From Gemmatimonadaceae bacterium (lineage in GTDB: Bacteria > Gemmatimonadota > Gemmatimonadetes > Gemmatimonadales > Gemmatimonadaceae), in contig JAUQWM010000056.1 of assembly GCA_030835125.1 (NCBI GenBank), forward strand, positions 1 to 52,182: a DNA stretch of 52,182 nucleotides. Direction: 5' to 3'. Positions within the stretch are counted from its first letter, which is position 1; every line of letters begins with the position of its first letter. The position numbers and the translations under genes are program-made. The notes beneath the pieces were generated by a model. It ran no database searches and had not been told where the DNA came from. It saw only the letters and a list, made by a program, of their open reading frames with translations. Shown one piece after another: positions 1 through 52,182 of the stretch.

Positions 1-2
1 GG

Positions 3-110
3 GCCATCTTCAAGTACATCGAGACCTGGTACAATCGTCAACGACGTCACTCCACGCTCGGGAACATCAGCCCCGCAGCATTCGAAGCCAAGTTGGAATC
101 GGCGGCATAA
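3..110 (+). CDS. IS3-family transposase (OrfB), C-terminal end, cut by window edge
   Basis: The first 36 codons of the window read as the end of an rve-type integrase domain and stop at TAA 108-110. The segment YIETWYNRQRRHSTLG followed by ISPAAFE is the hallmark C-terminus of IS3-group DDE transposases, just after the catalytic glutamate. The start and the rest of the element lie to the left of the window. A terminal-repeat-like sequence follows within ten bases. A decayed copy of the same end occurs at 42091-42241, so the element has been mobile in this genome. Confidence 0.85.
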   Translation, partial: AIFKYIETWYNRQRRHSTLGNISPAAFEAKLESAA

Positions 111-116
111 CAACCG

Positions 117-141
117 TGTCCACAAAACCGGGTCAAGCCCA
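117..141. repeat. Probable right terminal repeat of the IS3-type element
   Basis: The 25 bases starting TGTCCAC and ending CAAGCCCA directly follow the transposase stop. IS3-family ends often begin TGTCCAC and carry a CGGGTCA-like core. The same sequence, slightly diverged, recurs at 42217-42241 after the transposase relic there. The left end is outside the window, so the inverted pairing cannot be tested here. Confidence 0.6.
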
Positions 142-615
142 GCGACAGCACCCATGGAATGCCTTCGGCCAACGTCATTCAGTTCATTTCACTTCTGAAG
201 AGCCACCCCGACATCCAATGCCAAGGGGGGTCCCCCGTGACCTCCGTGTCCCCTGTGGTGAAAATGTTCTTGACCCACGAAAGCAATTCACCACAGGGGG
301 CACTGAGAACACAGAGAACAGCAACAGCACCCATGGAATGCCTTCAGCAACGGCATTCAGTCCTTTCACTTCAGAAGAGCAAGTCCGACATCCGATGCCA
401 AGGGGATCCCCCGTGACCTCCGTGTCCCCTGTGGTGAAAATGTTCTTGATCCACGAAAGCAATTCACCACCGGGAAGCTGAGAAAACAGGGAACGGCGAC
501 AGCACCCCGGAATGCCCGCAGTCACATCGGCCAAGGTCAATCCGCTTCTGAAAAGCCGTCCCGGCAACCAATGCCAGCGGCGACCTCGGTGTCCCCTGTG
601 GTTCCTGATCCGGGG
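141..615. repeat. Three tandem copies of a ~175-180 bp unit, third copy decayed
   Basis: Units begin with GCGACAGCACCC or GCAACAGCACCC plus ATGGAATGCC near 141, 320 and 494, a period of about 175-180 bp. Copies 1 and 2 are close to identical through the segment that contains TCCGTGTCCCCTGTGGTGAA and the following ATGTTCTTGA. Copy 3 is shortened and diverged, ending near 615. Short reading frames cross these units on both strands, but they follow the repeat rather than any codon constraint, so I do not call genes here. Bases 616-793 hold no feature I can recognise apart from the possible upstream starts of the next gene. Confidence 0.8.
241..310. repeat. Palindromic CACAGGGG element (dispersed family), best-preserved hairpin
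   Basis: CCCCTGTGGTGAA at 250-262 is a perfect inverted match of TTCACCACAGGGG at 287-299, a 13 bp stem around a 24-base spacer. Flanking CTCCGTGT and CACTGAG extend the symmetry imperfectly. The same arms recur at about 417-480 (right arm decayed), 588-604, 40471-40512, 42255-42345, 42391-42428, 44294-44335 and 49215-49360, all between genes. This is a REP/MITE-like family with no reading frame of its own. Confidence 0.75.
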
Positions 616-793
616 AACCAGACGAAGGTCCGCCCACGGCGCCGACCGTTTTCCTCTGCCCTCTGCCCGCCCCGCGGCTTCTGGTCGGCCAAGCTCGGCC
701 CCGGGACCCGTTCCCACAAGGCGCGTGCAGTCGCTGCCCTTGCCGGCCTACTCGCGCCGGCCGATGATGTACGCACCTCCCACCAGCCCCTCG

Positions 794-3700
794 ATGCTTC
801 GATTCGCACTGACCGGGTTCGTCCTGGTCGCCGGCCTTGGTACGCTTCCCGCCGCCTCACAGTCGCCGGCCCCGCCGCCCGACTCGATCCTGGCGCGTGG
901 CCTCACCTTTCGCGGGATCGGCCCGGCCCTCATGGGCGGCCGCATCAGTGAGATCGCGGTCGCTGAACGGGGACGGCTCGGAACCGTCATCTACATCGCC
1001 GCCGCGACCGGCGGCGTGTGGCGATCCACCAATGCCGGCGTCTCGTGGACATCGCTCTTCGACTCGGTGCGCGCGCCATCGATCGGCGCCGTGGCGGTGG
1101 CGCCCTCCAATCCCGACGTCGTGTGGGTCGGCAGCGGCGAACCGCAGAACATGCGCAGCTCCTCGTGGGGCAACGGTGTCTATCGCTCCACCGACGGCGG
1201 GCGCATCTGGTCGGCGCCCATGCTGCCGGGGACGCAGCACATCGGCCGGATCGTGATCGATCCGCGCGACCCCGACGTCGTCTACGTCGCCGCGGTCGGG
1301 CCGCTCTGGGCGCCAGGGGGCGAGCGCGGTCTCTTCAAGACGACCGACGGCGGACGCACCTGGACCAACACGAAGGAGATCAGCCCGTACACCGGCTTCA
1401 CCGAGGTCGTGATGGACCCTCTGAACCCGGACGTGCTCTATGCCGCCTCGTACCAGCGTGAACGGCGGGCTTACAGCTTTCTGCCTGCCGGCACCGAGAC
1501 GGCGATCTGGAAGACCACCGACGGGGCGCGTACCTGGACGAAGCTCGCCCAGGGCCTCCCGACGGGTGAACTGGGGCGCATCGGGCTGAGCGTTTGTCGC
1601 TCGCGCCCCAACACGGTGTACGCGGTCATCCACGCGCGCGGCACCACCGGCGGCACGTTCCGTTCCGACGATGCGGGAGCGACCTGGCGTCAGACGAATT
1701 CCGCCAACAGCACGGCCTGGTTCTATGGACAGATCCGCTGCGACCCGACCGATCCCGATCACGTCATGCGCCTCGGGCCCAGCTCGCAGCAGTCGTGGGA
1801 TGGCGGCCGCACGTACACCGGGTTCGCGACCGCGGGAACGCACGCCGACCACCACTCACTCTGGATCAACCCGCAGTCGCCGGAGCAGATGATCCTGGGA
1901 ACGGACGGTGGGCTGTACCTGTCCTGGGATCGCGGCCAGACCTGGGACCACGTCCAGAGCATTCCCCTGTCGCAATTCTACGCCATTTCGGTGGACGATG
2001 CGCGACCCTACTACCACGTCTACGGCGGCTTCCAGGACAACGGGGCATGGGGCGCACCGAACCAGTCCCGCAACACGTTCGGCACCACGAACGCCGACTG
2101 GTACCGGCTCGCCGGCGGTGACGGGTTCTACTCGGTGACCGATCCGGACGACCATGACATCGTCTACTCGGAATCGCAAGGCGGGGCGATCGGGCGCTAC
2201 GACGCGCGCACCGGGCAGACCAAGAACATCCGGCCGGTGGCGAAGCCCGGCGAAAGCCACCGGTACAACTGGAGCGCGCCCATCCTGCCGTCGCGGCACG
2301 TGCCACGCCAGGTCTACTTCGCGGCCAACTACCTGTTTCGCAGCAACGATCGCGGTGACTCGTGGCAGGTGATCAGCCCTGACCTCACGCGGGCGATCGA
2401 CCGCAACGTGCTGCCGATGCGCGGCGGCCGGGTCGACTCGACGGCGCTCGGACGCCACGAAGGCACGGCGGAGTTCGGCAACATCGCCACGATCGACGAG
2501 TCGCCGATGCGTGCCGGGCTCCTGGCCACCGGGAGCGACGACGGCGTGGTTGCCGTCTCGCGCGACGGCGGCGCCACCTGGTCGCGCACGGAGAAGTTCC
2601 CGGCCGTCCCGGAGACCACCTACGTGAGCCGGGTCGCATTCTCGCGATTCAGCGAGGGCACGATCTACGCGTCGCTCGACGGTCATCGCAGCAACGACTT
2701 CACGCCGTATGTCCTGCGGAGCACCGACTACGGCCGCACCTGGGCATCGATCGCCGGCGACCTGCCGGCCGCGGGGTCGGTGCAGGTCGTTCGCGAGCAC
2801 CACCGCGAGCGCAACCTGCTGTTCGCCGGCACCGAGTACGGCGTCTACTTCACCATCGACGGCGGCGCGCACTGGACCCGGCTCGGCAGCGGCATCCCCA
2901 CCGTCCCGGTGCACGACATCGCCCTCCAGGAACGCGAGAACGACCTGGTGGTCGGCACGCACGGACGGGGGGCGTTCATCCTCGACGACCTCGCGCCGCT
3001 GGAGCACCTGGCGCGCGCTAAGTCGACGGCGGTCGCGCACCTCTTCCCCGTCCAGGATGCCACACTCCTGCTGCCTAACAACACGCGCAGCTCGGGCATG
3101 GGGAGCAGCGGCTTCACCGGCCAGAACCCGCAGCCGGGCGTCCTGGTCGCGTACCTCGTGAAGGCGCCGCCGGGCGATAGCGCACGGCTGGACGTGGTCG
3201 ACGGCAGCGGCACGGTCGTGCGCCAGCTGCCCCTGAACCGGCAGGCCGGGCTGCATCGGACGGTGTGGGACATGCGGGTCGGCGCCCCCCTGACGGGGCC
3301 GGTGCCGCAGGGAGGCGCACCCGCCGGTCGGGGCGGTGGCGGTTTCGGGCGCGGTGGTGGCGGCGGCGAGATCACCTTTGTCGCCATGCCCGGCTCCTAT
3401 CGCGCCCGCCTGACGATTACCCCGGGGTCGGGTGCCCCGATCGTGATGGAGCAACCCTTTACCCTGCTCCGCGACGCCGCAGTCACCCTGACCGACGCGG
3501 AACTGCGGCAGTTGAACACCACGCGCCTGGCGATCGCCCGCCTGCAATCGGGACTGCGCGAGGCGCAGGCCCGGCTCGACACCGCGCAGCGACAGGTGGC
3601 CGATGCCCGGCGCGCCGCGGATTCGGCCAGCACCGCCCCCGTGGCCGCGAACGACGACCTGCGCGCCCTCGAGCGCGACATGGCCGCGGTCGCGGCGCAA

Positions 3701-4048
3701 CTCGGCACGACCGGCGGCGGCCGCGCGGGCGGCGGCGCCCCGGCCGGTGGGCGCGGCGGGCGCGCAGGGGGAGCGGCCGAGGGCCGCGCCGGCGGAGCCG
3801 GCCGCGGTGGCGACGACGACGAGCAGGAAGGGCCGCCACCGACGCCGCCAACGCAGACCATCCAGGCGCGGTTAGGCACCCTGAACGAGTTGATGACCGG
3901 ACAGTTCAATCCCAGCCCTGACCAGCGGCGCGCGGTGCAGGAATTGCCCCTGCTGCTGCGGAACCAGGTCGCGTCGCTCGACCGCGCGTTGCGGGAGCGG
4001 ATCCCGGCAGTGCAGCAGGCCCTGCGGTCCGCCGGCATCATGAAATGA
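794..4048 (+). CDS. Secreted BNR/sortilin (VPS10)-type beta-propeller protein
   Basis: A 1084-residue exported protein made largely of Asp-box (BNR) repeats, as in sortilin VPS10 and sialidase-like propellers. About ten S/TxDxGxxW boxes are visible, for example STNAGVSW, STDGGRIW, TTDGGRTW, SNDRGDSW, SRDGGATW and STDYGRTW, spread over residues ~75-700. I chose ATG 794 because it gives a compact signal peptide (MLRFALTGFVLVAGLG...ASQS); ATG 764 and 767 are in-frame alternatives and none has a clear ribosome site. The C-terminal third (~760-1084) carries two Gly/Arg-rich stretches (~837-859 and ~973-1012) separated by a helical, Ala/Arg-rich segment. Such proteins are common in Gemmatimonadota and Acidobacteriota; ligand and activity are unknown. 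It ends 64 bases before the cupin gene and may lead that operon. Confidence 0.85.
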   Translation: MLRFALTGFVLVAGLGTLPAASQSPAPPPDSILARGLTFRGIGPALMGGRISEIAVAERGRLGTVIYIAAATGGVWRSTNAGVSWTSLFDSVRAPSIGAVAVAPSNPDVVWVGSGEPQNMRSSSWGNGVYRSTDGGRIWSAPMLPGTQHIGRIVIDPRDPDVVYVAAVGPLWAPGGERGLFKTTDGGRTWTNTKEISPYTGFTEVVMDPLNPDVLYAASYQRERRAYSFLPAGTETAIWKTTDGARTWTKLAQGLPTGELGRIGLSVCRSRPNTVYAVIHARGTTGGTFRSDDAGATWRQTNSANSTAWFYGQIRCDPTDPDHVMRLGPSSQQSWDGGRTYTGFATAGTHADHHSLWINPQSPEQMILGTDGGLYLSWDRGQTWDHVQSIPLSQFYAISVDDARPYYHVYGGFQDNGAWGAPNQSRNTFGTTNADWYRLAGGDGFYSVTDPDDHDIVYSESQGGAIGRYDARTGQTKNIRPVAKPGESHRYNWSAPILPSRHVPRQVYFAANYLFRSNDRGDSWQVISPDLTRAIDRNVLPMRGGRVDSTALGRHEGTAEFGNIATIDESPMRAGLLATGSDDGVVAVSRDGGATWSRTEKFPAVPETTYVSRVAFSRFSEGTIYASLDGHRSNDFTPYVLRSTDYGRTWASIAGDLPAAGSVQVVREHHRERNLLFAGTEYGVYFTIDGGAHWTRLGSGIPTVPVHDIALQERENDLVVGTHGRGAFILDDLAPLEHLARAKSTAVAHLFPVQDATLLLPNNTRSSGMGSSGFTGQNPQPGVLVAYLVKAPPGDSARLDVVDGSGTVVRQLPLNRQAGLHRTVWDMRVGAPLTGPVPQGGAPAGRGGGGFGRGGGGGEITFVAMPGSYRARLTITPGSGAPIVMEQPFTLLRDAAVTLTDAELRQLNTTRLAIARLQSGLREAQARLDTAQRQVADARRAADSASTAPVAANDDLRALERDMAAVAAQLGTTGGGRAGGGAPAGGRGGRAGGAAEGRAGGAGRGGDDDEQEGPPPTPPTQTIQARLGTLNELMTGQFNPSPDQRRAVQELPLLLRNQVASLDRALRERIPAVQQALRSAGIMK

Positions 4049-4112
4049 TGGAGGCCCGGGCCCCGCGCGGCGCGACCCGGGTCGAGGCTGACGACTCTCC
4101 ACCTGTCCCGCG

Positions 4113-4538
4113 ATGACGCACACCTTCGTAACCCGGACCGAGCTGCAGGTGGAACCCTCGCCCTGGGGACCGCACGAGTGGATGTGCCGCCCGGGACTGA
4201 CCGAAGCACGGAACCTGCTCATGGTCCGGGTGCTGATGCCGCCCGGCACAGCGCACCAGTTTCACCGGCACCCCACCATGGAGGAGGTCATCTACGTCAT
4301 CTCGGGGCTGGCCGAGCAGTGGGTGGATCGGGCGCACCAGCGCCTCGGACCCGGCGACATGGCCCATATCCCGATGGATGTCGTGCACGGCACCTACAAC
4401 GCGGGCCCCGATCCGCTGGTGTTCCTCGCCATCCTGTCACCGGCGACCTTCGAGGGACCGGCCCTGGTGGACGTTCACCTCGAAGAGCCATGGTGCTCGT
4501 TGAGGAGCCCGATGAGCCTCGGGAACCCGACCTCGTGA
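4113..4538 (+). CDS. Small cupin-domain protein
   Basis: A 141-residue single-domain cupin. Cupin motif 1 is seen around residues 45-70 (FHRHPTMEEVIYVISG, two His and a Glu as metal ligands) and motif 2 around 78-95 (LGPGDMAHIPMDVVHG, with the distal His). A metal-binding beta-barrel is therefore likely; substrate cannot be read from sequence. It is followed after one base by the UPF0261 gene, so the two are co-transcribed and probably translationally coupled. A role as sugar or acid isomerase, dioxygenase or sensor for the pathway encoded downstream is possible but unproven. Confidence 0.8.
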   Translation: MTHTFVTRTELQVEPSPWGPHEWMCRPGLTEARNLLMVRVLMPPGTAHQFHRHPTMEEVIYVISGLAEQWVDRAHQRLGPGDMAHIPMDVVHGTYNAGPDPLVFLAILSPATFEGPALVDVHLEEPWCSLRSPMSLGNPTS

Positions 4539-4539
4539 G

Positions 4540-5751
4540 ATGAAGACCGTCCTGCTCATCGGGACGCTCGATACCAAGGGCGAGGAGTACGCTTTCGTGC
4601 GCGAGCTCATCGAGGCGCGCGGTGTGCAGGTCATGGTGATGGACCTCGGGACCGTCGGCGAGCCTGCCTTCATCCCCGACATCAGCGCCGGCGAGGTGGC
4701 GCAGCGCGGGGGCTCGTCGCTGGAGGGCATCCGCGCCCGGGGTGATCGCGGCGCCGCCATCGACGTGATGCTCGCTGGGGCGTGCGAACTCACGCGTGAG
4801 ACATTCGAGCAGGGTCGGTTCCACGGCGTGCTCGGCCTGGGGGGCGGCGGCGGCACGGCCCTGGTGACCGCCGCGATGCGCGAATTGCCCGTGGGCGTGC
4901 CGAAGGTGATGGTCTCCACCATGGCGTCAGGCAACACCGCGCCATACGTGGACGTGAAGGACATCACGATGATGTATTCGGTCGTCGACATCGCGGGGCT
5001 CAATCCACTTTCGCGGCGGATCCTGGCCAACGCGGCCGGTGCAATCGCCGGCATGGTGACGCAGGAGGTCCCCACGGCGCCGGAACGGCCGCTCATTGCG
5101 GCGACCATGTTCGGCGTCACCACACCCTGCGTGACCGCGGCGAGGGAGCGCCTCGAGGCGGCGGGCTACGACGTCCTCGTCTTTCATGCGACCGGCACCG
5201 GCGGGCGCGCGATGGAAGGCCTCATCGCGGACGGCTGGTTCGCCGGCGTCCTCGACGTCACGACCACGGAGTGGGCGGACGAGGTGGCGGGGGGCATCCT
5301 CTCGGCGGGGCCCGATCGCCTGTCCGCCGCCGCCCGCCATGGCGTGCCCCAGGTCGTGAGCGTCGGCGCGCTCGACATGGTGAACTTCGGTGCCCCGGGG
5401 ACGGTCCCGGCGCACTACGCGGACCGTCGTCTTTACCGCCACAACCCGAGCGTGACCCTCATGCGCACGACGCCGGTGGAGTGCCGGGAGATCGGCAGGC
5501 GCATCGCCGGCCAGCTCAACGCCGCCACGGGACCGGTGGTGGTCCTGCTCCCGATGCGCGGGGTGAGCATGATCGATCGCCCCGACCAGCCCTTCCACGA
5601 TCCGGACGCCAACGCGGCCCTGTTCGCGGCGCTGCGCGCCGGCCTGCGCCCCGATATCCGCCTGCGTGAGCTTGACGCGCACGTCAACGATCCCGAGTTT
5701 GCGCACGCGCTGGCCGACGAGCTGCTGGCGATGCTCCCACCGCGCGCCTGA
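4540..5751 (+). CDS. UPF0261 / Tm-1-like ATP-binding domain protein
   Basis: A 403-residue protein matching the UPF0261 family, whose best-known member domain is the N-terminal half of the tomato antiviral protein Tm-1. The N-terminus [15 protein letters not shown] (residues 4-18) is a family signature. A glycine-rich nucleotide-binding stretch [13 protein letters not shown] lies near residues 97-109, followed by [11 protein letters not shown], and the second lobe starts near residue 185 ([11 protein letters not shown]). Length is normal for bacterial members. The adjacent downstream gene is the TIM-barrel partner that is fused to this domain in plant Tm-1-type proteins, which strongly supports both calls. 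The biochemical activity of the family is not settled. Confidence 0.9.
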
Positions 5752-5759
5752 CGAGGATC

Positions 5760-6596
5760 ATGCCGTTCATCCCGTACGAGGAATCGCTGGGGCGCCTCCG
5801 CGCCGAAGTCGCGGCGGGCCGGCCGATCATCGGCGCGGGTGCCGGGACCGGCATCTCGGCGAAGTTTGCCGAGCGCGGCGGCGTCGACCTCATCATCATC
5901 TACAATTCGGGACGCTACCGGATGGCCGGACGCGGCAGCGCCGCCGGGATGATGCCGTATGGCGACGCCAACGCGATCGTGGTCGACATGGCGCGCGAGG
6001 TCCTGCCCGTCGTGAAGGACACGCCGGTGCTGGCGGGCGTCTGCGGCACCGATCCCTTCCGGTTGATGCGAACGTTCCTCCCCGAACTGAAGGCCATGGG
6101 CTTCGACGGGGTGCAGAACTTCCCCACCGTCGGGCTCATCGATGGCCAGTTCCGGCAGATCCTCGAGGAGACGGGGATGAGCATCCAGCTGGAAGTGGAC
6201 ATGATCGCCGCCGCGCATGGCCTGGGCATGCTCACCTGTCCCTACGTCTTCGACGAGGACACCGCCGGGCGCTTCGCACGCGCCGGCGCGGACGTGGTCG
6301 TGGCACACGTCAACACGACGGTGGCGGGGTCGATCGGGGTGAAGACGGCGGCGATGTCCCTCGACGAGGCGGTCGAGCGAGTCCAGGCGATGCACGACGC
6401 CGCACGGCGCGTGAACCCGGACGTGATCGTCCTCTGCCACGGCGGGCCGATCGCCACCCCCGAGGATGCCCGGTACGTCCTGGAGCGCACCCGCGGCGTC
6501 GCGGGGTTCTTCGGGGCGTCGAGTATCGAGCGATTGGCGACCGAAGTCGCCATCGAAGACCAGGCGCGACGCTTCAAGTCGATCGAGTTGACGTGA
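5760..6596 (+). CDS. Phosphoenolpyruvate-hydrolase-like TIM-barrel protein
   Basis: A 278-residue protein of the 'PEP hydrolase family / TIM-barrel signal transduction' group, related to PEP mutase-type barrels. Signature stretches include [19 protein letters not shown] (~26-44), [14 protein letters not shown] (~48-61), GVCGTDPF (~93-100), [16 protein letters not shown] (~114-129) and CHGGPI (~224-229). Start is ATG 5760, preceded by GAGGA at 5753-5757. It lies 8 bases after the UPF0261 gene and its stop overlaps the start of the TonB receptor (TGATG). In plants this barrel is fused to UPF0261, so the two bacterial proteins probably form one functional unit. Substrate unknown. Confidence 0.88.
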
Positions 6597-8644
6597 TGAG
6601 GGCCTCGCTGGCCTCCCTGGCCATGGGGGCGATCACGACGGCCGCCGCCGCGCAGGAAACGCGTCCGGACTCGATCCGCCCCGTCCCGTTGTCGGCGATC
6701 GTCATTTCCGCCGAGCGATCGGCAACACCGATGAACCGGACGACCGCCGCCGTCAGCCGGCTCACGGCAGACGACATCGAGCGCCTGCCGCAGGCGACGC
6801 TGGCCGATGTCCTCCGCCACGTGCCCGGGGTCGCGGTGGTCGACTTCGACGGGCTCGGGAAGGACCCCCAGCTCATGGTGCGCGGGTTCTACGGCGGTGG
6901 CGAGTCGGAATACGTGGTGGTGATGGTGGACGGCCTCGTCGTGAACCGGGTGCATAACGGGACCCTGGCGTGGGATGCCCTGCCTCCACCTGCTGCCATC
7001 GCGTCGATCGAGGTGATGCGGGGAAGCGGGTCGACCGTCGCGGGGGACGCCGCCGTCGCGGCGGTGGTCAGCATCCGGACCCGCCCGGCCGCCGAGCGAC
7101 GGGTTGCGTGGAACGTCAGTGGCGGCGGCTTCGGGTCCTTCGATGCCGCGCTCGACCTGGGCGGATCACTCGCGGGTCGCGGGATGCGACTCGACGCCAG
7201 TGCGGATCGCACCGAGGGGTTTCGCGCACATGCCGCGCGTGAGGGGCGACGGCTCGCCGCCAGCGTGGAGATGACGCCGGCGTGGCAGCTCTCGGTGAAC
7301 GCGGCCACTCGCCGCTTCGATGAACCCGGCCCGCTCCTCGAAAGCGCCCTGGCGACGAACCGGTCGGCCAGCGATCCAATGTTCCGGTTCGACGAGACCG
7401 AGGACGCCGAGCTCACCGTCGGGGTGCGGCACCAGCGCTCGCTGGGAAGCGGACAGGTGTCCGCGACCGCGACACTCGATCGGCGCAACGCGACCATCCT
7501 CCGTACCCTGCCCCTCGCGCCCGGCTTCGGTGACACAAAGGAGCGGGCCCTCGGGACACGGCGCGCCGCGCTCGAGCTGCAGGCGGACTTCGGGGACTCC
7601 GGCCTCCCCGGTGACGACCACCTCACGATCGGCGGGAGGCTCGACGTTGGCGACCTTGCGTCGCGGTATTACGAGGTTGTCGCGGATCGCGGTGAGCGCG
7701 GGAGCTTGGATGCCGCGGGCGACGCGGCGCGCGGCACGGCGTCCCTCTTCGCCCACGCCGCCATCGCCGCGACGGACTGGCTCCGCTGGACGCTGGGTGC
7801 GCGCGCCGACTGGATCAGCGACTCGTTCCACGCGGGCGACGGCACGCTCGACCAGGGGGGATCGCATGCGGCGTTCAGCCCCAGGGCGGGCGTGAACGTT
7901 CGTTATGCATCCGGGTCCCGGTCGACGGGCCACGCCTTCCTGGCGGTGTCGGGCACGTTCAAGGCGCCCACGCTCGACCAGCTCTTCGACCAGCGCAGTA
8001 TCCCGGTCCCGTTTCCGCCGTTCAGCATCAGCACCTCCAACCCCGGCCTCGACCCGCAGCGCGGGCGCGCGGTGGAGGCCGGGCTCTACCACCAGGTCGT
8101 GGGAGCCACAACCCGGCTCGCCGCCACCCTGACTGTCTACGAGACGGCGATGCGGAACGAACTCGACTTCGACGTGCAGGCGTTTCGCTACGTGAACATC
8201 GGCCGCAGCCGCCATCGCGGCGTTGAAGGGGCCGTCGACTTCTCCGTACCAAATGCGTCGCTCTTCGGCCAGGTGACCGTGCAGGACGTCGTCGCCCGCG
8301 CCGGCGACAACGCGGGACGGCAACTCAAGGCGGTGCCGGGCCAGGTCGTCACGGCCGGTTTCACGCTGTCACCCGCGCGCCTCGGCGTCGTAACGGTATC
8401 GGCGACGCGAATGGCCGACATGTTCCTGGATGATGCAAACACGCGGCGTATCCCGTCGTGGACCCGGATCGATGCGCAGGTATCCCGGCGGCTTGGCGAG
8501 GTGGCCATCATCGCCGGAGCGCGCAACCTCCTCGATGCACGGTACAGCAGCACCGGGTTCCCCGATCCCAGCGGCTCCGGTGAGGCGTTCTTCCATCCGG
8601 CGGCCGGCCGCGTGCTCACCCTGGGAATTCGCCATGGCCGTTGA
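6596..8644 (+). CDS. TonB-dependent outer-membrane receptor
   Basis: A 682-residue receptor with signal peptide ([20 protein letters not shown]), a plug domain at ~50-175 (LADVLRHVPGVAVVDFDG, MVRGFYGGG, VMVDGLVVN, IEVMRGSGS) and a C-terminal 22-strand barrel ending in an R-rich tail after VLTLGIRH. A TonB-box-like PLSAIVIS precedes the plug. It transports an unidentified ligand across the outer membrane using TonB energy. ATG 6596 overlaps the preceding stop as TGATG, so it is translated with the Tm-1-like/PEP-hydrolase pair; that suggests these enzymes act on what the receptor brings in, or regulate it. The gene end overlaps the TMEM220-like gene by 11 bases. The receptor is short compared with SusC-type proteins and has no N-terminal carboxypeptidase-like domain. 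Confidence 0.9.
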   Translation: MRASLASLAMGAITTAAAAQETRPDSIRPVPLSAIVISAERSATPMNRTTAAVSRLTADDIERLPQATLADVLRHVPGVAVVDFDGLGKDPQLMVRGFYGGGESEYVVVMVDGLVVNRVHNGTLAWDALPPPAAIASIEVMRGSGSTVAGDAAVAAVVSIRTRPAAERRVAWNVSGGGFGSFDAALDLGGSLAGRGMRLDASADRTEGFRAHAAREGRRLAASVEMTPAWQLSVNAATRRFDEPGPLLESALATNRSASDPMFRFDETEDAELTVGVRHQRSLGSGQVSATATLDRRNATILRTLPLAPGFGDTKERALGTRRAALELQADFGDSGLPGDDHLTIGGRLDVGDLASRYYEVVADRGERGSLDAAGDAARGTASLFAHAAIAATDWLRWTLGARADWISDSFHAGDGTLDQGGSHAAFSPRAGVNVRYASGSRSTGHAFLAVSGTFKAPTLDQLFDQRSIPVPFPPFSISTSNPGLDPQRGRAVEAGLYHQVVGATTRLAATLTVYETAMRNELDFDVQAFRYVNIGRSRHRGVEGAVDFSVPNASLFGQVTVQDVVARAGDNAGRQLKAVPGQVVTAGFTLSPARLGVVTVSATRMADMFLDDANTRRIPSWTRIDAQVSRRLGEVAIIAGARNLLDARYSSTGFPDPSGSGEAFFHPAAGRVLTLGIRHGR

Positions 8645-9035
8645 CGTGACGAAGCTGTTCTGGCGCATTGCCGACTCGATCTTCCTGCTCCTGTTCGCCT
8701 TCTCGGTGGTCGTGCAGTTGAACGACCCCGACCCGATCCCGTGGGTGTTGATCTACGGCGCGGCCGCGGTCGCCTGCGCGCTCACGCTCGCCGGCCGGCA
8801 GCGGTGGCTCTTCCCGGTGCTGGTGGGGATCATCGCGTTGATGTGGGCGGCGACGATCGCACCGCGCGTCGTCGGCCAGGTCCCGTTCATGGACATGTTC
8901 GCCGAGTTCGAGATGAAGGACATCGGCGTCGAGGAGTCGCGCGAGATGTACGGTCTCCTGCTCATTGGCGGGTGGATGGCGCTCCTCGGCCATCGCACGT
9001 TCTGGAGTTCGAGGAACTCCTTTCGAGACTCGTGA
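8634..9035 (+). CDS. TMEM220-like small membrane protein
   Basis: A 133-residue protein with four predicted membrane segments (about residues 13-30, 37-52, 57-74, 105-121). The segment VVQLNDPDPIPWVLIYG after the first helix is the signature of the TMEM220 family, found in bacteria and animals and of unknown function. The start ATG 8634 lies inside the end of the receptor gene. The last codons (FRDS stop) are encoded by a short-period repeat at 9026-9053, so the natural C-terminus may have been replaced. Confidence 0.8.
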   Translation: MAVDVTKLFWRIADSIFLLLFAFSVVVQLNDPDPIPWVLIYGAAAVACALTLAGRQRWLFPVLVGIIALMWAATIAPRVVGQVPFMDMFAEFEMKDIGVEESREMYGLLLIGGWMALLGHRTFWSSRNSFRDS

Positions 9036-9053
9036 CTCGTGATTCGTGACTCG
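9026..9053. repeat. Short-period repeat (GACTCGTGA)n
   Basis: Three imperfect 9 bp units, GACTCGTGA / CTCGTGATT / CGTGACTCG, spanning the stop codon of the TMEM220-like gene. A related GTGATTCG array is found at 12434-12470. It looks like slippage expansion at a gene border. Confidence 0.7.
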
Positions 9054-9088
9054 GCACCGCGGGGCGCGTAGGCAGCGAGCCGGGTCAC
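9046..9088. terminator. Candidate bidirectional terminator hairpin
   Basis: GTGACTCGGC (9046-9055) pairs with GCCGGGTCAC (9079-9088), ten pairs with one G-U, around a 23-base loop. It lies between convergent genes and overlaps the cupredoxin stop. There is no T-run, so an intrinsic terminator is uncertain. Confidence 0.35.
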
Positions 9089-9552
9089 TTCAGGGATCGC
9101 AGGGTGCCAAGCATCGAGTTCGAATGTCCCGGAAAGAGGCAGACGTACGTGTACTCGCCGGCGGCGGGCATGGTGAACGTCGTCTCCACGGTCTCACCGG
9201 GTGACGCCAGGGCGGTCCAGCCCAGCAGCTTGTCCTTTTGCCCCATCGGGACGTAGCCGGTCTCCCCGGCCTCGTAGGCCGCGAGGGCAAGGGCGTCGAG
9301 GTCGTCCTCCGTGCGCGGCACCACCACGTTATGCGGCAGGGTGCCGTCGTTCACGAAGCGGAGCCGGAGCCGGGTTCCTGCCTTCGCCGAGACGCGCACC
9401 GGGACGAACTCGAGCGTGCTGCCCGACGCCCGGATCGTGATCGTCGTGTCCGCGCTTCCCTGGGCGCTGGCCCGTGTGCCGATCCCGGTCGCCCCGGCAC
9501 CCGCCGCGAGCGTGAGCGCAACGCACACCGCCGGCATGACCGCACCTCGCAT
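9085..9552 (-). CDS. Exported plastocyanin/azurin-like type 1 copper protein
   Basis: A 155-residue protein with signal peptide (first ~31 residues) and a cupredoxin fold. All four type 1 copper ligands can be placed: His74 (LPHNVV), Cys138, His143 (YVCLFPGHS) and Met147 (SNSM). It should carry single electrons in the periplasm. Its ATG overlaps the TGA of the ThuA/PVC gene (TGATG), so the two are translated together; the upstream protein resembles membrane-bound dehydrogenases that often lie with c-type cytochromes, making this a plausible electron acceptor for it. Confidence 0.88.
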   Translation of the reverse strand: MRGAVMPAVCVALTLAAGAGATGIGTRASAQGSADTTITIRASGSTLEFVPVRVSAKAGTRLRLRFVNDGTLPHNVVVPRTEDDLDALALAAYEAGETGYVPMGQKDKLLGWTALASPGETVETTFTMPAAGEYTYVCLFPGHSNSMLGTLRSLK

Positions 9553-12530
9553 CACGGCGTCCTGAACACGTTGGGCAACGTCCATCGCGCCGCCACCTTG
9601 TCGAACGACGGGCCGAGGCCGGCGGGGGCGGTGCGCGCCGCATCCACCAGGGCCGCGCGCTGTTCGGCGGTCGGCTGCGGCGCGCGCTCCTCGGGCCACC
9701 CGGTGGCGATGCCCTCGAGGAGGGCCGTGCCCAGCACCGGATGGGCACGCGGGATCGTGTTGATCAGCGTGACCACGGGGGCAAGGTCCGCCCTGGCGGC
9801 GTGCAGTCTCCCCAGCCGCTGCACGACCCGCTTCAACCCGTTGACCGTGATCGAGTCGGCGTTGGCGGGCACGCGCTGCAGCATCAGTTCGGCCAGGAAC
9901 GCGGGCCCGTGGCCCGCGGCCGCGATCGCGATCGCGTCCGGCATCCAGGGATCGCGGGCATTCTCGAACGACGCGAACAGTTCGCGGACCACGTTCGCCC
10001 CCCGGTCCGACGGCGGCAACTCGGAGAGGGCCAGCGTCGCCTCGAGGCGGACGTGCGGGTCGGCATCCGAGAGCAGGGCGCTCGATACCGTGTACTCCAC
10101 CGTCCACGGGGATCCCCGATCGGGCAGGATGCCTGACGCGAGGATGTCCGTCAGCAGTTGCGAGTCCCGCGGGAGGACCTGCAGGGCCGCGCGTCGCACC
10201 GAGGCCGCCGGGTGCCGGAGTGCGTTCCGTGCCGCCGTCATGGCTTCGGCACTCGACGACAGTGCCCCGAGCCCGTGCAAGGTCCACAGCGCGTGCAGCG
10301 CGCCCGGGTTGAGGCCGAGCGAGTCGACGGTGTGGTCACTGGCGAGGCGCACCAGCGCCGGGATGGCCCCGGTCGCTTTCCGCTCGACGAGCAGGCGCTG
10401 GGCCGTCTGGCGCCAGAACAGGTTGTCATCGGCCAGCGCCGAGACCAGTTGCTGTGGCGTCGCCGTGTCCAGCCGGCGCGGTACTGCCTGACGAGCGCTG
10501 TCGTACACGATGCGGTAGATGCGGCCATGCAGCCGGTCCCGGTTCGGCGTCTCGTACGCCTGGCCGGGCCCCGTCTGGCAACATCCCATCATGTTCCGCG
10601 GCGTGGGGTTGTGCTGCGCGACCAGCGTGTAGAAGTCGGAAACCCACACCGCCCCATCGGGTCCGATCTTCACCTGGACCGGCGCCACCCAGGCGTCCCT
10701 GGCCGACATGAAGCTCCAGCGATTCTTCGCGCGGAAGCCGCTGCCGTTCGGGAACAGGTCGAACTGGCCGATCACGTGCGCCGTCGGCTCGGCGACGAAC
10801 GCCGCACGGTTCCAGTATTCGCGGGGAAAGGCACGCGCCGTGTAGATCTCGTGCGCCGCGCCGGCGGTGTAGCGCCCGAACTGGTCCACCTGCAGGATGT
10901 CGATCTGCGGAAACACATCCAGCCGGTCGGCGATGTCCGGCAGCACCGGCTCGCGGTCGCCGATCGCCCGATAGTACCGGATGGGGATGTGGACGAAGTT
11001 GCTCGGCCGGCTGTTCGCCGTGGAGCCGAAGACGAAGCCCTCCTCGCTGAACGCCACTCCCCAGGTGTTGTTGCTCGTGCGCGCCACGTAGTCCAGTGAC
11101 GAGGCATCGGCGGGGAACCGGAAGTACCCCGCCCCGAACTGGCCCCGCTCGTACGTGCTCGAGCCGACCGTCCCGCGGAAGCCATTGTATCCCACCGAGC
11201 CCCAGACCTGGTTGTCGAACCCGTAGCGAAGGTTGCTGATCGCGCCGTGCGTGTCGGTGCGCGGCCATCCGCTGAACAGGATCTTCCGCTCATCGGCCTT
11301 GTCGTCGCCGTTTGTGTCCCGGAAGAACAGCATGTGCGGTGCCTGCCCGACGACGAGGCCTCCATTCGCGAGCGTGAGGCTTGTCGCCAGGTTGAGGCCC
11401 GTCGCGAAGACCTTCACCCGGTCCGCCCTCCCGTCGCGATTCGTGTCCTCGAGGATCAGGATGCGATCGTTGCCGGGCACCGAATCCGGCAGCACCGTGT
11501 TGGGATAGTCGTTCGTCTCGACGGCCCACATCCGCCCGCGCGCGTCCCACGTGAAATCGATGATGTTGCCGATCATCGGCTCGGTCGCGAACGGCTCGGC
11601 GCGGAAGTGGGGCCGCAACGTCATCATCCTGAGCGACTCGGTCGTGGGCAGCGCGTCCTGCGCGACCGTGACCGCCGTGTCGAGCACGTTCCACGGCGCG
11701 GGAGGCCGCTTGTAGGTCGGCAACGGCACCTCGAGCCTGACCTGCCGGGTCTCGGGGTCGCGTGCGACCTGCGTCAGTGCCCAGTCGCCGATGCTCCAGC
11801 GAATCCCCTGTCCGACGAGCTGCTGGAACCCGGCGTTCCCCCACGTGCGCTGGTCGTGTCCCCAGGCGGTGTAGAACACCCGGCCCTTGCCGTAGGTGCG
11901 GACCCAGGTCCACGGCTCGTCATGGCCGTTCTCGCGGCGCACCTCGAGCACGGTGCGGTTCACGGGGTTGTGCTTGGCATGGACGTAGGTCTCGTCCCAG
12001 CTCGTGATCGCCGGCACACCCGCGATCGCCGGATGCCCGCTGTCGACGCGGACCGCGCTGAACGTGCCGGTGCCGTGGCTCTTGAACGATGCGCCGACGA
12101 GCCGGATGAACTCCTCGGAGTTCTGGAACGATGCCGATGCGCAATGCAGCACCACCAGCCCGCCGCCGTCTCCCACGAAACGCAGCAGCGCGTTGAGCTG
12201 CGCCTCCCCCACGTTCATGTGGTTGTTGTAGAGCACCAGCGCCTGATAGCGATCGAGTTCCGTGTCGTTCAGGTCTTCCACCCGATCGGTGTAGAACAGG
12301 TCGATGCCGTTTCGGGCCAGTGCCGGGAGGAGCTGCTGTGCGCGTTGCGTGGGCCGGTGATGCCCGTTGTCGCCGAGGAAAAGAACCCGGAGGCGTTGGG
12401 GAGCCTGCTGGACCGTGGGCCCGGGGCTCGTGACCATGATGCGTGATTCGTGATTCGGGATTCGTGCCTCGGCAATGCTCGGGGCGAGGACGAGGGCAAG
12501 CAGGATCGCGGCGATCCGTTCCAGTTTCAC
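9552..12530 (-). CDS. ThuA domain + PVC-type dehydrogenase propeller + HEAT protein
   Basis: A 992-residue protein if started at GTG 12530, which begins a good signal peptide (KLERIAAILLALVLAPSIAEA). Domains in order: ThuA-like (type 1 glutamine-amidotransferase-fold) at ~40-270, with HCASASFQ and YTAWGHDQRTW; a PVC-type membrane-bound dehydrogenase beta-propeller at ~290-640 (ILEDTNRDGRADRV, RDTNGDDKADE, WVSDFY); and alpha-helical HEAT-like repeats from ~680 on. No CXXCH haem motif is present, although many relatives end in a cytochrome c domain. Related proteins in Planctomycetes and Gemmatimonadota are linked to sugar or polyol oxidation. There is no stop codon between this and the upstream MFS gene, so one 1497-residue chain is formally possible. 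Residues just after the signal peptide (RIPNHESRI) come from a short repeat. Confidence 0.8.
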   Translation of the reverse strand: MKLERIAAILLALVLAPSIAEARIPNHESRIMVTSPGPTVQQAPQRLRVLFLGDNGHHRPTQRAQQLLPALARNGIDLFYTDRVEDLNDTELDRYQALVLYNNHMNVGEAQLNALLRFVGDGGGLVVLHCASASFQNSEEFIRLVGASFKSHGTGTFSAVRVDSGHPAIAGVPAITSWDETYVHAKHNPVNRTVLEVRRENGHDEPWTWVRTYGKGRVFYTAWGHDQRTWGNAGFQQLVGQGIRWSIGDWALTQVARDPETRQVRLEVPLPTYKRPPAPWNVLDTAVTVAQDALPTTESLRMMTLRPHFRAEPFATEPMIGNIIDFTWDARGRMWAVETNDYPNTVLPDSVPGNDRILILEDTNRDGRADRVKVFATGLNLATSLTLANGGLVVGQAPHMLFFRDTNGDDKADERKILFSGWPRTDTHGAISNLRYGFDNQVWGSVGYNGFRGTVGSSTYERGQFGAGYFRFPADASSLDYVARTSNNTWGVAFSEEGFVFGSTANSRPSNFVHIPIRYYRAIGDREPVLPDIADRLDVFPQIDILQVDQFGRYTAGAAHEIYTARAFPREYWNRAAFVAEPTAHVIGQFDLFPNGSGFRAKNRWSFMSARDAWVAPVQVKIGPDGAVWVSDFYTLVAQHNPTPRNMMGCCQTGPGQAYETPNRDRLHGRIYRIVYDSARQAVPRRLDTATPQQLVSALADDNLFWRQTAQRLLVERKATGAIPALVRLASDHTVDSLGLNPGALHALWTLHGLGALSSSAEAMTAARNALRHPAASVRRAALQVLPRDSQLLTDILASGILPDRGSPWTVEYTVSSALLSDADPHVRLEATLALSELPPSDRGANVVRELFASFENARDPWMPDAIAIAAAGHGPAFLAELMLQRVPANADSITVNGLKRVVQRLGRLHAARADLAPVVTLINTIPRAHPVLGTALLEGIATGWPEERAPQPTAEQRAALVDAARTAPAGLGPSFDKVAARWTLPNVFRTP
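12434..12470. repeat. Short-period repeat (GTGATTCG)n inside a reading frame
   Basis: GCGTGATTCGTGATTCGGGA and a following ATTCGTGCCTCG form about four 8-9 bp units. Read on the minus strand they encode RIPNHESRI, placed directly after the predicted signal-peptidase site of the ThuA/PVC protein. The array is in frame and keeps the frame open. Confidence 0.7.
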
Positions 12531-14045
12531 GGCCCTGTATCCTCCCCGGGTTCGATCCCGCAGGTACATCGCGCCGAAGACGAGGACGAGCAGGAGCGCC
12601 CCGGGCGCGACGTAGCGGAACGACTGCTTCCCACCCGCCGCTTCCGCTGGTTGCAGGATCCCGTTCGCCTCGGCCACGAGCGGCTCGCCAGGAATCGCTG
12701 TCGCCACGATGGCCCGAAGCGCATTCGCGGTCGCGTCGTTGTTGATGGTGCCGGTCGATGCCTGCTCGGCCAGCGCCGCCCGCGTCGCCGCCAGGGCGTC
12801 TTCCACTTCACGCACGCGGTACCCGAGCGACGCGAGGTCCGTCGTGGCCTGGGCGCGCGCCACATGCGCCGGGAACGACTGCTCCACGCGCTGCAGCACT
12901 CCCGCCGTCGATTCGGGAAGTGCTTCCGCGAGGTACCGGTCGGCCAGGCGACCCATCAACGGAACGCCAACCGCGCCCGCCATGCCCAGGCCGATCCCGG
13001 CGGTCAGCACGATTCCCAGCGAACCTGTCCTTGGCACGCGCTCACTCACGACGCCCACCATCGTCGGGAAGAAGAAGGCCACGCCCCAGGCGAAGACCGT
13101 CGCGGCGCCGAAGGCCGCCAGTGTGCCCTGCGCGAAGCTGAGGAGGAAGAGCCCGGTTCCCGTGAGCGTTGCCGCGGCGAGAAGCATGCCGGTGGGTGAC
13201 AAGCGTTCCACGAAATGACCGGCCAGTGCCCGCAGCACTACCATCCAGCCGCTGATCCAGACCAGCACCAGGATGCCGTGCAATCCACCCGCCTGCAGCA
13301 CCGCTGGCACCCAGCGCATCGGGCCGAGTTCCATCGACGTGGTCACCGCCATCAGGGTGATCATGAGCAGGAAGAACGGGTTCGTCAGCGTGTACCGGAA
13401 CATCTCGCGTACCGGGATGCCGACGGCCGCGTTCTCGGTCCGCGGGAACTGCTGCGGCAGCACCATCACGCCGTACACGATGATCGGCAGGTAGATGACC
13501 GCCAGCTGGTACGACCAGTGCCCGAATCGCCCGCCATATGTGGAGAGCAACCAGCCGACGATGCCGCCGAGCACGATGCCGATGGGGAAGAAGGCGTGGA
13601 ACCAGTTCAGGCGCTTGGTCTTCTCGTCGGGATAGAGTGCAGCGACGAGGGGGTTGCCGGTGACCTCGATCATGCCATTCCCCGCTGCCAGCGTGGCCGC
13701 TCCGCCCATCAGCATCCAGAACGCCGAGGGATCGCCGACACGGGTCACCGCCGCCACCATGAGGCTGATCCCGATGAGGTGTCCGGCGAACGCGAGTCGG
13801 GCGCCGTTCTTCAGGCCGAAGGCCTCGAGGAGGGGACCCATCACCAGCAGTGAGATCGCCATGCCCCACAGTGCCGCGCCGCCGATGAGCCCCACCTGGT
13901 AGTTGGTGAGGATGAACTCCTGCTTCAGTGGGATGAGGATGTTGCTGATGAGCGCGAACGACGCGCCGGTCGGGATCAGGGCGAGGCAGGTGCCAAGGAA
14001 CAAGCGGCGGCGGTGAACGCCGTCGGCGGCGGGACGAACGGCCAT
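12531..14045 (-). CDS. MFS transporter (sugar-type), no stop before next gene
   Basis: About 505 residues with twelve membrane segments, starting at ATG 14045 with GGGGAG eight bases upstream. Typical major-facilitator features: the first helix pair with GGAALWGMAISLLVMGP, a TM4-5 stretch AAGNGMIEVTGNPLVAALYP and HAFFPIGIVLGGIVGWLL, and an enlarged periplasmic loop rich in Ala/Glu before the last helix. The pattern resembles sugar/fucose-type permeases that neighbour ThuA and Gfo/Idh/MocA genes. The frame runs on past MYLRDRTRGGYRA straight into the signal peptide of the ThuA protein, so the true end is unclear; I cut it at the GTG 12530. The 233 bases upstream hold no gene; TATACT at 14083-14078 (minus) is a weak -10 candidate. 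Confidence 0.85.
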
Positions 14046-14278
14046 CGAGTCAGCTCCCCGGGTAAGAACCGCTGCAAGTATATGGGTCAGGGACAAGACG
14101 CGACATGCCGGACGCGGCCCTTGCGCCCCGGGTCGCGGGGCCGGAACTGCTGGCCAGGACGCGCGTTGCGCACCGGGCACGGACGGGTGGCTCGTGCAGG
14201 ATGCCAATACGTAGCGTGAAGATGTGATACATGGCGTAACGTGGGGCGTGTCGGGAAAGTGCCTGACGCCCGGACGGG

Positions 14279-15100
14279 TCACGCCACGTGCCGGGATCCC
14301 GGGGATGCGTCGTCCCTTGCCAGTCTCTCGCCGAGCGCGTTGACGATCAGGACCGTCAGCAGGATGGAGAGCCCGGGGAAGAGGGCCAGCCAGGGCTCGG
14401 TGGCCATGGTTGACTGCGCCTGGTAGAGCATGTTGCCCCAGCTTGCCGCCGGGGGCTGCACGCCAACGCCGAAGAACGAGAGCGCCGACTCGAGGAGGAT
14501 CGACCGGCCCACGGCGAGCGTGATCGCCACCGCCAGCGTCGGGACGATGCCGGGGAGGACATGACGGATCATGGAACGGACGGGGCCGGCGCCCACGGCA
14601 CGCGCCGCTTCCACGAATCCCTGCCTGACGAGTGACCGGACCTCGGCGCGCACGACGCGCGCCGTCTCCATCCAGCTCACGGCCGCGACCAGCAGGACCA
14701 GGGTGCCCACGCCCGGCCGCAGGATCACCGAGGCGATCATCAGGAGCGGCAGGCGCGGGACGGCCAGGATGGCATCGGCGAGTCGCATCAGCACCGCGTC
14801 CGCCCAGCGCCCCGTCCAGGCGGCCACCGCGCCGACGCCGGCGCCTAACGCCACGGACAGGGCCGCCGCCAGGATGCCGATCGCCAGCGACACCCGGGCA
14901 CCGTGGAGGACGCGGGTGAAGAGGTCGCGGCCCAGGTCGTCGGTGCCGAACAGGTGCCCCGGGGAGGGAGCGGCGCGGCGTGCGGCGAGGTCGATGGCGT
15001 CGGGAGCATACGGCGCCAGCCACGGTCCGAGGGCGGCCGCCGCGACCAGGACGCCGGCGGCGACGAACGCCCACCTCGTGCCGCGATCGCGCGGGCTCAC
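14279..15100 (-). CDS. Peptide/opine-type ABC transporter permease, DppC-like
   Basis: A 273-residue inner-membrane permease of the DppC/OppC group. An N-terminal helix (~10-30) precedes the signature HLFGTDDLGRDLFTRVLHGAR (~48-68); five further helices follow, with the EAA loop VEAARAVGAGPVRSMIRHVLP (~150-170). GTG 15100 overlaps the stop of the DppB gene (GTGA), fixing the start. It should form the channel with DppB. No ATP-binding subunit gene lies next to it: downstream is a 233-base gap and then the MFS gene. Confidence 0.9.
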   Translation of the reverse strand: MSPRDRGTRWAFVAAGVLVAAAALGPWLAPYAPDAIDLAARRAAPSPGHLFGTDDLGRDLFTRVLHGARVSLAIGILAAALSVALGAGVGAVAAWTGRWADAVLMRLADAILAVPRLPLLMIASVILRPGVGTLVLLVAAVSWMETARVVRAEVRSLVRQGFVEAARAVGAGPVRSMIRHVLPGIVPTLAVAITLAVGRSILLESALSFFGVGVQPPAASWGNMLYQAQSTMATEPWLALFPGLSILLTVLIVNALGERLARDDASPGSRHVA

Positions 15101-16044
15101 CCGCGCAGCCTCGGGTCGAGCGCGCGATGCGCGAGGTCCGCCGCGAGGTTCAGCGTGATGACGGCAACCGACGTCACCATGAGGAACGCCATCAGGACGG
15201 GGTAATCGCGGCGGCTGAGCGCCTCGGTGAACAGCGCGCCGAGTCCCGGCCACGCGAAGACGCTCTCGGTCACCACCGCGCCGGACACCACGAGGGCGGC
15301 ATCGAGGATCACGACCGCGAGCAACGGACCGGCGGCATTGCGTAACGCATGGCGCAGGAGGATGCGACCGCGGGGGATGCCGCGCGCCGCCGCGGCGGTG
15401 ATGAAGCGCCGCGACAGCACCCCGATCATCGACGCGCGCAGGTAGCGGGACCAGGCGGCCGCGTGCACCGCGGCCAGGACGATCGCTGGCAGGACCAGGT
15501 GGCTGACACGGTCGGCGAGGCCGCCGCCGAACGCGGCGGACCGGCCCGACGACGGCAGCCAACCCAGCCCGATCGCGATGGTCAGCTGCAGGACGAGGCC
15601 GAACCAGAAGACGGGCAGCGAGACGCCGGCCAGGGCCAGGACGCCGGCCGCACGGTCGAACCAGCGCCCGCGCCTGACGGCGGCCGCGATCCCGGCCGGC
15701 ACCGCGGCCAGCAGCGCGACGACGAGCGACGCCCCTGCCAGTTCGAGCGTGGCGGGAAGGCGTTCCAGCATCCGGGTCGCGACGGGCCTCCCGTCGGACA
15801 GGCTGAACCCCCAGTCCCCCTGCACGAAGGCGGCCAGCCAGCGCGCGTACTGGGTCGGCAGGGACTGGTCCAGGCCTAACGCGCGCCGCAGTCGCTCGAT
15901 GTCCTCCGGCCGGACTCCCGGATTCTCGAGGTAGACGGCCAGCGGCCCGCCAGGCGCCGCATGGAGCAACGCGAAGACGAGGACCGAGACCAGCAGCATG
16001 ACGGGCACCCCCTGCCCAACCCGCCGGAGAACTGTCGTAAGCAT
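15097..16044 (-). CDS. Peptide/opine-type ABC transporter permease, DppB-like
   Basis: A 315-residue permease with six membrane segments. The first (LRRVGQGVPVMLLVSVLVFAL) is followed by the DppB-type periplasmic loop with GLDQSLPTQYARWLAAFVQGDWG (~57-80). The EAA loop ITAAAARGIPRGRILLRHAL is at ~215-235. ATG 16044 is preceded by a 37-base gap that consists almost wholly of a GGCCACAGG-type repeat, which also supplies the only ribosome-site-like AGG. Confidence 0.9.
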   Translation of the reverse strand: MLTTVLRRVGQGVPVMLLVSVLVFALLHAAPGGPLAVYLENPGVRPEDIERLRRALGLDQSLPTQYARWLAAFVQGDWGFSLSDGRPVATRMLERLPATLELAGASLVVALLAAVPAGIAAAVRRGRWFDRAAGVLALAGVSLPVFWFGLVLQLTIAIGLGWLPSSGRSAAFGGGLADRVSHLVLPAIVLAAVHAAAWSRYLRASMIGVLSRRFITAAAARGIPRGRILLRHALRNAAGPLLAVVILDAALVVSGAVVTESVFAWPGLGALFTEALSRRDYPVLMAFLMVTSVAVITLNLAADLAHRALDPRLRG

Positions 16045-16046
16045 CC

Positions 16047-16081
16047 TGTGGCCTGTGGCCTCTGGCCTCCGGCCTCGTGGG
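16047..16081. repeat. Short-period repeat (GGCCTSTGGCCTC)n filling an intergenic gap
   Basis: Four to five GGCC-centred units (TGTGGCC, TGTGGCC, TCTGGCC, TCCGGCC, TCGTGG) occupy the whole gap between the binding-protein stop and the DppB start. Confidence 0.65.
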
Positions 16082-17668
16082 TTACCTGATTCGCCAGCGG
16101 TGCACGTTCCAGAAGATCCCGGCGTTCGTCGGGTTCCCCGTAAACCCTTCCAGAGCCTCCGGCACCGCGTCCAGGCGCGTGACGTTGTAGAGCGGAATCT
16201 CCACGGCCAGCTCCGCGATGCGCTGCTGCGCCGCGACGAGCAGGGCCCGGCGCCGCGCCTGGTCCACGGTGCGGTCGGAGGCATACAACAACCGCGTCAG
16301 CGAGTCGTCCTCGACGTAGTTGATGTTGCGTCCATGGGGCGGGATGCGGTCCTTCGCGAAGAACAGGGTCAGTTCGGGGTCGGCCGGCATGTGCCACCAG
16401 TGCAGCATCGCGTCGAAGCGGCCCTCGAACCAGAGCCCGCTGATCGACGTGCCATCCACGAGCCGGATCGCGACGTCGACGCCGACGTCGCGCCACATGC
16501 GCTGCAGCGCCTGGGAGACGTTCTCGCGCACCGCAAAGCCCGCCTGGGTGATCATCGTGAACGCCAGCGCCTTGCCGTCCTGTTCGCGCACCCCGTCACC
16601 GTCGGCGTCGTGCCAGCCGGCCTCCTCGAGCAGTGCCCGGGCCCGGGCGGGGTCGAACGCATAACGCGTCACGCTGTCGGTGAACGCCCAGCTCACGGGC
16701 TGGATGGGCCCATGGATGACCGGCGCGAGGCTGTCGAGGATCGTCCGGACGATCAGCTCCCGGTCGATGGCATGCGTGAGCGCCCGCCGCACGCGCCGGT
16801 CGCGGAACGCCGGCACGGAGCGCTGGTTGAGCGTCACATGCTCGTACGAGTTCCCGGTCATCCGGTGGATCGAGAGCCCCGGGATGGTCCGCACCTCACG
16901 GTACTTGTCCCAGGGCACCAGCGCGGTCACGTGCACCTCCCCGCCGCGGAGCTGGTTGATCCTCGTGGTGGTGTTCGCCACGAACCGGAACAGGATGCGT
17001 CGGATCGCGGGCAGCGAATCGCCCTGCCAGTAGCCGGGGACGCGCTCCAGCAGGATGTGCTCCCCCGTCTTCCATTCCGCGACCCGGTACGGTCCCGTGC
17101 CAAGCGGGTTGCGGTTGTAGTCCTGCGCGGCATCGATGTCGCGTCCCTCGAGCACGTGCCTCGGCAGCGCGCCCCGCACGAACTGCAGGGCGTACGGCGC
17201 GTATACCTCGCGGTACCGCACGATGGCCGTCAGCGAGTCCGGTGTCTCCACGGCCTCGATCCGGTCGAAGCCGTCGGTGCTCTCCGGGTTGTAGTCCGGC
17301 GAGTTGATGGCCTCGACCGTGAACCGGATGTCGGCGGACGTGAACGGGACCCCGTCATGCCACCGGATGCCCGGGCGCAACTTCCACGTCACGTCCATCC
17401 CGCCGTCGGGCCGCAGCACCACGCCGCCGTTCTCCAGCGTGGGCACCTCCGACGCGAGCAGCGGCACCACGTTCATGTGCTCGTCGGTGATCGTGAGGCC
17501 CTCGATCACGCACCCCTGGATGTCCTCCAGGATGTGGGTGCTGAAGCGGTTCATGGTGTCGGGTTCACGATCGTAGCCCACGACCAGCAGGTCGTTCGAC
17601 GCCCCACCGCGCTCGCCTCCGCAGGCGAGGACGAGGAGCACGAGCAGCCCGACCGCGAATCGCCTCAT
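16082..17668 (-). CDS. ABC transporter solute-binding lipoprotein, family 5 (DppA/OppA type)
   Basis: A 528-residue extracytoplasmic binding protein. The N-terminus MRRFAVGLLVLLVLACGG has a lipobox (LVLAC) with lipidation at Cys16. Family-5 features: GVVLRPDGGMDVTWKLRPGIRWHDGVPFTSADI (~85-117), the RYREVYAPY region, and ARALLEEAGWHDADGDGVR (~340-358). Family members bind oligopeptides, opines, nickel or oligosaccharides. Start ATG 17668 overlaps the upstream stop (ATGA). It delivers substrate to the DppBC pair encoded downstream. Confidence 0.92.
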   Translation of the reverse strand: MRRFAVGLLVLLVLACGGERGGASNDLLVVGYDREPDTMNRFSTHILEDIQGCVIEGLTITDEHMNVVPLLASEVPTLENGGVVLRPDGGMDVTWKLRPGIRWHDGVPFTSADIRFTVEAINSPDYNPESTDGFDRIEAVETPDSLTAIVRYREVYAPYALQFVRGALPRHVLEGRDIDAAQDYNRNPLGTGPYRVAEWKTGEHILLERVPGYWQGDSLPAIRRILFRFVANTTTRINQLRGGEVHVTALVPWDKYREVRTIPGLSIHRMTGNSYEHVTLNQRSVPAFRDRRVRRALTHAIDRELIVRTILDSLAPVIHGPIQPVSWAFTDSVTRYAFDPARARALLEEAGWHDADGDGVREQDGKALAFTMITQAGFAVRENVSQALQRMWRDVGVDVAIRLVDGTSISGLWFEGRFDAMLHWWHMPADPELTLFFAKDRIPPHGRNINYVEDDSLTRLLYASDRTVDQARRRALLVAAQQRIAELAVEIPLYNVTRLDAVPEALEGFTGNPTNAGIFWNVHRWRIR

Positions 17669-19419
17669 GCCGTCGCGGTGCCCGGTGGCCGGTGGCCGGT
17701 AGCCGCTGGCCGCGTCGCGGCAAGGAGCCTCCCCGCGAGCGCCACCGGGATGGAGCCGAACGACAGCAGTTCGTCGTGGAACGCGCGTGCGTCAAATGCC
17801 GCCCCGCGCACGGCCTCTTCCGCCGTCCGGATCCGCCAGACCTCCCGCACGCCCAGCCAGTACATCATCGCGGTGCCGGGGAACATGCTGCACTTGGTCA
17901 CCTCGCCCAGGGCCGCGGACGGCGTCGCGCCGTACGCCTCGCCGTGAAAGCGGACGGCGTCGTCGAAGGACATCCGTCCCGTGTGCAGCTCGAGGTCCAC
18001 CACGGCGCGCGTCATCAGGCGCACGCGCATGTGGTGTTCCGCGATCCGCTCGTCAGGCGTCAGGGACCCGAGGCCCTCCATGATCTCGGTCGCGTACACC
18101 GCCCAGCCTTCCGCCATCGTCCCGCCGGCGAACATCGCGATCCGGCAGGCGCCGTCCACCGCGGCCACCCGCCCAATGCGCGATGGCGACCGGGCCGCAT
18201 GCCAGTTCTGGACGTGGTGCCCCAGGCCGCCGTGGTGCGCGACATGATTGAGCCGGATCGCCGCGTGGTTCCACGAGCGCGCGAACAGCTGTTCGGCCTC
18301 GGCGTCCGCGGGGGGCGGCAGGAGCACGTCGTAGTGCCCGACCGAAGGCTCCCCGATCGGGGCCGGCGACCGGTACGGCAGGTAATAGAGGTACGGCGCG
18401 GCCCGGCGCGCCCAGTCCGGCGCCTCCCGGTATGGCAGGTCGATCGGGGGCCATTCGACTTCCCCGCGCGACAACTCGCGGCACTCCCGCCACGCCGTCC
18501 GCGCCGCCTCCAGGACCCGGCCCGTGTCGGGATGGTGCGCCGCCAGCCGCCCGGACACGACCGCCCACGCCTCGCCCTGCAGCGCATCGTGCAGGTGGTG
18601 CGTCTCGCGCTCGAGCGCGGCGCGTGCCTCGTGCCGGAGCCGTTCGATGGAAACGTCGACCCAGTGGCCGCGTCGCACCAGGAGGGCGAGCAACCCGTGG
18701 CCGGCCGCATAACGAGTGGACGCCTCGCGCCCGGCCACGTTCGACCGGAACCAGTCGAGCGCGGCCGAGGCGTGCGCCGCCGCGGCCTGCAGCTCGCGGC
18801 ACAGCGCGACCGGCGCGCCCGCCGCGACCGGCCAGCCTGCGAGGTCCGCGAGCAGGAGCACGCCACCATCACACTCGCGCACGGCGCGGTCCCGCCAGGC
18901 GCCGGGCAGCGCGCCCTCACCGAGCGAACGGACGGCGCCATGCAGGAAGGCGGGAAAGGCGCGCAATCGCGCGATCGCCGCCTCGACGCGCGGCGCGATC
19001 GGGGCCGTATCGGCGGCGGCGAGGGCGATCACGGAAAAGAGTGCCTCACCGACCGCGATCGACGGATTCCCCCGCTGGAAATGCCCCGAGTCGTCCTCGG
19101 CCAGCTGCACTTCGAGGATGGCGTCCGCGAGCGCGCCGTCGATCGACAGCCAGTCACGCTGCTGCAGTTCGTCGGAATGCAGCACGCCCAGTCCCGCATC
19201 CGCCAGGGTGCGCCGGAGCCCCCCCATCACCCGGTGCGAGGCCAACAGTCCCTCGGGCGAAAAGTCCGGCAGCTCGTGGTCGTGCGCGTGCACGCCGCAG
19301 AACGTCGCCGTGACCGGTCGCAGGCGGTAGAAGGTCGCGAGGAATGCGTCCAGCGCCACCGCCCGCCGCGCATTCGCCGAGGCCTGTTCCGATGGCTGCG
19401 GCGCGATGGCCGTGGTCAC
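17665..19419 (-). CDS. Divergent DUF885-family protein (metallopeptidase-like)
   Basis: A 584-residue, mostly helical protein matching DUF885, a family thought to be metal-dependent peptidases. The landmark segments are present: HHGGLGHHVQNWHA (~392-405) where most members have HE..PGHH; EGWAVYATEIMEGLG (~435-449); RLMTRAVVDLELHTGRMSFDDA; and FPGTAMMYWLGVREVWRIR near the C-terminus. The Glu that normally follows the first His is a His, and the Pro before GHH is a Leu. No signal peptide is seen, unlike many relatives. GTG 19419 overlaps the Gfo/Idh/MocA stop (GTGA), and the 3' end overlaps the binding-protein start. Its C-terminal tail is encoded by a short repeat. Peptide cleavage after ABC uptake is a fair guess. 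Confidence 0.72.
   Translation of the reverse strand: MTTAIAPQPSEQASANARRAVALDAFLATFYRLRPVTATFCGVHAHDHELPDFSPEGLLASHRVMGGLRRTLADAGLGVLHSDELQQRDWLSIDGALADAILEVQLAEDDSGHFQRGNPSIAVGEALFSVIALAAADTAPIAPRVEAAIARLRAFPAFLHGAVRSLGEGALPGAWRDRAVRECDGGVLLLADLAGWPVAAGAPVALCRELQAAAAHASAALDWFRSNVAGREASTRYAAGHGLLALLVRRGHWVDVSIERLRHEARAALERETHHLHDALQGEAWAVVSGRLAAHHPDTGRVLEAARTAWRECRELSRGEVEWPPIDLPYREAPDWARRAAPYLYYLPYRSPAPIGEPSVGHYDVLLPPPADAEAEQLFARSWNHAAIRLNHVAHHGGLGHHVQNWHAARSPSRIGRVAAVDGACRIAMFAGGTMAEGWAVYATEIMEGLGSLTPDERIAEHHMRVRLMTRAVVDLELHTGRMSFDDAVRFHGEAYGATPSAALGEVTKCSMFPGTAMMYWLGVREVWRIRTAEEAVRGAAFDARAFHDELLSFGSIPVALAGRLLAATRPAATGHRPPGTATA
17684..17714. repeat. Short-period repeat (GGTGGCCGGTA)n in a 3' coding end
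   Basis: GGTGGCC-GGTGGCC-GGTAGCC-GCTGGCC, four 7 bp units, encode part of the C-terminal tail (RPAATGHRPPGT) of the DUF885 protein. Confidence 0.6.
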
Positions 19420-20549
19420 GACGAGGCCTCCACGAGCGGCAGCGACACCCACCGGCGTTCCCGGTATGACCGTTCCACCGCATTGATCACTTCCTGCACC
19501 CTCGCTCCATCGGCAAAGTCCGCCTCGTTCCGGTCGTCGCCCGAGAGCAGCTCGGAGATGAACGACGACACCAGGTTCGCATAGAACAGTGTCCGCCACG
19601 ATTCCCGCGCGTTCCCGCCCGGGGGGTAGAACCGCTCCGGCACGGTCATGGTCTCGAATTCGACGGCGTCGGGCTTCGCGCCCCGCAGCACCTCGCAGAT
19701 GCCCCGCTCCTCGACCAGGCGGCAGATCAGGGCACCTTCGCTGCCGTACATCCGCGCCTCGAGTCCCGGGTAGTTGCCGACGGTCACAAAGCTCGTTTGC
19801 ACGCTGCCGATGGCGCCATTGGCGAATTCCCCGAGGAAGATGTCGCCATCGTCGATGTTCATACGCATCATGCGCCCCGTGGCGCGGACCATCCGCTCGG
19901 GAATGAAGTTGCGCATCGTGCCGACGACCTGCGCGAACGGGCTCCCGGTGAACCACATCCCCAGGTCTATGATCGGCGCGCCGTATCCCTCGAGCGACGA
20001 GACATGCAGGACCGACGGGTCGGCATCCGGATCCACCTGTCGCAACGGTGTCTTCGGATCGAGCCACTGCGAGTTCTGCTCGTAACCGTTGAAGATGAAC
20101 GGCGTGCCGATGAAGCCCTCGTCGATGAGCGCCTTCATGTACTGCATCGCGGGGCTGAAGCGGAAGGTGAAACCGAGTCGCGTCTTCAACCGCCGCGACC
20201 GCGCAAAGGCCGAGGCGCGCAACGTCTCGCGGTAATCGAAGGCGACGGGCTTCTCGCAGAGGACGTGTTTCCCGGCCTCCAGGGCGGCCATGCTCAGCTC
20301 GAAGTGCGTCGCGCTGGGCGTGCAGACGTCGACCAGGTCGACGTCTTCGCGCCTGACGACCTCGGTATGGTCCCGCGCGACGACCGGGATCCCGAAGGCC
20401 GCCGCCGCATCCTGCGCCAGGGCGCGATCAGGATCGGCAATCGCGACCACCCGGCACCGCGGGTCGCGCAGGTAGCCGGGAAGGTGCGCGTGCCTGGCCC
20501 ACGCCCCGGCACCCAGGACGGCGACGCGGATGATGCGCTCGGAAGTCAC
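19416..20549 (-). CDS. Gfo/Idh/MocA-family oxidoreductase
   Basis: A 377-residue NAD(P)-dependent oxidoreductase. N-terminal Rossmann fold: VAVLGAGAWARHAHLPGY (~9-26), then CTPSATHFELSMAALEAGKHVLCEKPVA, which contains the conserved EKP with the catalytic Lys (~94-96). The usual C-terminal-domain D-x-x-x-H motif reads DLGMWFTG, so the His is a Trp here. Family substrates are sugars, inositols and their acids. Start is GTG 20549, because the frame upstream has no conserved residues and overlaps the promoter region of the divergent PadR gene. First gene of a run with DUF885 and the ABC components, linked by overlaps. Confidence 0.85.
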   Translation of the reverse strand: MTSERIIRVAVLGAGAWARHAHLPGYLRDPRCRVVAIADPDRALAQDAAAAFGIPVVARDHTEVVRREDVDLVDVCTPSATHFELSMAALEAGKHVLCEKPVAFDYRETLRASAFARSRRLKTRLGFTFRFSPAMQYMKALIDEGFIGTPFIFNGYEQNSQWLDPKTPLRQVDPDADPSVLHVSSLEGYGAPIIDLGMWFTGSPFAQVVGTMRNFIPERMVRATGRMMRMNIDDGDIFLGEFANGAIGSVQTSFVTVGNYPGLEARMYGSEGALICRLVEERGICEVLRGAKPDAVEFETMTVPERFYPPGGNARESWRTLFYANLVSSFISELLSGDDRNEADFADGARVQEVINAVERSYRERRWVSLPLVEASS

Positions 20550-20706
20550 GACGGGGATCCGGGGGACGGCATGGGCGAGCGAATGTAAGGCCGTGTCTCG
20601 GCCCCACGGCAGAGGGGTCGGCCGATCCCTGGACGGGCCGGGAGGACGCCCTGCGCCGGATTCCCGTGCCCCGCCCTTGAAACCAGCGCCGCCGATGTGC
20701 GTACTT

Positions 20707-20725
20707 CCCCATACCTGGTAAGGGG
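20707..20725. promoter_or_regulatory. Candidate PadR operator overlapping promoter/RBS
   Basis: CCCC-A-TACC-T-GGTA-A-GGGG is a 19-base near-perfect palindrome lying just upstream of the PadR start. Its right arm is part of the AGGGGAGA ribosome site (20721-20728). PadR proteins bind short palindromes and repress their own operons, so autoregulation here is plausible. Confidence 0.45.
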
Positions 20726-20732
20726 AGACACC

Positions 20733-21065
20733 ATGGATCGCGGCGCGATGGACCTCATGCAGGGCACGCTCGATGTGCTCATCCTCCGCACTCTCGCGTG
20801 GCAGCCGATGCACGGCTACGCCGTGTCGCGCTGGATCCGCGAGCGCACCGAGGGCACGATCGAGATCGAGGATGCGCCGCTGTACAAGGCACTCCATCGG
20901 CTCGAGCGGGCCGGGTGCGTGCTGGCCGAGTGGGGGCTTTCCGAGAACAACCGCCGGGCGCGGTATTACCGGCTCACCGCGGCGGGACGCCAGCGACTCC
21001 GCGCCGAGGAATCGTCGTGGCGGCGATACGCGGCCGCGGTGTCCCGCGTACTGGAACCGGCGTGA
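20733..21065 (+). CDS. PadR-family transcriptional regulator
   Basis: A 110-residue winged-helix regulator. PadR signature: MQGTLDVLILRTLAW near residue 7, HGYAVSRWI (~27-35), IEDAPLYKALHRLERAGCV (~45-63), and YYRLTAAGRQRL (~78-89). ATG 20733 follows the AGGGGAGA site by four bases; an earlier in-frame ATG 20697 has no such site and would add a non-conserved 12 residues. Its stop overlaps the permease start (TGATG). PadR-ADOP pairs are a hallmark of Acidobacteriota and Gemmatimonadota; the regulator is expected to control the permease in response to an unknown compound. Confidence 0.92.
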   Translation: MDRGAMDLMQGTLDVLILRTLAWQPMHGYAVSRWIRERTEGTIEIEDAPLYKALHRLERAGCVLAEWGLSENNRRARYYRLTAAGRQRLRAEESSWRRYAAAVSRVLEPA

Positions 21066-23755
21066 TGCGCCGCCTCTTCCAGTTCGGGCGCCGGTCGGGG
21101 GGCATGATCCGCCGGGACGTGGATGCCGAGATCGAGTTCCACCTGGCGGCGCGCGCTGACGAACTCGAGCGGGCGGGCGTGAGCGCTGGCGAGGCCCGGG
21201 CGCGGGCCGTCCGCGAGTTCGGGGACCTCGAGGACGCGCGCCGCTACCTGCGGCGGCTGGACCGCGACATCGAGCAGGATCGTCGCCGGCGGGACTTCCT
21301 GAGTGAGCTGCGGCAGGACCTCGCCTTCGGCGTCCGGATGCTGCGCCGGGCGCCGACCTTCACCCTGACCGCCATCCTCACCATCGCGTTAGGCGTCGGG
21401 GCCAACACGGCCATCTTCTCCGTCGTCCATGGCATCGTCTTCAAGCCCCTGCCCTTCCCGCACCCCGGGCAGCTGGTGAAAGTCTGGTCGTCGAACGTGG
21501 AGGCGGGCAACCCGCGCGGCGCCGTCTCGCCCGTGGACCTGGACGACTGGCGCGCCCAGCGCACCCGCTTCACCGACATCGGCGGGTACTGGTTCGCCGA
21601 CGAGGGCAGCGGCGTCGACCTCACCGGTGACGGCGACCCGCAGCGGCTGTCGGTGGCCTTCGTGACCCCGGGGTTCTTCCCGGCTCTTGGGATGCGCACC
21701 GCGCTCGGGCGCGTGCCGCGCGAGGACGAGATGGTACGCGGCGGGGACGACCGGGTCGTCGTGCTGTCGCATGGCTTCTGGCAGCGGCGTTTCGGCTCGG
21801 ACTCCGCCATCGTGGCGCGCACGATCACGCTCAATGGCGCGCCGTACCGGGTGGTTGGCGTGCTGTCGCCCGAGGCCCGCTTTCCCTCGGACCGCCTCGA
21901 GGCCTGGATCCCCTACTCCACCATCCCCGACGAGAGCATCCCCCGCATCCGTCCGGTGCGCGTGCTGGACGTGGTGGCCCGGATGAAGGAGGGGGTGTCG
22001 CTGGCCCAGGCGCAGCAGGAGATGAACGCGATCGCGGCGCGGCTTGCCGCCACCTATCCCGAGGACGCCCACTGGGGCGCGGCCACCGTCGTGCCCCTGT
22101 CGGACGCGATCATCGGCAACGTCCGTCGCGGCCTCGTGTCCCTGCTCGGCGCGGTGGGGTTCGTGCTCGTGATGGCGTGCGTCAATGTCGCCAGCCTGCT
22201 GCTGGCCCGGTCCTCGATCCGCGAGCGGGAGGTGGCGGTGCGGCTGTCCCTCGGCGCGACCCCCGGACGGCTCGTCAGGCAGGTCTTGACCGAGAGCCTG
22301 CTCCTCGCGCTGATCGGCAGCGCCGTCGGGGTTGCGCTGGCCGCGGCCGGGTCCCGCGCCCTGGTAGCGCTGGCGGCCGGCCAGTTGCCACGGACCAGCG
22401 AGGTCTCGCTCGACGGGACGGTGCTGCTCTTCGCGCTCGCGGCTTCCATCGCGACCGGCCTGCTGTTCGGCCTCGCCCCGGCCATGCGCGCCGCCACGAC
22501 CAACCTGCAGTCCTCCCTGCGGGAAGCGGGGCGCGGACTGGTGAGCGGTGGCGCACAACGCCTGCGCACGGGACTGGTCGTCGTCGAAGTCGCGCTGGCG
22601 GTGGTGCTGATCGTCGGTGCCGGCCTCATGACCCGCAGCTTCGTCGCGTTGCTGCGCGTCGACCTGGGCTTCCGGCCCGAACGCCTGCTGGCCGTCAACT
22701 ACACCATCAGTACCACCCGGCATCCAGGCCCGGCTTACCGGATGGTGTACCGTGACGTGATCGACCGCGTCCGCACGGTGCCCGGACTGGTGTCGGTCGG
22801 CGCGACGAAACACGCGCCGTTCCGCGGCAACGGGGAGCGCATCGGCTTCCTCCCAGAGGGCATGGCCGCTGCCGCGAACGAGCAGCAGCCCACGGCGGCG
22901 CTCCATCACGTCAGCGATGCGTACTTCGCGACCATTGGCGCACGAATCCTCCAGGGTCGCGAGTACGACGCCGATGACGGCGCGCCGCGCCGCACGACCC
23001 CGGGGGCCGCGCCCGTCTTCGCACAGGCGGCAACAGTCATCGTGAACCGGACCCTCGCCGACCGCTATTTCCCCGGCGGCAACGCCGTCGGCCGGACGCT
23101 GCGCATCGGGACGTTCGCCGTCCCCATCATCGGGGTGGTCGCCGACATCCGGCAGGTCACCGTCGAGGAGCCGGTGCAGCCCACCGTGTACATCAACAAC
23201 CTGATGAACTCGCGCGTGCAGGTGACCCTCGTCGCCCGCACGCGGGGCGACCCGCTGGCGATGGCCACCGCCGTCCGCGATGCCATCTGGTCCGTCGATC
23301 GTGAGCAGACGATCACGTCGATCTTCACCTTCGACCAGCTGGTCGGAGAGGCGGTCGCCCGGCCGCGCCTGCTCACGGTCCTGCTGGGCCTCTTTGGCGT
23401 CGTCGGGCTGTCGTTAGGCGCGGTCGGCCTGTACGGCGTCCTGGCGTACCTCGTCAGCAGCCGCCAGCGCGAGATCGGCGTCCGCATCGCGCTCGGGGCG
23501 CCGCGACGCGCCGTGCTGGCGATGGTCGTCAGGCGCGGCGTGATCATGGCCGGGCTTGGCACCGCCATCGGACTCGCCGCCGCACTCCTGCTGACGCGGT
23601 ACCTGGAGGACGTGTTGTACGGCATCCCCCCGACGGATCCGCTCACCTACCTGGCCGTGGTGGGGTCGATGGTCGCGGTGGCGGCGCTGGCCAGTGCCGT
23701 GCCGGCACGACGGGCCACCCAGGTTGATCCCGCGATCGCGTTCCGGAGCGACTGA
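21065..23755 (+). CDS. ADOP-type duplicated FtsX/MacB permease
   Basis: An 896-residue permease of the 'acidobacterial duplicated orphan permease' type. The cytosolic N-terminus (~1-80, with DVDAEIEFHLAARADELERAG) is characteristic. Then comes a first MacB-like unit (TM at ~100-120 with LTIALGVGANTAIFSVVHG, periplasmic core, three TM at ~360-490 including EREVAVRLSLGATPGRLVRQ) and a second unit ending with RQREIGVRIALGAPRRAVLA and the final helices at ~770-890. Members lack an ATPase of their own and may export small molecules or transmit force like MacB. Coupled to PadR by TGATG. Confidence 0.92.
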   Translation: MRRLFQFGRRSGGMIRRDVDAEIEFHLAARADELERAGVSAGEARARAVREFGDLEDARRYLRRLDRDIEQDRRRRDFLSELRQDLAFGVRMLRRAPTFTLTAILTIALGVGANTAIFSVVHGIVFKPLPFPHPGQLVKVWSSNVEAGNPRGAVSPVDLDDWRAQRTRFTDIGGYWFADEGSGVDLTGDGDPQRLSVAFVTPGFFPALGMRTALGRVPREDEMVRGGDDRVVVLSHGFWQRRFGSDSAIVARTITLNGAPYRVVGVLSPEARFPSDRLEAWIPYSTIPDESIPRIRPVRVLDVVARMKEGVSLAQAQQEMNAIAARLAATYPEDAHWGAATVVPLSDAIIGNVRRGLVSLLGAVGFVLVMACVNVASLLLARSSIREREVAVRLSLGATPGRLVRQVLTESLLLALIGSAVGVALAAAGSRALVALAAGQLPRTSEVSLDGTVLLFALAASIATGLLFGLAPAMRAATTNLQSSLREAGRGLVSGGAQRLRTGLVVVEVALAVVLIVGAGLMTRSFVALLRVDLGFRPERLLAVNYTISTTRHPGPAYRMVYRDVIDRVRTVPGLVSVGATKHAPFRGNGERIGFLPEGMAAAANEQQPTAALHHVSDAYFATIGARILQGREYDADDGAPRRTTPGAAPVFAQAATVIVNRTLADRYFPGGNAVGRTLRIGTFAVPIIGVVADIRQVTVEEPVQPTVYINNLMNSRVQVTLVARTRGDPLAMATAVRDAIWSVDREQTITSIFTFDQLVGEAVARPRLLTVLLGLFGVVGLSLGAVGLYGVLAYLVSSRQREIGVRIALGAPRRAVLAMVVRRGVIMAGLGTAIGLAAALLLTRYLEDVLYGIPPTDPLTYLAVVGSMVAVAALASAVPARRATQVDPAIAFRSD

Positions 23756-23904
23756 CTGGTTTTTCCGGACCAGCGTGGCCGCCTTCCCCTACGGTGCTCG
23801 ACCGGCCGGCAGGCCACCATTGTGGTTGCGGAAAAGAAGGCCGTGGCCGGCCCCGCAGGCGATTCGCCCCTCCCACCGGCCACCGCAGCCATGAGGGACC
23901 GGCC

Positions 23905-24606
23905 ATGAAGAACACTCGATCCGTCCTGATCACCGCATCCGTCATCGCATCAGCCGCGATGCTCATGCCGGATACCTCCGCCGCGCAGGACCGGCGGATC
24001 GTCATTACGCCCTGGGCGGGCGCGTTCGTGCCCGCGACCAAGGTCGCGCAGGTCAAGTCGGTTGCCGGCGGCGTCACGTCCATCCACGGCATCCAGCAGC
24101 AGAGCGCGCTCGCGCTCGGCCTGAACGCCAGCTACTGGTTCACCGACCTCGCCGGCATCGAAGTCGGCGGTGCCTGGGCGTTCAGCGATGCCAAGGCTTC
24201 GCTCGGACTCGGCAGCGCGGTGCCGGGGATGCATTTCGCGGGCAATGAGTCCGCCCGCGTCATCGTCGGCAGCGCCAAGCTGATGGTCAACCTGCTGCCG
24301 CTGTCGGACCGCACGGCGCTCCGGCTCGGCGTCGGCCCCGCGATCATCAGTCGCGGTGGCAGCGCGTATGACGCGGACTCGCACGGCGAGTTCACCGGAC
24401 TCACCAGCGTCGGCGGCGCGATCTCGCTCTGCACGCGGTTGCCGCTGACGGACTTCATCTCCCTGCGGGTGCGCGCCGAGGACTTCATGTACTCCTCGAA
24501 ACTGCGCTTCCGCGAGGCCGGCGATCCGTCCGCATTCTCGTTCGGCTCCCGGCTCCAGAACGACATGGTCTTCTCGGCAGGCCTGCAGATGGTCTTCTGG
24601 CGCTGA
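23905..24606 (+). CDS. Small outer-membrane beta-barrel protein
   Basis: A 233-residue protein with signal peptide (first ~27 residues, ending SAAQ) and alternating amphipathic strands typical of 8-stranded barrels (OmpW/OmpA-barrel-like): ITPWAGAFVPAT, ALGLNASYWFTDLAGIEVGG, KLMVNLLPL, LRLGVGPAIIS, FISLRVRAEDF, and the terminal FSAGLQMVFWR. It ends in Phe-Trp-Arg rather than a bare aromatic residue. GAGGGA at 23893-23898 serves ATG 23905. No specific function can be assigned. Confidence 0.72.
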   Translation: MKNTRSVLITASVIASAAMLMPDTSAAQDRRIVITPWAGAFVPATKVAQVKSVAGGVTSIHGIQQQSALALGLNASYWFTDLAGIEVGGAWAFSDAKASLGLGSAVPGMHFAGNESARVIVGSAKLMVNLLPLSDRTALRLGVGPAIISRGGSAYDADSHGEFTGLTSVGGAISLCTRLPLTDFISLRVRAEDFMYSSKLRFREAGDPSAFSFGSRLQNDMVFSAGLQMVFWR

Positions 24607-24658
24607 CCAGGTGATCATCGGCGGTCGCGTCTGACTCGCGACCCGCTCGACAGGCCGG

Positions 24659-24688
24659 CGCGGCGTCACCCCACTGGGTGGCGCCGCG
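24659..24688 (+). terminator. Strong GC hairpin after the barrel gene
   Basis: The arm at 24659-24671 (CGCGGCGTCACCC) pairs with GGGTGGCGCCGCG (24676-24688), thirteen pairs including one G-U, with a four-base loop CACT. A short GTTG follows rather than a T-run. Placed 53 bases after the stop, it is a likely terminator. Confidence 0.55.
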
Positions 24689-24785
24689 TTGCTCGTGCAG
24701 TCCGGGCGGACACCACGAAGGCCCGTGGACTCACGCGACTCGCACGGTGAGCCCCGGGCGGCCGCCATTGCGCCTTAGGTAAGTG

Positions 24786-25079
24786 ATGGCAGACCCGGCC
24801 CCGCTCAACGATGGTCCCACGTGGGACCGCATCAGGAACCTGTTCTGGGACACGTTCGAGGCGACCGCGGATGACCGTCGGCGCATCCTCGATGCCCGGG
24901 CGGGCAACGACCCTTCCGTGAGGCGGCGCGTCGAGGACCTGCTGGCCGCTCACGACCGTCCCGACGGGGCGCTCGACCGCCCGGCGCTGGCGTCGCTTCA
25001 CGGAATCGATCCCCTGCACCTGCCCGTTCAACCCGACCCGGTGCAACCAGGCTTGGAGCGGACGCCCTCCCCCGAGTGA
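24786..25079 (+). CDS. Orphan N-terminal front-end of a Ser/Thr kinase (probable fragment)
   Basis: A 97-residue protein beginning MADPAPLNDGPTWDRIRNLF. Residues ~10-60 (WDRIRNLFWDTFE..ADDRRRILDARAGNDPSVRRRVEDLLAAHDRP) match the short helical segment that precedes the kinase domain in many Acidobacteriota/Gemmatimonadota serine/threonine kinases. No kinase domain follows; the frame ends after a Pro-rich tail. A truncated kinase gene is likelier than a dedicated small protein. ATG 24786 directly follows GTG 24783. Confidence 0.5.
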   Translation: MADPAPLNDGPTWDRIRNLFWDTFEATADDRRRILDARAGNDPSVRRRVEDLLAAHDRPDGALDRPALASLHGIDPLHLPVQPDPVQPGLERTPSPE

Positions 25080-25103
25080 GCCGCAGGTCCACATCCGCCG
25101 TCT

Positions 25104-25448
25104 TCAGGGTCGAGGATCCGGGTACGACTGGATGAATGTCGGACTCAGGTGGACATCCAGCTGCACGAGCGGCCCGTCGCCGATCGCCGTGAAGCCGTGT
25201 ACTTCCCCGGCCTTGATCACGAGGATGTCTCCCGCTCCCGCCTCGAACTCCTCCCCATTCACCACCCAACGACCTCGTCCCTCCTGGATGAACTGGATCT
25301 CGTCATACGGATGGAAATGAGGCCGGGGACCTGAGCCGGGTGCCCCGTTGAAGAGAAAGACCGAGACGTTGACGTCCCCCTGGTTCGCACCGACGAAGTT
25401 GTGCGAGCTGCCCCGGAAGGGCAGGTCCTGACGACGGACACGGAGCAT
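25104..25448 (-). CDS. Small cupin-domain protein
   Basis: A 114-residue cupin: motif 1 PRPHFHPYDEIQFIQEGRG (~39-57) with two His and a Glu, motif 2 AGAGDILVIKAGEVHGF (~68-84) with the distal His. The frame continues open for a further 980 codons upstream as an antisense shadow of the BIG2 gene, but ATG 25448 gives a typical cupin length and the upstream part has no conserved features. Could act as sugar- or phenol-type dioxygenase/isomerase or as a sensor. Confidence 0.75.
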   Translation of the reverse strand: MLRVRRQDLPFRGSSHNFVGANQGDVNVSVFLFNGAPGSGPRPHFHPYDEIQFIQEGRGRWVVNGEEFEAGAGDILVIKAGEVHGFTAIGDGPLVQLDVHLSPTFIQSYPDPRP

Positions 25449-25599
25449 CGGTCTGTGGTGATGGTGACATTGCCGACCCCGGAGTGAAGCCGGTGCGGTA
25501 GCATCGCACCGCAGAACCCGCTTGTCACCCCGGAGACGGATCCCGGCGCGCGACGCACAGCGGTGTCCAGTATCCCCCCCTGGATGAATAGCGCCCACG

Positions 25600-28596
25600 G
25601 TGACGCGAGTCATACGTTCGGGCGAACAGACAGGACGTTGGGCTCCCGTTCCGCCGAGGTTGCTCTTGGGACCATCTGTCCCGTCGAAGCGTGCTCGCGC
25701 ATCTACGCGTGCCGGAGCAGTCGCCATCCTCGTGATGGCCGTGCTCGTCTCGTGCTCGCATGATGCGCTTTCTCCAGGCGCCCCGACGGTTGAATCCGTG
25801 TTTGTCGCGCCCGCGTCCGCCACGGTTGCGGTGGGCGCGAGCCTTGCGCTCGATGCCGAGTTGCGCGACGCGCAGGGCGATGTCGTCACGGGGCAACGCA
25901 TCTCGTGGGGGAGTGAGGACGCGACCATCGCCGAGGTGTCCGCGGAGGGTCGCGTGACCGGCCGCAAGGTCGGCACCGTCCTGATCGCGGCTTCTGCCCG
26001 CGGGAAGGATGCGTTCTCGCTGGTCACGGTGAACCCGGTACCGGTGGCGAGCGTGCGCGTCTCGCCCTCGAATCGTGCCCTGTTCGTCGGGGAAGCGGCG
26101 CAGCTCGAGGCACGTGTCCTCGACGCGTCTGGCGGTGACCTGACGGGACGCCCGGTCACGTGGGTTTCGAGCAGCGAGGCGGTCGCCACGGTCACCGCAA
26201 GCGGGGTCGTCACCGCGCTCTCCGCGGGGGCGACGATCATCACCGTCACCGCCGAAGGACGGTCGGCCGTCGCGTCGATCACGGTCTCGGCCATTCCCGT
26301 CGCGACGATCCAGGTCACCCCACCCGCGAATGACATCGTCGTCGGGCAGACGACCCAGCTCACGGCCGACGTGCAGGATGGCTCCGGGCAGCCCATCACC
26401 GGTCGCCCGGTCACCTGGTCGACGGACCGGGCCGCTGTCGCCACCGTCACGTCGGGAGGCCTCGTCACCGGCCTCTCCGCCGGGACGGCCACCATCACGG
26501 CGTCGAGTGAGGGCCGGAGCGCCACGGCCGTGGTGACCGTCAGTCCACGCCCGGTGAGCGCGATCATCGTCTCGCCCGACCAGCTCACCATCATCGAGGG
26601 CCAGGGCGCCCAGCTCGGCACCGTCATCACCGACGATCGCGGGCAGTTGCTCTCCGGCCGGCCCGTCACCTTCTCGTCAGGCAACGTCGCCGTGGCGACG
26701 GTGTCCTCGTCAGGCACCGTGACGGCGATGGCGCCCGGCGTGGCGGCGATCACGGCCAGCAGCGAAGGCAAGACCGGCACGTCCACGGTCACCGTGTTGC
26801 CGGAGCCGGTCGCCACCGTCGAGGTTGCCCCCATACCGGCCAGCGTCATCGTCGGCCAGCGGCTGCAGCTCACGGCAACCCCCAGGAATGCCGGGGGACA
26901 GCCCCTTACCGGCCGCGCCGTTACCTGGACGAGCGGCGCACCCGGGCTCGCGGGCGTGTCGACGTCGGGGCTCGTGACGGGCCTGTCGCCGGGCACTGCG
27001 GTCATCATCGCGACGGTCGATGGCAAGCTTGGCTCCGTCGCCGTGACCGTACGCGACGTCCCGGTCGCCACCGTGACCGTGACGCCGGCCACGGCGAGCA
27101 CCCCGGTGGGCCAGTCGGTGACGCTGGCCGCGACGCTGCGTGACGCGTCCGGCAATGCCCTCGGCGGTCGCGTCGTGTCCTGGATGAGCAGCGACGCCGG
27201 CGTGGCCACCGTCACTTCCGGAGGAACCGTCACGGGCGTGTCGATCGGGAACGTCACGATCACTGCCACCAGCGAGGGGCAGGTCGGCTCGGCGAGCGTG
27301 ACGATCGCGCCGGTACCGGTCGCCGCGGTCGCGTTGACGCCGTCCCCGGCGAGCGTGATTGTCGGGCAGCAGGTGACGCTCACCGCAACGGCCCGCAGCG
27401 CGACGGGCCAGGTCCTCACCGGGAGGCCGGTCACGTGGACAACCGCGCATCCCGGCCTGGCGACGGTCTCCTCGTCCGGCGTGGTCGGCGGACTCGCGGC
27501 AGGAACAGCGACCATCCGGGCGACGGTCGACGGGGTCACCGGTTCCGCGACCGTCGTCGTCAGCGCCGTGCCGGTCGCCAGCGTGAGCGTCACGCCGGGC
27601 ACGGCGACGATCGACATCGGGCAGGCCGTCACACTCACGGCCACGCCCCGCGACGCGGGCGGCACGGCGCTGGCGGGTCGCCCCGTGTCGTGGTCGAGCG
27701 ATGCGCCATCGGTGGCCTCGGTGAGCACCGCCGGCGTGGTGACGGGGGTCGGCCCGGGCACGGCGACGCTCACCGCCACCAGCGGCGGCCAGTCGGGGAC
27801 GGCGGTGGTGACGGTCACCCCGGCCGCCCCGGTGCCGGTGGCCACGGTCCTCGTCTCGCCTAACGCGGCTCCCCTCGTCGTCGGGGGCACCCTGGCGGTG
27901 ACGGCCACCACCCTCGATGCCTCCGGGGGGCCGCTTCCGGGCCGGTCGATCACGTGGGCGACCACGGACCCGAACGTCGCCACGGTCGACCAGGCCGGGC
28001 TCATCACTGCGACCGGTGTCGGCGCCGCGGCCGTCACGGCCACCAGTGAGGGCCAGGTCGGCACCGTCGCCGTCGACGTGACCGCTCCCACAGCGGCCGG
28101 CATCACGGTGACGCCGTCGTCAGGCACGGTGTACGTCGCGTGGACGGTCGCGCTGTCGGCAGTCGCGACGGACGCGAACGGGAGCCCGATGAGCGGTGCG
28201 CCCATCACGTGGGCGACGAGCGACCCTGCGGTCGCGACCGTGGATCCCGCGGGCGTGGTGACTGGAATGACGCCGGGCACCGTGACCATCACCGCCTCGT
28301 CAGGCACCGTGAACGGGACCGCGTCGATCACCGTGAGCCTGGCTCCGGTCGCCCGGGTGGTGCTGGCACCGGCCAGTTCCACCATCCGCACCGGGCAATC
28401 GGTCCAGCTGACCGCGACGCTCTACGACCAGCAGGACCACGTGCTGACCGGCCGCACCGTCTCCTGGAGTTCCGCCGACGCCTCGAAGGTGATGGTGACG
28501 AGCGCCGGGCTCGCCGTCGGTGTGAAGAAGGGCACGGTGATCATCACCGCGACCAGCGAGAACCAGTCCGGCACGGCAAGCGTGCGCGTCCGCTAG
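25600..28596 (+). CDS. Lipoprotein with eleven tandem BIG2 (bacterial Ig-like) domains
   Basis: Up to 998 residues. A hydrophobic stretch AVAILVMAVLVSC carries a lipobox Cys near residue 50, so a start later than GTG 25600 (for example a TTG at around codon 21) may be correct. Eleven ~83-residue Ig-like domains follow, each starting PVASVxVxP/PVATVxVTP, then VGQ.VQLTA, GRPVTW.SS..AVATV, GVVTGLS.GTATITA.SEG. The repeats are highly similar in protein and DNA. BIG2 arrays are found on surface adhesins and exported stalk proteins. It ends 137 bases before the DUF4956 gene. A 1095-codon antisense frame across it is a composition artefact. Confidence 0.85.
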   Translation: MTRVIRSGEQTGRWAPVPPRLLLGPSVPSKRARASTRAGAVAILVMAVLVSCSHDALSPGAPTVESVFVAPASATVAVGASLALDAELRDAQGDVVTGQRISWGSEDATIAEVSAEGRVTGRKVGTVLIAASARGKDAFSLVTVNPVPVASVRVSPSNRALFVGEAAQLEARVLDASGGDLTGRPVTWVSSSEAVATVTASGVVTALSAGATIITVTAEGRSAVASITVSAIPVATIQVTPPANDIVVGQTTQLTADVQDGSGQPITGRPVTWSTDRAAVATVTSGGLVTGLSAGTATITASSEGRSATAVVTVSPRPVSAIIVSPDQLTIIEGQGAQLGTVITDDRGQLLSGRPVTFSSGNVAVATVSSSGTVTAMAPGVAAITASSEGKTGTSTVTVLPEPVATVEVAPIPASVIVGQRLQLTATPRNAGGQPLTGRAVTWTSGAPGLAGVSTSGLVTGLSPGTAVIIATVDGKLGSVAVTVRDVPVATVTVTPATASTPVGQSVTLAATLRDASGNALGGRVVSWMSSDAGVATVTSGGTVTGVSIGNVTITATSEGQVGSASVTIAPVPVAAVALTPSPASVIVGQQVTLTATARSATGQVLTGRPVTWTTAHPGLATVSSSGVVGGLAAGTATIRATVDGVTGSATVVVSAVPVASVSVTPGTATIDIGQAVTLTATPRDAGGTALAGRPVSWSSDAPSVASVSTAGVVTGVGPGTATLTATSGGQSGTAVVTVTPAAPVPVATVLVSPNAAPLVVGGTLAVTATTLDASGGPLPGRSITWATTDPNVATVDQAGLITATGVGAAAVTATSEGQVGTVAVDVTAPTAAGITVTPSSGTVYVAWTVALSAVATDANGSPMSGAPITWATSDPAVATVDPAGVVTGMTPGTVTITASSGTVNGTASITVSLAPVARVVLAPASSTIRTGQSVQLTATLYDQQDHVLTGRTVSWSSADASKVMVTSAGLAVGVKKGTVIITATSENQSGTASVRVR

Positions 28597-28733
28597 CACC
28601 CCACTGCCTCCGTCCTCATGCGGTGCCAACGGCGCGGGGCGGGCACCGCCATGCTGTCCGCGGAGGAACATCAAGCCAATTCCGGATCATCTGGGTACAA
28701 GCTGACCGGCACGTTACCGGAACGGACACATAC

Positions 28734-29522
28734 ATGAAGAACCACAACCACGAACTCGCAGCGGGCACAGTCCCGGTCGGCCTGGCTCTCGGCGTTCTGG
28801 CGCTGGTGATTCCCTTCGTGGCGGCCTGGGCAGGTCAGGGTGTTGGTCAGCTTCCTGCCGCCGCCACGACGCCGGAGCCCGCGATGGAGTCGCAGCTCGA
28901 GGGCATCCTCCAGGCCGTCCGTCGCCTGCCGCTCGCCGCCGCCCTCGGCGCCATCCTCGCGTTCCGACCGCGCCGACGCGGCACGCCGGCGCGGACCACG
29001 GCGGTGGTGCAGACGCAGATCATCCTCGCGATCGTCGGCGCCGTCGTCATGCTGGTCGTGGGCTCCAGCGTCGCGCGGGCCTTCGGCATCGTCGGGGCGG
29101 CGAGCCTCGTGCGCTATCGCGCCAAGATCGACGACCCCAAGGACGCCGGCATCATGCTCTCGACGCTGGGCATCGGGCTCGCCTCGGGGGTCGGGCTCTA
29201 CTTCCTTGCGATCTTTTCCACGCTCTTCATCGCGATCGTGGTCGGCATCCTCGAGTCGGTGGAACCCGAGGGCTACAAGCTGTTCAGCCTGAAGATCACC
29301 ACCAAGGACGCCTCGGACCTGCGGCCCCAGGTGCAGCAACTCCTCAGGCGCAACCAGATCCGCTATGAACTGCGGAGCGCCGCCGATGACGAGATCGTGT
29401 ACGAGGCCCGCGTGCCGGCCCAGAAGAAGATCGACGGCGTCACCGACGCGATCCACGGCCTCAACGACGAGAACGAGACCGCGGTGGAGTGGTCGGAGAA
29501 GAAGGAGAAGAAGCCGCAATAG
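28734..29522 (+). CDS. DUF4956-family membrane protein
   Basis: A 262-residue protein with an N-terminal helix (~14-34), then a DUF4956-type core with helices at ~60-80, ~98-117, ~141-170. The family signature FGIVGAASLVRYRAKIDDPKDAGIM lies at ~119-143. The C-terminal cytosolic domain (~185-262) ends in a Lys/Glu-rich tail. DUF4956 proteins often accompany VTC-type polyphosphate polymerase or CotH genes; here the next gene, 18 bases on, encodes a PLD-like protein instead. ATG 28734 gives a balanced N-terminus. Confidence 0.8.
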   Translation: MKNHNHELAAGTVPVGLALGVLALVIPFVAAWAGQGVGQLPAAATTPEPAMESQLEGILQAVRRLPLAAALGAILAFRPRRRGTPARTTAVVQTQIILAIVGAVVMLVVGSSVARAFGIVGAASLVRYRAKIDDPKDAGIMLSTLGIGLASGVGLYFLAIFSTLFIAIVVGILESVEPEGYKLFSLKITTKDASDLRPQVQQLLRRNQIRYELRSAADDEIVYEARVPAQKKIDGVTDAIHGLNDENETAVEWSEKKEKKPQ

Positions 29523-29540
29523 CACTCACCCGGGAGACCC

Positions 29541-30422
29541 ATGCAGCTCATCGTGCAGCCGGAGGATGGCGTGGTCGCCGTGGTGGCGGGCATCCGGGCG
29601 GCGAAGAAGACGCTCGACATGCCGATCTTCCGCCTCGACCACCTCGAGGTCGACAAGGCGATCCGGTCCGCGGTGAAGCGCGGCGTGATCGTGCGCACGC
29701 TGATCGCGCACACCAACAGCGGGGGCGACAAGAGCCTGCGCAAGCTCGAGCAGCGGTTGCTGGCCACGGGCGCCACCGTCTCCCGCACCGCCGACGACCT
29801 CGTCCGGTACCACAACAAGTTCATGATCGTGGACAGCCGGACGCTCTATGTCATGGGCTTCAACTACACGCACCTCGACATCGACCGCAGCCGCAGCTTC
29901 GGCGTCGTCACGAGGAACCGCCGCCTCGTCCAGGAGGCGATGCGGCTGTTCGAGGCCGACTTCAACCGGCAGCACTACTCCCCGGCGCTGAAGACATTTC
30001 TCGTCAGCCCCGGGAACGCGCGCGAGCAGCTCGCCGCCCTGTTGAAGGGCGCGAAGAAGCAGCTCCTCGTCTACGACGTGCGCATCACCGACGACGCCAT
30101 GATCCGGATCCTCAAGGAGCGCGCCCGGGCCGGCGTCGAGATCCGGATGCTGGGCAAGCTCCAGAAGAAGGACCTCGACGCCCAGGTCGAGAAGTTCCCC
30201 GGCAAGCTGCATGCGCGCACGATCATCCAGGATGCGAAGCGCGCCTTCATCGGCAGCCAGAGCCTGCGCAAGCTGGAACTGGACGGGCGGCGAGAGGTCG
30301 GGGTGATCCTCACCGATCCGCGTGTCGTCAGGCAGCTGGTCTCGACCTTCGAGTCAGACTGGGCGGAGACCGATGCCGGCCGGAAGGCGGCGGCCGAGAA
30401 GGAGAAGGGGAAGAAGAAGTGA
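29541..30422 (+). CDS. Phospholipase-D-like (HKD) protein
   Basis: A 293-residue cytosolic-type protein with two PLD-like halves. The first HKD motif is intact (HNKFMIVD, ~91-98, followed by MGFNYT). The second reads HARTIIQD (~223-230, followed by IGSQSL) with Arg in place of Lys. PLD enzymes act through the two motifs on phosphodiesters of lipids or nucleic acids, using a His nucleophile. CCGGGAG precedes ATG 29541 by a short spacer. Downstream of DUF4956 and convergent, with a 16-base gap, to the next gene. Confidence 0.8.
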   Translation: MQLIVQPEDGVVAVVAGIRAAKKTLDMPIFRLDHLEVDKAIRSAVKRGVIVRTLIAHTNSGGDKSLRKLEQRLLATGATVSRTADDLVRYHNKFMIVDSRTLYVMGFNYTHLDIDRSRSFGVVTRNRRLVQEAMRLFEADFNRQHYSPALKTFLVSPGNAREQLAALLKGAKKQLLVYDVRITDDAMIRILKERARAGVEIRMLGKLQKKDLDAQVEKFPGKLHARTIIQDAKRAFIGSQSLRKLELDGRREVGVILTDPRVVRQLVSTFESDWAETDAGRKAAAEKEKGKKK

Positions 30423-30438
30423 GCGGGGCGATGCGCCG

Positions 30439-31059
30439 TCACCGCGGCGGGCATGTCCCCGGACCCAGGACCAGGACCTGGTCGACCAGCGTCTCGGGTG
30501 GCGCCTCGCGCAGCGCGTTGACGTTGCCAGCCCTGGAGAGTTCCTCACCGGGTCGGAGGCGGAAGCTCAGGCCGCAATGCTGCGCCACCCCGACGAACGT
30601 CCGTCCCTCGCCCTGACCGACCCATGACGCTCCGGCCTCCAGCAGGTCGCCCAGCGATGAGCCCACTCCCAGGCCTTCCCGCGTCCGAATGGTCGAGTCA
30701 CTCACGGTCAGTCGCCACACGGAATCGTGGACGACCTCGGCCAGGACCGTCGCGACCCCCGCGCGCACCCGCATCACGCGGCGCTCCTGGCCCTCGGGCC
30801 CGGATTCCATGGTGTCGCTCGCCACGGTGCACCGGCTCCCGACGTCCCCGGCGGGGAGCCCGATGCGGAGGTCGCCGACACCGGACGTCGTCAGGTTGCC
30901 GCTGGTCGCCAGTCCGCACGGAAGCAGCACGGCCGTGTCGGTCATCGCGCCGCGGTCGCCTCCGGCACAGGAGAGCAGCGCAACTATCCCCAGCGTGCCG
31001 AATGACCTTGCCCGCAGGGTCAATGGCAGGATCCTGTCCCGGATGCTTAGCTGTTTCAT
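30439..31059 (-). CDS. Putative lipoprotein, unknown function
   Basis: A 206-residue protein I do not recognise. From ATG 31059 the N-terminus has a basic region, then GTLGIVALLSCAGG with a lipobox Cys near residue 31. The mature part has a repeated beta-type pattern (VASDTMESGPEGQERRVMRVRAG, VWRLTVSDSTIRTREGLGVG) and ends LVLGPGTCPPR. SSLGDLL resembles the turn in small secreted domains that sense or bind ligands, but this is weak. Divergent from the 42-residue membrane-protein gene with a 40-base gap. Confidence 0.6.
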   Translation of the reverse strand: MKQLSIRDRILPLTLRARSFGTLGIVALLSCAGGDRGAMTDTAVLLPCGLATSGNLTTSGVGDLRIGLPAGDVGSRCTVASDTMESGPEGQERRVMRVRAGVATVLAEVVHDSVWRLTVSDSTIRTREGLGVGSSLGDLLEAGASWVGQGEGRTFVGVAQHCGLSFRLRPGEELSRAGNVNALREAPPETLVDQVLVLGPGTCPPR

Positions 31060-31099
31060 GTGATGTGTCCGTCCGTTCCCCTGGAACCGAGGGTGGTGC

Positions 31100-31228
31100 A
31101 TGAGCAAGCTGCTGCGCGGTCTCGCCGCTGGGTACGGAGCGAAGAAGCTGGGGGGAGGCTGCTTCTCCACGGTCCTCATCTTCTTACTCCTCTGGTGGCT
31201 CCTTGGGTACTGCGACGTCATGCGGTGA
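31100..31228 (+). CDS. 42-residue single-pass membrane protein
   Basis: A very short gene: 42 codons from ATG 31100 to TGA 31226-31228. The protein has an amphipathic start with GLAAGYGAKKLGGGCF (residues 7-22), then one membrane helix STVLIFLLLWWLLGY (23-37). GAGGGTGG at 31088-31095 is a fitting ribosome site. The Gly/Lys-rich GAKKLGGGC box before a Trp-rich helix looks like a conserved small-protein type, although I cannot name the family. Confidence 0.65.
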   Translation: MSKLLRGLAAGYGAKKLGGGCFSTVLIFLLLWWLLGYCDVMR

Positions 31229-31255
31229 CCGGCGGATCCCGGGCCGGCGGCGCGC

Positions 31256-31714
31256 TCAACGGGACTTCAGGGCACGGGTGATGGCGCGATCCAGCGCGTT
31301 GGCAAACGCCTGCTTCTCGCGGGTGCCGTAGGCGCCGTGGCCCCCGGTGTCGACCCCGCTGCCCCGCAATCCGTCCATGAAGTTCCGCACCGACAGGCGC
31401 TCGCCGATGCTCTCGAGGGTGAAGACCTCGCCCCGGGGATCGATCACCGCCACGCCCTTCGGAACCAGCTGCGCCGCGAGCGGGATGTCCTGCGTCACCG
31501 CGACGTCGCCCGGCTCGGCGTGCTCCGCGATGTACCGGTCGGCGGCGTCGTTCGAGCCGTCGACGCGGATGGCCGTCAGGTGCGCATACCCCGGGGGCAC
31601 GAAGAGGCGCTGGTTCGCCACCAGCACGGTCTCGAGCTTCAGGCGATCGGACGCGCGTAAACAGATCTCCTTCACGGCCTGCGGCGCCGCATCGGCATCG
31701 ATCCAGAGCTTCAT
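31256..31714 (-). CDS. UPF0178 family protein (YaiI/YqxD-like)
   Basis: A 152-residue member of UPF0178. Start ATG 31714 gives the typical MKLWIDADAAPQAVKEI. Other family signatures: GSNDAADRYIAEHAEPGDVAVTQDIPLAAQL (~53-83), the PRG turn (~92), and NFMDGLRGSGVDTGGHGAY (~111-129). Four acidic residues suggest a PIN/NYN-like nuclease fold, as proposed for the family; activity is unproven. Convergent with the 42-residue gene. Confidence 0.9.
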   Translation of the reverse strand: MKLWIDADAAPQAVKEICLRASDRLKLETVLVANQRLFVPPGYAHLTAIRVDGSNDAADRYIAEHAEPGDVAVTQDIPLAAQLVPKGVAVIDPRGEVFTLESIGERLSVRNFMDGLRGSGVDTGGHGAYGTREKQAFANALDRAITRALKSR

Positions 31715-31812
31715 GCGAGGGAGTCCGGGGGGGCTTCGCCGCGCCGCGCGCGGGACTCGAATCTGCACCGACCCCTGGTCCGTGCGCTACCGCATCGCGG
31801 CGCCTGACGAGC

Positions 31813-32931
31813 TCAGGGAAGGACGGCGGGCAGCACCCGATCGATGATGATCTCGAGCACGCCCTTCTCGATGGCGCCCTTCGTGTCGTAGGTGAGCTGG
31901 CGGGCGTCCACCGTGGTGACGACCACCAGGTCGAGCGCCGGCACACAGTACACGAACTGGCCCCCGAATCCCCAGGCGAAGAAGGCGCTCGTCAGCGGGT
32001 GGGGAGACACCCACCACAGGAACCCGTGGTTCATGCTGGCGATGGGCCCGTAGGTGTACGGCACCCCGTTGGCGACGACCGGCGTGGTGGCCTGTTGCAC
32101 CCAGGATGCCGGGACGATCGACTGGCCGGCGGACCGGCCGCCGTTCAGGTACAGCACGCCGAGCTTGGCCATGTCGCGGGGGCGCATCCGCATGCCTGAC
32201 GCGGCATACCAGTAGTCGCCATCCTTCGACCACGCCAGCGAGTCGATGCCGAGCGGCTCGAGCAACCTGTCGCGCGCGTAGGCGAGCGTGCTCACGCCGG
32301 TCGCCTCGGTCAGGATCACCGAGAGCAGGCTGATCGCCCCGCTGTTGTAGGCGAGGCGATTCCCGGGCGCGAGGGCCATCGGCTTGGCGAGCGCGTATCG
32401 CCACAGCTCGGTGAGACCCGACGTCGCGAATCCATCCCATTCCGAGGGCGAATCTTCGGCCCACGCCAGGCCGCTGGTCATCTGCAGCAGGTGGCGGATG
32501 GTGATGGCACGATGGGCAGCGTCCAGCGAGGGGACCAGGCCGGGCACGAGGTAGTCGGCGATCGACTGGTCGAGGCTGGCGATGTGCCCTTCCTCGATGG
32601 CGATGCCGATGAGCGACGACATGAAGCTGGTCGTGACGGCGCGGACCTCGGCGATGGTGGTGTCGTCGTCCTGGGCGAAGTACTCCTCGCCGACGAGGTA
32701 GCCATTGCGCAGCACGAGCATGCTCTTGAGGTATGGTTGCGAGCGCGCGACGGCAAAGGCGATGCCCAGCTTCGCGGGATCGAATCCCTGTGCCTCGGGG
32801 GTCGCCTGCGGCCACTCGGTGGACAGGTCGGCATTCACCGGGAGGCCCGGCGGGGCGTCGGTCGCGGAGCGACAGCCGGCGACGAAGGTTGTGCCGGCGA
32901 AGGCGCACAGGACGGCGTGTCGGGTTCTCAT
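31813..32931 (-). CDS. Serine-hydrolase (class C beta-lactamase fold) lipoprotein lacking catalytic Ser and Lys
   Basis: A 372-residue lipoprotein (lipobox FVAGC, Cys20) with the fold of class C beta-lactamase-like hydrolases. The helix that normally holds SxxK (as in SVTKS) reads AVTTS at 98-102, so both the nucleophile and the general base are gone. The second motif is intact (LAYNSGA, Tyr195), as is the late WGFGGQF stretch. The rest is well conserved (GIAIEEGHIASLDQSIADYLVPG; LLQMTSGLAWAE). The protein probably binds rather than cleaves its ligand. Start ATG 32931 was chosen for the signal peptide. Confidence 0.85.
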   Translation of the reverse strand: MRTRHAVLCAFAGTTFVAGCRSATDAPPGLPVNADLSTEWPQATPEAQGFDPAKLGIAFAVARSQPYLKSMLVLRNGYLVGEEYFAQDDDTTIAEVRAVTTSFMSSLIGIAIEEGHIASLDQSIADYLVPGLVPSLDAAHRAITIRHLLQMTSGLAWAEDSPSEWDGFATSGLTELWRYALAKPMALAPGNRLAYNSGAISLLSVILTEATGVSTLAYARDRLLEPLGIDSLAWSKDGDYWYAASGMRMRPRDMAKLGVLYLNGGRSAGQSIVPASWVQQATTPVVANGVPYTYGPIASMNHGFLWWVSPHPLTSAFFAWGFGGQFVYCVPALDLVVVTTVDARQLTYDTKGAIEKGVLEIIIDRVLPAVLP

Positions 32932-33257
32932 CGCAGGCTTGGGTCGGAAGGCGTCGCCAGGCCGGAACTGGTCGTGCGGGTACCGGGCGCGTGTCCGGGC
33001 CAACGTAGGAACCGCGCGGGGGCCGCGCAATGATGCGTCCCGGGCGCGCCTAACGCCTGATGACGACAGGCCGCGGGTGGGGGGTGAGCGGACGGGTGCG
33101 CGTGCCGGTGGCAGCGGACGGGGCGGGCGGCGGCAGCCGGGCCGGGCAGGAGCGAACGGCTGGCGCCGAACGCCGGGCCTCGTAGATTGCGGTCGCGCCG
33201 GCCCTTCGGCGGCTCCTGCAGCCCTGCGTGCTCCCCACGCTCCCGCGGAGTCCCGTC

Positions 33258-33302
33258 ATGAACCCGGCGGGTCGGTGGTGTCACCCGCGCACTCGTCGAT
33301 GA
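33258..33302 (+). CDS. Possible 14-codon leader peptide coupled to the next gene
   Basis: ATG 33258, preceded by GGAG seven bases upstream, encodes MNPAGRWCHPRTRR and stops at TGA 33300-33302, which overlaps the ATG 33299 of the membrane-protein gene (ATGA). The downstream gene has no ribosome site of its own, so translation may depend on this short frame. The 367-base divergent gap 32932-33298 otherwise shows only GC-rich sequence with no clear promoter hexamers. Confidence 0.4.
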   Translation: MNPAGRWCHPRTRR

Positions 33303-34900
33303 CGGCTCCCTCCCGCATCCTCCGGGCGATGGAACACTGGCTGGTGCGTCGCCCGGCCCGCGCCGTGTGGGCCTGCGGGCTGTTCGGCCTCGCGCTCTCC
33401 GCCACGGTCACCGTCACCGCCGGCTTCCCGCCGCCGCGGGTCCACGACGAGTTCAGCTACCTGCTCGCCGGTGACACCTTCGCCGCCGGGCGCCTCTCGT
33501 ACCCGACGCACCCGATGTGGCGGCACTTCGAGACCTTCCACGTCCTGCAGGCCCCGGCGTACGCCTCGAAGTACCCGCCGGCGCAGGGCCTGGCGCTCGC
33601 GTTAGGCACGCGCCTGGCGGGACGCCCGGTGGTCGGCGTCTGGATCAGCGGTGCGCTGCTGGTCGCGGCGCTCACCTGGACGTTGTTCGCCTGGGTGCAC
33701 CCGCGGTGGGCGCTGTGGGGCGGGATCGCCGCGGCACTGTGGCTCGCCGGTCGCCACGCCGGGTTCGGCTACTGGGCCACCTCGCTCTGGGGCGGCAGTG
33801 TCGCCGCGTTCGGCGGCGCGCTGGTGCTCGGGGGCCTCGGTCGCCTCGGAGGGCGCAGCACGGTGCTGGCGTCGGTCGCGGTCGGTACCGGACTGGCCGT
33901 GCTCGCCAACAGCCGTCCCTTCGAGGGACTCGCCTTCGCGCTGGTGCCGATGGCTGCCACCGCAGCGCTCGTCGCTTCGCGGTTGCGGGCGGGCGACCGG
34001 CGATCGGCGGCCGGCGTCGTGGCGCCGATGACCCTGGTGCTTGGCGTGGCCGCGCTCCTGACCGCTTCCTACAACGTGCGGGTCACCGGCGATGCGATGA
34101 AACCGCCGTACCTGGTGTACGAAGGCGCCTATGCCTCCGGACCCGTCTTCCTTGGCCAGTCGCGACCACCGCGTCCCGCGTATCGCGTTCCGGAGATGGA
34201 GCGCTTCTACACGACGGGCAATGGATGGACGGCGCCGCCGGACCAGTGGCGTGAGCACGCACGGCGAGTCGCGACCAGCGCGCGACCGGTCGTGGCGTAC
34301 TTCGCTCCGTGGTTCGCCTTGCCGCTCTTCCTGGTACTCCCCTGGTCCCTGCGACGACGGGAGGCGATCGTCCCGCTGGGGAGCGCCGTGGCGGTCGGGG
34401 CGGCGCTGCTCCCCACCCTGTTCCCGTGGCAGCCGCACTACGCCGCCCCGGCCGTCGCCGCGTTATGCATCCTGCTGGTCCAGGCCGCGCGCTACCTGGC
34501 GCAGGTGCGCCGGGGGGCGGTGCGCGTCGGCCGCGGCCTCGTCCGGATCGTCTTCCTCTGCATCGCCGGCTCCGCTGCGACCCAGGTGGGCATCGAGGCA
34601 CTGCGACGCCACCAGGAAGACGGGTGGGCGTGGGAGCGCCGCAAGGTCGAGCAGTCGCTCGCGCGCAGCGGCCGCCACCTGGTCCTCGTGGCGTACGGCG
34701 CCAGCCACCTGCCGGACCATGAGTGGGTCTACAATCGCGGCGACATCGACGCCGCCCCGGTCGTCTGGGCGCGATCCCTTGGCGACAGCGCCGATACGGC
34801 CCTGCGGCGGTACTTCAGGGGCCGGACCGCGTGGCGACTGGCCGTTCCGTCCGATACAGGACCATTCCACCTGGTCGCCGACACCGTCCCTGAACGTTAG
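33299..34900 (+). CDS. GT39-like polytopic membrane protein (putative lipid-linked sugar transferase)
   Basis: A 533-residue protein with about ten membrane helices. The N-terminal loop after the first helix, PPRVHDEFSYLLAGDTF (~43-59), with acidic residues next to the membrane, then SYPTHPMWRHFETFHVLQ and ASKYPPAQGLALALG, has the layout of family 39 (GT-C) glycosyltransferases that take sugars from polyprenyl phosphates. The C-terminal 130 residues are soluble (HLPDHEWVYNRGDIDAAPVVWAR). The GT2 gene 12 bases downstream could make the polyprenyl-sugar donor. Confidence 0.72.
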   Translation: MTAPSRILRAMEHWLVRRPARAVWACGLFGLALSATVTVTAGFPPPRVHDEFSYLLAGDTFAAGRLSYPTHPMWRHFETFHVLQAPAYASKYPPAQGLALALGTRLAGRPVVGVWISGALLVAALTWTLFAWVHPRWALWGGIAAALWLAGRHAGFGYWATSLWGGSVAAFGGALVLGGLGRLGGRSTVLASVAVGTGLAVLANSRPFEGLAFALVPMAATAALVASRLRAGDRRSAAGVVAPMTLVLGVAALLTASYNVRVTGDAMKPPYLVYEGAYASGPVFLGQSRPPRPAYRVPEMERFYTTGNGWTAPPDQWREHARRVATSARPVVAYFAPWFALPLFLVLPWSLRRREAIVPLGSAVAVGAALLPTLFPWQPHYAAPAVAALCILLVQAARYLAQVRRGAVRVGRGLVRIVFLCIAGSAATQVGIEALRRHQEDGWAWERRKVEQSLARSGRHLVLVAYGASHLPDHEWVYNRGDIDAAPVVWARSLGDSADTALRRYFRGRTAWRLAVPSDTGPFHLVADTVPER

Positions 34901-34912
34901 GCACCCCACCCC

Positions 34913-36157
34913 ATGAGCACTGCCCTGGCCGCGAGCGCCCCGATCCGCGCGACTGCCACCGACACGCTGTCGATCGTCATCCCCGCGTACAACGAAGAGG
35001 GCGCGATCGCGTCCATCATCGAACGCACCCTGGCCGCGCGGGAGCGGATCCGGGTCGAGGCCGGCATCGACGACATCGAGCTGATCGTCGTCAGCGACGG
35101 CTCCACCGACCGCACGGCGGCCATCGCGGCCCGGTACGATGACGTGCAGCTGGTGAGCTACGAGCGCAACCGGGGATACGGGGCCGCCATCAAGGCCGGC
35201 TTCGCGCGCGCGTCCGGGTCGCTGCTCGCCTTCCTCGACGCGGACGGCACCTGCGACCCGCTGTTCTTCATCACCCTCTGCCGGCACCTCCACTCGTCAG
35301 GCGCGGACGTGGTCATCGGCTCCCGCCTCGGCCGGGACTCCGAGATGCCGGCCGTGCGGCGACTCGGCAACCGGCTGTTCGCGTGGCTGCTGAACGCCTG
35401 GGGGGGCCGCAACGTCACCGACAGCGCCAGCGGCATGCGCGTGATCCGGCGTGAGGCGCTGGCGCGGCTCTATCCGCTCCCCGACGGCATGCACTTCACG
35501 CCGGCAATGAGCACCCTCGCGCTCTTCGACTCGCGCCTCAGCATCGCCGAGGTCCCGATGCCGTACCGCGAGCGCATCGGCCAGTCCAAGCTCCGCGTCC
35601 TCGGCGACGGCGCCCGGTTCCTGCGCATCATCGTCGACACGGCGCTGATGTACCGGCCCCTGCGACTCCTCGGCGCCGCCGGGGCCTTGCTCCTCCTGCT
35701 GGGGTTCGGCTATGGACTGCAGCCCCTGGTGCATTACGCCACCAACCGGCGGGTCGAGGAGTGGATGATCTACCGCCTCGTCGCGGTGGTCGTCGCGGGC
35801 ACCAGCGGGGTCGCGCTGGTCACGATCGGGCTGCTGGCCCAGCAGACCGTCCTGCTGATTCATGAGGACTTCGCGCCGCTCCGGGGCGCCAACCGGGTGG
35901 TCGGATTCCTCAGCGCCCGGTGGCTCGCCGTCGCCGGCGCGACGCTGGCGATCGCGGGGGCGCTGCTCAACTGGCGGTCGGTCCTCCAGTACCTGTCGAC
36001 CGGGACGGTCACGGCGCACTGGATCTACGTGCTGGCGGGCGGTTTCCTGGTGACCCTCGGCATCGAGCTGCTGGCGTTCGCCGTCCTCGGCCGCGCGCTT
36101 GCTGCCCTGCGCCAGAGGCGCATGTACTCGGTCTCCCACGGCGTCGTCGAACGGTGA
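34913..36157 (+). CDS. Family 2 glycosyltransferase with C-terminal membrane helices
   Basis: A 414-residue protein. N-terminal GT2 domain (~15-235): LSIVIPAYNEEGAI (19-32), VVSDGSTDRT (~59-68), LAFLDADGTCDP with the metal-binding DxD-type motif (~100-111), and GMRVIRREALARLYPLP. Then five or so membrane helices (from ~245: LLGAAGALLLLLGFGYG, MIYRLVAVVVAGTSGVALVTIGLL, LAVAGATLAIAGALL, WIYVLAGGFLVTLGIEL). This architecture fits dolichol/undecaprenyl-phosphate sugar synthases. Stop overlaps the methyltransferase start (GTGA). Confidence 0.9.
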   Translation: MSTALAASAPIRATATDTLSIVIPAYNEEGAIASIIERTLAARERIRVEAGIDDIELIVVSDGSTDRTAAIAARYDDVQLVSYERNRGYGAAIKAGFARASGSLLAFLDADGTCDPLFFITLCRHLHSSGADVVIGSRLGRDSEMPAVRRLGNRLFAWLLNAWGGRNVTDSASGMRVIRREALARLYPLPDGMHFTPAMSTLALFDSRLSIAEVPMPYRERIGQSKLRVLGDGARFLRIIVDTALMYRPLRLLGAAGALLLLLGFGYGLQPLVHYATNRRVEEWMIYRLVAVVVAGTSGVALVTIGLLAQQTVLLIHEDFAPLRGANRVVGFLSARWLAVAGATLAIAGALLNWRSVLQYLSTGTVTAHWIYVLAGGFLVTLGIELLAFAVLGRALAALRQRRMYSVSHGVVER

Positions 36158-36870
36158 CCGGCCCATCCCGGATCGCCGGCCCGGACACGGGCGGGTTCGA
36201 TGCTTTCGCCGATCGCTATAGCGAGGCGCTGCAGCAGGGGCTGTCGGTCAGCGGTGAGTCCGGCGGGTACTTCGCGCGTGGGCGCGTGGAGTGGCTGGCC
36301 TCGGGGCTCGTGGACCTCGGGGTGCAGCCACACCGCGTGCTCGACTACGGCTGCGGGACCGGGACCGCCGCCCCGTTCCTTCGGGACATCCTGGGCGCCG
36401 GGTCGGTCGTCGGCGTCGACGTCTCCGAACGCTCGATCGATCACGCCCGCCGACGCGAGGGATGGGCGGACTTCAGGCTGCGGGACGAGCTGCCGGCCGG
36501 CGGCAGCTTCGACGTCGTCTACTGCAACGGCGTCTTCCACCACATCGACCCGACGCACCGGCCGGACTCCCTGCGCTACATCCACGACTCCCTGCGGCCC
36601 GGCGGGGTGTTCGCGCTCTGGGAGAACAACCCGTGGAACCCGGGGACCCGCCTCGTGATGCGGAGGATTCCCTTCGACCGGGACGCGATCACGATCGCCG
36701 CGCCCGGCGCCCGCCGCCTGCTCGCCGCGGCGGGGTTCGAGGTGCTGTCGGTGGACTTCCTGTTCATCTTCCCGCGCGTGCTGGCGGCGCTGCGACCGCT
36801 CGAGCGCCGTCTGGCCCGACTGCCGTTCGGGGCGCAGTACCAGGTCCTCGCGCGGCGGCGGGCTGCATAA
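36154..36870 (+). CDS. Class I SAM-dependent methyltransferase
   Basis: A 238-residue methyltransferase starting at GTG 36154, which overlaps the preceding stop. Motif I VLDYGCGTGTAAPFL (~63-77), acidic loop VVGVDVSERSIDHAR (~86-100), motif IV FDVVYCNGVFHHI (~117-129) and post-motif LRPGGVFALWENNPWNP (~148-164) are clear. As part of the three-gene sugar-transferase operon it may methylate a glycolipid or lipid-linked sugar. Confidence 0.88.
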   Translation: MTGPSRIAGPDTGGFDAFADRYSEALQQGLSVSGESGGYFARGRVEWLASGLVDLGVQPHRVLDYGCGTGTAAPFLRDILGAGSVVGVDVSERSIDHARRREGWADFRLRDELPAGGSFDVVYCNGVFHHIDPTHRPDSLRYIHDSLRPGGVFALWENNPWNPGTRLVMRRIPFDRDAITIAAPGARRLLAAAGFEVLSVDFLFIFPRVLAALRPLERRLARLPFGAQYQVLARRRAA

Positions 36871-36910
36871 CGGGAAAGGTCGCGGCTGGGGACGACATTC
36901 CATCACTGCA

Positions 36911-37004
36911 GGCATCGGGCATCAGGCATCAGGCATCGCACGAACAGGCATCAGGCATCGCACGAACAGGCATCAGGCATCAGGCATCAGGCATCAGGCA
37001 TCAC
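36911..37004. repeat. Heptamer array (GGCATCA)n with two 12-base interruptions
   Basis: About eleven GGCATCA or GGCATCG units, interrupted twice by CGCACGAACA. The array ends at ACACATTGTGATG. It fills the start of the 315-base gap 36871-37185; the remainder of that gap (37015-37185) is lower in GC and shows no reading frame or motif I recognise. Irregular units and lack of unique spacers rule out CRISPR. Confidence 0.85.
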
Positions 37005-37185
37005 ACATTGTGATGCAGCGCACAGTCTCGTCGATTGCTCGTGACGATTCGTTCAGTCAATGGCTGAGGTCGGCCCTCTGATGGCTCCTGCGAAGTCGAG
37101 GCTGGCTCAACGCGGCGCATCATTTTAGGTTGTCGTCGCCGCGCGCGTCGCGCGGCCATGTCGTCGCTGAAGGCTGTAGATGTAG

Positions 37186-38868
37186 ATGCGGGCACTCAAG
37201 CGAGAGCCGATCATTACGCGTGACCTCATGCTCAGTGAGGTCCCTCCGTCGCCTCGCCGAGTCGAGCGACGAGCGATCCCGGCGCTGCCGTTCCGGACCG
37301 CGCTCTCGCAGTTCTCCCTGCGGCCGCATGGCGACCAGTTGCTGTCGCCCTCAGCGCGATTCTGGATCTTCTGCGCCCGCGCGCTGATCCTGATCATGGC
37401 GACCGCCGAAGCCACCTCGTGGGGCTACGTGGGGTCGCTCTTCGGAACGGGGATCACGTCGGTCATGACCGGCGTCGCGGCCGCGATGAGCCTCTTCCTC
37501 GTCATCTGGCTGGTGGACGCGACGTTCGTCACCATGGACACGTCGCGCGCCTACTATCAGCGCGCGCTGACGTCCAGCACGTCGTCCGACGGCGCGATGG
37601 AGCAGCGGAAGTTCTTCGCCGGCCTCGCGATCCGTGCGCTCATCGTGATGGTCTCACTCTGGATCACCGCGCCGTTCCTTGCGCAGCTGGTGTTCCGGCG
37701 GGACGTGAACGAGTCGATCACGGCGCGCAACGATGCCGCCGTCTCCGGGGCACGGGCGACGCTCGCCTCGGGCTTCGACCGCCAGTTGCAGCCGCTGGAC
37801 AGTGCGCTGAACGCGACCCAGGCGACGGGGATCCTGGAAGTCGCGGGGCGCGGGCCCTCCGGCAAGTACGGCCGGGGTGCGGCGGTCATCGCCATCGAAA
37901 ATCGTGTCGCCGACCTGCAGCGGCGCATCGCGACGATCACCCGGGAGCGGGACAGCGTCCTCTTTGCCTTCGACAAGGCATCCAGCGGTGAACTGGCTTC
38001 CCGGTTCGGCGTGCCGGTCGTCGAGGACGGACTCCGCTCCCGCAGCGAGGTCCTGTCGGTCATGCTCGAGGACCCCGATTATTCCGGCGCCCAGACCGCG
38101 CTGGCCGTCTTCCTGAGCTTCCTGTTCCTCGGCCTGGTGATCCTGAAGCTGTTCCAGCCGCGCAGCGTCGCCATCTACTACAGCGAGCACCTGCAGAGCC
38201 TCTACACCGACTACACGCAGGGCAAGTTCGACGACCACCTGGACCTGCACGACCGGGCCGGGTCCGGGTCGCAGATGACGCCGCAGCGGTTCGAGGAGTG
38301 GTGCCTGGAGTCGTACCGCCTCGTCCGCGAGGAAGACGAGCGTCGGCGGCGCACCGAGCAGGTCATCCAGACGCATGAACGGAAGATGCGCACGTGGATG
38401 GACGACCTGCGCGTCCAGGAGAACCTGCTGGACGAGCGGCGTCGCCGGTTCGAGACGATCTCGCTCGAGGTCGTCGACATCGAGTCGAGGGTGCAGGCGC
38501 TGACCATCCAGGCCGACACCGAGCGCCGCGAACTCGACCGGTCGAACCGCACGCTCGAGGCGATCTCACAGCACATCGCCAGCGGACCAGTCGACGTGCG
38601 TGGCGTGGAGCGTGGTTTTGCGGCCCAGGCCAAGCTGCAGTCGACCATCGACGAGCTGGAAGAGGCGCTGCGCCGGCGCGATGCCCAGATCGGCGACCTG
38701 GAGCTGCGCATCCCCATCCGGCGCGACGAGGCCGTACACCTTCGTGAGGACATCGCCGACCTGGATCGCGCGGTGCGCGAACTGTACGCGCGGATGGCCA
38801 AGGAACGGAACCACTACCACGACTGGCTGGCGAACCAGCCAACGCTGCGGCAGAAGCCGGTCGCCTGA
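37186..38868 (+). CDS. DUF4407-family membrane protein with coiled coil
   Basis: A 560-residue protein. Membrane helices lie at ~66-90, ~92-113 and ~153-170, with a fourth at ~303-322 after a periplasmic domain (~175-300: NESITARNDAAVSGARATLASGFDRQL). This is the four-helix DUF4407 layout, including SMLxxxP-like VSLWITAPFLAQLVF. The last ~190 residues form a long cytosolic coiled coil rich in Arg/Glu (REEDERRRRTEQVIQTHERK). ATG 37186 follows a GTAGATGTAGATG duplication; ATG 37228 is an alternative. The family is of unknown function, often next to toxin or phage-defence genes, but nothing of that kind is adjacent here. Confidence 0.75.
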   Translation: MRALKREPIITRDLMLSEVPPSPRRVERRAIPALPFRTALSQFSLRPHGDQLLSPSARFWIFCARALILIMATAEATSWGYVGSLFGTGITSVMTGVAAAMSLFLVIWLVDATFVTMDTSRAYYQRALTSSTSSDGAMEQRKFFAGLAIRALIVMVSLWITAPFLAQLVFRRDVNESITARNDAAVSGARATLASGFDRQLQPLDSALNATQATGILEVAGRGPSGKYGRGAAVIAIENRVADLQRRIATITRERDSVLFAFDKASSGELASRFGVPVVEDGLRSRSEVLSVMLEDPDYSGAQTALAVFLSFLFLGLVILKLFQPRSVAIYYSEHLQSLYTDYTQGKFDDHLDLHDRAGSGSQMTPQRFEEWCLESYRLVREEDERRRRTEQVIQTHERKMRTWMDDLRVQENLLDERRRRFETISLEVVDIESRVQALTIQADTERRELDRSNRTLEAISQHIASGPVDVRGVERGFAAQAKLQSTIDELEEALRRRDAQIGDLELRIPIRRDEAVHLREDIADLDRAVRELYARMAKERNHYHDWLANQPTLRQKPVA

Positions 38869-38984
38869 CGAACGTCCGGGACGGCTCACCTGCCGCCGGG
38901 AACGGCTGGGCGACTGCGCGAGTCGTAGAATGGGGGGATCACCCGTAGGTTTCGGGACCCTCACCGTTTCGCTGGAGCAGCCCC

Positions 38985-40325
38985 ATGTCCCGAGCACTGA
39001 TCGCGGCGGTCGCGTTGCTGTTCGCCCACGAGTCGCCGGCGCAGTCGACCGTCGTCTTTTCGGGCGTGTCCGTCATCCCGATGGATCGCGAGGAAGTGCT
39101 GGCGAACCAGACCGTGATCGTCGAGAACGGGCGCATCACGCACGTCGGGGCCGCGCGCCAGGCGCCGGCGGGCGCGCTGTCCGTCGACGGGCGCGGCAAG
39201 TTTCTGGTTCCGGCGATCGCCGAATTCCACGCCCACGTCCCCAGCGGCAGCCAGGCGGTGCACGCGCACCGCACCCTCACGCTGTACGCCATGGCCGGGG
39301 TCGCGACCGCACGCGGCATGCTCGGGGCACCACTGCACCTCGCGCTTCGCGACAGCATCGCGAGGGGACAGCTCCTCGGCCCGCGCCTGCTCACCTCCGG
39401 TCCCTCCTTCAATAACAATACGGCGACATCGCCGGGCGCGGTGATGGCGATGGTGCGCGAGCAGAAGGCCGCCGGCTACGACCTGCTGAAGATCCATCCC
39501 GGGGTCCCGCGCATCGCCTTCGATTCGCTGGCGGCGACAGCGAACCGGCTCCGGATTCCCTTCGCCGGCCACGTACCGCTCGAGATCGGGCTCGACGTGG
39601 CGCTCACGTCGAGGTACTCGACGATCGATCACCTCGACGGGCTCGTCGAGGCGATGTATGCCGGGCCGCAGCCGCTCACGCCGCAGGTCAACGGCTTCTT
39701 CGGGCTGGGTATCGTCAGGCAGCTCGACCAGTCACGGTTCGACGCCGTGGTGCGTCGCGTGAGGGCGTCGGGGGTGGCCATGGTACCGACGCAGATCCTG
39801 ATGGACAACTACGCCAGCGACGCCACGGGTGATGCGCTCACCGCGCTGCCGGAGTTCCGCTACTGGGTGCCGCAGCAGGTGGCCGCGTGGCGCACCAACA
39901 AGAATGGCCTGGTCTCGCAGCCGCCGGCGCCGGCGGACCAGCGCGCGGAGTTCATCGCGCTCCGCCGCCGCTTCGTGAAGGCACTGCACGAAGCGGGCGT
40001 GCCGTTCCTCCTTGGCTCCGACGCGCCGCAACTCTGGAACGTGCCGGGCTTTTCGGCGCACCGCGAACTGGGCGCCCTCGTCGCAGCCGGCCTCACCCCG
40101 TACCAGGCGCTGCGGACCGGGACGGTCAACGTGGCCCGCTTCATGGGTGAGGAGGGCCGGTCCGGCATCGTCCGCACCGGCGCACGCGCCGACCTGATCC
40201 TCCTGGACGCGAACCCGCTGCAGGACATCGCCAACACGCTGACGATCCAGGGCGTGATGCTGAATGGGCGCTGGATCGGACCGGCGGAGCGGGAGCGTCT
40301 GCTGAACGCGTTGGCGAATCCCTGA
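38985..40325 (+). CDS. Secreted amidohydrolase-family metal-dependent hydrolase
   Basis: A 446-residue protein with signal peptide (first ~20 residues, ending SPAQS). The TIM-barrel amidohydrolase ligands can be placed: HxH in EFHAHVPSG (~83-85), the Lys in DLLKIHPG (~168), His in FAGHVPLE, His in TIDHLDGL, and the terminal Asp in FLLGSDAP (~345). The small beta-sandwich closes with ADLILLDANPLQDI. This resembles imidazolonepropionase-like exported hydrolases common in Gemmatimonadota. Substrate unknown. Runs alone; the next gene is convergent. Confidence 0.9.
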   Translation: MSRALIAAVALLFAHESPAQSTVVFSGVSVIPMDREEVLANQTVIVENGRITHVGAARQAPAGALSVDGRGKFLVPAIAEFHAHVPSGSQAVHAHRTLTLYAMAGVATARGMLGAPLHLALRDSIARGQLLGPRLLTSGPSFNNNTATSPGAVMAMVREQKAAGYDLLKIHPGVPRIAFDSLAATANRLRIPFAGHVPLEIGLDVALTSRYSTIDHLDGLVEAMYAGPQPLTPQVNGFFGLGIVRQLDQSRFDAVVRRVRASGVAMVPTQILMDNYASDATGDALTALPEFRYWVPQQVAAWRTNKNGLVSQPPAPADQRAEFIALRRRFVKALHEAGVPFLLGSDAPQLWNVPGFSAHRELGALVAAGLTPYQALRTGTVNVARFMGEEGRSGIVRTGARADLILLDANPLQDIANTLTIQGVMLNGRWIGPAERERLLNALANP

Positions 40326-40470
40326 CGCCCGGGTGCGCGGCTCAGGTGACGCCGCGGTGACGGCGAGTCACCACAGTGCACGTTGCACGGGCACCGTGGG
40401 TACCGCAGTGGATGCCGGACCCTCACCAGGTTCACCGCTCAACCGGCATTCATTGCGGGGCCCTCACACC

Positions 40471-40512
40471 CTGCACCACAGGGGTCACAGAGGACACAGG
40501 GAACGGCAACGA
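40471..40512. repeat. CACAGGGG element, single arm
   Basis: CTGCACCACAGGGGTCACAG followed by AGGACACAGGGAACGGCAAC matches one arm of the dispersed family (and of the first tandem units). It lies in the 304-base convergent gap 40326-40629; the rest of that gap holds the hairpin at 40544-40566 and no gene. Confidence 0.75.
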
Positions 40513-40543
40513 GCAGTCATGGAACCAGGTAGCCTGACGCAAA

Positions 40544-40566
40544 GCGCTGCCGCTTCCTGGTAGCGC
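40544..40566. terminator. Candidate terminator hairpin between convergent genes
   Basis: GCGCTGCC (40544-40551) pairs with GGTAGCGC (40559-40566), eight pairs with one G-U, with a seven-base loop. In addition GGTAGCCTGA (40528-40537) is a perfect inverted match of TCAGGCTACC (40625-40634), which overlaps the stop of the minus-strand gene. No T-run is present. Confidence 0.35.
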
Positions 40567-40629
40567 GTCCCTGACACCCGTGGAATCGAGCTGTTCGTGC
40601 AACGAACGTTGCCTTGATCGTCCCTCAGG

Positions 40630-41802
40630 CTACCGCACGCGCTTGTACAGTGGGTGGAATCGCGGCGCCAGCTGGTCGACGATCAGCGCCAGGGGTGCGC
40701 CAATCAGCATGCCTCGCACGAAGACGCTCGCGGTGCTTCGACCGGAGCAATCCGTTCCGCAGGACCCGAAGATGCCACCGACATGATGACCGAGCACGGC
40801 GCCGATCCCACCCCCGACCGCTCCGGCGGAAACCGCCAACCATGGCGATGGTGCGCGAACCGCCAGGCGGTCGATGTCATGGAAGTCCAGGGACAGCTGC
40901 GTTCCGTACGCGCGCAGCAACAAGGTGTCGCCACTCCAGCCGGTGAACGCCCCATCGATGCGCTCGCGGTGATACCACACCCGGACCGTCGCCCCCGGGT
41001 TGAGGCGGAGGAAAGCCACAGACGCAGGTGATGCGTTCGCCCCCGGTGTCGTGACCAGGCTGCCGCGATGACCCGAGAGGAACCGGAACGCGCTGCACTG
41101 CTCGTCAGCCCGTTGTTCGCACCGGGCCTCGACGTACGTCTCGATCACGTCGCCCGTCGTCCGCGTTATGCGGACCCGGTACACTCCCTCGGGCACCTCG
41201 AAACTCGGCACGGTCGACGCGACCCGGTGCCAGACACGGTCCGCGACCGCCACCGCGCTCACCAGGCTGTCTTTCGCCGCTCCCCCGAGTCCGAGTCGCA
41301 CCAACCGCCCACCACTGGGTGGAGCCTGCCCGATCCCGATGACTCCGGCATCGAATGCCCGGCGCGGATAGGGATCGGGACGCCACGTCGGGGTCCCGAG
41401 ATCGGCGAGCATGCGCTGCGTGGCCGCTTGCTCCATGTGCCATGATCCGTTGCACTGCCCGGCGTTCACCAGTGAGTCTATCCGATCGGCGAATACCAGG
41501 TAGCGCGACCCGGCGAAGTAGGCGCCTGGGCATCCGCGCCCAGTCTGCAACGTGACCGTGTCGCGCATCGCCCCGCGCCACGACGCTTCGACCACCCATC
41601 TCGACCGCTCGACCACCGCACCGGAGTCGACCGGTTCGACGGTGAGGGCAGTCCCGACGAAGACGACGTTGCGGGCTACCCATGGGGTGACCGATGGCAC
41701 CGCGCCCGCGGACACTTTGACCACACACACGCACGCCCGCGCGATGGCAGGCGTCGCCAACGCCAGGACTGCGGAGGTTGCGACCGTCAGGCGGCGGCTC
41801 AT
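40630..41802 (-). CDS. Secreted TIMP/NTR-like domain protein with glycine-zipper C-terminus
   Basis: A 390-residue protein. A signal peptide (~1-21) is followed at once by ARACVCVV, the N-terminal CxC of TIMP/netrin-like modules. The OB-fold pattern continues with NVVFVGTALTVEPV (~45-58), RWVVEASWRGA and RGCPGAYFAGSRYLVFAD (~90-107), as in bacterial TIMP-like proteins. The C-terminal third has FTGWSGDTLLLRAYG (~305-319) and a Gly-rich helix AVSAGAVGGGIGAVLGHHVGG, a typical glycine-zipper membrane segment. In animals TIMP inhibits metalloproteases; bacterial roles are unknown. Confidence 0.65.
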   Translation of the reverse strand: MSRRLTVATSAVLALATPAIARACVCVVKVSAGAVPSVTPWVARNVVFVGTALTVEPVDSGAVVERSRWVVEASWRGAMRDTVTLQTGRGCPGAYFAGSRYLVFADRIDSLVNAGQCNGSWHMEQAATQRMLADLGTPTWRPDPYPRRAFDAGVIGIGQAPPSGGRLVRLGLGGAAKDSLVSAVAVADRVWHRVASTVPSFEVPEGVYRVRITRTTGDVIETYVEARCEQRADEQCSAFRFLSGHRGSLVTTPGANASPASVAFLRLNPGATVRVWYHRERIDGAFTGWSGDTLLLRAYGTQLSLDFHDIDRLAVRAPSPWLAVSAGAVGGGIGAVLGHHVGGIFGSCGTDCSGRSTASVFVRGMLIGAPLALIVDQLAPRFHPLYKRVR

Positions 41803-41911
41803 GTCCCGAAGTATGCCAGCGAGGAACGTCAGGGCAAGGCCACACAGTCTGTCGGCTGCCCCTCACCGGCCTGCGCTACGTCGCCAGAATCCGGCGGTCA
41901 CGCGCCAAACC

Positions 41912-42034
41912 CTACCTGCCGCCGCTCTCCAGCAGGCCAGCGAGCGTCCGTTCGAATCGCTCCCCAAGCACCGGCGCGAGGGAACGACTGAACGTGGCCG
42001 TCAGGTGATTGTCATCGGTAAAGGCAATGGCACG
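41912..42034 (-). pseudogene. C-terminal remnant of an OafA/SGNH-type acyltransferase
   Basis: Forty codons on the minus strand, open between a stop at 42035-42037 and the TAG at 41912-41914, read AFTDDNHLTATFSRSLAP then VLGERFERTLAGLLESGGR. The DDxHLT segment resembles the Asp-x-x-His catalytic end of SGNH hydrolase domains fused to OafA/YrhL membrane acyltransferases. Nothing upstream in any frame continues the protein, and a transposase relic begins ~55 bases away. It is probably a gene stump left by an insertion or deletion. The rest of the gap (41803-41911) shows no feature. Confidence 0.5.
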
Positions 42035-42090
42035 TTAACCGTCATATCACAGCATGCCGCCGGGCAGATCCGGTCGTTCATATCGATGAC

Positions 42091-42241
42091 GCCGCCATTT
42101 TCCACTACATCGAGACGTGGTGCAATCCGCGACGGCGGCACTCCACGATTTGGTACATCAATCCCGCTGCCTACGAAGTTCAACTCCAGAAGGCCGCGAC
42201 GGTGCTGCTAACCACGTGTCCACCACATCGGGTCAGGCTCA
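42091..42241 (+). pseudogene. Decayed IS3-type transposase end with terminal repeat
   Basis: GCCATTTTCCACTACATCGA onward encodes AIFHYIETWCNPRRRHST, then INPAAYEVQLQKAA, a mutated version of the transposase C-terminus at the left edge of the window. The stop TAA (42209-42211) is now one base out of frame. A diverged terminal repeat follows at 42217-42241 (TGTCCACCACATCGGGTCAG...). The remainder of the element is missing. Confidence 0.8.
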
Positions 42242-42428
42242 GGTACGTCGGTGCAGTTCCCCGTGCTCTCTGTGATCCCTGTGGTGAACGCTTTGCTTTT
42301 CAAGTGCCAATGTGAGACTGCTCAACCACAGGGGTTACAGAGGAAAATCGTCCCGACAAACGGCTTCGCCTGGTCCGAACGGGTACGTCGGTGCAGTTCC
42401 CCGTGCTCTCTGTGATCCCTGTGGTGAA
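42242..42428. repeat. 47 bp direct repeat with CACAGGGG palindromes
   Basis: The 47 bases starting GGTACGTCGGTGCAGTTCCC and ending CTGTGGTGAA are identical at 42242-42288 and 42382-42428, 140 bases apart. The first copy pairs with CTCAACCACAGGGGTTACAG (42320-42339) to form an inverted repeat. A third, decayed arm (CTCTGCGATCCTCGTGGTGAA) is at 42470-42490. The gap continues to 42587 without a gene. Confidence 0.85.
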
Positions 42429-42587
42429 GGCTCTTCTTTTCAGGAGCAGGTCCCCGGCGTACCCGCACCCTCTGCGATCCTCGTGGTGAACAGGGTATCC
42501 TGCTCGGATCGCCGCCGTGGTCCAGCTTCTCCATCATGGGACACGGGAAAGACCCGGCTTGCAGTCTCCGTTCTCACGTCGTGGAGA

Positions 42588-43166
42588 TCAGGCCACAAAG
42601 GCGACCATCTGCTGCACCATCTTCTCGGCTGTGGTCGCGTAGTCCGACTCGTACTTCCTCATCAGCTCGGCCCGCGAAGCGTCGGCGTGCTTTGCCTGGC
42701 GGTCCGAGAGCACGGACAGCGTCGCGAATGGTGGAATCAGAATCCCCACCGCGTTGCAGAAGTTGCAGATGTTGCCGATGATGTGTTGCGCACCGTCGGA
42801 GTCACCGGTGATGACGATTCCGCCGACTTTTCCCTCGAGTCCTGATGGCTTGCCGGCCATCAACTGGTCGTGCAGTTCGTCGAGGCGTTCGATGACGCGC
42901 TGGATGAGCGAGGAGTGGTTGCCCCACCAGATCGGGGTGGCAAAGATGACGATCTCGGACGCCAGGACCCTGCCGAGGATCTCCGGCCATTGGTCAGCCG
43001 GACCCATGTTGGAGTACGTCCCCGGAGGGACGTCGAAGTTCGCGAGTCGGATGACCTCGCAGTGGACGCCGGCCGCTTCCATGCGCTCCGTCAGGAATTC
43101 ACACAGGGTCGCGGTATTGGAAAGCCCGCTCTTCTTCAATGTGGCGAGCAGGATGGTTGCTTTCAT
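42588..43166 (-). CDS. NADPH-dependent FMN reductase / flavodoxin-fold oxidoreductase
   Basis: A 192-residue flavodoxin-like protein. The N-terminal strand and phosphate loop MKATILLATLKKSGLSNTATLCEFL fit flavin binding, with IVIFATPIWWGNHSSLIQRVIERLDEL (~76-102) and GKVGGIVITGDSDGAQHIIGNI (~115-136) as further family signatures. It probably reduces quinones, nitro compounds or metals using NAD(P)H. ATG 43166 is preceded by GGGAGGG nine bases upstream. Confidence 0.85.
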   Translation of the reverse strand: MKATILLATLKKSGLSNTATLCEFLTERMEAAGVHCEVIRLANFDVPPGTYSNMGPADQWPEILGRVLASEIVIFATPIWWGNHSSLIQRVIERLDELHDQLMAGKPSGLEGKVGGIVITGDSDGAQHIIGNICNFCNAVGILIPPFATLSVLSDRQAKHADASRAELMRKYESDYATTAEKMVQQMVAFVA

Positions 43167-43331
43167 TATGGATTGCCCTCCCGACTGGGTGACGGTCGCC
43201 CAGAAGGTCTTACACCGTCCCTTCGACGCCGGCCACCATGGTGCGCCGTAGCGGAGTCGGGCATTCCTGGCGAGCTTCGTCGGAGACACCTCCATGACCC
43301 CGACCACCGCACGATCGAAAGGTCACCACCC

Positions 43332-43973
43332 GTGCCGCCTGCGAATCCCGGTCCCGTGACCCTGAGACTGTTCGTATTCCTGTCACTGGCCATCGGTGCC
43401 GCAGACGCCCAGTCACCCGGCGTGCTTCCAGTGGACGAGGCCACTCGGGACTCGGGACTTGTCGCCTTCCGCCGCGACATCCTGGCCGCCTTGGCGCGCG
43501 ACGACACCGCGGCGGTGCTCGCCAGCTTCTCCCCGCGGGTCACGCTCGACCTCGGTGGCGGTGAAGGGATCGCCGTGCTTCGCGAACGCCTCCGGGAGCG
43601 TGACGTGTGGCGTGAACTCGTCGAGGTGCTGTCCAACGGCGGACGATTCGAGGTGGACTCGACCTTCTACGCTCCGTGGTGGTTCCATGTCGACCTCGAC
43701 GATCCCTTCGATCAGTGGGTGGTCATCGGGGAGGGCGTGCGGATGAGGGAGGCGCCACGGGGGAGCGCGGCTGTCGTCGCCACGCTGCCGCGCATGGTCG
43801 TGTCTGACGACTCGGCGGTGACTGCTGACCCCGACTGGGTCCCGATCCGGCTGCCCGATGGCCGGCGCGGCTTCGTTGCCGCGCGCTTCGTGCGACGGAC
43901 GGTCGGCTATCGGGTCGGCATCCGTCGCGAGGGTGGCCGGTGGCGCATCGTTGCGTTTCTTGCCGGTGACTGA
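43332..43973 (+). CDS. Secreted protein with SH3-like domain
   Basis: About 213 residues. A signal peptide is evident (TLRLFVFLSLAIGAADAQ). The first part (~40-110) is helical with RRDILAALARDDTAAVLASF; the second (~125-190) is SH3b-like: GEGVRMREAPRGSAAVVATL, DWVPIRLPDGRRGFVAARFV. Such domains often bind cell-wall peptides. The start is uncertain: GTG 43332 has AAAGG upstream, while GTG 43356 starts directly at the signal peptide. Confidence 0.65.
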   Translation: MPPANPGPVTLRLFVFLSLAIGAADAQSPGVLPVDEATRDSGLVAFRRDILAALARDDTAAVLASFSPRVTLDLGGGEGIAVLRERLRERDVWRELVEVLSNGGRFEVDSTFYAPWWFHVDLDDPFDQWVVIGEGVRMREAPRGSAAVVATLPRMVVSDDSAVTADPDWVPIRLPDGRRGFVAARFVRRTVGYRVGIRREGGRWRIVAFLAGD

Positions 43974-44060
43974 GGCGACGGCTCGCCCCGCCCGCCATTG
44001 GGGGCGCCAGGTTACCCTGCAGGCATCGAATCACGTTCACCCCGCGCACGGAGCACTCCC

Positions 44061-44267
44061 ATGGACGAAGACAAGTTCAACCTGGACGTCCGCAAGTTCC
44101 TCAAGCACTTCGGCGTGACCGCACAGCGCGAGATCGAGAAGGCCGTCGCGGCGGGGATCGCGACCGGACGACTCAAGGGAACCGAAACGATCAAGGCACG
44201 CGCGGTGCTCGAGATCGAGGGGTTCGGCAGGCTCGAAGCCATCGAGGACGACATTCACCTGGCCTAG
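44061..44267 (+). CDS. DUF6494 family protein
   Basis: A 68-residue soluble protein, MDEDKFNLDVRKFLKHFGVT followed by AQREIEKAVAAGIATGRLKG and a beta-rich C-terminus. The pattern FNxxxRKFLKxxGVTxQREIEKAV matches the short DUF6494 family of unknown function. Convergent with trmL, with part of a decayed CACAGGGG element between them. Confidence 0.8.
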   Translation: MDEDKFNLDVRKFLKHFGVTAQREIEKAVAAGIATGRLKGTETIKARAVLEIEGFGRLEAIEDDIHLA

Positions 44268-44293
44268 TGCTTGCCCATTGGCCGCGGGCACGG

Positions 44294-44335
44294 AGGTTCC
44301 TCTCTGTGCTCCGTGACCCCTGCGGTCATTGTTGC
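44294..44335. repeat. Decayed CACAGGGG arm
   Basis: GGTTCCTCTCTGTGCTCCGT followed by GACCCCTGCGGTCATTGTTG keeps the CTCTGTG-n-GACCCCTG-GGT order of the family with several changes. It overlaps the last bases of trmL. Confidence 0.6.
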
Positions 44336-44814
44336 CGCCAATCTGCTGGTGCAGGGCGCGACTGCCGGAGGACTTCATACACGGCGATCGCCACGGTGGT
44401 GGAGAGGTTCAGCGATCGCACGCGCGGTGAAAGGACCGGCATCGCGATGAACCGATCGTGATAGCGCTTGTGGAGGTCGTCCGGCAGGCCGCCCGCCTCG
44501 CGCCCGAAGATCAGCACGACGTCGCGGGCCGCGCCGAGCGGCGCGTCCCAGTACAGCCGTGTCGCCTTCGTGGAGAAGAACCAGGGCTCGCCGAGTGACG
44601 GCAGGGCGCTCTCGAAAGCGCGCCAGTCAGGCCAGATGCGCTTGTCCACGTGCTCCCAGTAGTCGAGGCCCGCGCGCTTCACCTCGCGTTCGTCGAGCGA
44701 GAATCCGAGTGGCTTGACGAGGTGCAGTGTGGCGCCGGTGGCGAGGCAGGTGCGACCGGCGTTCCCGGTATTCCAGTGGATTTCGGGCTGCACGAGCACG
44801 ACGTGGATGGCCAT
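44326..44814 (-). CDS. trmL: tRNA (cytidine/uridine-34 2'-O)-methyltransferase
   Basis: A 162-residue SPOUT-class methyltransferase (TrmL/YibK type) that methylates the wobble ribose of certain leucine tRNAs. Motifs: HVVLVQPEIHWNTGNAGRTC at the N-terminus (with the conserved NxGN-x-xR), VLIFGREAGGLP (~97-108) and the trefoil-knot motif VRSLNLSTTVAIAVYEVLRQ (~130-149). Length is right for TrmL. Start ATG 44814 removes a non-conserved N-terminal extension. Confidence 0.93.
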   Translation of the reverse strand: MAIHVVLVQPEIHWNTGNAGRTCLATGATLHLVKPLGFSLDEREVKRAGLDYWEHVDKRIWPDWRAFESALPSLGEPWFFSTKATRLYWDAPLGAARDVVLIFGREAGGLPDDLHKRYHDRFIAMPVLSPRVRSLNLSTTVAIAVYEVLRQSRPAPADWRQQ

Positions 44815-45077
44815 TCCCTGCCCTCGACTGGCGTGGGACGTGACCACTGGGGTCACGCGATTCCCGACAACTTCGCGTGCGCTACTGGTGAGCACATCGA
44901 CACGAAGCCTTCTCCGGCGACGTTCGCGTGTCCCCTGTAGCGCTTTCCCTGATCCGGGCGACGGATCTGCCGGACATGCGGCGGCGATCTCTCCTGACTT
45001 TCGTGGGTGCGCGCCCGCTGCTTCTTCAGATCACGACATGCCCATGTAGTTATGTCGATTCTGCACGAGGGACTGCA

Positions 45078-46370
45078 ATGACACGCATCGTGATTCTGGG
45101 AGCCGGCACGGCGGGCACGATCATGGCCAACCGCCTCCGCCGCCTGTACGCCGCCGATATCCGGGCCCGACGCACGACGATCACCGTCGTCGATCAGGAG
45201 ACCCGGCACCTCTACCAGCCCGGGCTGCTCTTCCTGCCGTTCGGAGGGTACGAGCCCGATGACCTCGTTCGGCCGCTGCGAAAGCAGTTGCACCGCGCGG
45301 TCACGCTGGTACGCGAGACGATCGACCGGGTCGAGTCCTCGGCCAACCGGGTGGTCCTCGCCTCGGGGAACACGATCGACTATGACCTGCTGGTCGTCGC
45401 CACCGGCACCCGCATCGCGCCCGAGGAAACGGAAGGGATGACGGGCCCTGGCTGGCGCGAGAAGGTCTTCGATTTCTACTCCCTGGAGGGGGCGGTTGCG
45501 CTGCGCGACGCATTGAAGCGGTTCGACGGCGGTCACCTGGTCGTGAACATCGTCGACATGCCCATCAAGTGCCCCGTCGCGCCACTCGAGTTTGCGTTCC
45601 TGGCGGATGACTACTTCACGAAACGCGGCATCCGCGACCGGGTCCGGATCACCTATGTCACGCCACTCGACGGTGCGTTCACCAAGCCGACCTGCACCCG
45701 CGAACTCACCCATCTCCTGGCCGACAAGGGCATCGAGCTGGTCACGGAGTTCAGCGCGGGCCGCGTGGACGGCGGCAAGGGCATCCTCGCAGCCTGGGAC
45801 GATCGCGAGATCCCCTTCGACCTGCTCGTCACGGTCCCGCTGCACGCTGGCGCCGGGTTCGTCGCGCGCAGCCCGGGTCTTGGTGACGACCTCGGCTTCG
45901 TCCTCACGGATCCTCACTCCCTCCAGGCCAAGGTGGCGCCCAACGTCTTCGCGATCGGCGACGCCACCAATGTCCCGGCCTCGAAAGCGGGCTCGGTCGC
46001 GCACTTCGAGGCCGAAGTCCTCACCGCGAACATCCGGCGGTACCTCGCCGGGCAACCTCTCACTCCTGACTTCGATGGCCACGCCAACTGCTTCATCGAG
46101 ACCGGACACCACAAGGCCCTCCTCATCGACTTCAACTACGATGTCGAACCCGTCCCCGGACACTTCCCGTTCGCCGGCTTCGGGCCCATGCGGTTGCTCC
46201 GGGAATCTCGTCTCAATCACCTCGGCAAGCTCGCGTTCCGATGGGTCTACTGGAACGTCCTGCTGCCGGGCCGCGACATCCCCGCCGTCGGCCCGCGCAT
46301 GTCGCTGCGGGGGAAACAGTTCCCGCGCCCGCTGACCGCCGCCGTTCCGGAGGGGCTCGTTCCCCGCTGA
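45078..46370 (+). CDS. Sulfide:quinone oxidoreductase-like flavoprotein
   Basis: A 430-residue FAD-dependent oxidoreductase. FAD-binding IVILGAGTAGTIMANRL (4-20), VVATGTR (106-112) and NVFAIGDATNVPASKAG (~311-327) are as in sulfide:quinone oxidoreductases. Candidate redox cysteines are Cys165 in the family signature IKCPVAPLEFAF, and Cys347 in ANCFIETG; Cys206 is also present. The C-terminus carries an amphipathic stretch for membrane attachment (FRWVYWNVLLPG). It should pass electrons from sulfide to quinone, leaving persulfide or polysulfide. ATG 45078 is followed 39 bases after its stop by the TusE/DsrC gene. Nitrogen- or NADH-dependent relatives cannot be fully excluded, but neighbours fit sulfur. 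Confidence 0.85.
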   Translation: MTRIVILGAGTAGTIMANRLRRLYAADIRARRTTITVVDQETRHLYQPGLLFLPFGGYEPDDLVRPLRKQLHRAVTLVRETIDRVESSANRVVLASGNTIDYDLLVVATGTRIAPEETEGMTGPGWREKVFDFYSLEGAVALRDALKRFDGGHLVVNIVDMPIKCPVAPLEFAFLADDYFTKRGIRDRVRITYVTPLDGAFTKPTCTRELTHLLADKGIELVTEFSAGRVDGGKGILAAWDDREIPFDLLVTVPLHAGAGFVARSPGLGDDLGFVLTDPHSLQAKVAPNVFAIGDATNVPASKAGSVAHFEAEVLTANIRRYLAGQPLTPDFDGHANCFIETGHHKALLIDFNYDVEPVPGHFPFAGFGPMRLLRESRLNHLGKLAFRWVYWNVLLPGRDIPAVGPRMSLRGKQFPRPLTAAVPEGLVPR

Positions 46371-46409
46371 TCATCGGGACGCGCCCGCACGCGCCCACAG
46401 GAGAGACCC

Positions 46410-46727
46410 ATGTCAACCACCGTCATCGCGAATCGTGAACTCGAACTGGACGCCGAAGGGTTCCTGCAGAAACCGGAGCAGTGGTCCGAGGAGATCGGCG
46501 TCGAGCTGGCCCGTCAGGTGGGGATCGACCCCCTCACCGACCGGCACTGGCAGGTCGTGCGCTACATGCGGGACAAGTACCTGCAGACCGGACAGGCCCC
46601 GAGCATCCGCTCGTTAGGTAAGGACTCAGGAGTGTCGACGAAGGAGCTCTACCAGCTTTTCCCGAAGGGCCCCGCGAAGCTCGCCGCCCGCATCGGCGGC
46701 ATCCCCAAACCGCACGGCTGCATCTGA
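46410..46727 (+). CDS. TusE/DsrC-family sulfur carrier, TusE type
   Basis: A 105-residue DsrC/TusE protein. Core GFLQKPEQWSEEIGVELARQ (17-36) and HWQVVRYMRDKY (46-57) are conserved, as is SGVSTKELYQLFPKGPAKLAA. The penultimate Cys104 in GIPKPHGCI carries persulfide. The second Cys of true DsrC, eleven residues upstream, is Ala93 here, so this is the single-Cys (TusE-like) form that relays sulfur rather than forming a trisulfide for sulfite reductase. GGAGAG lies upstream of ATG 46410. Confidence 0.9.
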   Translation: MSTTVIANRELELDAEGFLQKPEQWSEEIGVELARQVGIDPLTDRHWQVVRYMRDKYLQTGQAPSIRSLGKDSGVSTKELYQLFPKGPAKLAARIGGIPKPHGCI

Positions 46728-46741
46728 ACCGGGAGGCGACG

Positions 46742-47209
46742 ATGTCCGAAACGATCGAGAAGGTCTCCATCATCATCTCGAAGGGCTCCTTCGAGGGCAT
46801 CTACCCCGGGTTGATCATGGCCAATGGCGCCCGCATGGAGGGGATCGAGGTCAACGTCTTCTTCACCTTCTTCGGCATGGACGCCATCAACGTGAAGCAC
46901 TACGAGCACCTGAAGGTGGCCACGGTTGGTAACCCGGGGCTGCACATTCCGACGATGCTCGGCGGACTCCCCGGGATGTCGGCGTTCGTCACGCACCAGA
47001 TGGAGAAGAAGATGGCGGAGCTGGACATCCCTCCCGTTCCGGAGTTCATCACGCTCATCGCCGATTCGGGCGCGAAGCTCTACGCCTGCAAGGCATCGGT
47101 GGACATGTTCGGCCTGACGCGTGAGGACTTCGTCGAACAGCTGGAAGGGATCATCACCGTTGGCGACTTCTACGGGCTGGCGGCGGGTGGCCAGATCATC
47201 TTCACCTGA
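46742..47209 (+). CDS. DsrE2-family sulfur-transfer protein
   Basis: A 155-residue DsrE2 (DsrE/F-like, PF13686 type) protein. Signatures: VSIIISKGSFEGIYPGLIMA (8-27), VNVFFTFFGMDAI (37-49), and KLYACKASVDMFGLTREDFV (112-131) with the conserved Cys116 that is expected to hold persulfide. No membrane helix is obvious. It follows the TusE-like gene by 14 bases with GGGAGG upstream; sulfur may pass SQR product to Cys116 and on to TusE Cys104. Confidence 0.9.
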   Translation: MSETIEKVSIIISKGSFEGIYPGLIMANGARMEGIEVNVFFTFFGMDAINVKHYEHLKVATVGNPGLHIPTMLGGLPGMSAFVTHQMEKKMAELDIPPVPEFITLIADSGAKLYACKASVDMFGLTREDFVEQLEGIITVGDFYGLAAGGQIIFT

Positions 47210-47267
47210 TGCACGCCGACGACCCCGCGTGCGCAGGCTCGACTCCAGGCGTCGTGAGGCGCTGGCG

Positions 47268-47594
47268 ATGTCGCGCCTGACGATGACCCCGGAGGTGCTC
47301 GCCCTGATCGCCGAGCGATTCAGGGCACTCGGCGAGCCGGCGCGGCTGCGGTTGCTGGACGCGCTCCGGGCCGGGGACAAGACGGCGACAGAGCTGATCT
47401 TCGAGACCGACATCGGCCAGGCGAACGTCTCGAAGCACATGCAGATCCTGTACCGGGCCGGCCTCGTCGTCCGGCGCCGGGAAGGCCCATTCGTGCGCTA
47501 CGCGATCGCCGACCGCCGGGTCTACACCCTGTGCGACATCATATGTGACGGCCTGCGGGCCAGGTCGAGTGTCCTTCAGGCGATCCTCGGCTGA
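47268..47594 (+). CDS. ArsR/SmtB-family regulator of the sulfur module
   Basis: A 108-residue winged-helix repressor. Wing-helix core AERFRALGEPARLRLLDALR (15-34), recognition helix region ELIFETDIGQANVSKHMQIL (42-61), and YRAGLVVRRREGPFVRYAI (62-80). Two cysteines, Cys89 and Cys93 (TLCDIICDGL), sit in the last helix, one turn apart. This could be a thiol or metal switch; SqrR/BigR-type ArsR proteins sense persulfide through a Cys pair, though at a different spacing. Starts at ATG 47268 behind GTGAGG. Stop is 5 bases from the convergent M24 gene. Confidence 0.88.
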   Translation: MSRLTMTPEVLALIAERFRALGEPARLRLLDALRAGDKTATELIFETDIGQANVSKHMQILYRAGLVVRRREGPFVRYAIADRRVYTLCDIICDGLRARSSVLQAILG

Positions 47595-47599
47595 CCCGC

Positions 47600-49018
47600 T
47601 CAGTCCCGAGTCCGGCTGCCCTCGCCCGGAATCAGGTAGAACGCCTCCTGCCGCGGCAGGAAGAACCGGTACCCCTCGGGCGTCAGGTACGCACAGTCCT
47701 CCATCATCACGAAGACCTTTTTCCCGCCCCATTCCGGCACTGGTGTCGCCGTATTGAGCTCGATCGACATGTACGATCCTGGCCGCAGTGTCGGGGCCTG
47801 AGTCGCCGCCGTGGCGCGCTGGGCGCTGCGGAAGTCGATCGACGCCCCCAGCGCATGGCCATGGGTCCCGAGCGGGTGCGAGTAGATCATGGCCTCGATG
47901 CCGCGCTCCTTCATCTCGGCCATCGTGGCACTGAAGACTGCGCCACCCGTCAGTCCCGGCCGCGCGTGGCGGAGCATCAGTGCGTCCTGGAGCGTGTTGG
48001 TGTTGCGGAGCGCGGCCTGCAGCCCAGCCGGCGCCGTCGTTTCACCGGGCTTGAGCACGTACGCCATCTTCTGCCAGTCCGTGTCGAACCCCATGTACGT
48101 GATGCCGAAGTCGATGTGCACCAGGTCCCCCGGCTGGATCACCACGCTCTCGCGGGCGACGGCGAGGAACCCGCGCGACGTGGCGTTCTCCTCGCTGGCG
48201 CGCTGCACGCGCAGGTCGGGCTGGAACCACGTGCGCACACCCGCGGCCCAGAGCATGTCGTAGAGCGCGCGACGCACGTCGCCAACCGTCGTTCGTCCGG
48301 GGACCACCACCTGGGGTGAGAGCGCCCGCCTGACGATTTCTTCCGTGACCGCCACCGCGGCGCGGTAATGCTCCCGTTCTTCCGGAAGGCGGGTATCGAG
48401 GTACTCGATCACCAGCGGCGCGGCGGGGATGAACCTCGCGACGGCTTCGGGACCCATCGCCTCGGAGATGAACCGGTGCGAGTCCTCGCCGAGTGATCGC
48501 GTCTGGCCCCGCGATCCGCCGGCGCCAAGAGCGATCGTCCCCGGCTTCCACCGGTCGTAGAGCGCCTTGAGGGTGGCGGCCGCCGGAAGCGGTTCACCCG
48601 ACGGGGCCTCGAAGAAGCGCGCGAGGTTCTCCTCGATGTAGCCGGTGATGGCGTACTTCTTCAGCCCTTCGCCACCACCATCCACAAACACGAAGATGTC
48701 GCGATTGCCCGTGTACGGCCGCGGCGGTGCGACGTGCTGGGTGAGCGGGTCGTCGTGGAACTCCTCGTTGACCACGATCCACATGCCGACGCCGTGGCGT
48801 CGCATCATCGGCAGCAGCAGTTCGTGGCGCCTGACCAGCCAGCCTTCACGGACGGCGATCTGTTCGGACAGCGGGAGCAGCCTTGCCGCCGATTCAATGA
48901 CAGGTCGTTTCGCCACAACGGCAGGCGCCTGGGCGCCTGACGAGTACTGGGCTCCGAGAATGGCCACGGCCATCAGCAGCCGGCGCCGCCAGGGTGCATC
49001 GCTTGCAGGCAGTCTCAT
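47600..49018 (-). CDS. Secreted M24-family metallopeptidase (Xaa-Pro aminopeptidase-like)
   Basis: A 472-residue protein. Signal peptide from ATG 49018 ([20 protein letters not shown]) and a pita-bread peptidase domain. Metal ligands: Asp in LVHIDFGI (~300), Asp in [12 protein letters not shown] (~310), His in [13 protein letters not shown] (~378), Glu in SMSIELNT-like YMSIELNT, and Glu in [10 protein letters not shown] (~440). It would trim proline-containing peptides in the periplasm. It ends 5 bases from the ArsR gene on the other strand. Confidence 0.88.
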
Positions 49019-49214
49019 GCTATGGTCGCTCCGACAGGTCCTGGGTCCGCATCGCAGGGCATTCCATCGCCCGGAATCGCTCGTCACGCCTCTCCGTGGC
49101 CGTCCCTAACCTAGCGCCGGTAACTCCCATAGGAACGGCGCAGGTCCGGCCTTCGGACCGATGCCGGCGCCGATCACGGTGCATGTCCAGAATGAGTCGG
49201 CGCGGACCAACTGC

Positions 49215-49360
49215 CTCAACCACAGGGGTCACAGGGGTCACAGAGTCCCTGGAAAACAGCCCCTCGGTCCCATCGTCCGTTGATCGAGTGCTCTTCACCT
49301 GACACACGGACACGCATTTGCCCTCCTCCGTGTCCCCTGTGACCCCTGTGGTGATAAGCT
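49215..49360. repeat. CACAGGGG inverted repeat (146 bp)
   Basis: CTCAACCACAGGGGTCACAG and GGGTCACAG (49215-49244) are matched on the opposite strand by CTCCGTGTCCCCTGTGACCC and CTGTGGTGATAAGC (49327-49360), about 28 paired bases around an 82-base spacer. The left arm carries two tandem 9 bp GGGGTCACA units. It fills most of the 432-base gap 49019-49450; I see nothing else there. Confidence 0.85.
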
Positions 49361-49450
49361 TTTCTATGGGAACGCCACTCGTCAGGTGCCGCCAAGCCCG
49401 CAGTTCGCCGTGCAGGCCCGGTCACCGGTAGCCACGAAAGCCAGACTGGC

Positions 49451-50806
49451 TCAACCCCCTCGGTGCACCCGTTCAACTGGCTGCTCGGCCGTCCGCGGCA
49501 GGCGCAGGACTCGATACACGGGATAACAGGCCGCCAGGATCGCGATCGCGATGACACTGTTTCGCTGGTCCTGTACGATCGCGCCAACAAGGAACGCCAC
49601 CCCGCCGAGCCAGGAGATGGCCGTGGTCACCGGGTAGCCGATCGCGCGATACGGGCGCGGACGGTCGGGTTCACGCCGGCGGAGCACGAACAGCGCCGAG
49701 AACGACATCACGTACTGCAGCACGAAGAAGAACGCCGCGATCGCGATCACCTGGCTGAACGTGCCGGTCACGATGAACCCGACCGCGAGGAGGCTGCTGG
49801 CGGCGAGCGTCCCGGTCGGAGTTCCTCCCGCATTCACCACCGCTGCACGTCGTGGAAAGAGCCCGTCGCCCGCCATCGCGTACGGCACGCGTGACGCCAT
49901 CATGATGATCGGTGCCACCGCACTCAGGCCGGTGACAATGACGATGATCCGGAGGATCGTCCCGCCGGTCTCACCGAAGATCACGCCCGCAATCCGTGCG
50001 GCCGGGAAGGTGTCCGCCGCCACGCCGCCGATGCCCAGCACGTAGACGAAGCTTCCCACGAGCAGCATGTAGATGACGAACACCGCCGCCACACCGCCGA
50101 ACATCGACCGCGGAATGTCGCGGGCCGGGTCCTTGACCTCCGCGGAGAAATACAGGACCCCGGTCCACCCGTCGTAGGAGTAGATGACCGCCTGCATCGC
50201 GAGCACGACGCCGCCCACGGTCAGGGCGCCGGCACTCGCGATCGTCGTCGACGCCTCCGGGGCGCGATCCCCCATCGCGAACGCCACCAGCGGCAGGCCC
50301 ACCAGGGCGATCACCTTGATCATCGTCAGGGTCTGCACGGTGAGTTCGCTCGACTTGACCCCGCGCCACAGCAACCCGGTGAAGACCAGCACGATCGCGA
50401 GGGCGAGTGCCGGCACCACGCCCGGCGTGGGGCGCACGAACACGCTGGCGTATTCCGCCACGACCATCGACACCGCCGCGGCCGACGCGCAACTCGAGAC
50501 CCAGTCGCTCCAGCCGACGACGAACCCGGCGAAGGGGCCGAAGACGTGTCGCGCGAACACGTACTGGCCGCCCGACCTCGGCATGAGCACGCCCAGTTCC
50601 GCCAGCGCCGCCACGCCTAACGCCGCGTAGACGCCGCCGAGGAGCCAGGCCAGCAGGTACCCGCTGGTGGTGGGCAACTGCCGGGCGACCTCGCTCGGCG
50701 TGCGCATGATGCCGGCGCCGATGGTGTTGCCGATGATCACCGCGACGCCGAACCAGATGCCCAGCACCTGGAGGAGGCGGCCCTTCGAACCCGGGGTGGC
50801 TGACAT
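49451..50806 (-). CDS. APC-superfamily amino-acid permease
   Basis: A 451-residue transporter with twelve membrane helices. The first helix motif GNTIGAGIMRTP (~26-37) is the substrate-site signature of the APC fold, and GYLLAWLLGGVYAALGVAALAELGVLMPRSGGQYVFAR is the typical TM2-TM3 block. EVKDPARDIPRSMFGG is also conserved. It probably imports amino acids by proton symport or exchange. Divergent from the kinase gene; the 83-base gap between them must hold both promoters. Confidence 0.9.
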   Translation of the reverse strand: MSATPGSKGRLLQVLGIWFGVAVIIGNTIGAGIMRTPSEVARQLPTTSGYLLAWLLGGVYAALGVAALAELGVLMPRSGGQYVFARHVFGPFAGFVVGWSDWVSSCASAAAVSMVVAEYASVFVRPTPGVVPALALAIVLVFTGLLWRGVKSSELTVQTLTMIKVIALVGLPLVAFAMGDRAPEASTTIASAGALTVGGVVLAMQAVIYSYDGWTGVLYFSAEVKDPARDIPRSMFGGVAAVFVIYMLLVGSFVYVLGIGGVAADTFPAARIAGVIFGETGGTILRIIVIVTGLSAVAPIIMMASRVPYAMAGDGLFPRRAAVVNAGGTPTGTLAASSLLAVGFIVTGTFSQVIAIAAFFFVLQYVMSFSALFVLRRREPDRPRPYRAIGYPVTTAISWLGGVAFLVGAIVQDQRNSVIAIAILAACYPVYRVLRLPRTAEQPVERVHRGG

Positions 50807-50889
50807 GGCCGCGACGATACGGCCGCGTTCACCGGTTCGTTAGCCCTCCGGGCTCGACCCACTCTTGCCCCGGCACCATCTTCCTGTCG

Positions 50890-52182
50890 ATGCCGGACTC
50901 CCTGAACCGACTCGGCGACGCCCTGGCGGGCCGATACGCCATCCAGCGCGAGATCGGCGCCGGCGGCATGGCACTCGTCTACCTCGCCGAGGACGTGAAG
51001 CATCGCCGCGAGGTCGCCATCAAGGTGCTGAGACCGGAGCTGGGCGCCTCCATCGGCACCGACCGATTCCTGCGCGAGATCGAGATCGCCGCCCGCCTCA
51101 GTCACCCGCACATCCTGCCGCTCTTCGACTCCGGAGCCGCCGGGGACCTGCTCTACTACGTCATGCCGTACGTGACCGGGGAGTCGCTCCGCACCAAGTT
51201 GCAGCGCGACCGGCAGCTCCCGACCGAGGAAGCGCTGCGCCTGACGCGGGAAGTCGCCAACGCCCTCGGCTTCGCGCACCAGCATGGGATCGTCCATCGC
51301 GACATCAAGCCCGAGAACATCCTCCTCGCCGATGGCATCGCGCTGGTCGCCGACTTCGGGATCGCCCGCGCGCTCCGGACGGGGCGTGGCGCCGGCGACG
51401 GCGCCACCTCCACCCTCACCGTTGCGGGACTCGCGCTCGGCACGCCGGCCTACATGAGTCCCGAGCAGTTCGTCGCCGACGACGTCGACGGCCGTTCCGA
51501 CCTGTACGCCCTGGGCTGCGTCCTGTTCGAGATGCTCGCCGGGCAGCCGCCGTTCGTGGCGCCGACCGCCGAGGCCCTGCTTCGGATGCACCTGATGACG
51601 GACCCGCGGCCGCTCAATGAGCTGCGGCCCACCGCCCCGCTTGGCATCGTGCGCATCGTGGCCAGGGCGCTGGCGAAGGATCCGGCCGACCGGTTCCCCA
51701 CCGCGGCGTCGTTCGCCGAGGCGATCGCCACGGTCACCAGTGGCGGCGTCACGCCGGCCGCGCCTGACGCGAGGAGCGACACGCCCACGAACCTTCCCCA
51801 CCTGCGCACGCGCTTCATCGGCCGCGACCGCGAGCTGGCCGAGTGCGCACGGCTACTTGGCGAAACCCGGCTGCTCACGCTGACCGGGATCGGCGGGTCG
51901 GGCAAGACGCGACTCGCCCTGCGGCTGGCCGAAGTCATGCTGCCGACGTTCCCGGACGGCGTCTGGTACATCGACTACGCGCCGCTGGTCGACGGCAGCC
52001 ACGTTGCCGCCGCGACAGCGGCCGCCCTCGGGGCCACCGAGAGCACCGACAAGTCACCCCTCGAGGCGATCCAGGAACGGCTCTCCGGGAAGCGCGTCCT
52101 GCTGGTGCTCGACAACTGCGAACACTTGCTGGGCGAGGCTGCCCAGCTCGCGGACGCCCTGCTCGCCGGCGACGAGGGCGTG
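50890..52182 (+). CDS. Ser/Thr protein kinase fused to signal-transduction NTPase (cut by window edge)
   Basis: Open from ATG 50890 to the last base, 431 codons seen. Kinase domain (~14-285): G-loop EIGAGGMALVYLA (21-33), Lys45 (VAIKVL), HRDIKPEN (136-143), DFGIA (155-159) and GTPAYMSPEQF. A linker leads to an NTPase of the AfsR/MalT type from ~310: FIGRDRELAEC, Walker A GIGGSGKT (~333-340) and Walker B VLLVLDNCEHLL (~403-414). In full-length relatives TPR repeats follow. It is a Hanks-type kinase with all catalytic residues; a Lys45/Asp pair makes it active by inference. No membrane segment in the part visible. Confidence 0.92.
   Translation, partial: MPDSLNRLGDALAGRYAIQREIGAGGMALVYLAEDVKHRREVAIKVLRPELGASIGTDRFLREIEIAARLSHPHILPLFDSGAAGDLLYYVMPYVTGESLRTKLQRDRQLPTEEALRLTREVANALGFAHQHGIVHRDIKPENILLADGIALVADFGIARALRTGRGAGDGATSTLTVAGLALGTPAYMSPEQFVADDVDGRSDLYALGCVLFEMLAGQPPFVAPTAEALLRMHLMTDPRPLNELRPTAPLGIVRIVARALAKDPADRFPTAASFAEAIATVTSGGVTPAAPDARSDTPTNLPHLRTRFIGRDRELAECARLLGETRLLTLTGIGGSGKTRLALRLAEVMLPTFPDGVWYIDYAPLVDGSHVAAATAAALGATESTDKSPLEAIQERLSGKRVLLVLDNCEHLLGEAAQLADALLAGDEGV

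Follow-up and report, generated by a model that had tools for sequence, protein, structure and literature searches.

Target preference for REP sequences is established among IS3-family insertion sequences. According to PMC1525189, this holds for IS1397 and ISKpn1 from Enterobacteriaceae and for ISPsy8 from Pseudomonas syringae. IS1397 and ISKpn1 insert into REP palindromic units and are reported there to be specific to particular REP or palindromic units. ISPsy8 generates a 3-bp duplication, and its insertions fall within REP clusters close to the symmetry axis; in five of five copies the REP is interrupted at an identical base (PMC1525189).

Here, we describe an element from a Gemmatimonadaceae bacterium that shares part of these properties. 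Like IS1397 and ISKpn1 it belongs to the IS3 family and enters REP-like palindromic units, and like ISPsy8 it produces a 3-bp duplication and inserts into a REP-like cluster near the symmetry axis. In contrast to the specificity reported for IS1397 and ISKpn1, it resides in two unrelated palindromes and in another phylum, and unlike ISPsy8 its position varies from copy to copy. A REP-specific IS of type 1 as defined by Tobes and Pareja has all copies in REPs, each at an identical position within one kind of REP. All four pieces in the own genome (4/4) do lie in REP-like repeats, which holds for only a minority of the relatives, but they occupy two unrelated palindromes at differing positions. 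REP-targeting IS3 elements are already known, and this case extends them to Gemmatimonadota; what is less usual is the presence of two unrelated kinds of palindrome in one genome.

The repeats resemble REP/BIME elements and REPINs in being short, dispersed extragenic palindromes that occur singly, in pairs or in arrays. In contrast to these, the arms of the CACAGGGG family are 9-base quasi-repeats with variable loops, and the Y1_Tnp (RAYT) gene that marks a REP/RAYT system was not found in the own genome (0 matches to PF01797 in a 99% complete genome; 5 of 14 control genomes were positive). The own genome thus provides no RAYT for its REP-like repeats.

We consider it highly probable that the transposase remnant at 42091 marks an IS3 insertion into a pre-existing REP-like array, that the two intact copies and two remnants of this element all lie in two unrelated dispersed extragenic palindromes, and that the element prefers, but does not strictly require, a site between the palindrome arms.

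Four pieces of one IS3-family element

The window, which is the whole stretch of 52,182 nucleotides under analysis, represents the entire contig C37 of the genome (G000; 4.48 Mb, 73 contigs). Copies were sought genome-wide by DNA similarity to the IS (window 1-143 and the left end) and not to the repeats. Apart from weak chance matches, this search yielded four pieces, two intact copies and two remnants. The left part of the first intact copy starts at C9:15730 and runs out at the edge of that contig (G000:C9:15730-16034), and its right end lies at C37:1-141. The second one has its left end at C11:24706, again running to the contig end, and its right end at C51:1-141. Both left ends are identical at 301 of 305 bases. 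The window therefore starts inside a two-copy element, which explains the assembly break at this point. The transposase end at 3-141 is no lone piece but part of an intact copy cut by the contig edge. The third piece is the decayed right end at 42091-42241 of the window. The fourth consists of 54 bases of the left end (C59:144181-144234, 94% identical); it sits in a CACAGGGG array and its inner part is gone. Altogether, three pieces are located in CACAGGGG arrays and one between two copies of the unrelated palindrome CAATGGGGTCWGACCCCATTG.

The element is an IS3-family insertion sequence. For the own genome, the assignment is based on the OrfA N-terminus and the OrfB C-terminus, as the interior of both intact copies is unassembled. 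The OrfA N-terminus matches PF01527 (HTH_Tnp_1, E=5.1e-12) and also NCBIfam IS3, and the OrfB C-terminus matches Pfam rve_2 (E=9.9e-07) at window 3-107. A complete relative, L073, encodes OrfA plus OrfB (NF033516, IS3 family, E=2.3e-104), and with its help the combination expected for IS3, an OrfA with HTH_Tnp_1 and an OrfB with the rve DDE core, was recovered. The two reading frames of L073 overlap at a run of A, which is only suggestive of an orfA/orfB -1 frameshift. The element reads TGGAGTTGACCC.../...TCAAGCCCA at its ends, and its terminal inverted repeats start with TG and end with CA as in other IS3 elements (TGGAGTTGACCCGGTTTGATGGACAC and its partner TGGGCTTGACCCGGTTTTGTGGACAC, on C9/C11 and C37/C51). 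A target duplication in the 3-4 bp range of the family was observed as GCG at C9|C37 and as CAG at L073, while the C11|C51 copy shows AT only (2 bp). The remaining rve transposases of the genome, the only other rve matches, belong to two different elements (C16:152.8 kb and C71:25 kb), which lie near neither palindrome family.

Table 1. Features of the window that relate to the element and to the CACAGGGG repeats.
Feature	Position	Strand	Basis or detail
Right end of intact IS3 copy (orfB C-terminus 3-110, terminal repeat 116-141), cut by contig edge	1..141	+	
Target duplication GCG, repeated before the left end on C9	142..144	.	
Array of ~176 bp CACAGGGG units hit by the IS	142..607	.	arms 231-264, 285-323, 407-440, 574-607
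Single CACAGGGG arm, no adjoining IS end	40470..40509	+	
Decayed orfB C-terminus, second, older copy	42091..42216	+	genome search, translation
Decayed right terminal repeat, second copy	42216..42241	+	sequence
Array unit piece starting at the IS boundary, sibling 42382-42447	42242..42307	+	repeat family D4, 92%
CACAGGGG palindrome, 18-bp stem, arms 42320-42345 and 42397-42428	42320..42430	.	repeats, fold
CACAGGGG palindrome, no IS	49214..49357	.	fold z=-4.76, 0/200 shuffles as good

The decayed copy confirmed what had been read from the letters of the window, namely that a mutated transposase C-terminus and terminal repeat recur 42 kb away and are directly followed by the palindrome. In a whole-genome search, positions 42094-42178 were 78% identical to 3-87 (E=1.2e-12); the decayed counterpart of the terminal repeat at 116-141 follows, and the CACAGGGG palindrome begins 16 bases on. 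The frame of the decayed orfB is open without a stop and reads AAIFHYIETWCNPRRRHSTIWYINPAAYEVQLQKAA, and its counterpart at 3-110 reads AIFKYIETWYNRQRRHSTLGNISPAAFEAKLESAA and then a stop. Only the last ~40 OrfB codons are kept, and no further transposase match upstream of 42091 was seen in the genome search, as if this old copy had later lost its left part. The array unit piece and its sibling (Table 1) form a 66-nt direct repeat that starts at the base after the terminal repeat, which places the element boundary within a repeat unit. An additional CACAGGGG arm is located at 42257-42288, and the 18-bp stem of the neighbouring palindrome folds with z=-2.81 (1 of 200 shuffles was as good).

Two families of dispersed palindromes

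A CACAGGGG unit consists of two arms of 9-base quasi-repeats together with a loop, and the units form tandem arrays. The loop is common within one cluster and different between clusters. Three units of the window were folded as single-stranded DNA and gave better folds than shuffled sequences (z -2.4 to -4.8), including the segment 287-434 of the array at the contig start (z=-2.36, 5 of 200 shuffles as good). The strict arm pattern was detected in 18 of 395 genomes across the phylum, with a maximum of 109 in G073, and the reversed control occurred once in total. Rfam returned no match in the window. A text search of the literature library used here for strings such as ACAGAGGACACAGAGG, GGGGTCAGACCCC and CCACAGAGG gave no bacterial repeat paper among the matches listed. 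In two CACAGGGG clusters (L058, 550-569, and L064, 839-858) the loops hold a repeat, AGACCGGGTTGATGGGTGAG, which resembles the end of another mobile element. The window also contains tandem heptamer-type repeats (CAGGCAT, TGATTCG) at 36909-37009, 9033-9054 and 12437-12472, in the same style as the arms entered by some relatives of the IS.

The second family, CAATGGGGTCWGACCCCATTG, is a perfect dispersed palindrome that is found singly or in pairs ~21-34 bases apart (for example C28:65694 and C45:197742; L265-L284). With up to one mismatch, 40 sites were counted in the genome, compared to 0 for the reversed control pattern. Both folded CAATGGGGTC doublets, which are made of two CAATGGGGTCWGACCCCATTG palindromes, reached z of about -9 against shuffles, again as single-stranded DNA. 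Contigs C72 (at its start) and C52 (at its end) also terminate at CAATGGGGTC pairs, so the assembly may be interrupted by this palindrome family too.

Target preference in the genome and among relatives

Together with 50-100 bases on each side, both repeat families account for 0.2-0.35% of the genome and for 1.6-2.7% of its noncoding part, with the noncoding share, estimated on 452 kb, set at 13.3%. The probability that all four pieces fall in the two families by chance within noncoding DNA is 7e-8 to 5e-7, and for the two intact copies (2/2) it is 3e-4 to 7e-4. These values make it unlikely that the element inserts anywhere and that its copies persist mostly in dispensable, palindrome-rich intergenic DNA. 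Insertions into useless intergenic repeats may, in favour of such a lack of targeting, simply survive better, and 4% of the intergenic control positions had a strong inverted repeat no more than 100 bases away.

The relatives bear on the same question from both sides. We collected 28 two-ended copies from Gemmatimonadota with an OrfB identity of ~52% or more, the own two included; one-ended copies on contigs and copies without definable ends were left out. A site was counted if an inverted repeat with a score >=13 straddled the insertion within 100 bases. Seven of the 28 copies qualified (own copy 2, L073, L239, L213, L232, L180 and L217) in comparison to 1.4% of 1464 intergenic control positions (P=8e-8), the controls being drawn from the own genome only with a custom gene caller. 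Own copy 1 joins at 130 bases, where its straddling inverted repeat, which has a longer loop, scores 16. The enrichment persisted without the own two copies and L073 (5/25, P=2e-5) and after adding four copies dropped by the cut-offs, none of which qualifies (L219, L243, L192 and L076; 7/32, P=2.3e-7). The other 21 copies, among them all nine of G014, showed no straddling palindrome of score >=13, a point in favour of untargeted insertion. The preference for palindromes across the relatives is real but partial.

Nor does it follow a single clade. Mapped on the OrfB tree, the palindrome label is dispersed, with 6 changes vs 5.6 in shuffles, and a clade of palindrome-users was not found. The palindromes themselves vary: the copy L073, which comes from another genus (G073), lies inside a CACAGAGGA arm with a CAG duplication and the opposite arm downstream, and the others comprise CACAGAGG arms at L239, ATCCCGAGCGGAGCGAGGGAT at L213 and arms of 7-base repeats at L232, L180 and L217. 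By eye, no sequence consensus was seen at the insertion points compared. Copies from other phyla are mostly without a palindrome, for example no tabulated Leeuwenhoekiella copy reached 13; one copy from Cupriavidus (L158) adjoins a palindrome.

A related IS3 right end was observed within a CRISPR-like repeat, GTGTTCCCCGCGTGTGCGGGGATGACCCG (L212; G157:C11, 1306-1427 and neighbours). The 5' part of this element is replaced by another transposon, whose genes we take to be IS21-like.

The sequence-only reading had suggested, from its two associations, that the IS targets the CACAGGGG palindromes. Both associations are real and targeting of REP-like palindromes is supported by all four pieces, but the picture was incomplete, since three pieces lie in CACAGGGG repeats and the second intact copy is in a different palindrome. 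A copy away from CACAGGGG was to be looked for once all copies were collected: C11|C51 literally is one and rules out strict CACAGGGG specificity, yet it lies within another dispersed palindrome.

The presence of one element in palindromes that are unrelated in sequence hints that shape or a bound protein could be recognized. The transposase complex may capture palindromic DNA in the course of the copy-out/paste-in transposition that is usual for IS3 elements; the captured DNA would be an extruded or single-stranded hairpin, or it would carry a bound host protein. It is a tentative and rather doubtful extension that this IS3 group finds its targets by DNA shape, guided by hairpins or cruciforms, between the arms of any palindrome, be it CACAGGGG, CAATGGGGTC doublets, ATCCCGAGCGGAGCGAGGGAT, heptamer arms or perhaps a CRISPR repeat. 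If true, such targeting would be unlike the one-sequence specificity reported for the known REP-targeting IS3 elements. The use of two unrelated palindromes rests on two intact copies and remains a lead. As nature supplies both occupied and unoccupied sites for one element in two unrelated palindrome families, recognition of sequence and recognition of shape are separable by experiment.

Filled and empty insertion sites

At C9|C37, the flanks of the first copy read ...GAGAACAGCG on the left and GCGACAGCACCC... on the right, with the 3-bp duplication GCG. Window 221-474 holds an intact sibling unit, and the site joined with one GCG aligns with it over ~255 bases. The alignment crosses the insertion point and has small gaps elsewhere, so the filled and the empty site are found one unit apart. 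The duplication and the match to the intact unit indicate that the IS inserted into a pre-existing palindrome and that the palindrome is not a derivative of the IS.

These sites also speak against homologous recombination between IS copies or arrays as the process that brought an IS end beside the repeats. Rearrangement has happened, as seen from the C59 remnant without its inner part and the 42094 remnant without its left part, but GCG on both sides of C9|C37 and CAG on both sides of L073 are the expectation for direct insertion, and we regard recombination as very unlikely. Least credible of all, although IS ends and palindromes adjoin each other more than once, is the view, along the lines of the earlier proposal, that the palindrome is a MITE-like non-autonomous derivative of the IS or is carried along with it, since neither palindrome resembles the terminal repeats, the duplication stands between IS and palindrome, the joined site restores an intact unit whose sibling runs across the insertion point, 15 of 19 merged CACAGGGG clusters are without an IS end (the split C9/C37 array makes up two of the remaining four), and 38 of 40 CAATGGGGTC sites are likewise free, the two exceptions being the pair that flanks the C11|C51 copy.

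The second copy is located between the two palindromes of a CAATGGGGTC doublet. The joined spacing is 32 bp, compared to 34, 33, 23, 32 and 34 in intact doublets elsewhere; one more pair, which is imperfect and opens a contig, has 21. The two genes that flank this copy are neighbours in the sister species G082, with no IS and another palindromic repeat between them, which speaks for C11 and C51 being joined. The gap in G082 (L292; G082:C78, ~671-740) thus carries a different palindrome in place of the CAATGGGGTC doublet of the own genome, which suggests a turnover of palindromes at this position.
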